Source of the DNA: Clostridiales bacterium
GTDB taxonomy: Bacteria > Bacillota > Clostridia > Christensenellales > Aristaeellaceae
Length of the DNA: 43,833 nucleotides
Direction: 5' to 3'
NCBI GenBank assembly: GCA_015056055.1
Contig: SVHC01000024.1
Coordinates: forward strand, 1-43,833
Below the pieces are notes generated by a model. The model made no database searches. It saw nothing but the letters and a program-made list of their open reading frames with translations, and was not told where the DNA came from. The translations under genes and the position numbers were made by a program. This document shows positions 1 to 43,833 of this stretch, one piece after another (positions within the stretch are counted from its first letter, which is position 1; each line of letters begins with the position of its first letter).

Positions 1-21
1 CTAACTTCGTATCAAAGTTAG
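1..21 (-). terminator. Possible tRNA terminator hairpin at the window edge
   Basis: A 7-bp inverted repeat (CTAACTT / AAGTTAG, 7-nt loop) lies just beyond the 3' end of the tRNA gene on the minus strand. Any T-run would fall outside the window, so the terminator reading is an inference. Confidence 0.35.
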
Positions 22-31
22 AGTCCAGAGG

Positions 32-107
32 TGGTGGAGCATAGGGGATTCGAACCCCTGACCTCTACGATGCGAACGTAGCGCGCTACCAACTGTGCTA
101 ATGCCCC
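32..107 (-). tRNA. tRNA-Ala (anticodon CGC)
   Basis: Read on the minus strand, the sequence folds into a full cloverleaf. The acceptor arm GGGGCAT pairs with ATGCTCC and contains the G3:U70 wobble pair that is the main identity element of alanine tRNAs. The anticodon stem CTACG/CGTAG encloses the loop TTCGCAT, so the anticodon is CGC (plus-strand bases 72-74), which reads GCG codons. The T arm contains GGTTCGAATCC. The discriminator base is A and the terminal CCA is encoded (32-34). It has its own promoter at 143-171. Confidence 0.95.
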
Positions 108-142
108 ATAATATGCTATAAGAAGTATCCCAACGAAAAAAT

Positions 143-171
143 ATTATAGCACAGAAGAGAAAAATAGGCAA
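143..171 (-). promoter_or_regulatory. Promoter of tRNA-Ala
   Basis: On the minus strand, TTGCCT (166-171) and TATAAT (143-148) are separated by 17 bp. A TG one base before the -10 gives an extended -10. It points at the tRNA, with transcription expected to start about 30 bp before it. Confidence 0.7.
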
Positions 172-227
172 TACTCGGGTGGGAGTTTTTAAGGTTAAAA
201 GTATGGGAAAACGGCCAGAAAAAGACC

Positions 228-256
228 TTGTGAAAATATGGAAAAGCGTATATAAT
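228..256 (+). promoter_or_regulatory. Promoter of the secreted protein gene
   Basis: TTGTGA (228-233), a 17-bp spacer and TATAAT (251-256) lie about 70 bp before the start codon at 326. The promoter diverges from the tRNA promoter. Confidence 0.65.
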
Positions 257-325
257 ATATGCAGTGGGACGGATGGAACCCAAATGGAAAATATCCGTCA
301 AATAGACTGAAAGGTGTGAGAATCA

Positions 326-1543
326 ATGAAAAAGTATATTGCTGCACTGATTGCTGTTATGCTGCTGATTTCCGGCTCTGCTGTTGCTGAGAATCTGTTC
401 AGCGGTGTTGCGCTGATTGAGGAAAAAGAGATCTATTATTCCGGCAGCGTGGATGGTGAAAATCTGGGAGTGTATATCCTGGAGAAGGATGGTTCTGCCT
501 GGCAGATTTACGATACGGATGCAATGCTGCTGGAGGAATCCGATTCCAGCATTCTGCTGATGGACTACATCACGGAGCAGGCAATTCTTCTGAGCAAAGA
601 AGGAACAGTTCTTGCGCAGGTGAGTGGATATTACGGCACGGCAATTGAAGATGACGATTGGTTCTATCTGGGCAACATTGCGCTTTCTGAGGATGGAAGT
701 CAGCAGAGGGTAATGTTTGAAGTTTCAGCAGAGGAACTGTATTACGTAACTCCGGTTTGCGTAGAGGAAGGATACCTGTACTATATTGACGAACGCGAAT
801 ACGGTCCCAGCACGTTCGGCGAAGGAAGCATGAGCACCGGTTCGCTGTGCAGGGTACCTCTTCGCGGTGGCGAAGCAGAAGTAGTCAGTGGTCCCGGTCT
901 GAGTGTGGTTGGAATTGAGGATGACTGCATTGTATTTGTTCAGCAGAATTTCCTGCATGACGGAGTGGATGCGATATATGAGGTACAGGTGGATGAAGGC
1001 CTGTTCATATATGATACCGAGAGCGGAAGAATTACAAAGCTTTCCACTATTGAAACCGAATCTGAAAGTTCCTATGTGTATTTTGACCACGTTGATAACG
1101 GTATCGTTTACGGCACAAACAATGTATACAACGAGGAAACCGGAGAGGTCACCACAATTATTCGCCGAATTACGATGAGGGGCGAAGAACTGCCGGAAAT
1201 TATGGTATCCGATGCCGCGCTTTGCGCGGTGGATGATGACTGCATGGTGTTGGCACAGTATTCCTACTATGAGGATGGCGCGGGCAACTTCATTCAGAAT
1301 GACAAGATCATTATTTACAATGCGGAAAACGACACCAATTTTGTGCTGAATGAAGGACGCAACGATATGCTGTTCTTTACCGAAGCCAATCCGGATATTG
1401 TCTATGATGACGGAAAGGTATACTGGGTCAGCTACAACAATGAACTGGCGGCATTGGAATTCTACTGCGGAGATATTCAAAGCGGTGAGATTCGCATGCT
1501 GGCTCCCGGATACAGCTGGCTCAACATGGAATCGGTAGGCTAA
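326..1543 (+). CDS. Secreted propeller-like protein of unknown function
   Basis: A 405-residue protein beginning with a clear Sec signal peptide: MKKY, a hydrophobic stretch to about residue 20, then a likely cleavage after Ala-Val-Ala. The rest is acidic, aromatic-rich and predicted mostly beta. Recurrent segments resemble the blades of the DUF5050/prolow-density-type beta-propeller repeats found in secreted Firmicute proteins (for example LYYIDE, SLCRVPLRGGEAE, GKVYWVSYNNE). I see no lipobox, sortase motif or catalytic signature. The start follows AAAGGTGTGAG. It is a single-gene unit between its own promoter and a terminator at 1560-1597. Export is well supported; the fold is an inference and the function is unknown. 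Confidence 0.75.
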   Translation: MKKYIAALIAVMLLISGSAVAENLFSGVALIEEKEIYYSGSVDGENLGVYILEKDGSAWQIYDTDAMLLEESDSSILLMDYITEQAILLSKEGTVLAQVSGYYGTAIEDDDWFYLGNIALSEDGSQQRVMFEVSAEELYYVTPVCVEEGYLYYIDEREYGPSTFGEGSMSTGSLCRVPLRGGEAEVVSGPGLSVVGIEDDCIVFVQQNFLHDGVDAIYEVQVDEGLFIYDTESGRITKLSTIETESESSYVYFDHVDNGIVYGTNNVYNEETGEVTTIIRRITMRGEELPEIMVSDAALCAVDDDCMVLAQYSYYEDGAGNFIQNDKIIIYNAENDTNFVLNEGRNDMLFFTEANPDIVYDDGKVYWVSYNNELAALEFYCGDIQSGEIRMLAPGYSWLNMESVG

Positions 1544-1559
1544 AAGAGCAACACAAAAA

Positions 1560-1597
1560 GGTGCTGCTGCAGAAAGCGATCTGCGGCAGCACCTTTT
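1560..1597. terminator. Bidirectional terminator
   Basis: GGTGCTGCTGCAG (1560-1572) pairs with CTGCGGCAGCACC (1581-1593) around an 8-nt loop. An A-run precedes and TTTT follows, so it can end both the secreted-protein transcript (plus) and the sugar operon (minus). Confidence 0.85.
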
Positions 1598-1617
1598 CTA
1601 TTTGGATGGAATGACGA

Positions 1618-2721
1618 TTACAGCGTTTCGAAGATTTCCATTGCCATGCGGGCGATGGGATGATCTGCATCGAGAGAGCTGAGGGCGTAAAGCTGGTTGG
1701 CGGCTTCTTCGCGAGGCAGGTCTTTCTCCTTCAGCAGCTGAACAAGACCGGCTGCAATACCGGTGCAGATGCACTTGGGTTCATTGCCCTGTTCAAGAAC
1801 ATTTCGAGCAGCGCCGACAAGGCGATCGTCATAAGCGAGCTTGCGCGGAATATCTGCGCCGACGCGTTCGCAGGTATCCATCAGCGCCGGGTTGGAGAGG
1901 CGAACAAGGATGTCTTCCGCATGAGCGAGAAGTTCATCTTCGGGCATGTTGTACTTTGCAGCAAGTGCATGTGCGCTTTCGAGAACAGCGCCGCGGGCGA
2001 CAACGCGGATTTCTTCATCTGCGAGTGCCTCGTGAATATAGGAATAACCCTTGCGCATGCCGAGGTATGCGCTGACGGCGTGCATCATATTGTGGATGAA
2101 AAGCTTGCGCTCTACGCAGAAACGGAACGGGGAATACGGCTCCATGTGTGCGAGATAGGGAATGGGACCAACGAATGCATCCTTATCCACGGGCAGGTGG
2201 CAATAGCTTTCCGTGCGAATAACAGAGGGATCATTCTGGTCGGGAACCATGCGGCCGATGGAAGTTTCAATCAGACCGACATAGGCCATTTCTTCCTGAG
2301 TGAGATGCTCTTCCAGAAGCGGGCGCAGGAATTTGGAGGCGTCCATCAGGTTTTCGCAAATCAGGATGTTAAGCGGACGGCCGCCCTTCTGAATGCGCAG
2401 ACGAATGCCCTTTGCAAGAAGCGGAGCAATGCGCACAAGGTTTTCGGCACGGACGGAGGTTGCGAGGATTTCCGCATTTGCGATTTCCTCTGCAACTGCA
2501 TCGGCATCGCGGCCGTTCACAGCGCGAACGCCGGTAACGGTCTGGGTGGATTTGTCACCGTCGACGTACTGGATGCTGTAGCTGTGCGTTTCGTTCAGCA
2601 TGTCGATCAGGGCAGGAACCATATCAATAAATACGACTTCATAGCCGGATTCAGCCATCAGTGCGCCGATAAAGCCGCGGCCGATTTTGCCGGCGCTGTA
2701 CATTACTGCAGTCTTTTTCAT
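1618..2721 (-). CDS. Mannitol dehydrogenase-family polyol(-phosphate) dehydrogenase
   Basis: A 367-residue member of the mannitol-1-phosphate/mannitol dehydrogenase family, which interconverts a ketose (or ketose phosphate) and a polyol with NAD(H). The N-terminal Rossmann loop reads SAGKIGRGFIG. The C-terminal domain carries the family helix around HNMMHAVSAYLGMRKGY, similar in place to the active-site helix of MtlD. I chose the ATG at 2721 because it forms an ATGA overlap with the stop of the upstream isomerase gene and follows GAGGTG; a TTG six bases upstream is less likely. It is the last gene of a three-gene operon with a kinase and an isomerase. Length fits mannitol-1-phosphate 5-dehydrogenase (about 380), but without a mannitol PTS nearby the substrate is uncertain. 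Confidence 0.85.
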   Translation of the reverse strand: MKKTAVMYSAGKIGRGFIGALMAESGYEVVFIDMVPALIDMLNETHSYSIQYVDGDKSTQTVTGVRAVNGRDADAVAEEIANAEILATSVRAENLVRIAPLLAKGIRLRIQKGGRPLNILICENLMDASKFLRPLLEEHLTQEEMAYVGLIETSIGRMVPDQNDPSVIRTESYCHLPVDKDAFVGPIPYLAHMEPYSPFRFCVERKLFIHNMMHAVSAYLGMRKGYSYIHEALADEEIRVVARGAVLESAHALAAKYNMPEDELLAHAEDILVRLSNPALMDTCERVGADIPRKLAYDDRLVGAARNVLEQGNEPKCICTGIAAGLVQLLKEKDLPREEAANQLYALSSLDADHPIARMAMEIFETL

Positions 2722-3404
2722 TTGCAAAGCACCTCATATTCTGCGCAAAGCGGACGGTATGCCGGTTCATCTTCAACAATATCGGCAAAACGCTTTACGT
2801 TTTCGGAGAAATAGTTATCGGTATTATCGTCGTTGACAGAAGAAACTTCGCCGACGATCAGCGGGCCGTAACCTTCCTTGGCACCAAAGATGTGGAACAT
2901 GCCGGGAGTCAGGCGAACGCTGCTGCCGGTGCCAACAAGGAATTCCTCGCCTGCGCCTACGCGAACGAGCATATCGTCGATGTATACTTCAACGTCGTTT
3001 ACGTTGTCAACGCTGCCGTCGGGATTGCTGTTGAACAAACGCATATACATCATTCCGCCGCCGCGATTGATGATATCCTCAGTCTTTACGGCATGATAGT
3101 GGCAGGGAAGACGCTGGCCCTCACGCAGCACGATGCATTTTTCGGCATAGGGAGCGCCAACACCGGGTTCGTTTACGATGCCGTTGCGAATGGTGAAAAG
3201 AACTGCGCCGACCTTTGCGAAGTCTTCCATACCAAAATCGGTGATATCCCAGCCGAGCATGGTGCGGCGGATGACGGAAGCCTTTTCATAGTTCTGCTTC
3301 CAGGTATTAAGATCCCAGTTTGCAAACGGGGGCAAAGCAAGCTTTGCTTCTTTCAGAAGACCTTCAGCCCAGATGAGTGCGGCATTGATTTCGCTGCGAT
3401 TCAT
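2718..3404 (-). CDS. D-lyxose ketol-isomerase family cupin
   Basis: A 228-residue cupin of the D-lyxose isomerase family. These metal-dependent enzymes interconvert D-lyxose and D-xylulose, and commonly D-mannose and D-fructose. The start MNRSEINAAL and the LPPFANW segment are typical. The metal ligands are all visible: His102 and His104 in CHYH, Glu109, and His171 in TPGMFHIF. This is the same spacing as the Mn-binding site of characterised family members. The ATG at 3404 overlaps the kinase stop by four bases (ATGA) and follows GGAGGT. Position between a PfkB kinase and a polyol dehydrogenase fits a short route that brings an aldose into the fructose/xylulose pool. The exact sugar is not proven. 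Confidence 0.87.
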   Translation of the reverse strand: MNRSEINAALIWAEGLLKEAKLALPPFANWDLNTWKQNYEKASVIRRTMLGWDITDFGMEDFAKVGAVLFTIRNGIVNEPGVGAPYAEKCIVLREGQRLPCHYHAVKTEDIINRGGGMMYMRLFNSNPDGSVDNVNDVEVYIDDMLVRVGAGEEFLVGTGSSVRLTPGMFHIFGAKEGYGPLIVGEVSSVNDDNTDNYFSENVKRFADIVEDEPAYRPLCAEYEVLCK

Positions 3405-4402
3405 TTTTGTACCTCCATCGTATCATAAAGTTTAATTGCTTCTTTTGCGGGAAGGATGCCGTCGGTTGCGTATGCACCGCTGAGAGAGCAGGCTGCGGTT
3501 GCATTTGCCATGCGAAGTGCATCTTCAAGGGAGTATTCGTTGTAGATGGAATAGAGGATTCCTGCGGCAAAGGCGTCGCCTGCGCCGGTGGAATTGATGA
3601 TATAGCCCTTGGGCAGCTTGAGTGCGCTGACCTGAACATATTCGCCGTTTTCATCCAGACCGCAGGCAACCTCGGGCATATGGATTACTACCCAGCGCTT
3701 TGCACCCATTTCGCGCAGTGCACGACAAACTTCCGGCAGACGCTCGGTATAGAGTTTATCACCTTCGCGCAGGGTAATGCCGGTAATGCGGCCGGCTTCA
3801 TGCTCATTGATGGTGATATAATCGGCATAACGCAGAGCATGGGGAACGATTGTGCGGTAGCGCTCGCTGTTTTCGCTTACAACGTCAACAGAGGTAAGAG
3901 TGCCGCGAGCCTGGGCTTCGGCAAGAGCGCGCGCCATCTGCGTACCGTATTTTTCGTCGGGCGCATCAAGCTTATCCAGAAGCAGAGCGTAACCGATGTG
4001 AAGAATAGCGGTGTCAGAATCCTGCGGGAAATCTTCGGGAGTGAGCAGATTGTCAGCGCCCTTATGCGTGAAGAAGGTACGCTCACCGGTAGCGGAGATG
4101 GTCATAACATCGGTAAACGAGGTGATTCCGCTTCTGCGAATATAGGACACGTCCATGGAAGGATGCTTTGCAAATTCCGAGAGCAGATAATCACCGGCAT
4201 CATCCTGACCAATCCAGCCAACTGCGCGCAGCGGCAGTTCAGGGTCAAGGTGAGCAAGTGCGAGACCTACGTTGCAGATTGCACCGCCGGGGCTTTTGTC
4301 GAGCCGGGTAATGGCAGTCAGCTGCAGCATGGGAGGATAAGTATCGATATATTTCAGATTATCCAGAATGATATTGCCGGCGAGTGTGATATTGCCTTTC
4401 AA
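3401..4402 (-). CDS. PfkB-family carbohydrate kinase
   Basis: A 333-residue ribokinase/PfkB-family sugar kinase that phosphorylates a sugar with ATP. The N-terminal glycine pair of the sugar-binding region is in SPGGAICNVGLALA (about 37-50). The C-terminal family signature is NSTGAGDAFAAGIL, with the catalytic base Asp276 and the anion-hole Gly-Ala-Gly before it. It is the first gene of the operon with a D-lyxose isomerase-like cupin and a mannitol dehydrogenase-family protein, and overlaps the next gene by four bases. The ATG follows GAAAGGAAAG. A fructokinase or related ketose kinase role would match the isomerase product, but specificity cannot be read from the sequence. Confidence 0.87.
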   Translation of the reverse strand: MKGNITLAGNIILDNLKYIDTYPPMLQLTAITRLDKSPGGAICNVGLALAHLDPELPLRAVGWIGQDDAGDYLLSEFAKHPSMDVSYIRRSGITSFTDVMTISATGERTFFTHKGADNLLTPEDFPQDSDTAILHIGYALLLDKLDAPDEKYGTQMARALAEAQARGTLTSVDVVSENSERYRTIVPHALRYADYITINEHEAGRITGITLREGDKLYTERLPEVCRALREMGAKRWVVIHMPEVACGLDENGEYVQVSALKLPKGYIINSTGAGDAFAAGILYSIYNEYSLEDALRMANATAACSLSGAYATDGILPAKEAIKLYDTMEVQK

Positions 4403-4459
4403 AACAATCTTTCCTTTCGTTTATAGATGTCAGCAGGAGCAATCAAGAATGAGATTTTC

Positions 4460-4481
4460 ATGATCGAAGTGTATCGATGAT
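4460..4481. promoter_or_regulatory. Candidate operator dyad of the sugar operon
   Basis: A 22-bp imperfect palindrome with matching half-sites ATGATCGA and TCGATGAT (8 of 11 positions symmetric). It lies immediately downstream of the predicted minus-strand -10 box, where a LacI- or GntR-type repressor would block transcription. No regulator gene is nearby, so its use is an inference. Confidence 0.4.
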
Positions 4482-4492
4482 AATATAGAAAT

Positions 4493-4521
4493 ATTTTACC
4501 ACGACGAGGCTGCAGAATCAA
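4493..4521 (-). promoter_or_regulatory. Promoter of the kinase-isomerase-dehydrogenase operon
   Basis: On the minus strand, TTGATT (4516-4521), a 17-bp spacer and TAAAAT (4493-4498) lie about 90 bp before the kinase ATG. Confidence 0.6.
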
Positions 4522-4586
4522 CTGCTTTTCAGTGAATATGCAAATGAATTAATGCAGATTAAAATTCGAATAACAAAAGATAATGA

Positions 4587-4615
4587 TGGTAAATGAGGCA
4601 AAAAAATGCTATAAT
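4587..4615 (+). promoter_or_regulatory. Promoter of the ABC transporter operon
   Basis: TATAAT (4610-4615) is preceded by TGC, giving an extended -10. The -35 region (TGGTAA, 4587-4592, 17-bp spacing) is weak. It lies about 90 bp before the ATPase gene. Confidence 0.55.
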
Positions 4616-4712
4616 TATTAAAGAATATGAAGCTGTGCTGCCTGACGTGCAGGATGGCATCGCGTGTTTATGTGCTTAATTTTATACAGTGTAAGAAAGG
4701 CAGGGATTGCGT

Positions 4713-6239
4713 GTGGAGCATACGGCTGCACCTGCGATAGAACTGAGGGGGCTTACCAAAACCTTTGGTAAAGTTGTGGCGAACTCAAATGTAAATCTTA
4801 CGGTTTATAAAGGGGAAATATTGTCGCTTCTGGGCGAAAACGGGTCGGGCAAAACAACCCTGATGAATATGCTGATGGGTCTGTATCGTCCTGACAAGGG
4901 TGAAATCTATATAGACGGCAAGCTTGCCAATATTCAGTCGCCGCATGATGCTATTTCTCTTGGCGTTGGTATGATTCACCAGCATTTCAAACTGGTGGAT
5001 GTGCTTACTGTGCGTGACAATATCGTCATGGGCACAAAAGGGAATCTCTCTAAATCAAAAGCGGATAAAATTATCCGTGAAATTGCGCAGAAGTTTGATA
5101 TGAATATCGAGCCGGACCGCAAGATTTATTCCCTGTCCGTTGGCGAAAAGCAGATGGTAGAGATCATGAAGGTGCTCTACCGCGGTGCGCGCACATTGAT
5201 TCTGGATGAACCGACAGCTGTTCTTACGCCGCAGGAAATCACGCGTCTGTTTGATATTCTGCGCCGCATGCGCGAGTCGGGCTGCGCGATTATCATCATC
5301 ACGCATAAGCTGAACGAGGTTATGGATATTTCTGACCGTGTCATGATTATGCGCAAGGGCGAGGGCATGGGCACTGTTGTCACGAAGGAGAGCAATGTAC
5401 GCGATCTTGTTGAAAGAATGGTAGGCGCAGCGATTGATATTTCTATCCAGTGTCCGGATGTGAACGTAGGAAAGAATGCGCTGGACGTACATAAGCTGAC
5501 TGTGCTCAACAGTGATAAAGTTCAGGTGCTTACGGATATAAGCTTTTCTGTATCTCAGGGCGAAATTCTGGGCGTTGCAGGTGTTTCCGGAAGTGGTCAG
5601 AAGGAACTGTGCTCTACGATTGCAGGTCTGATGACTCCTTCAAAAGGTGCGATTCTGGTTGATGGCGTAGACATTGCGGGAAAAAGTGCGCGCGACATTA
5701 TTAAAATGGGTGTGCATATGAGCTTTATTCCGGAGGATCGCTTCGGTATGGGCCTGCTGCCGTCGATGAACATTATTGATAATATGCTGCTCAAATCCTA
5801 TAACACGAAGCGCGGTATTCACCTTGACAGAGCTCAGGCGAAAAAACTGGCTGTGGATGTTGTAGAGCAACTGCATGTGTATACTCCCAGCATTTACAGC
5901 CCGGTAAGAATGCTTTCCGGCGGTAATGCGCAGAAGGTTCTGCTTGGTCGTGAAATCTCCTCGAATCCGTCTGTACTGATCACGGCGTACCCGGTTCGTG
6001 GTCTGGACATCAACTCGTCCATGACGATTTATAAGCTGCTCAACGAACAGAAGGAAAAGGGCGTCGCCGTTCTGTTTATAGGCGAAGATCTGGATGTTAT
6101 CCTTGAATTGTGTGACCGCGTAATGGTTCTTTGCGGCGGCAAGCTGACCGGTATTGCAAATACCAAAGAGGTTACGAAGGAACAGCTTGGTCTTATGATG
6201 ACGGGACATACGCTGGAGGAGGTGCGCGCAAATGGCTAA
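4713..6239 (+). CDS. Nucleoside/sugar-type ABC transporter ATP-binding protein (two NBDs)
   Basis: A 508-residue cytoplasmic ATPase with two nucleotide-binding domains, as in the RbsA/NupO (YufO) families. The first domain is complete: Walker A GENGSGKT (about 41-48), Q-loop MIHQHF, signature LSVGEKQM, Walker B TLILDEPTA and H-loop ITHKL. The second is degenerate: Walker A-like GVSGSGQKEL, signature LSGGNAQK, and TAYPVRGLD where Walker B and the catalytic Glu would be. Loss of this acidic pair is usual in the NupO-like branch, which suggests nucleoside rather than ribose import. The start is either GTG 4713 (7 nt after CAGGG) or TTG 4707 (6 nt after AAAGG). The next gene overlaps its end by 8 bp. 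Confidence 0.9.
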   Translation: MEHTAAPAIELRGLTKTFGKVVANSNVNLTVYKGEILSLLGENGSGKTTLMNMLMGLYRPDKGEIYIDGKLANIQSPHDAISLGVGMIHQHFKLVDVLTVRDNIVMGTKGNLSKSKADKIIREIAQKFDMNIEPDRKIYSLSVGEKQMVEIMKVLYRGARTLILDEPTAVLTPQEITRLFDILRRMRESGCAIIIITHKLNEVMDISDRVMIMRKGEGMGTVVTKESNVRDLVERMVGAAIDISIQCPDVNVGKNALDVHKLTVLNSDKVQVLTDISFSVSQGEILGVAGVSGSGQKELCSTIAGLMTPSKGAILVDGVDIAGKSARDIIKMGVHMSFIPEDRFGMGLLPSMNIIDNMLLKSYNTKRGIHLDRAQAKKLAVDVVEQLHVYTPSIYSPVRMLSGGNAQKVLLGREISSNPSVLITAYPVRGLDINSSMTIYKLLNEQKEKGVAVLFIGEDLDVILELCDRVMVLCGGKLTGIANTKEVTKEQLGLMMTGHTLEEVRANG

Positions 6240-7335
6240 GGGAAATATGCCCATCCATGTAACTAAGCGTCTTGATGATGAAAGCCGCATGCGTGCGGTG
6301 CTGCTGCGCATTGCTGCGGTAATTCTGGCGATTGCAGTCGGCGGTCTGTTTTTTGCGGCATTGGGTTTCAATCCGTTTGAGGTATACGGCGAACTGATAA
6401 AAGGTGCTGTGGGAACCACGATGGCAAGGCGAATGACGGTGCGTCTGTGCGTTCCGCTGCTGATTACGTCTCTGGCTGTCGGCCTGGCATTCAAAATGCG
6501 ATTCTGGAACATTGGTGCGGAAGGTCAGATTGGTATCGGTGCAATTGCAGCAAGCTATATTGCGCTGTTCCATTCTGAAGGAATGCCCAAAGTGGTGGTT
6601 TTGATTCTGATGGCTGTTGCGGCATTTGTTGCAGGCGGTCTGTACGGCGTAATTCCTGCATACTTCAAGTCGAAATTCGGCACCAATGAAACGCTGTTCA
6701 CGCTGATGCTGAACTATGTTGCGTTTTATACGATTCAGGCACTGGCTCAGGGAACATGGAAGGATCCGACTGCGTGGGGATTCCCCAAAATTGCACGTTT
6801 TTCCTCGAATGCACAGCTGCCTATGGTGTTGGGTGTTCACGTTGGCTGGATTGTAGCGCTTGCGCTGGTTCTTCTGGTCTATCTGTACATGAACAAGACC
6901 AAGCAGGGTTATGAACTGAGCGTTGTCGGCGAAAACGAGAACACAGCTCGTTATGCCGGCATGAATGTGCGAAAGATTGTGATTCGCACAATGTTCATTT
7001 CTGCAGGTCTTGCAGGTCTTGCAGGTATGCTGCAGGCTTCCGGCGCGGACAAGACTCTGACTGAGTCCATTGCCAACAACGTAGGTTTCACTGCAATTAC
7101 GGTTGCATGGCTTGCGAATCTCAATCCCGGTGCGATGGTTATTGTAACGGCGCTGTTCTGCATCCTTACCAAGGGCAGTGATACGATTCAGTCCGTTTAC
7201 AACATCTCTCCTGCGGCAGCTGAGGTATTCCAGGGAATCATCCTGTTCTTTGTTCTTGGCAGCGAATTTTTCATCCGCTACAAGGTTCACTTCGCAGGCT
7301 TTATCAGTAAAAAGGAAGGAGGCAAGGTAAAATGA
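6232..7335 (+). CDS. ABC transporter permease (NupP/YufP-like)
   Basis: A 367-residue polytopic membrane protein of the BPD_transp_2 permease family. A positively charged N-terminal tail is followed by about ten hydrophobic segments. The segment RFWNIGAEGQIGIGAIAA is the conserved loop of the nucleoside/basic-membrane-protein permeases, and GENENTARYAGMN is the conserved cytoplasmic ATPase-coupling loop. It starts at an ATG 8 bp inside the ATPase gene after GGAGGAGG and ends in a four-base overlap with the second permease. The two permeases should form a heterodimer that translocates the substrate. Confidence 0.9.
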   Translation: MAKGNMPIHVTKRLDDESRMRAVLLRIAAVILAIAVGGLFFAALGFNPFEVYGELIKGAVGTTMARRMTVRLCVPLLITSLAVGLAFKMRFWNIGAEGQIGIGAIAASYIALFHSEGMPKVVVLILMAVAAFVAGGLYGVIPAYFKSKFGTNETLFTLMLNYVAFYTIQALAQGTWKDPTAWGFPKIARFSSNAQLPMVLGVHVGWIVALALVLLVYLYMNKTKQGYELSVVGENENTARYAGMNVRKIVIRTMFISAGLAGLAGMLQASGADKTLTESIANNVGFTAITVAWLANLNPGAMVIVTALFCILTKGSDTIQSVYNISPAAAEVFQGIILFFVLGSEFFIRYKVHFAGFISKKEGGKVK

Positions 7336-8300
7336 GTGACGGATTTGCATATTTTTTGAGCTTTCTTGCTGCGGCGATTCCTGCCGGTATGCCTCTTCTG
7401 CTCGGCACGTTGGGCGAGATTCTTACTGAGAAGAGCGGTAACCTGAACCTTGGTGTATCGGGCATGATGTACATGGGCGCAATTTTCGGCTTCATGGGTG
7501 GTTACTATCTTGACAGCGCAATTGCCATGCTTCTGTTTGCATTCCTGGGCGGCGCGCTGGGTGCACTGCTCTACGCGATACTGACCGTAACGCTCAAAGC
7601 GAATCAGAATGTTACCGGTCTTACGCTGACCATCTTCGGAACCGGCCTTGCCAACTTCATCGGAGAAAACATTATGCTGAATTCTCCGTCCATGACGGCA
7701 AAGGTTTCGGACGAACTGATGGCGCGCATCACCAACATCGGTATTCCGGTTTTGAAGAATATTCCGGTCATTGGAAACATGCTTTTCAATACGAATATCT
7801 TTGTCTATCTCGGCATTGGCATTGCGGTTGTGATGGGCATTTATCTGAATCGCACGCGTATGGGTCTGAATCTGCGTGCTATCGGTGAAAATCCCGGTGC
7901 GGCAGATGCGGCAGGTATCAATGTAACGCGATACAAGTATGCGCACATTCTCATCGGCGGCGGCATCTGCGGCTTGGGTGGTGCGTATGTATCCTTCATC
8001 ACCTGCAGCGGTATGTGGATTCAGGACTGCGTTGGCGGTCTTGGATGGATTGCGGTGGCGCTGGTTATTTTCGCAAGCTGGAGTCCGTACCGCGCACTGC
8101 TTGGCTCGCTGGTATTCGGCGCGCTCAGTGTTGTGCAGTTCTATAAGCCGGCGTTCATGCGTGGAATCAGCGATCCGCTGTTCTCGATGATGCCGTTCCT
8201 TGTAACCGCGATTGTGCTGGTAATTACCTCTATCCGCATGCGTCCGGAGCGCATGCAGCCCAAGAGCTGCGGTCTGAACTACGACCGTGAAGACAGATAA
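7332..8300 (+). CDS. ABC transporter permease (NupQ/YufQ-like)
   Basis: A 322-residue partner permease with about eight to ten transmembrane segments. LGEILTEKSGNLNLGVSGMMYMGA is the hallmark of the YufQ/NupQ branch (shown here only in part: EKSGNLNLGVSGMM), and GENPGAADAAGIN is the coupling loop that contacts the ATPase. It starts at the ATGA overlap with the previous gene after AAGGAGGCAAGG. A substrate-binding lipoprotein of the BMP family normally accompanies this pair, but none is present here, so it is either encoded elsewhere or shared. Import of nucleosides is the best family-based guess. Confidence 0.9.
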   Translation: MSDGFAYFLSFLAAAIPAGMPLLLGTLGEILTEKSGNLNLGVSGMMYMGAIFGFMGGYYLDSAIAMLLFAFLGGALGALLYAILTVTLKANQNVTGLTLTIFGTGLANFIGENIMLNSPSMTAKVSDELMARITNIGIPVLKNIPVIGNMLFNTNIFVYLGIGIAVVMGIYLNRTRMGLNLRAIGENPGAADAAGINVTRYKYAHILIGGGICGLGGAYVSFITCSGMWIQDCVGGLGWIAVALVIFASWSPYRALLGSLVFGALSVVQFYKPAFMRGISDPLFSMMPFLVTAIVLVITSIRMRPERMQPKSCGLNYDREDR

Positions 8301-8319
8301 CGAAAAACAGGACGAATAT

Positions 8320-9486
8320 ATGACGGAAAGACTGTATTACGAACAGGCATATCTCAAAGAGTTTGATGCCGTGGTTCTTGAAATTCAGGACGACCGTGTA
8401 AGGCTTGACCGTTCGGCGTTTTATCCCACGTCGGGCGGTCAACCGTTTGATACCGGTCGAATCGCAGAGGCACGCGTTATAGACGTGCAGGTGGAAAATG
8501 GCGAGGTATGGCATACGATTGAGGGAAAACTGGCGGTAGGTGAAAAGGTTCACTGCACGATCGATTGGGAGCGCCGCTTTGATCACATGCAGCAGCATGC
8601 AGGTGAACATATGATTGCCAATGCTGTCCATCGTTTCTTTGGCGGATATACAATCGGACTGCACATTGGGTTGGAAATTTCCACGATTGATGTCGAACTG
8701 CCCGATGGGCGCATGCGACTGACAGAGGAAGACATTGCACGCGTTGAGGATGATGTAAACCTGCACATTCAGGAAAATCTGCCCATCCGGTGCTATTTTC
8801 CGGAAAATGTTGATGCACTTCCTCTGCGCAAACGCGGTGATGTGAAGGAAAATGTGCGCGTGGTGGATATTGGCGGATATGAGCTTGTACCTTGCGGCGG
8901 CACGCACCCGGAGCGAACTGGTGATATCGGACTTGTAAAAATCGTGGATGCAAGACCCAGCAGAGGTAAAATGCGGCTCGGATTTCTGTGCGGCGGACGT
9001 GCTTTTGCGGACTACAGGCGCAGATACGCGATAACCGAACGTACAGCAAATGCGCTGTCTACCTCTACGGACAATTTGCCGTCTTTGGTAGAGCAGATGA
9101 GCGAGCGCATTAAGGCCTTGGAGCATGAATTGCGAGAAGCGAATACGCGTCGGCTGATTGAAAGTGCGAATGCCATGCACCGTGAAGAATGCATGGGATT
9201 TGGAATTGTTGCGGAAAGAGTGGATGCGGAAATTGATTCCCTGCGTGCGCTGGCCTCGCATCTGATTGAAAGGGAAGATACTTACGCTCTTCTGGAAACT
9301 GAGGACGGAAAGCTGCTTTTTGCCAAGAATGCTGCTCCTGTTCATATGGGGAAGCTTCTTTCCCAGGTGGGAAGGGGCGGTGGCAAGCCGGATTTTGCAC
9401 AGGGAATGGCAGGAGAAGGCGACGCGCTTGAAAAGGCAAAGGCCATTTTGAAGCAGCAAATTGCAGAGGAAAAGGCGGCGCTGTAA
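8320..9486 (+). CDS. Alanyl-tRNA editing protein (AlaX, long form)
   Basis: A 388-residue trans-editing hydrolase that removes serine or glycine wrongly attached to tRNA-Ala. It matches the editing domain of AlaRS (tRNA_SAD) plus a C-terminal DHHA1 domain. The zinc ligands are visible: His93 and His97 in HAGEH, and Cys192 and His196 in CGGTH. The DHHA1 end carries the glycine-rich segment GRGGGKPDFAQG. A helical stretch around residues 265-300 links the two. I chose the ATG at 8320 (MTERLYYEQAYL is the typical family start, AGGA upstream) over a GTG at 8287 inside the permease gene. It follows the permease by 19 bp and is probably co-transcribed, with no functional link apparent. Confidence 0.92.
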   Translation: MTERLYYEQAYLKEFDAVVLEIQDDRVRLDRSAFYPTSGGQPFDTGRIAEARVIDVQVENGEVWHTIEGKLAVGEKVHCTIDWERRFDHMQQHAGEHMIANAVHRFFGGYTIGLHIGLEISTIDVELPDGRMRLTEEDIARVEDDVNLHIQENLPIRCYFPENVDALPLRKRGDVKENVRVVDIGGYELVPCGGTHPERTGDIGLVKIVDARPSRGKMRLGFLCGGRAFADYRRRYAITERTANALSTSTDNLPSLVEQMSERIKALEHELREANTRRLIESANAMHREECMGFGIVAERVDAEIDSLRALASHLIEREDTYALLETEDGKLLFAKNAAPVHMGKLLSQVGRGGGKPDFAQGMAGEGDALEKAKAILKQQIAEEKAAL

Positions 9487-9524
9487 AGCTTCTATGCGTT
9501 TTTTGTCAAAAATGAGTTTATGAC

Positions 9525-9553
9525 TGGAATTTATGCGCAATTTGCGCTACAAT
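9525..9553 (+). promoter_or_regulatory. SDR gene promoter with palindromic operator
   Basis: TACAAT (9548-9553) is a good -10; the -35 (TGGAAT, 9525-9530, 17-bp spacing) is weak. The 13-bp palindrome GCGCAA-T-TTGCGC (9535-9547) fills the spacer and abuts the -10, a position typical of an operator. A small CCGGC/GCCGG hairpin lies in the leader (9569-9583). Confidence 0.5.
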
Positions 9554-9616
9554 AGTATTCAGGAACATCCGGCGTAAAGCCGGTAAATAACGATTATTGT
9601 GAGAGGATGAATTGTC

Positions 9617-10492
9617 ATGATTGATATGCAGAAATGGATGGAAATCGCCAAGAATAACATTCATAACCGTCCGGCAACCGAGGGCCGTCTGGCTGGCAAG
9701 ATTGCTATCGTAACCGGTAGCGCCCAGGGATTCGGCAAGGGCATTGCAGAAGAAATGTACAAGGAAGGCGCAACCATTATCGTTGCCGACCTGAATGAAG
9801 AACTGGCCGCAACCGTTGCAGCAGAGATGGGCGAACGTGCCGTCAGCATTAAGGTCAACGTAAGCGACGAGGAAAGCGTAGCTTCCATGGTTCAGCAGAC
9901 GGTTGAAAAGTTCGGCGGTCTGGATATCTTTGTAAGCAACGCAGGTGTTGTACGCTCCGGTTCCCTCGAAGAACTCGAGAAGAAGGACTTCGATTTCGTA
10001 ACCAACATCAACTACACCGCATACTTCCTGTGCGCAAAATATGCCTCCGTTATCATGAAGGCTCAGCACGAAGCTGATCCGGAGTGGTACGGCGATATCA
10101 TCACCATCAACTCCAAGAGCGGTCTTGAAGGTTCCAACAAGAACTATGCTTATGCAGGTTCCAAGTTCGGCGGCATCGGCCTGACCCAGAGCTTTGCTCT
10201 GGAACTGTGCCCCTACAACATCAAGGTCAACGCAATCTGCCCCGGCAACTTCCTTGAAGGACCGCTGTGGATGGATCCGGTTCGCGGCCTGTTTGTTCAG
10301 TACCTGAACGCCGGCAAGGTTCCGGGCGCCAAGACTGTTGAAGATGTAAAGCGCCACTACGAGTCCAAGGTTCCCATGAACCGCGGTTGCTTCCCGGCAG
10401 ACGTTGCCCGCGCTATCATCTATGCTGTAGAGCAGAAGTACGAGACCGGCCAGGCTATCCCGGTAACCGGCGGCCAGATCATGCTCAACTAA
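9617..10492 (+). CDS. SDR-family dehydrogenase (sorbitol-6-phosphate 2-dehydrogenase-like)
   Basis: A 291-residue classical short-chain dehydrogenase. The cofactor loop is TGSAQGFGKG (Gly34, Gly38, Gly40). Asp58 at the end of the second strand suggests NAD(H) rather than NADP(H). The catalytic set is Ser166 or Ser168, Tyr179 and Lys183 (YAGSK). The segment LCPYNIKVNAICPGNFLEGP and the C-terminus VTGGQIMLN resemble sorbitol-6-phosphate 2-dehydrogenases, which interconvert sorbitol-6-phosphate and fructose-6-phosphate. The start follows GAGAGGATG. It is monocistronic, with its own promoter, a palindromic operator and a strong terminator. Codon choice is strongly biased (AAC, AAG, CTG, GGC, GTT), like the ribosomal protein genes here, suggesting high expression. 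Substrate is an inference. Confidence 0.85.
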   Translation: MIDMQKWMEIAKNNIHNRPATEGRLAGKIAIVTGSAQGFGKGIAEEMYKEGATIIVADLNEELAATVAAEMGERAVSIKVNVSDEESVASMVQQTVEKFGGLDIFVSNAGVVRSGSLEELEKKDFDFVTNINYTAYFLCAKYASVIMKAQHEADPEWYGDIITINSKSGLEGSNKNYAYAGSKFGGIGLTQSFALELCPYNIKVNAICPGNFLEGPLWMDPVRGLFVQYLNAGKVPGAKTVEDVKRHYESKVPMNRGCFPADVARAIIYAVEQKYETGQAIPVTGGQIMLN

Positions 10493-10540
10493 TAATTGCC
10501 CCAAATACGCAGATTTTAGAGCTGGCTTCATAAAATAGTT

Positions 10541-10578
10541 AATCCTCCCTATGAGAATTCTCATAGGGAGGATTTTTG
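10541..10578. terminator. Terminator after the SDR gene (perfect palindrome)
   Basis: A perfect 34-bp palindrome (10541-10574, half-site AATCCTCCCTATGAGAA), followed by a run of T on the plus strand. It ends the SDR transcript and can also act on the minus strand, after the small orphan gene. Confidence 0.85.
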
Positions 10579-10668
10579 CGCTTCATATGCTATAAGCTTG
10601 GTCCAATGCGCTACACTGAATGGCATATGGAAATGCGCCCTTTATCTATTTGTCATATTGGAATTCGA

Positions 10669-11025
10669 CTATATTCCTAAAATATAAAAACCATTGTGGC
10701 GTTTTGCTTCATTAAGCCAAGCTGCGAACTGTTCGTAATCTGCAGGTTTGTTTGCGTGGAGTCTTGCAATTATCGAATCGATTAATGAGGGGGCGTAATA
10801 ATTTATTCCATAAATATCGCAATTCAAAATATGACTATACTCTTGGGAAAAAGTATCTAGTTCCTCAACATATAGAGAATCATTTTTCCAATGGCTTATG
10901 CTAGTAAGTGCCACTAATTTCTTTTCTTTCGTGCCGACGGGTAGTTCACAGAATTGTATTTCAACAAAGGCAGAACCGCCAAATATTCTTCGCTCTTCTT
11001 GAGAACCAAAAACGTGGAATAACAT
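10669..11025 (-). CDS. Small hypothetical protein, AT-rich gene
   Basis: A 118-residue cytoplasmic protein I do not recognise. It has no signal peptide, membrane segment or catalytic motif. The C-terminal half is helical (around SLIDSIIARLHANKPADYEQ) and ends in GFYILGI. The ATG at 11025 follows AGAGGTG at good spacing; an in-frame ATG 21 bases upstream lacks this. It has its own promoter (11085-11113) and sits between two terminators, so it is a separate unit. The gene is visibly richer in A and T than its neighbours, which may indicate transfer. Size and setting would also fit an immunity-type protein, but nothing in the sequence shows that. Confidence 0.7.
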   Translation of the reverse strand: MLFHVFGSQEERRIFGGSAFVEIQFCELPVGTKEKKLVALTSISHWKNDSLYVEELDTFSQEYSHILNCDIYGINYYAPSLIDSIIARLHANKPADYEQFAAWLNEAKRHNGFYILGI

Positions 11026-11084
11026 TTTATCACCTCTTATAAACAAAACGTTTTAAACAGTTAGACGAATTCAAGCTTGGCACT

Positions 11085-11113
11085 ATTTTATCTATTCTAT
11101 CATATGGCTGCAA
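11085..11113 (-). promoter_or_regulatory. Promoter of the small orphan gene
   Basis: On the minus strand, TTGCAG (11108-11113), a 17-bp spacer and TAAAAT (11085-11090) lie about 60 bp before the ATG at 11025. Confidence 0.55.
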
Positions 11114-11126
11114 TATATACAAGAAC

Positions 11127-11154
11127 AGTCCCGGCAGATATTTCTGCCGGGACT
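11127..11154 (-). terminator. Terminator of the GH36-aminopeptidase operon
   Basis: AGTCCCGGCAGA (11127-11138) and TCTGCCGGGACT (11143-11154) form a perfect 12-bp stem with a 4-nt loop. On the minus strand it is followed by the T-rich GTTCTT. It lies about 70 bp after the aminopeptidase stop. Confidence 0.75.
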
Positions 11155-11226
11155 GAAACTGTTTTACTACTACATGCCATTATGGCTGTGCATTTTTGTG
11201 CCCAAATGCGGCTTGGGAACTGAAGA

Positions 11227-12456
11227 TTAGAATGCCCAATCGCCGTTTTCAAAAATCTTGACAACCTTTCCGTCACGGCAGTATGCGGTGACGGACATAT
11301 CGGCAGTACCAATCATAAAGTCAGAATGAATCATGGACTGGTTTACACCCAGAGCATTGATTTCCTCACGGGTCATATTGTGATGGTTGCGGATGGTATC
11401 GGCGTAACCGCGGCCCATTGCCAGGTGGCAGCAGGCATTCTCATCAAAGAGCGTATTATAGAAGAGGATACCGGTCTGATTGATCGGGCTGCTGAAGGGA
11501 ACCAGTGCGCATTCGCCAAGATAGCGTGCGCCTTCGTCCATGTCGAGCATCTTGATGAGGTTTTCTTCATTCTTGGGGGTGTCGGCATGAACCTCAACCA
11601 CTTTGCCGTTTTCAAAGCGGAGGGAGAATTGTTCAATCAGCTCGCCGCCGCAGGGATAGGGCTTGGTGGAATAGACGATACCTTCGGCAACGCCGCGCAT
11701 GGGCGTGATAAAGCATTCCTCGGTGGGTACGTTGGGCGTGAAGAATACGCCGTCCTTGGTGGTTTCGCCGCCGCCGCAGAAAATGGCTTCCGGAATCATG
11801 CCTACGCGCAGGTCGGTGCCATTGGAGGCTTTGAATTCCAGCGTTTCGATGTCAAGGGTATTCAGATATTCACAGCGACTGGCGAGATTGGCATGGTGTT
11901 CATTCCATGCGGCTACCGGATCTTCATTGATGCGGGAGGCATCCAAAATGGCCTGCCAGAGTTTTTCGACCGCGCGGCCGGCACGTTCACCGGGGAAGAT
12001 TTTCTTCGCCCACTTTACGCCGGGAACCGCAGCGATGCACCACTGATGCTTGCCGTCGATCTTTTCACGATAGGGATAGGTGATGGGGTGACGGGCCTGA
12101 CCGCTCTTGTTGGCCTTTTCCACATCGATACCCTTTCCACCATCCGGGTCGGCGGAGGCGAGAGCGATTCGGCAGGGCAGGCGATCTACCATGAACTGGA
12201 GCTCGGCGAGTTCCATCTCTTCTACTGCAGAGAGGGTTTCAAGGCTGCAATACTTGTGGTGAATTTTGCCAAGCGGCTGATAGTCCATACGTACATGAAC
12301 CTTGCGCGCGCCTGCTTTATAGAGTTCTTCGGTCAGAAGAGCAACAAATTCAGGCTGTTCAATGCTTGCAAAGATAAAGGCATCCTGACCGGGCTGAACA
12401 TTTGCGCCGATACGTGCGATCATGCGGGCATAGCGGCGAAGTCTGGTTTTCTGCAT
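11227..12456 (-). CDS. M29-family aminopeptidase
   Basis: A 409-residue metallo-aminopeptidase of the thermophilic (AmpS/PepS, M29) family, which removes N-terminal residues from peptides in the cytoplasm. Recognisable family blocks are NVPTEECFITPMRG (usual form NIPTEEVFTTP), the aspartate and glutamate-rich metal region after it, and the C-terminal block MIHSDFMIG containing the His-x-Asp ligands. The length is normal (about 410). The ATG follows GAAAGAGG, 29 bp downstream of the GH36 gene on the same strand, and the two are evidently co-transcribed. Pairing a peptidase with an alpha-galactosidase suggests a nutrient-scavenging unit, which is only an inference. Confidence 0.93.
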   Translation of the reverse strand: MQKTRLRRYARMIARIGANVQPGQDAFIFASIEQPEFVALLTEELYKAGARKVHVRMDYQPLGKIHHKYCSLETLSAVEEMELAELQFMVDRLPCRIALASADPDGGKGIDVEKANKSGQARHPITYPYREKIDGKHQWCIAAVPGVKWAKKIFPGERAGRAVEKLWQAILDASRINEDPVAAWNEHHANLASRCEYLNTLDIETLEFKASNGTDLRVGMIPEAIFCGGGETTKDGVFFTPNVPTEECFITPMRGVAEGIVYSTKPYPCGGELIEQFSLRFENGKVVEVHADTPKNEENLIKMLDMDEGARYLGECALVPFSSPINQTGILFYNTLFDENACCHLAMGRGYADTIRNHHNMTREEINALGVNQSMIHSDFMIGTADMSVTAYCRDGKVVKIFENGDWAF

Positions 12457-12485
12457 AGCAAATTCCTCTTTCGTATATTTGATGA

Positions 12486-14375
12486 TTAAAGCTTCTTGTA
12501 CTCAATAAGCAGGCTTTCCTGCATTCCGGGTGTGGAAACCGTGAGAGAAGCGAGCTGGGTACCGGTCATGCGGATGATATTTTCATTCATGCGCTCATCT
12601 GTAATGCTGACAGAATACTCGGCAGCAGCATCAATGGCAGAAAGCAACAGGGTGAAGGATTCGTCCGGGCATTCGTCACGACGGAAGGCATATACTACAC
12701 CGTCGCCGTTCAGGTCAAACTGCCATGCAGCCCAAATTTTTTCAGAATTGTCAGCCTTCGTCAACGGATAGAACACACCGGACCAATACTTACGAACGCG
12801 GTTAAGCTCTTTGAGAGGAGCGTGGGTTGCTTCAAAATCAAATCCCGGATTCAGAATGTCAAAATTGCATGCGAGACCGCCGGACTGAGCGGAACGGATG
12901 TGATATACTTCCGTGGACCATGTAGCTGTTGCGGTATAGGGGAGATACTCCATAAGTGCAAGCGTGTGATTCTGAGACCAGGTGTGTACACGGTGCGTGC
13001 TGGTTACAGGGAAGCAACCGGTATCACTGCGCCACAGCGGAATGGCACGGCGGGTGGTTTCGAGATCGATCCTTCGGCCGCCACCGGAGCAATTGTCAAT
13101 CACAAGACCGGGGCAGGATGCAAGCAAGGTATCCCACAGGTCGTACATTCCGGCTACGTGACGCATTTCAGTAAGTCCCTTACGGCCGGGTTCATCGTTA
13201 TGCAGCCAGATGCGTCGGGGAGCAATGTTGAAATCCTGACGATAAACGTCGATGCCGTTATCGCGGATTACGCGGATCAAAGTATCTTTCAGCCATGCGC
13301 GGGCGGTATCATCGCCCATGCGGAACAGGCGGTTGTTGGGCTCGTCGGGGTGAGAGAGAAGCATTTCGGGATGCTCAAGGGCAAGATCGCTGCGGCGATC
13401 TACGCGCTCGGGTTCAAACCAGAGGACGAATTTAAGCCCCTTTTCATGTGCGTAATCGGTTACGGGCTTCAAACCGTTCGGGAAACCTTCACAGAAAGTG
13501 TAGTTGCCTACGCCTTCAGGGAATCCCACCTTGAACCATGCTGCGTCCAGCCAGAGTGTATCCATATATTTGCATCGCACGGCGGCATCTACGCACATAA
13601 TCTGTCCTTTTTCGGAAGTCCAGAATTCTTTAAAAGTAAGTCCGGCAGCGTCGTATTCCTCCGGCGGAAGACCAAGCGAATTGAAATAGCGATCAAACGG
13701 CTGCAGAGCAACGGGCGGGAGCAGATCCCTTCCAGGGCAAAAAGACTCCTGCAGAATGCTGCGGAAAGCGCGGCGCGCTGCGGGATATGCTTCCTTTCTG
13801 GGCACGCACAGTACCATGGGAGCACGAACACTCTCGCCGGGATGGAGATAGAAATCTGCATCGACAAGTCCTACTTCCACGCGGCAAGCTTCTTGTTCCA
13901 TCGTGATATCCTGCGACCACTGACCGGACCAGCCGATGCCAAAGATATAGGTTGCGCCATCGGCTTCGATGTCAAAGAACGGGAAACCTGTTATGCTGCA
14001 GGAACAACCGCCGCTCGGTTCTACATGGATGGTATCGCCCGGAAGCATGCTCTTTTCAAGCGGATTGTAGCTTTTTGCGCCGCAGTCGTCGCCGGTAAGG
14101 GTGCGCCAGCAGGCAGTGGCTCCGGGGATTGAGAAATCCAATGAACGAACGGTATGAATGCGACCGGAATCGGCGCTTCCTCGGTGCTCGAATTTCAGAA
14201 GAACCGTAAAGTATTTATCCGTCTGTGCAATTTCAAGAATTGCGCACAGCCCATCGTCCATCAAATGTTCAAATACGTTGCCTGATACTTTATTCATCTT
14301 TGCCGGAATCAGGTTGACTTTTGCATCGCCATAATAAAAAGAAGAGATGCACTGATTGATATCCAAAACTGACAT
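12486..14375 (-). CDS. GH36-family alpha-galactosidase
   Basis: A 629-residue glycoside hydrolase of family GH36/clan GH-D, expected to release alpha-linked galactose from oligosaccharides such as raffinose or melibiose. An N-terminal beta-sandwich (to about 230) precedes the (beta/alpha)8 barrel. Barrel signatures are LWLDAAW, LKFVLWFEPERV, the nucleophile Asp381 in YRQDFN, the NCSGGGRRID block (428-437) and the acid/base Asp451 in RSDTGCF. There is no signal peptide, so the enzyme is cytoplasmic and its substrate must be imported; no sugar transporter gene adjoins it. The ATG at 14375 follows GGAGG and a consensus promoter. It is the first gene of an operon with an M29 aminopeptidase. Confidence 0.92.
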   Translation of the reverse strand: MSVLDINQCISSFYYGDAKVNLIPAKMNKVSGNVFEHLMDDGLCAILEIAQTDKYFTVLLKFEHRGSADSGRIHTVRSLDFSIPGATACWRTLTGDDCGAKSYNPLEKSMLPGDTIHVEPSGGCSCSITGFPFFDIEADGATYIFGIGWSGQWSQDITMEQEACRVEVGLVDADFYLHPGESVRAPMVLCVPRKEAYPAARRAFRSILQESFCPGRDLLPPVALQPFDRYFNSLGLPPEEYDAAGLTFKEFWTSEKGQIMCVDAAVRCKYMDTLWLDAAWFKVGFPEGVGNYTFCEGFPNGLKPVTDYAHEKGLKFVLWFEPERVDRRSDLALEHPEMLLSHPDEPNNRLFRMGDDTARAWLKDTLIRVIRDNGIDVYRQDFNIAPRRIWLHNDEPGRKGLTEMRHVAGMYDLWDTLLASCPGLVIDNCSGGGRRIDLETTRRAIPLWRSDTGCFPVTSTHRVHTWSQNHTLALMEYLPYTATATWSTEVYHIRSAQSGGLACNFDILNPGFDFEATHAPLKELNRVRKYWSGVFYPLTKADNSEKIWAAWQFDLNGDGVVYAFRRDECPDESFTLLLSAIDAAAEYSVSITDERMNENIIRMTGTQLASLTVSTPGMQESLLIEYKKL

Positions 14376-14414
14376 GGCCGGTACCTCCGATTTTTATTGT
14401 AAATAACTGGTATT

Positions 14415-14443
14415 ATCATAGCTGTATGCATAAGTTTTGTCAA
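14415..14443 (-). promoter_or_regulatory. Promoter of the GH36-aminopeptidase operon
   Basis: On the minus strand, TTGACA (14438-14443), a 17-bp spacer and TATGAT (14415-14420) lie about 40 bp before the start codon. Confidence 0.75.
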
Positions 14444-14498
14444 GTTTTTGTTTCCGGAGATACCGAAGTATTACCGATGATCGTTTGGAAAAAGGAAC

Positions 14499-14543
14499 CA
14501 GCTGCGCATTGCCGAATTTTCGGTAATACGCAGCTGATTTTTT
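14499..14543. terminator. Terminator after the nucleotidyltransferase gene
   Basis: CAGCTGCG (14499-14506) pairs with CGCAGCTG (14529-14536), extended inside by ATTGCCGAA/TTCGGTAAT. A run of seven T follows on the plus strand, and a T-rich stretch on the minus strand after the upstream gene's stop. Confidence 0.75.
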
Positions 14544-16864
14544 TAAGACTCATTTTTCAAGATCCGTTCAATTTCATCTGCGTAAAAATTGCAGATTTCA
14601 TCAGCAAATTCGGTATTTATGCCTTCGGCGACAAGTGTGCATTCGGCATGCTCGGCAGAAGGGGATATCCATATCCAGCCTTTATCGGCGGGAATACGAA
14701 TGCCGTCGTCAAGCTCGGCTTCCGGCACGCTTTCAGCCAGGGAACGAAGCAGACGTCCTTTTACGCGGGATTCGACAGGGATTGTGCGTGTGCTGCGGTG
14801 TATGGGCGGCATAGCCTTTTTCCAGTCGGCCAGTGTCCAGCCGCCGCGCGAAAGCATTTCAATGGTGCGAAGCGACGCATAAATTCCATCGAAATGCAAT
14901 TCGAATCGGTTTTCCTGAATCCATGCATGCATTTTGTCGGCGAGCGTATTTTTGCATGAAACGGCAGGAACATCGTATTCCTCGCAGAGAGTATAGACTG
15001 CTTGTGTTGTACCGGTAGGCACGATAATCTTTTCGGCTCCGCTTTCAAGGGCAACCCAGGCAATAAGAAGTTCATTTTCGGCATCGGTCAGCGGACCGTT
15101 TGTGTCGGCAAAGCGAACCTGTTCGCCGGTTTCGCTAAGCCATATACCGATTTCGTCCGGCGCAAGCTCCATCATTTCTTCTTCCCATTCTATTCGGGCA
15201 CAGATTCCTGCACGGTGGAATGCACGCTCTGCAATGGACATGAGCGGCTCTGTTTGGGCAAATACGGCAACCTTGCATTCGCATGGTAAGGGGCGGTTGG
15301 CGAGATGGCCGATATAGAAAAGATCGGTGCGTCCGGCGGATATTACGGGATGTGTGATGCCGGAAAAAGGAGAGGCAAAATCTCCGCGCCGCAAAAGTGT
15401 AATGATGGAACGCTGAGCATTTTTTCCGGGAAATGAGCCTGACGCATTTATGGGATAAAAATGCGAACCGGTTACCCATATGGCTGCATCTGTTCCGGAA
15501 GATAAAAGCGTGTGCCGGATTTGCGGCAATGTGCATACACCGCAATCAATAACCTGCACGCCCTGCGCCATAAGACCGGAGCACACTGCACGCGCATAAG
15601 CGGAAGCATTAGCATCGCTTGTACGGCCTAAAATGACCTCCCGTGCCTTTGAATACGCAGAAAAGGCCTGCGCTGCATGCAGAGCAGTAGCGGGCGAGAA
15701 AAGGGGAATTGCGCCGCCTTCAAAGCGTACAGAATTATTTTCGCCCCAGACAACGTTTTCGTTTACACGGAAACCTTCTTCGATACATTTACCGGGCCAT
15801 ACCTTAACACCCGGAAGGAGAACAGCGCGTGCACCAAGAGTGGCACCTTCGCCCAAAACACTCTCCTCGAAAGCGGAAGAGTCTTTTTCTGCACGGGCAT
15901 GTCCGGCAAGAATACATGCGCGTAGCTGACACCCCTCTTGTGCCTGTGCATCATTCCATAAGACGCTGCGCTTGATGCTTGAACGTTCTTCAACAACTGC
16001 GCCTTTTCCGATGATGCTGTAGGGTCCGATGTGTGCACCTGCGTTAATAACGGCACGCTCTCCTATAAAACAGGGGGCCTCCAGAATGGCAGAACGGTCT
16101 ACATGCGCACCTTTTGCGCGATATACGCCGCCGGGTCGCATGGAAATTGGAAGATTTATCTTTCCATCCAGCGCGTCAAAATGTGCTCTCAGATAAGCGC
16201 CGGTATCGCCGATATCGCACCAGTATCCTTCCATCGGAAGGGCGTATATAGCCTCTTTTTGACGAACAAGTTCAGGAAACAGGTCGCGACCGAAGTCATA
16301 TACGCGGCCCGAGGGAATGCGGCTGAGAACTGCGGGTTCCAGAATGTAGATTCCTGTGTTTACGGTATCTGAGAGAACTTCGCCCCAATCGGGCTTTTCA
16401 TGGAAGGAACGAACTCGTCCATCGGCATTCGTTACGACTACGCCGTATTCCAAAGGATTTTCTACATGCTTCAAAATCAGGGTGGCAAGCGCCTTTTTGG
16501 ATTTGTGCCATTCTAAGGCTTTTGTCAGATCGATATCAGTGATGCCGTCTCCGGACAGAACACAGAATGTTTCATCCAGCATTTCTTCTGCCAACTTTAC
16601 ACCGCCGGCAGTGCCAAGAGGGAAATGCTCGGTAAAATACCGGATGGAAAGATCGTATTCTTCTCCGTTTCCGAATGCGTCTTTGATATGATCCGGCAGA
16701 TAGCCAAGTGTGATGCCAATATCACGGATTCCATGGGATTTCAACAGGAGCAGCGTGTATTCCAAAACAGGTTTATCCATAAAGCGAACCATCGGTTTGG
16801 GACAGCTGCAAGTAATCGGACGCAGGCGAGAACCCTCTCCGCCGGCCATAATTACGGCTTTCAC
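14543..16864 (-). CDS. Sugar-1-phosphate nucleotidyltransferase fused to a degenerate phosphomannomutase domain
   Basis: A 773-residue fusion. Residues 1-230 are a nucleotidyltransferase with the signature MAGGEGSRLRPITCSCPKPM, as in mannose-1-phosphate guanylyltransferases and glucose-1-phosphate transferases. Residues about 245-385 are left-handed beta-helix hexapeptide repeats. The rest has the layout of an alpha-phosphohexomutase, but its active site is eroded. The catalytic serine loop reads VTGSHFYP (usual TASHNP), the Mg loop DGDADR is replaced by WLSETGEQ, the sugar loop GEXSGH is missing, and the phosphate loop RPSGTEP reads SPSAEHA. The likely product is an NDP-sugar; the mutase part is probably structural or regulatory. 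The GTG at 16864, 7 nt after AAGGAGGG and giving VKAVIMAGG, is the clear start. Confidence 0.88.
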   Translation of the reverse strand: MKAVIMAGGEGSRLRPITCSCPKPMVRFMDKPVLEYTLLLLKSHGIRDIGITLGYLPDHIKDAFGNGEEYDLSIRYFTEHFPLGTAGGVKLAEEMLDETFCVLSGDGITDIDLTKALEWHKSKKALATLILKHVENPLEYGVVVTNADGRVRSFHEKPDWGEVLSDTVNTGIYILEPAVLSRIPSGRVYDFGRDLFPELVRQKEAIYALPMEGYWCDIGDTGAYLRAHFDALDGKINLPISMRPGGVYRAKGAHVDRSAILEAPCFIGERAVINAGAHIGPYSIIGKGAVVEERSSIKRSVLWNDAQAQEGCQLRACILAGHARAEKDSSAFEESVLGEGATLGARAVLLPGVKVWPGKCIEEGFRVNENVVWGENNSVRFEGGAIPLFSPATALHAAQAFSAYSKAREVILGRTSDANASAYARAVCSGLMAQGVQVIDCGVCTLPQIRHTLLSSGTDAAIWVTGSHFYPINASGSFPGKNAQRSIITLLRRGDFASPFSGITHPVISAGRTDLFYIGHLANRPLPCECKVAVFAQTEPLMSIAERAFHRAGICARIEWEEEMMELAPDEIGIWLSETGEQVRFADTNGPLTDAENELLIAWVALESGAEKIIVPTGTTQAVYTLCEEYDVPAVSCKNTLADKMHAWIQENRFELHFDGIYASLRTIEMLSRGGWTLADWKKAMPPIHRSTRTIPVESRVKGRLLRSLAESVPEAELDDGIRIPADKGWIWISPSAEHAECTLVAEGINTEFADEICNFYADEIERILKNES

Positions 16865-16895
16865 CGAATATCCCTCCTTGCTGCATACAAGCGTA

Positions 16896-16934
16896 CAAAA
16901 AATACGATATTGCACATTGTATGCAATATCGTAT
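16896..16934 (-). terminator. Terminator of the yraN-hslU operon
   Basis: ATACGATATTGC (16902-16913) and GCAATATCGTAT (16923-16934) form a perfect 12-bp stem. On the minus strand it is followed directly by TTTTTT. It lies 45 bp after the hslU stop. Confidence 0.85.
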
Positions 16935-16979
16935 CCATATACAGAGGGGTTTATTCAACTTAAATGCAAAAAACAGGAT

Positions 16980-18347
16980 TTAGAGGATATATTTCCGCAA
17001 ATCTTTCTCACGGATTTCTTCGTCCAACTGAGAACGCACATAATTTGCATCCACAGTGAAGACGATTTCCGGAGCATCTCCATCGCCTGCGTTGAAAGCA
17101 ACGTCAGCCAGAATGCGCTCCAGAACGGTATGCAGGCGGCGCGCACCGATATTTTCACTGTTTTCATTGGCAGAAAAAGCATGATCGGCGATGGCTTCCA
17201 GTGCGGAATCGTCAAATGCAAGTTCCACATTATCGACCTTCAGAAGCAGCTGGTACTGACGAATCAGCGCATTTTCGGGCTGGGTCAGAATGCGGCGATA
17301 ATCCTCTTTGGTGAGCGGCTTCAGAGAAACATGCACGGGGAAGCGGCCCTGCAGTTCGGGAATCAGGTCACTGACCTTGGACACATGGAATGCGCCTGCT
17401 GCAATAAACAGGATGTGATCCGTTCTTACGGGGCCGTATTTGGTGTTTACGGTGCAGCCTTCCACGATGGGAAGAATATCACGCTGAACGCCTTCGCGGG
17501 AAACATCCGGTCCGTTGGAGGCGGCTTTTCCGGCGATTTTATCAATCTCATCCAGGAAAACGATACCATCCTGCTCTGCGCGTGCAATAGCTTCGGTATA
17601 AACGGCATCCATATCGATCAGAGCCTGTTCTTCTTCAGCGCAGAGAATCTTTCTTGCTTCCTTTACGGGTACCTTGCGCAGCTTGGTCTTTTTCGGCAGA
17701 ATGGAGCCAAGCATTTCGCCCATGTTCATATCGGTGCCGGGAATTTCATTGCGGGGCATGGTTTCTTCAACTTCGATTTCCACAATGCGATCTTCCAGTT
17801 CGCCGGCAGCCAGTGCGGCGCGAACTTCACCGCGTGAAGCCTTGAGCTTTTCGGTTTCTTCAGGGGTTTCGGCAGGCATGCGCTGCTGGGTATTTCCAAG
17901 AATCAGGTCGATGGGATTGGTCTTTTTCTTGACAGGACGAACGATCAGATCGACGAGCCTGTCTTCTGCACTGCGCTTTGCGGCTTCGCGTACGCGCTCA
18001 ATGTGCTCTTCCTTGACCAGACGAATGGAAGCTTCAATCAGGTCACGGATAATAGAATCCACATCACGGCCTACATAGCCGACCTCAGTGAACTTGGTGG
18101 CTTCAATTTTGACAAAGGGAGCCATTACAAGCTTTGCAAGGCGACGGGCAATTTCGGTTTTACCTACGCCGGTGGGGCCGATCATCAGAATATTCTTGGG
18201 AGTAACTTCTTCGCGGATATCCTCAGGAAGCTGTGCACGGCGATAGCGGTTGCGCAAAGCTACAGCAACGGCGCGCTTGGCATCATCCTGGCCAATGATA
18301 TAGCGGTTCAGTTCGTTTACAATTTGACGGGGAGTAAGTGTTGCCAT
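16980..18347 (-). CDS. hslU: ATP-dependent protease ATPase subunit HslU (ClpY)
   Basis: A 455-residue AAA+ unfoldase that feeds proteins into the HslV peptidase. The start MATLTPRQIVNELNRYIIGQ is the family N-terminus. Walker A is GPTGVGKT (57-64), followed by the GYVGRDV pore motif. Walker B, IVFLDEIDKIA, comes after the inserted I-domain. The C-terminal tail ends in RKYIL, the segment that docks into HslV. The ATG at 18347 follows AAGGAGG, 14 bp after hslV on the same strand. It is the last gene of the long operon and is followed by a terminator. Confidence 0.97.
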   Translation of the reverse strand: MATLTPRQIVNELNRYIIGQDDAKRAVAVALRNRYRRAQLPEDIREEVTPKNILMIGPTGVGKTEIARRLAKLVMAPFVKIEATKFTEVGYVGRDVDSIIRDLIEASIRLVKEEHIERVREAAKRSAEDRLVDLIVRPVKKKTNPIDLILGNTQQRMPAETPEETEKLKASRGEVRAALAAGELEDRIVEIEVEETMPRNEIPGTDMNMGEMLGSILPKKTKLRKVPVKEARKILCAEEEQALIDMDAVYTEAIARAEQDGIVFLDEIDKIAGKAASNGPDVSREGVQRDILPIVEGCTVNTKYGPVRTDHILFIAAGAFHVSKVSDLIPELQGRFPVHVSLKPLTKEDYRRILTQPENALIRQYQLLLKVDNVELAFDDSALEAIADHAFSANENSENIGARRLHTVLERILADVAFNAGDGDAPEIVFTVDANYVRSQLDEEIREKDLRKYIL

Positions 18348-18361
18348 GGTACGCCTCCTTA

Positions 18362-18892
18362 TTACACGATTTCCACAGTGATGTGGTCGTTGGTATATAC
18401 GCAAATCTGGGAGGCGATTTCCAACGCCTTGCGTGCAATTTCGTTCGCGGGCAGATCGCTGTTCTGGGTCAGTGCACGTGCGGCAGCAAGAGCGTAATTT
18501 CCGCCCGAACCAATAGCAAGAACGCCATCATCGGGCTCGATTACTTCACCTGTGCCGGAAACGAGAAGCGTATGCTCCTTATCGGCGCAAAGCAGCATCG
18601 CATCCAGCTTGCGCATTGCTTTGTCCATGCGCCATTCCTGCGCAAGTTCCACAGCGGCACGCTGAAGATTGCCGGCAAACTGATTGAGCTTGTCTTCGAA
18701 TTTTTCGCTAAGGGCGAAGGCGTCCGCAACAGAACCTGCGAAGCCTACGACAACCTGATCGTTGAATATACGACGAACCTTTTTTGCACCATGCTTGATT
18801 ACGGTGGATTCGCCCATGGTAACCTGACCGTCGCCTGCGATGGCACACATGCCGTTACGGCGTACGGCGCAGATTGTGGTTCCTCTGATCAT
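18362..18892 (-). CDS. hslV: ATP-dependent protease proteolytic subunit HslV (ClpQ)
   Basis: A 176-residue proteasome-like peptidase subunit that assembles with HslU. Precursor residues MIRG are followed by Thr5-Thr6, the expected new N-terminal threonine nucleophile after processing, then [19 protein letters not shown]. Lys37 or nearby in KHGAKKVRR and [10 protein letters not shown] complete the active-site region. The ATG at 18892 follows GGAGG; the usual HslV length confirms the start. It lies 19 bp after trmFO and 14 bp before hslU. The threonine type agrees with clostridial and proteobacterial HslV rather than the serine type of Bacillus ClpQ. Confidence 0.97.
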
Positions 18893-18911
18893 TATAAAAT
18901 ACCTCCGGATA

Positions 18912-20222
18912 CTATTCGGGAATAGAGATTCCTGCCATAACTTCCAGGGAACGTTCGGCAAGCTTTTCGTAGCGCTGGCGTTTGCCGCCCTTCACGCGAT
19001 ATTCCAGCGATTCCAAAATGCCGAAATTGGAGTTCATGGGCTGGAAATTCCGGTTGGGAACGGTGACATAATTGGCCAGAGCGCCGAGAACTGTTTTGGT
19101 GGTGAAATCCGGCTCGGGCTGTCCCTTAAGGTGGGCGGCAAGACCGATGGCGGCAACAAGACCGCTGGCAGCGGATTCTATATAGCCTTCAACACCGGAA
19201 AGCTGACCGGCAAAGCGAATTTCGGGATTTGTACGCAATGCAAAGTTGGCTCCCAGAACATCGGGGGAATTGATGTAGGTATTGCGGTGCATGACACCGT
19301 AACGCACGAATTCCGCATTTTCAAGGCCGGGAATCATGGAGAAAACGCGCTTCTGTTCGCTCCACTTCAGACGGGTCTGGAAACCGACCAGGTTATAAAG
19401 CGTGCCGGCTGCATTGTCCTGACGGAGCTGGACAACGGCAAAGGGCATTTTTCCGGTGTTGGGGTCTACAAGCCCAACGGGTTTGAGCGGGCCAAAAGCC
19501 AGCGTCTGCCGTCCGCGGGAAGCCAGAATTTCAACCGCAAGACAGCCTTCGAATACAAGCGATTTTTCAAAACCATGCGGGTCGGCCATTTCAGCGGACA
19601 TAAGGGCATCATAAAAGCGGTTGTATTCCTCTTCGGTCATAGGGCAGTTCAGATAATCCGAACCACGCTCATAGCGCGACGCGCGGAAAACCTTGTTCAT
19701 ATCGATGGATTCCAGCGTCACGATAGGTGCGGCTGCATCGAAGAAATGCAGGTCCTGCATTCCGGGCAGCTTCATAATAGCATCGGTCAGAGCTTCATCT
19801 GTGAGCGGACCGGTGGCAATAATGGCAGGAGATTCGGGAATCTCGCTTACCAGCACGCCGGTTTCAACTTCAATCAGCGGGTGGGAAGCGATTTTCTCGG
19901 TTACCTCTTTGGAAAATACCTCGCGGTCAACTGCCAGAGCGCCGCCTGCAGGTACACGCGCTTTTTCGGCACAGTCCAGAATCAGCGAACCGACGATTTT
20001 CATCTCTGCCTTTAAAAGGCCGGAAGCATTGGAAATCTGCTCGGCCTTCAGGGAATTGGAACATACAAGCTCCGCAAAACTATCCATTGTATGAGCAGGA
20101 GAATACTTTGCGGGCTTCATGTCAATCAATTTTACGGGAATGCCGCGCTTGGCAAGCTGCCATGCGGCTTCGCAGCCGGCAAGACCGGCGCCAACAATTG
20201 TAACTTTCTTCGTATTATTCAT
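18912..20222 (-). CDS. trmFO: tRNA (uracil-54-C5)-methyltransferase, folate-dependent (TrmFO)
   Basis: A 436-residue FAD enzyme that makes ribothymidine at tRNA position 54 using methylenetetrahydrofolate. The FAD-binding loop is [14 protein letters not shown]. The two functional cysteines of the family are present: Cys54 in ELVCSNSLK and Cys227 in FEGCLAVE. The ATG at 20222 overlaps the end of topA by 8 bp and has only a poor ribosome binding site, so translation is probably coupled to topA. The length matches the 435-residue Bacillus enzyme. The order topA-trmFO-hslV-hslU is conserved in Firmicutes, although xerC, usually placed after trmFO, is missing here. Confidence 0.96.
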
Positions 20223-22302
20223 CTTCAGGAGCGGCCACAGGCACGCGTTTTTTACAGGATTCGTTGGTGCACAGGTGATACGTATCGCCCTTGGAGGTAC
20301 GCTTGAACACCATGCGACTGGAGCAGTCCGGGCACTTATCCTCCACGGGCTGATCCCAGGAAACAAACTGACACTCGGGATAATGTTCACAGCCGTAGAA
20401 ACGGCGTCCGCGCTTGCTGACGCGTTCAAACAGCTTTCCGCCGCATTCGGGGCAGGGGGTACTGATGGTTTTCAAAAGAGCCTGCGTATGGCGGCAGTTC
20501 GGGAAATTCGGGCATGCGAGGAAGCGACCAAAGCGACCGGTCTTATATACCATCATGGCACCGCACTTTTCGCAGGGAATATCGGATACTTGGTCTTCGA
20601 TTTCAACTTTTTCGATAGACTGATCGGCAATTTCGAGCGTCTTTTTGAAAGGACCGTAGAATTCGGAGATGACGTTGTGCCAATCTTTGGAACCGGCTTC
20701 GATATCATCCAGATCGCGTTCCATATCGGCCGTGAATTCGGTATCGACAATATCCGGGAAATAACTGCTCATCATATCCGTTACCACAATGCCGAGCTCC
20801 GTGGGTTCAAGACGCTTATTTTTGCGCGTGATATATCCGCGCATGGTAATAGTGGAAATGGTGGGGGCATAGGTGGAAGGACGACCGATTCCCAGATCTT
20901 CCATCGCGTGTACCAGAGATGCTTCCGTGTAGCGCGGCGGGGGCTGGGTAAAATGCTGATCCGCATGAACATCTACAAGAGTTGCGGAATCGCCGTTTTC
21001 CAGCAAGGGAAGTGCGGTGTCAGCCTCTTCCTGCGTGTCATCCTGACCTTCTTCGTATACAATGGTGAAGCCTGCAAAACGCTTATGCTGACCCGAGTAG
21101 GTAAATCTGTCGCCGGTATCGGCTACGATCTCAGCAGAAAGTGTATCGTAAATCGCAGGGGTCATCTGGCTTGCAATAAAACGATCATAAATCAGTTTGT
21201 ACAGTCTGTACTGATCACGGGTAAGGGAAGCCTTAAGAACTTCGGGACGGTATTCCGTGTTGGTGGGACGGATTGCTTCGTGGGCATCCTGCGCGCTTTT
21301 GCGACTCTTATAGGTGTTGGGCTCGGCGGGCAGATAGTTTTCACCAAAACGTGCGGAGATAGCGTCGCGTATGCTGGCGATCGCTTCGTCGGAAATGCGG
21401 GTAGAATCGGTACGGATATAGCTTACAATACCCTGCGTACCAACGCCCTGAATATCCACACCTTCATACAGCTGCTGTGCAATCTGCATGGTCTTTGAAG
21501 TAGTGAAACCCAGCTTACGGGAGGCTTCCTGCTGCAGATTGGAGGTGGTGAACGGAGGTGCGGGATGCTTTTTACGTTCACCGCGTTTTATATTGTTCAC
21601 AGTATAGGAAGCGGTACGCAGACGTTCGACCAAATTTTCGCAGTCAGCGCTGCTTTTGAGTTCGGCCTTTTCACCGTTCATACCCTGATAGCGCGCTGTA
21701 AAGCCCTTGAATTCGCCGCCGATAGTCCAGTATTCTTCCGTTTCGAAGGATTCGATTTCTCGTTCACGCTCTACGATCATCGACGTTGCAACGGACTGCA
21801 CACGGCCTGCGCTGAGTCCCTGACGAACTTTACGCCAGAGAAGCGGACTGATTTTGTAGCCTACGAGGCGATCCAGTACACGGCGTGCCTGCTGTGCATC
21901 CACAAGTTTCAAATCCAAAGGCTCAGGCTTTTTAATGGCAGCCTTGATTTCCTTTTCGGTGATTTCGTGGAACTTTACGCGGCAGGGTGTGGAAGGATCG
22001 ATACCCAGAATATTTGCCAGATGCCAGGAAATGGCTTCGCCTTCGCGATCAGGGTCTGTCGCGAGGAAGACGGCCTTGGCAGCCTTGGCTTCCTTGCGGA
22101 TGCGGGTAAGGATTTCGCCGCGTCCGCGAATGGTGATATACTTGGGCTCAAAATTGTTTTCTTCGTCTACACCGATTTGCGATTTTGGAAGGTCGCGAAT
22201 ATGGCCCTGCGAGGCTTCAACCTTGTAGCCGCGGCCAAGAAATTTGGTGATGGTCCTTGCCTTTGCAGGGGACTCTACAATAATCAGCTTATGCTGTGCC
22301 AT
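20215..22302 (-). CDS. topA: DNA topoisomerase I
   Basis: A 695-residue type IA topoisomerase that relaxes negative supercoils. The Toprim domain carries IIVESPAKA (Glu10) and the acidic triad TDPDRE (82-87). The active-site tyrosine is Tyr295 in SYIRTDST. The C-terminus has three four-cysteine zinc ribbons beginning CEKCG, CPECGG and CPDCSS, each closed by a C-x-n-C pair, which help bind single-stranded DNA. It lies 45 bp after dprA and overlaps trmFO by 8 bp, as in many Firmicutes. The start MAQHKLIIVESPAK follows GGAGG. Confidence 0.97.
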   Translation of the reverse strand: MAQHKLIIVESPAKARTITKFLGRGYKVEASQGHIRDLPKSQIGVDEENNFEPKYITIRGRGEILTRIRKEAKAAKAVFLATDPDREGEAISWHLANILGIDPSTPCRVKFHEITEKEIKAAIKKPEPLDLKLVDAQQARRVLDRLVGYKISPLLWRKVRQGLSAGRVQSVATSMIVEREREIESFETEEYWTIGGEFKGFTARYQGMNGEKAELKSSADCENLVERLRTASYTVNNIKRGERKKHPAPPFTTSNLQQEASRKLGFTTSKTMQIAQQLYEGVDIQGVGTQGIVSYIRTDSTRISDEAIASIRDAISARFGENYLPAEPNTYKSRKSAQDAHEAIRPTNTEYRPEVLKASLTRDQYRLYKLIYDRFIASQMTPAIYDTLSAEIVADTGDRFTYSGQHKRFAGFTIVYEEGQDDTQEEADTALPLLENGDSATLVDVHADQHFTQPPPRYTEASLVHAMEDLGIGRPSTYAPTISTITMRGYITRKNKRLEPTELGIVVTDMMSSYFPDIVDTEFTADMERDLDDIEAGSKDWHNVISEFYGPFKKTLEIADQSIEKVEIEDQVSDIPCEKCGAMMVYKTGRFGRFLACPNFPNCRHTQALLKTISTPCPECGGKLFERVSKRGRRFYGCEHYPECQFVSWDQPVEDKCPDCSSRMVFKRTSKGDTYHLCTNESCKKRVPVAAPEDE

Positions 22303-22347
22303 GAATGTTCCTCCGATTTATGCAATGCGCGCTGGGAACGCGCCGGC

Positions 22348-23427
22348 TTATTGAACTGCACGATAGCCGTTTCCGGTTACCTTTATTATTATTCCCTTCA
22401 ATTCGAGCATTGTCAAGAGAAAATTAAGTCTTTCATACGGAATTTTTGTGTATTCGCTGAGCTCTTCGATATTCATAAATTCATTTCTCAGGGGAGAAAC
22501 GATCAATTCTTCCTCTTCACTCAGGGGAATTACGGGGGCTGCTGCCTTTGGCGTTGTGCTTTGCGAAGCCCAGCCCATGGGTTCAAGGATGCTCCATTCG
22601 TTTTCAACAAGTGGTGCGCCGGCTGCGATCAGAGAGTTTGGACCGTGAGAAGTTTCGGAATAAATGCTTCCCGGAACGGCAAAAACCTCTCTTGACTGTT
22701 CAAGAGCCAAATTGGCAGTAACCATTGCGCCGGACTTAAAGCCGCCTTCAACAATCAACGATGCGGGGCAAAGTCCACTGATAATACGGTTGCGAATGGG
22801 ATAACTCGATGGATATACGCGGGTGCCGGGAGGAAACTCCGTAATAAGGCTGCCGCCGTTTTCAAGAATTTCCATGGCGAGATCGGCGTTTTCGCGGGGA
22901 ACGATATTATCTGTTCCGCATGGCAAAACGGCGACTGTGCGTCCGCCGGCTTCCAGAGCACCGCGATGCGCTTCGGCATCGATTCCCATTGCAAGACCGC
23001 TTACAATCGTGATATTATGAGCGGCAATTGCCCGGCTCAATTCACGTGCTGCGCGGCGCCCATCGCGTGTAGGTCGGCGGGTACCCACCACAGCAAGATT
23101 GCGTTCAGATGAAAATTCACAGTTTCCGCGCACAAACAGGGTTGGTGGCGGGTCATAGATTTCAAGCAGCAAAGAAGGATACCCTTCATCCGCACGGGTT
23201 ATGCAGGTGACGCGGTGCTTTTCAAGCGATTCAAAAAGCGTTTCTGCCCATTCACGGTTTCGTGCTTTCAAAAGAGCGTTCAGCAGTGCAGCGGGAAGAA
23301 ATCTTTCAAGCGAGCTGCGTTTTTCTGTCCAAACAGCCTGCGGCGAACCGAAAGCGTTTATAAGGCGGTCAAATGCGACGGCGTTCATGCCCGGTACGCT
23401 TGAAAGCCATATCCAATACTTATCCAT
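22348..23427 (-). CDS. dprA: DNA-processing protein DprA
   Basis: A 359-residue DprA/Smf protein, which binds incoming single-stranded DNA during natural transformation and loads RecA. An N-terminal helix-hairpin-like segment precedes the Rossmann-like core with the family blocks VGTRRPTRDGR and VSGLAMGIDAEAHRGAL, and FPPGTRVYPSSYPIRNRIISG. A C-terminal winged-helix (DML1) domain is recognisable from IVSPLRNEFMNIEELS. The ATG follows GGAGGT. The 104-bp gap before it, after comM, contains a TATAAT (near 23446-23451) with a weak -35, so an internal promoter is possible. With comM next to it, the DNA-uptake theme is clear. Confidence 0.95.
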   Translation of the reverse strand: MDKYWIWLSSVPGMNAVAFDRLINAFGSPQAVWTEKRSSLERFLPAALLNALLKARNREWAETLFESLEKHRVTCITRADEGYPSLLLEIYDPPPTLFVRGNCEFSSERNLAVVGTRRPTRDGRRAARELSRAIAAHNITIVSGLAMGIDAEAHRGALEAGGRTVAVLPCGTDNIVPRENADLAMEILENGGSLITEFPPGTRVYPSSYPIRNRIISGLCPASLIVEGGFKSGAMVTANLALEQSREVFAVPGSIYSETSHGPNSLIAAGAPLVENEWSILEPMGWASQSTTPKAAAPVIPLSEEEELIVSPLRNEFMNIEELSEYTKIPYERLNFLLTMLELKGIIIKVTGNGYRAVQ

Positions 23428-23531
23428 GCGTACCTCCGAAAAGCCATTATAAGAAAGAATTTAAGCTGTTTTCCATATTACCACAGAAATAGCCAAAACA
23501 CAACATGCAGATAAAATTTTGTGCAATCAAA

Positions 23532-25061
23532 CTAGCTCCAGTATTTGCGATCCAGAGAGCGATATTGAATTGCTTCTGCCAGATGTGATTCACTGATTGT
23601 AGATGCACCGGCAAGGTCGGCAATTGTGCGTGCGACCTTAATAACACGGGTTGCGGCGCGGTTGGAGAGCGACATTACGCTGCAGGCTTGCTGCAGAATT
23701 GCATTTGCGCCCGGAGTAAGTTTGCAGTGAACGGAGAGGGAGCGGGCATCAAGACGAGCATTTGTACGGATAGAAGTACCCTTGAAACGCTCTGCCTGAA
23801 TGCTGCGTGCGGCGCAGACACGTTCACGAATGGAAGCGGAAGACTCGGAAAGCGTGGGGGCGGCGATTTCACTGGCTTCCATGGAAACAACCTCTACGTG
23901 AAGATCGATTCGGTCAAGCAAAGGGCCGGATACGCGGTTCAGATAGCGACGGATATCAACTGCAGAACAGCGACAGGTCTGTGTTCTGGAACCGTAATTT
24001 CCGCAGGGACAGGGATTCATGGAACACACCAGCGTAAACGAAGAAGGATATACAGCCGTCGCATTTGCGCGCGTAATCGTTACAAATCCATCCTCCATAG
24101 GCTGGCGCAGGGTCTCCAGAACGGAACGGGAATATTCCGGCAACTCATCAAGAAAGAGAACTCCATTGTGTGCGCGCGAAATTTCGCCGGGCATGGCATT
24201 GCTGCCGCCGCCGACAAGAGAGGGCTGCGAAGCGGTATGGTGCGGCGCACGGAAGGGACGTTCGGTAATAAGTCCGGATTCCGGGATGCTTCCGGAAACT
24301 GAATGGATACGGGTAACTTCCAGTGCTTCTTCAAAGCTCATATCCGGGAGAATGGAGGGCATGCAGCGGGCAAGCAGCGTTTTACCCGAACCGGGCGGGC
24401 CGATTAAAAGAACATTGTGCCCGCCTGCAGCAGCGATTTCAAGTGCGCGTTTGGCTGCGGTTTGCCCTTTTACATGCATAAAGTCTGAAGCGAAAGTACG
24501 CTCGGAAAGAAGTTGTGTGTAAGGAACAGGTGTGATGGACTCAAGCGGCTTTTTTCCTGCGAGATGATCCACTACCTGCGAGATATGCGATGCGGGCAAG
24601 ATTGTGATTCCGTCCACGCAGCGTACTTCCATGGCATTTCCGGCAGGAAGAACAATCGCCTTTAATCCGGCATGACGCGCAGCCAATGTCATCGGCAGTG
24701 CGCCGCGTACCGGTTGGATAGCGCCGTTCAGAGAAAGTTCGCCAATGAAAGCAACCCCATCCAAAGAAGCGCCCGGAACATCTCTTTTGCATGCCAACAG
24801 GCCTATCGCGATCGGAAGATCAAAACAGGGGCCTTCTTTTTTGCGATCGGCTGGGGCGAGATTTATAGTGATTCGTTCCTCGGGCATCTTATAGCCGCTG
24901 TTTACAATGGCTGCCTTTACACGTTCCCGCGATTCGCGTACGGTTGCATCCGGCAAGCCTACAATTTCAAATGCGGGCATTCCGAAGCTTACATTTACCT
25001 CTGTGCGAACGGGAAAACTGTCGATTCCGGCAACGCCGAAGCTTGTTACCATGTGAAGCAT
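23532..25061 (-). CDS. comM: YifB/ComM-family Mg chelatase-like AAA ATPase
   Basis: A 509-residue ATPase of the ComM (YifB) family. In transformable bacteria ComM is a helicase that aids branch migration during recombination of imported DNA. An N-terminal Lon-protease-like domain (to about 170) is followed by the AAA domain with Walker A GPPGSGKT (221-228), Walker B GVLFLDELPEY and a C-terminal Mg-chelatase-like domain. CPCGNYG and CRCS form the zinc-binding insertion. The ATG at 25061 lies 7 nt after AAGGAGG; a second ATG three codons in is less well placed. It sits directly before dprA in the long operon. Confidence 0.95.
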   Translation of the reverse strand: MLHMVTSFGVAGIDSFPVRTEVNVSFGMPAFEIVGLPDATVRESRERVKAAIVNSGYKMPEERITINLAPADRKKEGPCFDLPIAIGLLACKRDVPGASLDGVAFIGELSLNGAIQPVRGALPMTLAARHAGLKAIVLPAGNAMEVRCVDGITILPASHISQVVDHLAGKKPLESITPVPYTQLLSERTFASDFMHVKGQTAAKRALEIAAAGGHNVLLIGPPGSGKTLLARCMPSILPDMSFEEALEVTRIHSVSGSIPESGLITERPFRAPHHTASQPSLVGGGSNAMPGEISRAHNGVLFLDELPEYSRSVLETLRQPMEDGFVTITRANATAVYPSSFTLVCSMNPCPCGNYGSRTQTCRCSAVDIRRYLNRVSGPLLDRIDLHVEVVSMEASEIAAPTLSESSASIRERVCAARSIQAERFKGTSIRTNARLDARSLSVHCKLTPGANAILQQACSVMSLSNRAATRVIKVARTIADLAGASTISESHLAEAIQYRSLDRKYWS

Positions 25062-25128
25062 GCGGCTACCTCCTTTTGTTGAGTAAGAAAAGTAATGGTT
25101 GTGCGGTGCGAATAAGCGAAGCACGAAG

Positions 25129-28100
25129 CTAGAAGTTATACCAGTTAAACCATCTCAAAAGCTGTGCATAGGCGCGTGCCACCGGCATGCCGGATTCCAG
25201 CGGATAGAACATCACAAACAGGACTGCAGCGACACATACCAGCATGATGCCTGCGCGGCGTGCGATACGTGCATTGAGCTTCATAAAACGATTCAGTACA
25301 AGCACGATTGCCATAATTATGAAAGGCACGCTGGTGAAATAGTGATAGATAAATGTGCAGCGGGAGATCAGTACCCAAGGCATGTATTGCGATGCAAAGC
25401 CGATTGCTACGGTAAGCATATCTTTATCCGTGTGTTTTTCGGCAGCAAGAAGGAATACAACCGTGACCATGGCAACGATTCCGGACCACCAGACTGCGGG
25501 ATTTCCCATGCAGGAGATGGAGGATATTACGCCGGCAGGCATGAACGACGTACCGGAATAGTACCACATCGGGCGGACAATCAGCGGCCATTCGTACCAG
25601 GGAGACTGGAAACCGTGAGTCGCTTCAAGGTCGGCATGATAGCGGAACATATTTTCTTGAATCTGCAGAACGCCCTTTACGGAAAGACCACCCTGAGGGA
25701 GCATGTGCCAGTAATATGAAAAATAGTATACGACAGCGGGCACGGCAATGAAGAACACCAGACAGCATGCCAGTGTGATAACCGTATTGTGCCAGAAGCA
25801 CTTGGACTGTATGCTTTCACGGTTGGCGAGGTATTCCTTTGAACGCTGCCAGATTGTGATGAAGAAAAGCAGTGCAAGACCGATGGAAGCGTAGATACCG
25901 GTCCACTTGCTTGCCCATGCAAAAGCCATGAACAGGCCGGAGAGACCAAGCGGAATCAACGTTCTCCAGAGTTTTTCACGCAGGTAACTCATCTGCATGT
26001 AGCGGATCATAAAGATATACATCATCATGATGAAGAACACTACATAGCTGTCAATGGTTGCAATGCGCGTTTGCGTGAAATGCATGGAATCCAACGCCAT
26101 CAGCAGCATGGCGATGAGCGAAAGATCCGCACGCTTTGTAAGCTGACGGACAAGCATATACATTGCGGGCAGCATCAGAACGCCCATCAGAGCACCCATA
26201 AAGCGCCAACCAAACGGATTCATACCAAAGATGCGTATTCCGACCATGATCAGCACCTTGCCGAGCGGAGGATGCGTATATTCGTAGGCGGTGAGTCCCC
26301 GGTCGTGTTCATATGCGGTGCGGGCGTGATAGATTTCATCGAAATAGGTACCGTTATAGTAAGAGGGATAGGGAGGAACGGTATCCTGTTCATCGATCAG
26401 CAAAGTATAATCCGTTTCGAATTCCGGCGCGGAACCGCTGCGGGAGATGGAGGCGATCGTGATCGGATTGCTGTTTTCGTCAAGGAACGAAACCTCGTGC
26501 AGCGTAAGGCCGACACGCTGTGCGCGCAGGCGTATATAGCGTGCAGTTTGCATGGGATAACCGCTTTGCAGAGCCGTGAATTGCCCGGAGGAATCGTATT
26601 CGCCCGGCTGATACCACAGCCATCGGAAACATTCGCCCTGATTGTACAGTGCGCTATGCGGTTCTGACCAGGTTTCGCCGTCGGAGGAAAGCTCTACCGT
26701 AAAACTGGAATAGCATATACCACCGTAATACGTCATATGGAAGGTTTGTTCTTCTCCAAGATCAAACACGACACTTTCTCCGGGTTTTGATGCAATCCAG
26801 GCAGTTTCGGGAGCTTTAAGGGATCCGAGATTTGTGAATGCAAGCGCGGAATAGGTGAGCGTTACGACTGCCATCGCCAGATATTCGCCGCGCTTCAGAT
26901 TCAATTTATAATCCGGAGCAGCATCAATTTTTACTTCGTGCAAAGGCGAAGTTTCAAAGGTGATTATGCGCTCGCGTACAATAATATCGTAGCTGACACG
27001 CGCAAGTGCAGCTGCACTGAGCACATTTACAACAGCTGCGGTGCAGGTGTAGAAACGATCACTGCCGCCGATGATGCGGGAAACCTCATGCAGACCGTCC
27101 TGCAGAATCAACGTGATATTGATAAACTGGCCAGCGGTAAATACGGCGAGGATATACAGAATGCGCTTGTCTTTGCAGATCGCAAATGCAAACAGAAGCA
27201 ACAGGATTGCCGGGAAGGCATAGCGCTCGTGCATCATGGGTCCGAAAGCAAATAAAAGTGAAATAAAGCATGCGGCAGCAAGATACAGATGGTGCGATTT
27301 CTTGGAACGGATTGCGAGGAAGAATGCGTATAGATACGACAGTGCCATGCAAACGGATGCAACAATTGTAACGGTTTCTGCACTGGAAACAGGAGTCCAG
27401 TTCAGCGAGAACAGCTCATATACGTTCATTGCATTGATGGTGACATATTTATAGCCGGAAACAGTGCCTGAATACAGGTTCCAGAGCCAGGTAATTGGAT
27501 TGGTGCCGCCGGAGAAGAATGCGGCGATCAGGACGAGAACCGCAAATGCAGCTCCGATACCGATACCGCAAGTTTTCAGAAGATTTTTGCGGTCGGATTT
27601 TTCGGCGCGCATGATCAGAATAACAATTGCACAAAGACCTATCGGGGCAAAAAGCAGAGATTGCGGCTTTGTAAGCACTGCCAGGGCGTATATGGGCAAT
27701 GCGGCAGAAAAGCGTTTTTCCACCAACAGTGTCACTGCAACTACAAGCATCAGAGTAAATACGCTGTCAACCTGGCCCCATGCGGCGCTGTCGATTACTG
27801 CGACAGGATTAAATGCATAGAGCATTGCGAGCATCAATGCAATGCGTTCGCCTGCGTGCTTGCGTGCGAAGCGGAAAAGAACAACTGCACCGCCAAGGTC
27901 GCAGAGCACGGGAATTGCTTTTACAAGCAGCCAGTGAGCTGCTGAATCGTATCCGATGCCAAAGAGGCTGCGAAGGGCCTCAGCAGGCCACAGAAGCAGC
28001 ATATATACCGGAGGATAGTCGCAGAAATAATCGGCACTGTAGAAATCAAAAACACCCGTATGGAAAATTCGGTAAGACCACGCTTCAAAGCAGTTAATAT

Positions 28101-28905
28101 CCCAGTAAAAGCCGCGGAGGCTTACGGCAATAATGCAGCGAACGACAAGTGCGCATATAAGTGCAATCCACAGGAAAGATCGGGCAGAAGATGCAGTCAG
28201 TTCCGGACGCTGCCATTTCATCTGCTTATAAACGGCGAACATGGCACAAAGTACAAGAGAAGTGAGGAGAAGAATAAGCTCGTTCTGTGTTTCGTAGTTT
28301 GCAGAGTTTTCTTCCTCTTCGTTATTGGTGGAACCGGACGGCGCAATGGTGGCAAAACTTTGAACGGAAATATCTGCAGGGGCGGAATCCAGTTTTACCA
28401 TGGAAACATCGTCAAACCAGACACGGCCGGAATTTTCTGCACCATAAAATCCCAGACGCAAAAGTACGTTTACTTCTGTCTGGTCAGTGCCGGTAAGTCC
28501 GCAAAGGGTAAGGTTCATCCATTCACCGTCGGATTCACGGATGGTGTTTGAATGAGTAAATGTGTTGTCAATGGAAATATTTGCACCTTCACCGTTAAGG
28601 CTGGCGTCGTCAACCTTAACGCGGCAGGTAATTTGATAATAGGAGTTGGGGTCTACTGCAACAGTCTGGCAGAACCGCGCATCGTTACGATCAAGGTTAT
28701 AGATTTCAGCCGTTTCACCGTCACAGGAAAAATGGGTAACGCCTGAGTCGGTGAAATAGGCGTATGTAGACCATTCGGCAGGAAGACCGTTTTCGGTTAC
28801 CTGCGAAAAATCTCCGTTTGAAATGAGATTTCGGTTATTATCGGCAAATGCAGTAGGCAGGAAAAAAAGCAGTGTCAGAAAAAACAGCAAGAATTTATTT
28901 CGCAT
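25129..28905 (-). CDS. Giant GT-C membrane glycosyltransferase with two transferase modules
   Basis: A 1258-residue membrane protein. A signal peptide (1-21) is followed by a carbohydrate-binding-type beta domain (about 22-195), a membrane helix, and a first polytopic GT-C module (about 240-650) with the loop-1 acidic motif YWDINCFEAW. A discoidin-like beta domain (about 710-830, ending in HEVSFLDE) leads into a second polytopic module of the GT39/PMT protein O-mannosyltransferase family, with YFDEIYHARTAYEH and THPPLGK (about 855-890). GT-C enzymes transfer sugars from a lipid-phosphate carrier on the outer face of the membrane, so protein or cell-wall glycosylation is expected. Donor and target are unknown. 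The ATG follows AGAGG, 21 bp after yraN. Two GT-C modules in one chain is unusual. Confidence 0.85.
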   Translation of the reverse strand: MRNKFLLFFLTLLFFLPTAFADNNRNLISNGDFSQVTENGLPAEWSTYAYFTDSGVTHFSCDGETAEIYNLDRNDARFCQTVAVDPNSYYQITCRVKVDDASLNGEGANISIDNTFTHSNTIRESDGEWMNLTLCGLTGTDQTEVNVLLRLGFYGAENSGRVWFDDVSMVKLDSAPADISVQSFATIAPSGSTNNEEEENSANYETQNELILLLTSLVLCAMFAVYKQMKWQRPELTASSARSFLWIALICALVVRCIIAVSLRGFYWDINCFEAWSYRIFHTGVFDFYSADYFCDYPPVYMLLLWPAEALRSLFGIGYDSAAHWLLVKAIPVLCDLGGAVVLFRFARKHAGERIALMLAMLYAFNPVAVIDSAAWGQVDSVFTLMLVVAVTLLVEKRFSAALPIYALAVLTKPQSLLFAPIGLCAIVILIMRAEKSDRKNLLKTCGIGIGAAFAVLVLIAAFFSGGTNPITWLWNLYSGTVSGYKYVTINAMNVYELFSLNWTPVSSAETVTIVASVCMALSYLYAFFLAIRSKKSHHLYLAAACFISLLFAFGPMMHERYAFPAILLLLFAFAICKDKRILYILAVFTAGQFINITLILQDGLHEVSRIIGGSDRFYTCTAAVVNVLSAAALARVSYDIIVRERIITFETSPLHEVKIDAAPDYKLNLKRGEYLAMAVVTLTYSALAFTNLGSLKAPETAWIASKPGESVVFDLGEEQTFHMTYYGGICYSSFTVELSSDGETWSEPHSALYNQGECFRWLWYQPGEYDSSGQFTALQSGYPMQTARYIRLRAQRVGLTLHEVSFLDENSNPITIASISRSGSAPEFETDYTLLIDEQDTVPPYPSYYNGTYFDEIYHARTAYEHDRGLTAYEYTHPPLGKVLIMVGIRIFGMNPFGWRFMGALMGVLMLPAMYMLVRQLTKRADLSLIAMLLMALDSMHFTQTRIATIDSYVVFFIMMMYIFMIRYMQMSYLREKLWRTLIPLGLSGLFMAFAWASKWTGIYASIGLALLFFITIWQRSKEYLANRESIQSKCFWHNTVITLACCLVFFIAVPAVVYYFSYYWHMLPQGGLSVKGVLQIQENMFRYHADLEATHGFQSPWYEWPLIVRPMWYYSGTSFMPAGVISSISCMGNPAVWWSGIVAMVTVVFLLAAEKHTDKDMLTVAIGFASQYMPWVLISRCTFIYHYFTSVPFIIMAIVLVLNRFMKLNARIARRAGIMLVCVAAVLFVMFYPLESGMPVARAYAQLLRWFNWYNF

Positions 28906-28926
28906 ATCGATATTCCTCTCGGTTAT

Positions 28927-29283
28927 TTATGCCATGCCGGTCGCATCAAAAGCGCCGGGAATGTGATTAATACTGCCGGGAGTGAGCTCCACGACATCAA
29001 AGCGCAAACGCGTCGAAGTTATGTGGTGCATTGCGATATACTGCTTTGCACACAGGATGATTTTGCGCCGTTTGGCGGGCGTTACGGCATCTGCCGGACG
29101 ACCAAACCGGGGCGTAGATCGGCGTTTGACCTCCACAAATGCAATGCATCCGTTCATTTCAACAATCAAATCAATTTCACCTACGCGTGTCCGGAAATTT
29201 CGTTCCAGTACCTTTGCACCGCGGGAGACAAGATATTCTTCGGCTACATTTTCACCGGTAAGTATGCGGTAATGCTCGTTCAT
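28927..29283 (-). CDS. yraN: YraN family protein (UPF0102)
   Basis: A 118-residue protein of the YraN/UPF0102 family, related to Holliday-junction resolvase-like nucleases. The PD-(D/E)xK-type core is visible: Glu36 and Asp38 in GEIDLI, then Glu51-Val-Lys53 in FVEVKRRS. The N-terminal block TGENVAEEYLVSRGAKVLERNFR is typical. The cellular role is unknown, but it is often encoded near rnhB, comM and dprA. The ATG follows GGAGGT. It is the first gene of the long minus-strand operon ending with hslU, with a good promoter about 30 bp upstream. Confidence 0.93.
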   Translation of the reverse strand: MNEHYRILTGENVAEEYLVSRGAKVLERNFRTRVGEIDLIVEMNGCIAFVEVKRRSTPRFGRPADAVTPAKRRKIILCAKQYIAMHHITSTRLRFDVVELTPGSINHIPGAFDATGMA

Positions 29284-29310
29284 ATATACCTCCAGAGCTA
29301 CAGTAAATCG

Positions 29311-29339
29311 ATTATATCATATTCGCGGGAGGGCTGCAA
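29311..29339 (-). promoter_or_regulatory. Promoter of the yraN-hslU operon
   Basis: On the minus strand, TTGCAG (29334-29339), a 17-bp spacer and TATAAT (29311-29316) with an upstream TGA giving an extended -10. It lies about 28 bp before the yraN ATG, so the leader is very short. Confidence 0.7.
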
Positions 29340-29386
29340 GAAACGCCCGAGGGAATCCGTCCATTTAACGCAGGGGCAAACGCAAT

Positions 29387-29412
29387 AAAAAAACCGTCCA
29401 CATTGTGGACGG
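29387..29412 (-). terminator. Terminator of the metQ-like gene
   Basis: CCGTCCACA (29394-29402) and TGTGGACGG (29404-29412) form a 9-bp stem. On the minus strand seven T follow (29387-29393). It lies just after the lipoprotein stop. Confidence 0.85.
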
Positions 29413-29425
29413 CAGAGAAAATAGG

Positions 29426-30250
29426 TTATTCCCAAGCGGGCAGATATATACCGGCATACACGGTATCAAATAGAGCGAGAACATCATCGGAGTGATATAC
29501 TTCCGCAATGCGGCGGTATACCGGATTGTTCAAATCATCCGAGCGAACTGCGATAACATTGATCAAACCACGGGTGAGAGGATTGTGTAAATCAAGTTCC
29601 TCGGCCCAAAGCGCACGACTATTGGTAAAGCCGGCATCTTTTGCGTGTGTTCCGTTCAGAAAGGCAATAGCGATTGCCGGATCACGCATGGCGGCAGATG
29701 TAAGGGAGGCTTCCATTTCAAAAAATTTGAGGTTATAGGGATTTTCTGCAATATCGGAAAGGGATACAAAAGTATTTTCGGTATCAACGAGGGTAATAAT
29801 TCCGGCATCTTCCAGCATACGCAATGCGCGTGACCTGTTGGCATCGTCATTCATGATGGCAACACCGTCACCTTGCTTGAGCTCGGTGAAAGAGGAAATG
29901 TGAAGGGAATATATTCCCAGCGGGGCAATCAATGTATCGCAAAGTGCCGCCAGAGTGACATTATAATATTCGCCGTTTTCTTCATTCCAGTTGTTCAGGA
30001 AATTGTAGTGCTGGAAAGCGTTCATATCGATTTCGCCGTCTGCAAGCTTGCGGTTGGGCATGACATAATCATTGTACTGAACCAGTTCGATGTGGATGCC
30101 CTCTTTTTCAAGCGTAGGGATTATGACCTGCTCCCATTGTTCGTTGTTTTCGCCGACGACGCCTACTTTGACGTAGACATCCTCTTTTTTGCAGGCGGAA
30201 AAAGTAAGCAGGATGCAGATCATAAGAAACGCAGCAAGAAACTTTTGCAT
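29426..30250 (-). CDS. MetQ/NlpA-family substrate-binding lipoprotein
   Basis: A 274-residue lipoprotein of the methionine/NlpA binding-protein family. A signal peptide ends in the lipobox LTFSAC, with Cys20 as the lipidated residue. VKVGVVGENNEQWEQVIIPTLEKEG, shown here in part as GVVGENNEQWEQ, and NAFQHYNFLNNW match the family (typical DANYFQH region), and LDLHNPLTRGLINVIAVRSDD is the usual C-terminal block. Family members deliver methionine or related compounds to a MetNI ABC transporter. No metN or metI is nearby and no SAM riboswitch is seen, so this is an orphan. The ATG at 30250 is 7 nt after GGGAGG. Confidence 0.88.
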   Translation of the reverse strand: MQKFLAAFLMICILLTFSACKKEDVYVKVGVVGENNEQWEQVIIPTLEKEGIHIELVQYNDYVMPNRKLADGEIDMNAFQHYNFLNNWNEENGEYYNVTLAALCDTLIAPLGIYSLHISSFTELKQGDGVAIMNDDANRSRALRMLEDAGIITLVDTENTFVSLSDIAENPYNLKFFEMEASLTSAAMRDPAIAIAFLNGTHAKDAGFTNSRALWAEELDLHNPLTRGLINVIAVRSDDLNNPVYRRIAEVYHSDDVLALFDTVYAGIYLPAWE

Positions 30251-30298
30251 ACCAACGCCTCCCGGGGAATAACAATATGATACCATTACATGTATATT

Positions 30299-30327
30299 AT
30301 TTTAACACATATGAGGCGTGTATTCAA
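30299..30327 (-). promoter_or_regulatory. Promoter of the metQ-like gene
   Basis: On the minus strand, TTGAAT (30322-30327), a 17-bp spacer and TAAAAT (30299-30304) lie about 50 bp before the ATG. Confidence 0.6.
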
Positions 30328-30338
30328 TGCATTTGCAA

Positions 30339-30369
30339 GAAAAAAGGCTCCGTATTTTTGTACGGAGCC
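30339..30369 (-). terminator. Terminator of htpG
   Basis: GGCTCCGTA (30346-30354) and TACGGAGCC (30361-30369) form a 9-bp stem with a 6-nt loop, followed on the minus strand by a T-run (30339-30345). It lies 15 bp after the htpG stop. Confidence 0.88.
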
Positions 30370-30383
30370 GAAGATGTGAAGAA

Positions 30384-32222
30384 TTATTTCTGCGCAAGCA
30401 GGGAGAGAAGCTTGTTGCTGCGGTTGAGGAATTCAACCATGCGCTCAGCCATCAGAGGCTGACGAGCCATTTCGCACAGGTCTACAATCTGCAGGCAAAT
30501 CATGGAGGAAAGTTCGCTTTCTTCCCCATTGGCAAGGAGATAATCCACCAATGCGTGCTTGCGATTCAGGGTAAGAACGCGCTTTTCGGGCATCTGGAAG
30601 CCGCCGCCAAAGTGACGGGACATATCGGAGAAACGACGCGACTGCTCATCTACGGTGATGGCGGCAGGGAGTTCATCGGATTTGAAGCTGGCAAGCTGAA
30701 TGTCCAGTTCGTTGTCTCCGAGTGCATCGCGGAATTTCTTTTCCAATGCAGCACGGGCAGTTTCATCGGTATCGCCGCCTTCGGTCAGTCCATCGGTGCT
30801 TGCGTCGACACGCTGGAACTTGAGAGCATTTTCGCCGGCGGAGTATTCAAGGAAGCTGATAAAGTTATTGTCGATCAGCGTTTCAAGAACAAAAACATCC
30901 TTATCCTGTGCGGTGTACTGAGCGATCAGATGAGCCTGACGCTTTTCATCGCTGGTATAGTAAATGGTTTCTTCCTTTGCTTTCAGATCTGCAAGAGTTG
31001 CGAATTCGCCGGTGGTCTTTTTGAAGAGAATGGCATCCTTCACGCGGTCATAGAATTTTTCGTCACGCATGCAGCCGTATTTTACGAACGGGTGGATATC
31101 GTTCCAGTACTTTTCGTAATCCTCGCGCTTGGTGTTGAACTCGGTTACGAGACGATCTGCAACTTTGCGGGTGATATAGGCGGCCATCTTCTTAACGTAG
31201 CCATCGTTTTGCAGGAAGGAACGGGATACGTTCAGCGGCAGGTCGGGGCAGTCAATAGCGCCCTTAAGCAGCATCAGGAATTCGGGGATGACTTCTTTGA
31301 TGTTGTCGGCTACGAATACCTGATTGTTGAAGAGTTTGATTACGCCCTCGCTGGCGGTGAACTCATTTTCAAGTTTGGGGAAATAGAGGATTCCCTTGAG
31401 GTTGAAGGGATATTCCGCATTCAGGTGAATCCAGAACAGCGGCTCGCGGTAATCGCGGAATACCTTGTGATAGAAATCCTTATATTCTTCGTCTGTTACT
31501 TCGCTGGGCTTGCGCATCCACAAGGGGCAGGTGTCGTTGATCTGTTCGGGTTTCTTTTCGGCAGCAGCCTCATCGGCATTTTCTTCTGCCTTGGGAGCGG
31601 CGGTTTCGCTCAGGAAAATCGGAATCGGCATAAATGCGCAGTACTTATCAAGCGTTTCGCGCAGCTGATGAAGATGCAGGAATTCGTGATTTTCTTCAGT
31701 GAGCTTAAGCGTTACGGTTGTGCCGCGTTCGGTACGGTCAGAAGGCTCCATTTCGTACTCCATACCGTCGACGCTCGTCCAGCGAACGGCTTCAGCGCCT
31801 TCCTGCCAGCTGAGCGTATCAATGGTAACTTGTTCAGATACCATGAAAGCGGAATAAAAGCCCATGCCGAAATGGCCGATAATACCGCCGTTTTCGCCCT
31901 CAGAGGGCTTATAACGCTCAAGGAATTCCGTTGCGCCGGAGAAGGCGACCTGAGCGATATATTTGCGTACTTCGTCTGCGGTCATGCCGATACCGTTATC
32001 AATAATAGAAAGGGTACCTTTTTCTTCGTCGGCTACAACATGGACGGCATACTCGGTTTCGGTGGCCTCACCGCCGGAAACCAGGAGCTTATATTTGGAA
32101 ATTGCATCGCAGCCATTAGAAACGATTTCGCGCAGGAAAATATCTTTATCAGAATACAGCCACTTTTTAATTACGGGCATAATATTTTGCGCATTGATGG
32201 AAACACTGCCTTTTTCAGCCAT
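30384..32222 (-). CDS. htpG: Molecular chaperone HtpG (Hsp90)
   Basis: A 612-residue bacterial Hsp90, an ATP-driven chaperone dimer in the cytoplasm. The N-terminal GHKL ATPase shows REIVSNGCDAISK, DNGIGM and GHFGMGFYSAF. The middle domain has the usual FAW-type segment PLFWIHLNAEYPFNLKGILY (core LNAEYPFNLKGILYFP) and the catalytic-loop block LPLNVSRSFLQ. The C-terminal dimerisation part follows. LPLNVSRSFLQ is the family form of LPLNISRE. The ATG follows GGAGGAT. It is monocistronic with its own promoter (32253-32281), a CIRCE operator (32289-32315) and a terminator. CIRCE control implies HrcA-dependent heat-shock induction. Confidence 0.97.
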   Translation of the reverse strand: MAEKGSVSINAQNIMPVIKKWLYSDKDIFLREIVSNGCDAISKYKLLVSGGEATETEYAVHVVADEEKGTLSIIDNGIGMTADEVRKYIAQVAFSGATEFLERYKPSEGENGGIIGHFGMGFYSAFMVSEQVTIDTLSWQEGAEAVRWTSVDGMEYEMEPSDRTERGTTVTLKLTEENHEFLHLHQLRETLDKYCAFMPIPIFLSETAAPKAEENADEAAAEKKPEQINDTCPLWMRKPSEVTDEEYKDFYHKVFRDYREPLFWIHLNAEYPFNLKGILYFPKLENEFTASEGVIKLFNNQVFVADNIKEVIPEFLMLLKGAIDCPDLPLNVSRSFLQNDGYVKKMAAYITRKVADRLVTEFNTKREDYEKYWNDIHPFVKYGCMRDEKFYDRVKDAILFKKTTGEFATLADLKAKEETIYYTSDEKRQAHLIAQYTAQDKDVFVLETLIDNNFISFLEYSAGENALKFQRVDASTDGLTEGGDTDETARAALEKKFRDALGDNELDIQLASFKSDELPAAITVDEQSRRFSDMSRHFGGGFQMPEKRVLTLNRKHALVDYLLANGEESELSSMICLQIVDLCEMARQPLMAERMVEFLNRSNKLLSLLAQK

Positions 32223-32252
32223 AACACAGATCCTCCGGTTTTGTTTTGTATT

Positions 32253-32281
32253 ATTTTAAGCCTGTAAGCGGGGTTTGTCAA
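32253..32281 (-). promoter_or_regulatory. Promoter of htpG
   Basis: On the minus strand, TTGACA (32276-32281), a 17-bp spacer and TAAAAT (32253-32258) lie about 30 bp before the ATG. The CIRCE element ends 7 bp upstream of the -35. Confidence 0.8.
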
Positions 32282-32288
32282 GCAAAAA

Positions 32289-32315
32289 TTAGCACTCGTC
32301 AATGACGAGTGCTAG
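32289..32315. promoter_or_regulatory. CIRCE element (HrcA operator) of htpG
   Basis: TTAGCACTC, nine bases, then GAGTGCTAG: the CIRCE consensus with one mismatch at the last base. The 9-base spacer GTCAATGAC is itself palindromic, so the element forms an 11-bp stem with a 3-nt loop. On the minus strand it is followed by ATTTTT. HrcA represses from such sites in the absence of stress. Confidence 0.92.
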
Positions 32316-32341
32316 TAAAAATTTGTGAAGTCACTGTGAAC

Positions 32342-34615
32342 TTAGAGCGGCGGCAGCGGGAGCACCTCGTTCATGAGGGCGAGGCTGCGCGGATAAGAAG
32401 CGAGGATATCCGGAAGGGCAACGAGCGCCTCCAGAGATGCAGATGCAAGAATTGCGGGAATGGCACGCTGAGAAAGTGCGCGGTCCAAAGCCGTCTGAGC
32501 ATCCCAATCAACATAGGGCAGAATGCGTGCAAGATAATCCCACATTCCATTAAGAGCACGCTGAGAGATATATACGCCGACTTTTGCAAGCGCAGTACGC
32601 AGTGCAAGCAAGCGCTCTTCGATTTCGGCGGGAATATCCGCTGTCGGAGCAAAGAGAAGCTGCAATGCGGAAAGAGAAACTGCCTCTTCTTTAACCGGCG
32701 CACTCTTGCGGCAGGCGGGTTTCGCACTCAGAGGCGTATGCTCAAGGCGCAGAGTAAAGGCACGGTCGAATACGCGCGCTTCTACAGGGAGTCCGCCATC
32801 CTGCAGAGTTGCAAATACGGAAAGAGAAGGATGCAGAGCGCTTGTTTCCATTACCGGATCGAACGCCTGGGAAGCTTTGGTATTTGCATCATCCAAGAGC
32901 AGCATGCGCGGTGTGAGCATATCCGCTTTATCGTTCAGGCGATGATAATCTCTGTTTTCATCCCAGTTGGAAGCAGGAGCATGGATGGCAAGGAAGCGAT
33001 CCTTCAATCCAAGAGACTGTGCCAGAAGTTCAACAATTGCAGTTTTACCGCAGCCTATGGGTCCGGTTACAAGGCAAAGGGAACCGGTGGAGAGAATTGC
33101 CAGCAGGTTTACGGCTTCATCGTTGTCGAGTATGTAGCCGGTTTCTGCAAAGTGAGCTCGCAGATCGCTGATCAGCTGACCGGCAGAGGGAGAGGCTACT
33201 TTTACCTGAGCGCCTTTGTTGTCGCTGCATTTGGCCAGAATATTCCTTTGGGACTGCTGATATGCTTCTTCCAAGGAAGCAAGTTCGCGATTACGGGAAG
33301 CACGCAATTCGTCCAATGCTTCTTCACGAAGCTTCTGCCGATTCTTCTTAAGCGCATCGATTTCCATGGCAATTTTCATGCGTGCGGCTTCGATATCCGT
33401 CATGCTGTCAGCAGTGCCGGCAGAACGGGGAACTATGTCGGTTGCGCTGAGGACCATGGAATCAAGAGCATCAAGCTTCACCAGTTCCTTCACGATAGTT
33501 TCGCGTATATCGGCACGCTGCCATGCGCAGCGCATGCTGCGAATAGCGGCATCGGCCGGATTTTCCACGGGAACTGCAGAAACGTTTGTGGGAATAGGAT
33601 GCCCCAAGTTTTCATAACGGATTTTACGCCACTGATCATCTACGATTTCCTTCAGGCTGAGGCCTCTTGTGGGATTCAAGCCTGTCTGACGACCGCCTTG
33701 CCGAATGGAAACGGTGCGGGGCAGGGAAGGATCGCGCGAAATCCACGGCGCGGGCTGTTTCGCTTCCGGTGCGGGAGCAGGAGCTGCAGCCGGTACAACG
33801 GGAGGCGCTGCAACGGGTTCAACAACAGGTGCAGGTGCGGGTGTTTCTGCTGCGGGAGTGTCAATGCTTTCAACCGGAGCAACAGGTGCAGGAATCTCGG
33901 CTGTCGGTGCTTGAACCTGAACGGGCTGAACTGCAGCAGGTTCTTCTGCGGGCTGAGCTTCAGCAGGCTCGATTACTGCGCCCGGATAAAATCCTTTTTC
34001 ATTTTCGGGAACGAAAATACGGGTGGATTCGCCGCTTACAAAATGGATTTCGGTGATACGCTGCTCTGCTTCTTTCATAGGGAAGGAAGTGCAGTTGTCA
34101 ATTTTAGTAAGAATGCAGGAAGCATCATCATTCTGAACAGACCACGGACCGGTAAGCATTCCGTCATTGAGAATGTACGCGCATGCCGTAAAGACAGAAT
34201 TGGCAGCAAGTGAAATGGTGGCTGCATCTGCATCAAAGGAAGTTTCAACAATTTCTGCAATTTGATTTTCGGGAAGCTGGCAGATTACATCGGAATAGAC
34301 AATGTAAGCGTTATTTTCGGAACGTTCGGGGGAATAGTTTTTGTTCGGTCGGATTTTATCATTCGGACCCAGATGTTTGCGCAGATCCAAAAGACAGTAT
34401 CTTCCGAGCTGGCGCATGCGGATTTTAAAATGATTGCTTTCATTTTTATCCGGTACTATGCGAATGAAGCCGTCGAGCGGATACTGCTCCTTTGTGTTTT
34501 CAAACGGAACATATTTCCCCTCATTGTGCAAAAACAGAGGACAGAACCGGAAATACGCTTTTAATGGATTGTCCTCTTCCAGATAGCCCAGAGCAAAATT
34601 TCCTGGTAGAGCCAT
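32342..34615 (-). CDS. Unassigned multidomain AAA-type ATPase
   Basis: A 757-residue protein of unknown function. Residues 1-210 form a domain I cannot place, with a basic, motif-like core (IRIVPDKNES at 51-60, HLGPNDKIRPNKNYS at 81-95). Residues about 215-290 are a Pro/Ala/Val/Glu-rich linker. Residues about 405-455 are a charged coiled coil (MKIAMEIDALKKNRQKLREE). The C-terminal third is a P-loop ATPase: Walker A GPIGCGKT (518-525), a segment with Trp551 like the MoxR/McrB substrate loop, and Walker B MLLLDDA (571-577), then a helical lid. The ATG at 34615 follows AGGAGGG and a consensus promoter. There is no nuclease, VWA or toxin gene beside it, so a McrBC or MoxR-VWA system is not shown. 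Confidence 0.85.
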   Translation of the reverse strand: MALPGNFALGYLEEDNPLKAYFRFCPLFLHNEGKYVPFENTKEQYPLDGFIRIVPDKNESNHFKIRMRQLGRYCLLDLRKHLGPNDKIRPNKNYSPERSENNAYIVYSDVICQLPENQIAEIVETSFDADAATISLAANSVFTACAYILNDGMLTGPWSVQNDDASCILTKIDNCTSFPMKEAEQRITEIHFVSGESTRIFVPENEKGFYPGAVIEPAEAQPAEEPAAVQPVQVQAPTAEIPAPVAPVESIDTPAAETPAPAPVVEPVAAPPVVPAAAPAPAPEAKQPAPWISRDPSLPRTVSIRQGGRQTGLNPTRGLSLKEIVDDQWRKIRYENLGHPIPTNVSAVPVENPADAAIRSMRCAWQRADIRETIVKELVKLDALDSMVLSATDIVPRSAGTADSMTDIEAARMKIAMEIDALKKNRQKLREEALDELRASRNRELASLEEAYQQSQRNILAKCSDNKGAQVKVASPSAGQLISDLRAHFAETGYILDNDEAVNLLAILSTGSLCLVTGPIGCGKTAIVELLAQSLGLKDRFLAIHAPASNWDENRDYHRLNDKADMLTPRMLLLDDANTKASQAFDPVMETSALHPSLSVFATLQDGGLPVEARVFDRAFTLRLEHTPLSAKPACRKSAPVKEEAVSLSALQLLFAPTADIPAEIEERLLALRTALAKVGVYISQRALNGMWDYLARILPYVDWDAQTALDRALSQRAIPAILASASLEALVALPDILASYPRSLALMNEVLPLPPL

Positions 34616-34663
34616 TTGGGGATCCCTCCTGATATGCAAGAAATATAAAAATATACTGATAGA

Positions 34664-34692
34664 ATTATATACGAATACGGGGAAAATGTCAA
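34664..34692 (-). promoter_or_regulatory. Consensus promoter of the AAA-type ATPase gene
   Basis: On the minus strand, TTGACA (34687-34692), a 17-bp spacer and TATAAT (34664-34669): both hexamers are perfect. It lies about 50 bp before the ATG at 34615. Confidence 0.85.
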
Positions 34693-34753
34693 ATTTGGAT
34701 TGGATTTTCGTGCAAAGAGCTAAAAGTATAAAGAAATAAATGTAGATAGTGTG

Positions 34754-34790
34754 CAAGCAAAAATGACCCGAAGCCGGGATTTTCTGCTTG
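34754..34790. other. Strong hairpin between divergent promoters
   Basis: CAAGCA (34754-34759) pairs with TGCTTG (34785-34790). Inside it AAAAT pairs with ATTTT and CCCG with CGGG. It lies upstream of the predicted addB start site, overlapping the addB -35 box, and is followed on the plus strand by TGTTTTG. It could be a terminator remnant or a protein-binding site. Confidence 0.45.
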
Positions 34791-34816
34791 TGTTTTGCGA
34801 CGAAATGTCGTATAGT
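34788..34816 (+). promoter_or_regulatory. Promoter of addB
   Basis: TTGTGT (34788-34793), a 17-bp spacer and TATAGT (34811-34816) lie about 25 bp before the ATG at 34842. The match is moderate. Confidence 0.45.
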
Positions 34817-34841
34817 TAAAAAAGATGAGGGAGGAAGGATT

Positions 34842-37800
34842 ATGCCGGTTAAATACATCACTGGAAGAGCTGACTGCATGCTGCCGGAAGTGCTGAAGTG
34901 TGCACGTCGTGCGTTGGAGAGCGATACGGAGCTGATTGTGGTTGTGCCGCGACAGCTGACATTGGAAACGGAAATTGCGATGTTTGATGCGCTGGGCATA
35001 GAGGGTTCCTTCCGCTTACAGATTTGCTCTACGGCGAAACTGATTACACGCATATTTGAAGCGGCAGGTTCTCCGGAGGGCGCAAGAATTGACGATCAGG
35101 GCAGAGCAATGGCTTTGTACCGGGCCGCAAAAAAACGCAGCGATGATCTCGTCTGGTATAAGGATGCGCATCATCGCAGAGGCTTTGCGGAACGTGCGCT
35201 TGCTCAGATGCAGTTATTCAGGCAGGCGGGGCTGGATGCAGAGGCACTTTCCGCATGTGCGGAGGATATGCCTGCAGGTGCTGCGCGGCACAAACTGCGT
35301 GACCTTGCAGTTCTTGCGGAGGAGTATGAACAGATCATTTCCGGAAGGTATCAGGATGGAGAAGGTGAACTTCTGGAAGCAATAAGCAGAATTCCATCAG
35401 CGGCTTTTTTGTGCGGGTGTTCGGTGTGTTTCTATGGATTTGACATGATGCCGCCGCTTTTGCATGAAATGATTGCTGCGCTGGCAGGTGTTTGCTGCGA
35501 GGTAAATGTACTTCTTCCTGTAGAAATGGACGCTTCTGCAAGAGATGCGGATGTATTCCTGCCGATGAAGAAATCACTTATGCGGCTGGATGAGAAAGTG
35601 AAAGCGCGCGGTGTGCAGCGGCAATTTTGTGCGGTAAAAAGCGATTTGACAAGAAAGCAGCATCCGGAAATTGCGCATCTTGCAAGAGAACTTTTCAGCA
35701 GGACGCCTGTGGAGGCCAAAGGCAACCCTAAAGTGGTGCGGCTTGCCGTAATGCGCGACCCTTACGAGGAAGCCATGCTTGCTGCAAGCCTGTGCCGGGA
35801 ACTTGCGCGGACAAAAGGATGGCGCTATCGCGAAATGCTGATTGTCAGTCCGGATGTGGAATCGCGCAGAATTGCGTTGGAAAGGGCATTTTCGCTGTAT
35901 GGCGTACCGCTGTATTTTGCCGATTCACGGGGAGCAAACAAACATCCTCTCGGCAGAACGCTGATAGGCGTTATGAAAATGATTTCCGGGCGATACAAGG
36001 TGGAAGACGTTACATGCCTTGCGCGTGCCGGCTATATGAATATATCGCAGGATGAAGCGGACAGATTTATTAACTATGCCTTGGCAAACGGACTTCGCGG
36101 CAACAAATTCAAAAAGGAAATTCCGGATGAAACACTTGAGACGATCCGGTGTGCATTTTTTGCGCCTGTGGAAGAACTGGAAGCTTCTTTAAAGAAAGCA
36201 AAAAATCTGACGGGGCAGCTTGAAGCGATATTTGAATTTCTCTGCGCGATAGAAGCCTATGAAAAATGCGAGCAGGAACAGATGCGCCTGATTGAAGCAG
36301 GTGACAGAACACGTGCGGGAGAAAGTGCGCAGGTGTGGAACAGGATTGTATCCGCGCTTGATCAGATGCATGCATTGATGGATGAAAAGAAAGCACCTTT
36401 GAAAGAAATCGCGGAATTGCTTGAACAGTCGCTTTCTGCGGTGGAATTGAAGGGTCTTCCACAGTCGGCGGATGCCGTGAGCGTGGAGTCGCTTTCCAGA
36501 ACCTATACAACGCCTGTAAAAGCTCTGATGATGATTGGTATGTCAGACGGCGCGGGAATGGCTTCGGGAGGATTGTTCACAGATGCGGAGCAGTCCCGGA
36601 TTTGCGAAAAGACGCAGGTGTGGCTTGGACCTGACGGCGTGGAGCTTGCACGTATAGCACGTATGTATATTCTGAGTGCGCTGAGTGCAGCAACGGGCGC
36701 GGTGTACATAACATATCCCATGAGCGGTGCGGATGATTCGGCTTTGCGTCCTGGTTTGATTATAGGGGCTCTTAAGCGCGTATTTCCGGATATACCGGAG
36801 ATTGATACCGTGCCGGAAAGAATGCTTTCCGCTGCTCCGGATGCAGCGGTTTACCGCATGGCAGCAGGCGAGGGTATTGAGGCATCGGCGGCGTTAAACA
36901 GGGTTTCAGACGGGCAGGCAGCGGTTGACAGATTTATGAAATATCTCAGCTGGAATGCTGTCAGCGACAAATTGGGAGAAAAACTTGCTGAGAAAATTTT
37001 TGGAGAATTGAAGCGCGTAAGCGCATCGCGACTGGAACAGTATGCGCAGTGTCCGTTCCGGCATTTTGTGACCTATGGGCTTTCGCCGCAGATTATCGAA
37101 CCCTATGAGCTTAAGCCGGTGGATGAAGGCGGATTTTTTCATGAAGCGGTAAGGGCATTTCTTTCAGCCGAAAAATCCGGGATTCAGGAGCTTCCTGCGG
37201 AGGAGGCATCTGTGCGCATGGAAGGAATCGCCGACAGACTTCTTGACGGCATGATGAATGGGCCTTTGGGTGACAGTGCTGTCAGCCGCGCCGAGCGCAG
37301 GCGTCTGCGGGATACGGCTTGCAGGGCTGCCTGGATGATGGCAGAGCAGCTTAAGGGCAGCAGCTTTACTCCGGTTGAACTTGAAATCAATTTTGGGGAC
37401 GAAGAACCGTGTGTGCGCTTGCATCCCAAGGGAGGAGAGAGTACTCTCGCCGGACGCATTGACCGCATTGACGAATGGCCGGAGCGAGGGTATCTGCGCG
37501 TGATTGACTATAAACGCGGCGGACGTGCAATGAAGCTCAATGAGGTGTATTCCGGTCTGCAGCTGCAGCTTATTATCTATCTTGCGGCGGCTATGAAAAG
37601 GCGCGGTGGAAAATGTGCAGGCGTGTATTATTTTTCAGTGGCAGATCCCATATTCGAATGTGAAAGCCGCGAACTTTCGGCTGCAGATGATATGCGGCGC
37701 GATAAACTGCGCCTGAGCGGTATATTCCCGAATGATCCGGAAATTCTGTATGCTATGTCACCGGAACCGGAAAGAGTTATGAAAGTACGCATGACAAAGG

Positions 37801-38018
37801 AGGGTGGCTTTTATAAAGGAACGCCGGTTGCGGATGCTGAGGAGTTTGACAAGCTGATTCAAACGACTATTGGATACTGCGAAAAGTATGTCAGCGAAAT
37901 CCGGGAAGGAAATACAGAAATAGCGCCGGTTCGACAGAAAAACCGAAGCGCATGTGATTTCTGCGAATATCGGGCCATATGTGCGACCGATGGCTCGAAA
38001 GATCGCATTTTCGACTGA
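34842..38018 (+). CDS. addB: ATP-dependent helicase/deoxyribonuclease subunit B (AddB)
   Basis: A 1058-residue AddB-type protein, the partner of AddA in the double-strand break end-resection complex of Firmicutes. The N-terminal half is an inactive helicase-like domain. The C-terminal half has the RecB-family nuclease: FFHEAVRAFL, AGRIDRIDEW and VIDYKRG with Asp889 and Lys891. The iron-sulfur cluster cysteines are Cys737 (CPFRHF) and Cys1038, Cys1041 and Cys1047 (CDFCEYRAIC). The Walker A site present in Bacillus AddB (GRSGSGKT) reads GRADCMLPE here and has lost its lysine. addA, normally the next gene, is absent; sigG follows after 68 bp. The ATG follows GAGGGAGGAAGG. Confidence 0.9.
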   Translation: MPVKYITGRADCMLPEVLKCARRALESDTELIVVVPRQLTLETEIAMFDALGIEGSFRLQICSTAKLITRIFEAAGSPEGARIDDQGRAMALYRAAKKRSDDLVWYKDAHHRRGFAERALAQMQLFRQAGLDAEALSACAEDMPAGAARHKLRDLAVLAEEYEQIISGRYQDGEGELLEAISRIPSAAFLCGCSVCFYGFDMMPPLLHEMIAALAGVCCEVNVLLPVEMDASARDADVFLPMKKSLMRLDEKVKARGVQRQFCAVKSDLTRKQHPEIAHLARELFSRTPVEAKGNPKVVRLAVMRDPYEEAMLAASLCRELARTKGWRYREMLIVSPDVESRRIALERAFSLYGVPLYFADSRGANKHPLGRTLIGVMKMISGRYKVEDVTCLARAGYMNISQDEADRFINYALANGLRGNKFKKEIPDETLETIRCAFFAPVEELEASLKKAKNLTGQLEAIFEFLCAIEAYEKCEQEQMRLIEAGDRTRAGESAQVWNRIVSALDQMHALMDEKKAPLKEIAELLEQSLSAVELKGLPQSADAVSVESLSRTYTTPVKALMMIGMSDGAGMASGGLFTDAEQSRICEKTQVWLGPDGVELARIARMYILSALSAATGAVYITYPMSGADDSALRPGLIIGALKRVFPDIPEIDTVPERMLSAAPDAAVYRMAAGEGIEASAALNRVSDGQAAVDRFMKYLSWNAVSDKLGEKLAEKIFGELKRVSASRLEQYAQCPFRHFVTYGLSPQIIEPYELKPVDEGGFFHEAVRAFLSAEKSGIQELPAEEASVRMEGIADRLLDGMMNGPLGDSAVSRAERRRLRDTACRAAWMMAEQLKGSSFTPVELEINFGDEEPCVRLHPKGGESTLAGRIDRIDEWPERGYLRVIDYKRGGRAMKLNEVYSGLQLQLIIYLAAAMKRRGGKCAGVYYFSVADPIFECESRELSAADDMRRDKLRLSGIFPNDPEILYAMSPEPERVMKVRMTKEGGFYKGTPVADAEEFDKLIQTTIGYCEKYVSEIREGNTEIAPVRQKNRSACDFCEYRAICATDGSKDRIFD

Positions 38019-38036
38019 TAAGCAGATTTCCTTTTT

Positions 38037-38066
38037 GCATACGAGCCTTTTTTAGCGGCAATACTC
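38037..38066 (+). promoter_or_regulatory. Possible forespore-type (SigF/SigG) promoter of sigG
   Basis: GCATA (38037-38041), 18 bp, then AATACTC (38060-38066) partly match the SigF/SigG pattern (-35 GHATR, -10 CATNHTA). The -10 differs at two positions. It lies about 20 bp before the start codon. Confidence 0.3.
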
Positions 38067-38086
38067 ATCTCGTTGGAGGTGAGTAT

Positions 38087-38860
38087 ATGGCGATCAATAA
38101 GGTCGAAATCTGCGGCGTGGATACGTCAAAGCTTCCGGTGCTCACAAACGAGCGTATGCGCGAATTGTTTCCCCAAATCCGCACGGGAGATGCCGGCGCA
38201 CGCCACGAATTTATACAGGGGAACCTTCGGCTGGTGCTGAGCGTGATTCAGCGCTTTCACAACCGTGGTGAAAGTGTAGACGATTTGTTTCAGGTAGGCT
38301 GTATCGGTCTGATTAAAGCGATTGACAATTTTAATACCGAGCTTGGCGTGCGTTTTTCAACCTACGCTGTGCCCATGATTATCGGAGAAATACGCAGGTA
38401 TCTGCGCGATAACAATCCCATCCGGGTAAGCAGATCCATGCGCGATCTTGCATACCGTGCTCTGCGTGCAAGGGATGCATTGGTGTACAGGCTTGGCAGG
38501 GAACCGGGAATCCGCGAGATTGCGCAGGAGATGGGGACGAGCGAAGAAGAGGTCTCTGTAGCTCTGGAAGCGATTCAGGATCCTGTATCCCTGTTTGATC
38601 CCGTATATCAGGATGGCGGCGACGCAATTTATGTGATGGATCAGGTAAAGGATACTCGCGTGGATGAAAACGACTGGGTTCGGGACCTATCCATCGCTCA
38701 GGCACTTTCGAAGCTGGGAGAACGTGAGCGAAGCATTATTAAAAGCCGCTTTTTTGATGGGAGAACCCAAATGGAGGTGGCTGGGGAAATTGGAATATCA
38801 CAGGCACAGGTTTCGCGCCTTGAAAAAGCTGCGCTTACCAAAATGCGCAGATATATTTGA
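38087..38860 (+). CDS. sigG: RNA polymerase sporulation sigma factor SigG
   Basis: A 257-residue sigma-70-family factor that directs late forespore transcription during sporulation. Identity is clear from NKVEICGVDTSKLPVL at the N-terminus, which is the anti-sigma-recognition start of SigG. Region 2 (NLRLVLSVIQRF, DLFQVGCIGLIKAIDNF, VRFSTYAVPMIIGEIRRYLR) follows, and region 4 ends with GISQAQVSRLEKAAL. The ATG follows GGAGGTGAG, 68 bp after addB. In Bacillus and Clostridium sigG lies after spoIIGA-sigE; that cluster is not here. The gene marks the host as a spore former or a descendant of one. Confidence 0.97.
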   Translation: MAINKVEICGVDTSKLPVLTNERMRELFPQIRTGDAGARHEFIQGNLRLVLSVIQRFHNRGESVDDLFQVGCIGLIKAIDNFNTELGVRFSTYAVPMIIGEIRRYLRDNNPIRVSRSMRDLAYRALRARDALVYRLGREPGIREIAQEMGTSEEEVSVALEAIQDPVSLFDPVYQDGGDAIYVMDQVKDTRVDENDWVRDLSIAQALSKLGERERSIIKSRFFDGRTQMEVAGEIGISQAQVSRLEKAALTKMRRYI

Positions 38861-38890
38861 AAAAACGCATTGATTTAACCGAGGCTTTCC

Positions 38891-38919
38891 TTGCTTGAGG
38901 GTGGGAGTTATGTTATAAT
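38891..38919 (+). promoter_or_regulatory. Promoter of rplS
   Basis: TTGCTT (38891-38896), a 17-bp spacer and TATAAT (38914-38919). A TG one base upstream gives an extended -10. It lies about 75 bp before the ATG. Confidence 0.75.
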
Positions 38920-38925
38920 GCCAGT

Positions 38926-38993
38926 TGTGTAATCGGGTGGTCCGCTATCCACAGGTTGGGTATGAACACCTATGAAGTAAGGAGAGATTCCCC
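38926..38993 (+). ncRNA. Possible ribosomal protein L19 leader structure
   Basis: The 5' leader of rplS contains two adjacent small stem-loops: GTGG/CCAC (38937-38952) and AGGT/ACCT (38953-38971), then AAGGAGAG and the ATG. L19 leaders that bind the protein are known in Firmicutes. I cannot match this to that family by eye. Confidence 0.3.
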
Positions 38994-39335
38994 ATGAACG
39001 AAATCATTCGCTCCATCGAAGCAGCGCAGCTGCGCAAAGACATCCCCGAGTTCGCCGTTGGTGACACCGTTCGCGTACATGCGAAGGTTGTTGAAGGCTC
39101 CCGCGAGCGTATCCAGGCTTTCGAAGGCGTTGTTATCGCCCGTCGTAACGGCTCCTCCCGCGAAACGTTCACCGTTCGCCGCACGAGCTATGGCGTAGGC
39201 GTAGAGCGTACTTTCCCGCTGCATTCTCCCCGCGTTGACCACATCGAAGTTATCCGTCGTGGTAAGGTTCGTCGTGCGAAGCTGTACTATCTGCGCGAGC
39301 GCAGTGGTAAGGCCGCTAAGGTCAAGGATAGGTAA
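38994..39335 (+). CDS. rplS: 50S ribosomal protein L19
   Basis: A 113-residue large-subunit protein at the 30S/50S interface. Family blocks are [41 protein letters not shown] and [15 protein letters not shown]. It ends in the basic [18 protein letters not shown]. The ATG follows AAGGAGAG. It has its own promoter and is followed by a strong hairpin terminator that may attenuate transcription into rbgA and rnhB. The order rplS-rbgA-rnhB is a standard Firmicute arrangement. Confidence 0.98.
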
Positions 39336-39343
39336 GAACACCG

Positions 39344-39371
39344 AAAAAGCCGCTGCAACAGCGGCTTTTTT
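39344..39371 (+). terminator. Terminator after rplS
   Basis: GCCGCTG (39349-39355) and CAGCGGC (39359-39365), with flanking A5 and T6 extending the stem. Read-through would serve rbgA; a second small hairpin (CCGGG/CCCGG, near 39387-39403) lies before its ribosome binding site. Confidence 0.85.
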
Positions 39372-39423
39372 GTAAGCTTTTTTATCCGGGATATTCTCCC
39401 GGTGATTTACAGGAGGAAACTCA

Positions 39424-40269
39424 ATGCCCGAAATTAACTGGTATCCCGGTCATATGGCGAAATCCCGCCGCATGCTCGAAGAGCAGATGCGCGGAATTGA
39501 TGCCGTAATCGAGCTGTGCGACGCACGCGCACCTCTTTCTACACGCAACCCGATTCTGGGACCTCTGTGCAGGGGAAAGGCACGTGTACTTGTTCTCAAC
39601 AAGGCGGATATGGCTTCTGATGCACAGACGAAAGCATGGATCGATTATTACCGCAATCAAGGCATGTTTGCGGTGAAATTTACCGCTACCGGCGGCAAGA
39701 CGAAAGAAATTCTCTCTTTTATCGAAGAGGCGACTCGTCCGGCAGTTGAACGTATGCGTCAGAGAGGCGCAAACAAGACGGTACGTCTGATGGTTATCGG
39801 TGTTCCGAATGTCGGTAAATCCACGCTGATCAACCGCCTTCGCGGCAATGCTGTGGTAAAGACCGCAGACCGTCCGGGTGTAACGCGCACGAAGCAGTGG
39901 GTTAAGGTTGGCCCGTATCTGGAAATGCTTGATACTCCCGGTATGCTTTGGCCCAAGCTGGAGGATCAGGAGATTGCAAAGACGCTTGCATATCTGGGAT
40001 CCATTCGCGATCAGATTATGGATGGCGAAGAACTGGCCGGTGATCTTCTGCGCAGACTGATGGATATTGCGCCCAATCCCACGTGTGCACGCTTCAAACT
40101 GCCGGAGGAGGCCGTTGACATGAAGAGTTACGAGCTTCTCGAAGCGGCAGCGAAAGGACGCGGCTATCTGCTTTCCGGCGGCAGGCTGAACACCGAACGT
40201 GCAGCTGCAGTGGTTCTGGATGAATTCCGCGCAGGCAAGGTCGGCAAGATTACTCTGGAGCGTCCGTAA
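39424..40269 (+). CDS. rbgA: Ribosome biogenesis GTPase RbgA (YlqF)
   Basis: A 281-residue circularly permuted GTPase needed for late assembly of the 50S subunit. The permuted motif order is visible: G4 NKAD (59-62), G1 GVPNVGKST (126-134), the T-containing G2 after it, and G3 DTPG (170-173). The N-terminus INWYPGHMAKSRR and the C-terminal ANTAR-like RNA-binding domain are typical. The ATG follows AGGAGG, and its stop overlaps the rnhB start (TAATG). The position between rplS and rnhB is the normal one in Firmicutes. Confidence 0.97.
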   Translation: MPEINWYPGHMAKSRRMLEEQMRGIDAVIELCDARAPLSTRNPILGPLCRGKARVLVLNKADMASDAQTKAWIDYYRNQGMFAVKFTATGGKTKEILSFIEEATRPAVERMRQRGANKTVRLMVIGVPNVGKSTLINRLRGNAVVKTADRPGVTRTKQWVKVGPYLEMLDTPGMLWPKLEDQEIAKTLAYLGSIRDQIMDGEELAGDLLRRLMDIAPNPTCARFKLPEEAVDMKSYELLEAAAKGRGYLLSGGRLNTERAAAVVLDEFRAGKVGKITLERP

Positions 40270-40889
40270 TGGCAGCGCGTGAAACAAAGCAGGAAAAACT
40301 GCTTCGCCTGATTGCAGCGGAAGAACCTCTTATGCGTGCGGGCAAAGTTGTTGCCGGAATTGATGAAGTGGGTCGAGGTCCGCTGGCAGGTCCGGTTGTG
40401 ACCGCATGTGTGGCAACGCGGTCTGATGCATGGGTACTTGGTGTGGACGATTCCAAGAAGCTTTCCGAAAAGAAGAGGGAGGAACTGTATCCTCTGATTC
40501 TGGAAAGCGCAGTCTATGCAAAAACTGCATGGATATGGCCGGAAGAGATTGACGAGATCAATATTCTAAATGCTACGAAAAAGGCTATGGAACAATGCGC
40601 TGCGGAGCTAAATGGCGCGGTGTTTTTTGTGGATGCAGTGACGGGATTAAGCCTGCCGGGAGAAATCATTTCTCTGATTAAGGGCGACAGCCAGTGCTAC
40701 GCAATTGCGGCAGCATCCGTAATCGCCAAAGTCGAACGTGACCGCTATATGATTGAGATCGACAAAGAGTATCCGCAGTACGGCTTTGCCAGAAACAAGG
40801 GATACGGCACGGCGGAGCATATTCGCGCTCTGAAAGAATTCGGTCCCTGCCCGTATCACAGAAAAAGTTTTATACGTTCGTTTATATAG
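40269..40889 (+). CDS. rnhB: Ribonuclease HII
   Basis: A 206-residue RNase HII that cuts RNA in RNA-DNA hybrids and removes misincorporated ribonucleotides from DNA. The active-site block GIDEVGRGPLAGPVV supplies Asp32 and Glu33. FVDAVTG and the SVIAKVERDRYM block with its Asp provide the other acidic residues, and KGYGTAEH and HRKSF are the usual C-terminal markers. The ATG overlaps the rbgA stop by one base. It is followed by a bidirectional terminator shared with thrS. Confidence 0.97.
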   Translation: MAARETKQEKLLRLIAAEEPLMRAGKVVAGIDEVGRGPLAGPVVTACVATRSDAWVLGVDDSKKLSEKKREELYPLILESAVYAKTAWIWPEEIDEINILNATKKAMEQCAAELNGAVFFVDAVTGLSLPGEIISLIKGDSQCYAIAAASVIAKVERDRYMIEIDKEYPQYGFARNKGYGTAEHIRALKEFGPCPYHRKSFIRSFI

Positions 40890-40901
40890 TTGCATATGAT
40901 A

Positions 40902-40945
40902 AAAGACCGTCAATCGGATTGCGTTCCGAATGACGGTCTTTTTGG
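40902..40945. terminator. Bidirectional terminator between rnhB and thrS
   Basis: AAAGACCGTCA (40902-40912) pairs with TGACGGTCTTT (40931-40941), and TCGGA with TCCGA inside. T-runs follow on both strands, fitting two convergent genes. Confidence 0.9.
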
Positions 40946-40984
40946 TATGCGTTTTAGTTCAAAAGATATGCGGGTATCTTTGGA

Positions 40985-42754
40985 TTAAAGCGCCTTGGTT
41001 GCGATTTCGTTCAGGAGATGTGCAAGAATTTCGTCGGAAGACATGGTGCCGAGATCGCCCTTGCGGGAACGAACGGCTACCGTGCCGCTTTCGGCTTCCT
41101 TATCGCCCAGAACGAGCATATAGGGAACCTTCTGAACCTGCGCTTCGCGGATCTTGAAGCCGATCTTTTCGTTGCGCAGATCGGTTTCGACACGGATACC
41201 GGCGGCAGCGAGCTTATCGCGCAGTGCGCATGCAGCATCATCGGCACGGCTGGTGATGGTCATGATGCGAACCTGTTCGGGCGACAGCCACAGCGGGAAT
41301 GCGCCGGCGTACAGCTCGATGAGGTAGGCGAGAGTGCGCTCGTAGCAGCCCATGGAAGTACGGTGGATGATATAGGGGGTCTTCTTCTGACCGTCAGAGT
41401 CAACATACTCCATGCCGAACTTTTCAGCCAGCAGCATGTCGATCTGGATGGTAACGATGGTATCTTCCTTGCCAAATACGTTCTTGTACTGGATATCCAG
41501 CTTCGGACCGTAGAATGCGGCTTCGTCAATACCGATGGTGTATTCTACGCCAAGATTGTCGAGGATTTTACCCATGACAGCCTGAGCTTCGTTCCACTGC
41601 TCGGCGGTACCTTCGTACTTGTTCTTCGGGTTTGCCGGATCCCACTGGGAGAAGCGGAAGCTGCAGTGCTCCAGCATGCCCAGAGTACCGAGTACATGCT
41701 TGGCAAGTTCGAGGCAGCCCTTGAACTCTTCTTCCAACTGATCGGGGCGCAGAACCAGATGGCCCTCAGTGATGGTAAACTGGCGTACACGGATCAGGCC
41801 ATGCATTTCGCCGGAATCTTCGTTGCGGAAAAGGGTGGAGTTTTCGGCATAACGCAGGGGCAGATCGCGGTAGGAACGCATGCGGTTGAGGTATGCCTGA
41901 TACTGGAAGGGGCAGGTCATCGGGCGCAGAGCAAAGCATTCCTTGGTCTCGTCGTGCGGATCGCCGAGGATGAACATGCCGTCCAGATAGTGATCCCAGT
42001 GACCGGAGATCTTGTACAGCTCGCGCTTGGCCATCATGGGAGTACGGGTGAGGATATAGCCTCTCTTCTGCTCTTCATCCTCGATCCAACGCTGCAGAAT
42101 CTGCATAACGCGTGCGCCCTTGGGCAGGATGATCGGCAGACCCTGACCGATTTCATCAACCGTGGTGAAGTATTCGAGCTCACGGCCGATCTTATTGTGA
42201 TCGCGCTTGCGGGCTTCTTCCTGCTGCTGGATATAGGCATCCAGTTCCTCGCGGGATTCGAAGGCGGTGCCGTAGATGCGCTGGAGCATCTTGTTCTTCT
42301 CGCTGCCGCGCCAGTATGCGCCTGCAACGCTCAGCAGCTTGTAAGCCTTGACCTTACCGGTGGATACAACGTGCGGGCCTGCGCACAGGTCCACAAAATC
42401 GCCCTGCTTATAGAAGGAGATGGCAGCGTCTTCGGGGAGGTCGTTGATGAGTTCTACCTTATAAGATTCACCTTTTTCCTCCATCAGGGCGATGGCTTCT
42501 GCGCGGGGAAGCTCAAAACGCTCAAGCTTAAGATTCTGCTTGATGATGTGCTTCATTTCCTTTTCGACCTGGGCAAGAAATTCCTGAGTGAAGGGTTCGT
42601 CAACGTCGAAATCATAGTAGAAGCCGTTTTCAATGGAAGGACCGATGGCAAGCTTGGCTTCGGGCTTAAGCTTTTTAACGGCCTGTGCCATAATATGGCT
42701 GGCGGTATGACGCAAAGAAGAGAGAGTTGCGTCGAAGTGTACGTTTTCCTGCAT
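40985..42754 (-). CDS. thrS: Threonine--tRNA ligase lacking the TGS domain
   Basis: A 589-residue threonyl-tRNA synthetase. The editing domain is present (HTASH, then CAGPH). The class II core has motif 2 (TLFRNEDSGEMHGLIRVRQF, in part) and motif 3, and the zinc ligands Cys in RPMTCPFQ, His in GEMHGL and His in IIHRTSMG. A C-terminal anticodon-binding domain ends the protein. The usual 60-residue N-terminal TGS domain is missing: the chain starts MQENVHFDATLSSLRHTASH, straight into the editing domain. The ATG at 42754 follows GGAAAGGATG; upstream codons fall in the T-box terminator, so the short form is real. It is controlled by a T-box leader and a consensus promoter. Confidence 0.95.
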   Translation of the reverse strand: MQENVHFDATLSSLRHTASHIMAQAVKKLKPEAKLAIGPSIENGFYYDFDVDEPFTQEFLAQVEKEMKHIIKQNLKLERFELPRAEAIALMEEKGESYKVELINDLPEDAAISFYKQGDFVDLCAGPHVVSTGKVKAYKLLSVAGAYWRGSEKNKMLQRIYGTAFESREELDAYIQQQEEARKRDHNKIGRELEYFTTVDEIGQGLPIILPKGARVMQILQRWIEDEEQKRGYILTRTPMMAKRELYKISGHWDHYLDGMFILGDPHDETKECFALRPMTCPFQYQAYLNRMRSYRDLPLRYAENSTLFRNEDSGEMHGLIRVRQFTITEGHLVLRPDQLEEEFKGCLELAKHVLGTLGMLEHCSFRFSQWDPANPKNKYEGTAEQWNEAQAVMGKILDNLGVEYTIGIDEAAFYGPKLDIQYKNVFGKEDTIVTIQIDMLLAEKFGMEYVDSDGQKKTPYIIHRTSMGCYERTLAYLIELYAGAFPLWLSPEQVRIMTITSRADDAACALRDKLAAAGIRVETDLRNEKIGFKIREAQVQKVPYMLVLGDKEAESGTVAVRSRKGDLGTMSSDEILAHLLNEIATKAL

Positions 42755-42762
42755 GGTAGTGT

Positions 42763-43000
42763 CATCCTTTCCAAAAAATAAAGGCGCCTGCGATTGGGAC
42801 GGGCTATGACCCGCGGTTCCACCCAATTTGCATGCTGCCGCTCAATGTGGACGATATCGCATCCTGCGCCGTGAATCAAAGGCTGGTGCGCGAAAAAGAC
42901 TTGCGAGGCGAATTTCAGCCTGAACATGTATGCTCAGATCGCCCTCTCTGACGCTGTTCCCGTTTCGCTTGGTCCCCGTCATTTCCACGGAAGATATTAT
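42763..43000 (-). promoter_or_regulatory. T-box riboswitch leader of thrS
   Basis: The leader carries the T-box sequence GGGTGGAACCGCGG (minus strand, 42811-42824), which pairs with the CCA end of uncharged tRNA. A competing terminator follows: ATTGGG (42822-42827) pairs with CCCAAT (42793-42798), extended by flanking GC pairs, then TTTATTTTTT (42773-42782). Uncharged tRNA-Thr should favour the antiterminator and turn thrS on. An ACC at 42885-42887 followed by A is a candidate specifier codon, but I could not fold stem I with confidence. Confidence 0.9.
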
Positions 43001-43005
43001 TGCAG

Positions 43006-43034
43006 ATTATAGCCCGTTTTTTGCGGGTTGTCAA
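43006..43034 (-). promoter_or_regulatory. Consensus promoter of thrS
   Basis: On the minus strand, TTGACA (43029-43034), a 17-bp spacer and TATAAT (43006-43011): a perfect match. Transcription would start near 43000, at the head of the T-box leader. Confidence 0.9.
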
Positions 43035-43084
43035 TTGTTTTTGAGATAAAATTGCATCCTTGAAAAAATTAACACAAAATAGGT

Positions 43085-43113
43085 TTGTGTATGAGTGGGG
43101 CCTGTGCTATACT
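43085..43113 (+). promoter_or_regulatory. Promoter of rpsB
   Basis: TATACT (43108-43113) is preceded by TGC, an extended -10. The -35 (TTGTGT, 43085-43090, 17-bp spacing) is moderate. It starts a leader of about 90 nt. Confidence 0.6.
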
Positions 43114-43126
43114 TATGCGGAAAACG

Positions 43127-43188
43127 CACTTCTGCCGATTTGTGCGGCGTTGCCCAAAGGGTGCCGCGCCGAGAGGACGCAGAAGGTG
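43127..43188 (+). ncRNA. Candidate structured leader of rpsB
   Basis: CACTTCTGC (43127-43135) pairs with GCAGAAGGTG (43179-43188) with one bulged base, closing a domain. It contains a GC-rich inner hairpin: GCGGC (43144-43148) with GCCGC (43163-43167) and CCC with GGG around AAA. A structure of this kind before an S2 gene suggests autoregulation by S2. Confidence 0.45.
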
Positions 43189-43212
43189 GTAAAAACAAGG
43201 AGGAAACCTAAA

Positions 43213-43833
43213 ATGGCAGTTATTTCCATGAAGCAGTTGCTTGAAGCAGGCGTCCATTTCGGACATCAGACCCGTCGCTGGAACCCGAAGATGGCTCAGT
43301 ACATCTTCACCGAGCGCAATTCCATCTACATCATCGACCTTCAGAAGACCGTTAAGAAGATCGACGAAGCCTACATGTTCATCCGTGACATCGCTCTGGA
43401 AGGCAAGGATGTTCTGTTCGTAGGTACCAAGAAGCAGGCTCAGGAGTCCATCGAGTCCGAAGCAAAGCGCTGCGGCATGTACTTTGTAAACAACCGCTGG
43501 CTGGGCGGCACTCTCACCAACTTCCGCACCATCCGTACCCGTGTCGAGCGTCTGAACGCTATCGATCGTATGGAAGCTGAAGGTCAGTTCGACGTTCTTC
43601 CCAAGAAGGAAGTTGCTAAGCTGATCGGCGAGCGCGAAAAGCTTGAAAAGAACCTGGGCGGCATCCGCGAGATGACCAAGCTGCCGGGCGCAATGTTCGT
43701 TGTTGACCCCCGCAAGGAGCGCATCGCTGTTGCTGAGGCTCGTATCCTGGGTATCCCGATCGTTGCTATCGTTGACACCAACTGCGATCCCGACGAGATC
43801 GACTACGTTATCCCCGGTAACGACGACGCTATC
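43213..43833 (+). CDS. rpsB: 30S ribosomal protein S2 (partial, runs off the window)
   Basis: The first 207 codons of S2, a small-subunit protein; the reading frame is open to the window end, and the usual length is about 230-260. The N-terminus [26 protein letters not shown] and blocks [31 protein letters not shown] and [14 protein letters not shown] are diagnostic. The ATG at 43213 follows AAGGAGG. tsf (EF-Ts) would be expected next. Codon use is strongly biased, as for highly expressed genes. Confidence 0.98.

Follow-up and report, generated by a model that had tools for sequence, protein, structure and literature searches.

A lineage-bound protein family of gut Clostridia with a conserved, unplaced N-terminal domain and a MoxR-derived module often without ATPase motifs

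The protein described here belongs to a lineage-bound and apparently undescribed family, in which a conserved N-terminal domain that could not be placed is joined to a MoxR-derived module that is often without ATPase motifs. Because the front domain is unusually conserved and the engine appears to have been lost several times, the comparison of sequences points to the front domain rather than the motor as the probable essential part of the protein. The member from which the analysis starts is encoded in a stretch of 43,833 nucleotides from a Clostridiales bacterium (the window). No published description of the family or of its architecture was found in titles and abstracts of the PMC literature.

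Results

Gene and architecture

The gene is a minus-strand frame, open from the ATG at 34615 to the stop at 32342 (Table 1). The list of open reading frames places a start further upstream, at 35053 (903 aa), but the ATG at 34615 was chosen since the alignment of the relatives begins there. That this frame, first picked out from the letters of the window alone, is no artefact follows from the presence of relatives in 26 of 37 genomes of its taxonomic family. The genome of the window, which is 95% complete, contains a single match to the protein.

Table 1. Coordinates of the gene, its promoter and the parts of the encoded protein in the window
Feature	Coordinates	Strand	Basis
Whole gene, 757 aa, ATG at 34615	32342..34615	-	Frame and alignable relatives
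Sigma-A-type promoter TTGACA-N17-TATAAT	34664..34692	-	12/12 consensus match
N1, residues 1-117, OB-like subdomain, best conserved part	34265..34615	-	Alignments, model, weak SSB/OB matches, dN/dS
N2, residues 118-205, beta-rich subdomain, sequence-variable	34001..34264	-	
Pro/Ala-rich linker, residues 206-300	33716..34000	-	Composition
Short helices, moderate conservation, residues 301-400	33416..33715	-	Model from residue 321 on; identities
Long helix (likely coiled coil), residues 401-469	33209..33415	-	Model helix 81-149 of C part
AAA+ core, residues 470-640	32696..33208	-	Pfam AAA match; MoxR structures
Walker A GPIGCGKT, residues 518-525	33041..33064	-	
Walker B LLLDDAN, residues 572-578	32882..32902	-	
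Putative Arg-finger box VFDRAF	32756..32773	-	Role from MoxR alignment
Helical lid, residues 641-757	32345..32695	-	Model; alignment to MoxR

The sequence-only reading had divided the protein into an N-terminal domain, a Pro/Ala-rich linker, a coiled coil and a P-loop ATPase, and this order is borne out by the sequence motifs and by AlphaFold2; the coiled coil would be formed by the helix at 401-469. With an alignment of 73 rows, residues 1-205 are modelled as ordered and beta-rich (mean pLDDT 92.8), and with one of 71 rows, residues 321-757 are modelled as short helices, a helix of 69 residues, an AAA+ core that begins at about residue 476, and a lid (mean pLDDT 89.5). Proline and alanine make up 56% of linker residues 214-290. 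The Pfam AAA match scores 23 bits against a cut-off of 21.2, and the lid has a sensor-2-like ISQRAL (683-688), aligned to the MoxR SPRG segment. With its nucleotide-binding motifs intact, the protein of the window is a candidate ATPase.

The perfect promoter that had been singled out earlier is there, but it is not special in these genomes. Matches of 11-12 out of 12 within 120 nt upstream were found for 30 of 70 relatives (those with a clear upstream gap) and, as a control, for 49 of 248 other genes. A near-consensus promoter is thus ordinary here, though somewhat enriched before the relatives, and the control rules out promoter rarity as a distinguishing mark.

Distribution

The gene is chromosomal, single-copy and, as far as searched, confined to one family of gut Clostridia, which we call Christensenellales-like on the strength of the record names. 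When 61 genomes were searched, 26 matched, all of them among the 37 from the taxonomic family of the window. The broader sets gave matches in 23 of 396 genomes (order level), 2 of 391 (class level) and 1 of 398 (phylum level), again all in that family. The order-level set lists 34 genomes of the family, of which 11 are without a match, and one of these 11 (G017) has a fragment where a contig ends. Genomes of one genus that are closed or near-closed (G407, G309, G208) gave no sign of the gene, and 13 genomes without a match to the N-terminal domain, mostly from genera apparently lacking the gene, gave one weak partial match (G027, E 0.012). A pattern scan of a genome collection covering 84,980 species gave 165 relatives, of which 80 were kept for study. 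These are labelled Clostridia, Clostridiales, Eubacteriales, Firmicutes, Christensenella(ceae) or Candidatus genera such as Pullichristensenella, two of the Candidatus genera being filed by NCBI under Clostridia incertae sedis, and many come from guts and rumens.

Searches of 50,697 phage and 72,556 plasmid records gave no match. The gene is present on three IMG/VR contigs. In two of them (L151 and L153) phage-type genes are followed by the target gene, and because the same arrangement occurs in cellular loci, these contigs were taken for host flanks beside a prophage. A viral origin was set aside on these two, which were the contigs read (the third is L152). In one subclade (L072, L081, L082, L083, L085, L094, L097), and likewise in L151 and L153, a phage structural module lies on the opposite strand beside the gene. 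The module (terminase, portal and capsid by sequence reading), with an XRE-type regulator, occupies the same place in several genomes, and we read it as a possible old prophage or a domesticated, gene-transfer-agent-like module.

PADLOC had no match to residues 1-210. In the whole protein its matches lie within residues 406-547, i.e., in the helix and P-loop, with a best E of 1.5e-5 to a candidate model. Among 10 neighbours in the window only addB (by its Cas4-type nuclease part) and a sigma factor (MzaA model) match, and both are read as cases of shared domains. The latter, a sigma-70-type factor at 37979-38857, matches MzaA over its residues 74-292 (E 1.1e-21), presumably through a shared sigma-like part. 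On the PADLOC searches, the McrC search described below, the phage and plasmid records and the phyletic spread, a defence reading was set aside, and a defence-like system is unsupported for a protein in single copy, in one taxonomic family, whose N-terminal part PADLOC does not match.

The N-terminal domain

The N-terminal domain had been called unplaced, and none of Pfam, NCBIfam, PHROGs, PADLOC, PDB sequences and folds or viral folds places it. Pfam has nothing for residues 1-124 of the window's protein, and for the N-terminal part of 20 members it gives a single weak match to Arm_PDR and another to Glyco_transf_88. NCBIfam has no match near its cut-off, PHROGs gives E values of at least 0.077 throughout for residues 1-210, and the PDB sequence profile reaches a best E of 0.13 in the N-terminal part. 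Structure prediction followed by Foldseek, the check that had been proposed for this domain, returned no PDB or BFVD match at E ≤ 0.001, and there was no confident fold match in the VIA-align tables, a result that extends to the families in those tables. An OB-fold is a five-stranded barrel with a helix between strands 3 and 4, and N1 has weak SSB/OB matches. Its invariant polar residues are of mixed charge (E14, D15, R52, D56, N58, K64, R66, N91, K92, N102, Y107 and S108).

The AAA+ module and the loss of its motifs

The label 'MoxR/McrB-like' holds in its MoxR half, over core and lid. A profile of the intact ATPases (without L095 and L104) aligns to MoxR over 206-207 columns, covering core and lid, but to McrB-type sequences over only about 107 columns. 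Comparisons of single sequences with MoxR and McrB were indecisive (a single RavA sequence aligns over 55 columns with probability 46), and profiles of six sequences each favour MoxR. In VIA-align, the top-ranking structures for core and lid are those of MoxR, CHU_0153 (PDB 2r44) being taken as MoxR.

The full-length set comprises 74 proteins, namely the window's and those from 73 of the 80 loci; seven loci cut by contig ends were omitted. The N-domain alignment (A3, 73 rows) also omits L080, identical in this domain to L079, and the C-terminal alignment (A4, 71 rows) also omits L095 and L104, which have long inserts. The gene models of the window and L031 were set by hand, and the start of L063 was placed at the ATG in register with the other rows of A3.

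Of the 74 proteins, 42 have a canonical Walker A and 32 do not. Of the latter, 23 make up one branch (L108-L130), which is also without Walker B and the Arg-finger (DR) box, while the other nine (with types GSAFAPKG, GPAASDKN, GPVGSGKR and GPCGSGKG) are scattered among intact relatives in the larger branch, where Walker A is intact in 42 of 51 proteins, the window's included. To exemplify, the sister of the window's protein, L051, has the Walker A GPCGSGKG and retains Walker B. On a tree of the N-domain, well-supported branches require Walker A to have changed state five times or more, against a mean of 24 when states are shuffled; a caveat is that the tree has long branches (L126, L127, L101 and others). 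Since regain is implausible, the changes are read as losses, and because Walker A would have been lost at least five times, hydrolysis seems not to be needed for the core function. From the sequences, then, ATP hydrolysis looks dispensable. The degenerate module still aligns to the intact profile over 244 columns, yet its match to MoxR is gone (probability 0.2). In three genomes of one genus (L131-L133) the protein is shortened to 432-464 aa, and by sequence reading the long helix is gone, while the N-domain and a degenerate C-terminal part are kept.

Selection on the parts of the protein

The protein as a whole evolves fast, with 51% identity to a same-genus relative, compared with 63% for addB, 79% for htpG and 89% for a sigma factor, and N1 is its most constrained element. 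The median identity of N1 is 0.59 among intact pairs, 0.67 among degenerate pairs and 0.47 between the two groups; the corresponding values for the AAA+ core are 0.37, 0.27 and 0.19. N2 is variable (0.19 among intact pairs). In 13 close pairs, dN/dS is 0.03-0.11 for N1, 0.16-0.51 for the AAA+ core, 0.13-0.57 for the lid and 0.00-0.45 for N2. The low dN/dS of N1 and the repeated loss of the AAA+ motifs point to the N-terminal domain as the probable working part. This reverses the earlier picture of a sensor tethered to a motor: residues 1-117 are the most constrained, and it is the ATPase that erodes.

Gene neighbourhoods

The gene had been said to stand alone. This does not hold for the window, where htpG comes next on that strand after a gap of 119 nt with a CIRCE-type repeat in it, but it does hold in the sense that no neighbour cluster runs through the whole family. 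Upstream lies addB, divergently transcribed, and downstream are htpG, an NlpA lipoprotein and a UPF0102 protein. The neighbours of homologues, which had been recommended for comparison, form no cluster throughout 20 neighbourhoods or 80 loci; what is seen are partners limited to branches. The immediate neighbours in the 80 loci are a SpoU methyltransferase (19), a Gfo/Idh/MocA oxidoreductase (18, spanning intact and non-intact members), an LCP-type protein (10), an aspartate kinase (7) and a small protein (4). One SpoU and one Gfo/Idh/MocA representative were confirmed by Pfam; the LCP, aspartate kinase and phage genes were named by sequence reading. As each candidate is limited to part of the family, a conserved partner was rejected.

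In the degenerate branch, a SpoU-type methyltransferase gene is next on the same strand in 19 of 23 loci, with a 4-nt overlap in 11 of the 19. Six of 13 further matching loci (L131-L133 and L141-L143) show this arrangement by sequence reading, and it occurs in none of 41 intact loci, 36 of which have a called downstream gene. All 16 genomes tested have a homologue of the methyltransferase, whether or not they carry the protein, and the link is therefore drawn for one branch only, where it is suggestive.

The absence of the VWA and McrC partners near the gene was confirmed, with no VWA_2 or McrC match on its contig in 20 genomes. VWA_2 (PF13519, the model used rather than PF00092) has 25 matches in 12 of these 20 carrier genomes, all on other contigs, the contigs being often short. 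McrC (PF10117) has three matches in three of the 20, each on another contig; its model may miss some McrC, since a control matched in 1 of 14 genomes. The genome of the window has neither a VWA_2 nor a McrC match at E ≤ 0.001.

Several further observations concern the surroundings of the gene. A CIRCE-type operator at 32289-32315 in the window has one mismatch to TTAGCACTC-N9-GAGTGCTAA, where 0.02 are expected by chance; it immediately precedes htpG and the 11/12 promoter of that gene (32281-32253), so that htpG is probably under HrcA control. The hairpin also figures as a predicted terminator for the strand that carries the target gene. In L052, L054, L056 and L060 a small conserved protein is encoded directly before the target gene, and in three of these four a YceD-like gene (by sequence reading) lies upstream on the same strand, adjoining or one gene off. 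SpoIIP-like proteins, also named by reading, occur near the gene in L043 (6096-7259 and 10412-11317, on both sides) and L045 (121-1269). Elsewhere in the window, 25132-28905 encodes a protein of 1258 aa, whose last 380 residues match protein-O-mannosyltransferase (PMT) families; for the first 870 residues the same Pfam table lists nothing at E ≤ 1e-4.

Discussion

Our leading account, held tentatively, is that N1 is a nucleic-acid-binding working part carried on an oligomeric, MoxR-derived scaffold that does not need hydrolysis. N1, together with the beta-rich N2, would be the conserved part that binds a ligand, most likely nucleic acid and preferably RNA, and we infer a link to RNA or ribosomes. 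The linker, the long helix and the MoxR-derived AAA+ module would form the oligomeric scaffold. In the protein of the window, which retains its nucleotide-binding motifs, ATP may drive or regulate the assembly of the ring.

It is possible, but rather doubtful, that the protein is instead a MoxR-type remodelling ATPase, in which N1-N2 replaces VWA as its own substrate-binding domain; it would then act chiefly through hydrolysis, and its function would have changed or relaxed in the inactive lineages. The VIA-align matches over core and lid, the intact Walker A of the window's protein and most of the larger branch, and the lack of a VWA partner on the contig in any of the 20 genomes would all fit, but at least five changes of Walker A state do not, nor does the fact that N1 is most constrained even in proteins without canonical Walker A. 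If N1 were a new enzyme or a protein-interaction domain without affinity for nucleic acid, held in an oligomer by helix and AAA+, its invariant polar residues of mixed charge and the lack of a confident fold match would be accounted for; we consider this unlikely. A more specific scheme, which we regard as improbable, has N1 as a new RNA- or ribosome-binding domain, particular to this bacterial family, on a MoxR-derived ring that is evolving from ATP-driven to motor-less, with one branch becoming translationally coupled to the SpoU-type 2'-O-methyltransferase and guiding or aiding rRNA modification. The idea of an anti-phage system akin to McrB or the CoCoNuTs, in which N1 would be the recognition module, can hardly be right: the combination of P-loop NTPase, long helix and OB-like domain does recall CoCoNuTs (PMC11090510), the gene does lie beside phage structural genes in one subclade and PADLOC does match helix and P-loop, but the N-terminal 210 residues have no such match, McrC is on the same contig in none of 20 genomes, the NxxD motif is missing, the gene is single-copy, in one taxonomic family and absent from the phage and plasmid records, the would-be recognition part is highly conserved rather than diversifying, and the ATPase has changed repeatedly.

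Whichever account applies, the family adds a confidently modelled domain, strongly conserved in one gut Clostridia family, that no library used places. It also offers a natural series that runs from intact to motif-less proteins: the catalytic motifs of a MoxR-like AAA+ module disappear, while selection on the host protein persists. Whether such modules can serve purely as scaffolds thereby becomes testable. For annotation, such proteins should not be given MoxR or ATPase as a default name.

Comparison with known systems

With MoxR-type ATPases (RavA, NorQ, CbbQ) the protein has in common the AAA+ core and lid. It differs from them by its additional N-terminal domain, linker and long helix, by the lack of a VWA gene on its contig in 20 genomes, and by an identity of 19% in the aligned part. 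Pfam AAA_3 is absent from the window's tables and from the 25 families listed for 71 members, and AAA_5 matches seven of the 71. The stretch from Walker B to the DR-box is 36 residues in the window's protein, as against 52 in the genome's own MoxR; it is 35-43 residues in 38 of the 42 intact proteins and 52-54 in four. A helix-2 insert is named as a feature of the MoxR clade in PMC7159879 and PMC9976466. From Walker A to Walker B there are 46 residues here, against 51 in the genome's own MoxR, and the stretch from beta-2 to the helix preceding Walker B is modelled without strands, so that the insert may be short or absent.

The likeness to McrB GTPases is that of a P-loop NTPase with additional N-terminal parts. 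The McrB signature is the NxxD motif, and coiled coils and OB folds are found in CoCoNuTs (PMC11090510). The protein has FATLQD (601-606) at the position of NxxD, no McrC on its contig in 20 genomes, and an alignment limited to 107 columns.

SSB-type OB-fold proteins are also among the closest known systems, N1 being OB-like by its model and weak matches. In the proteasomal ATPases Mpa and ARC, a coiled coil comes just before the ATPase part, and there are weak sequence matches to 3m9b and 7px9 (E 0.19-0.36). These cover the helix only, whereas the AAA+ part of the protein resembles MoxR.
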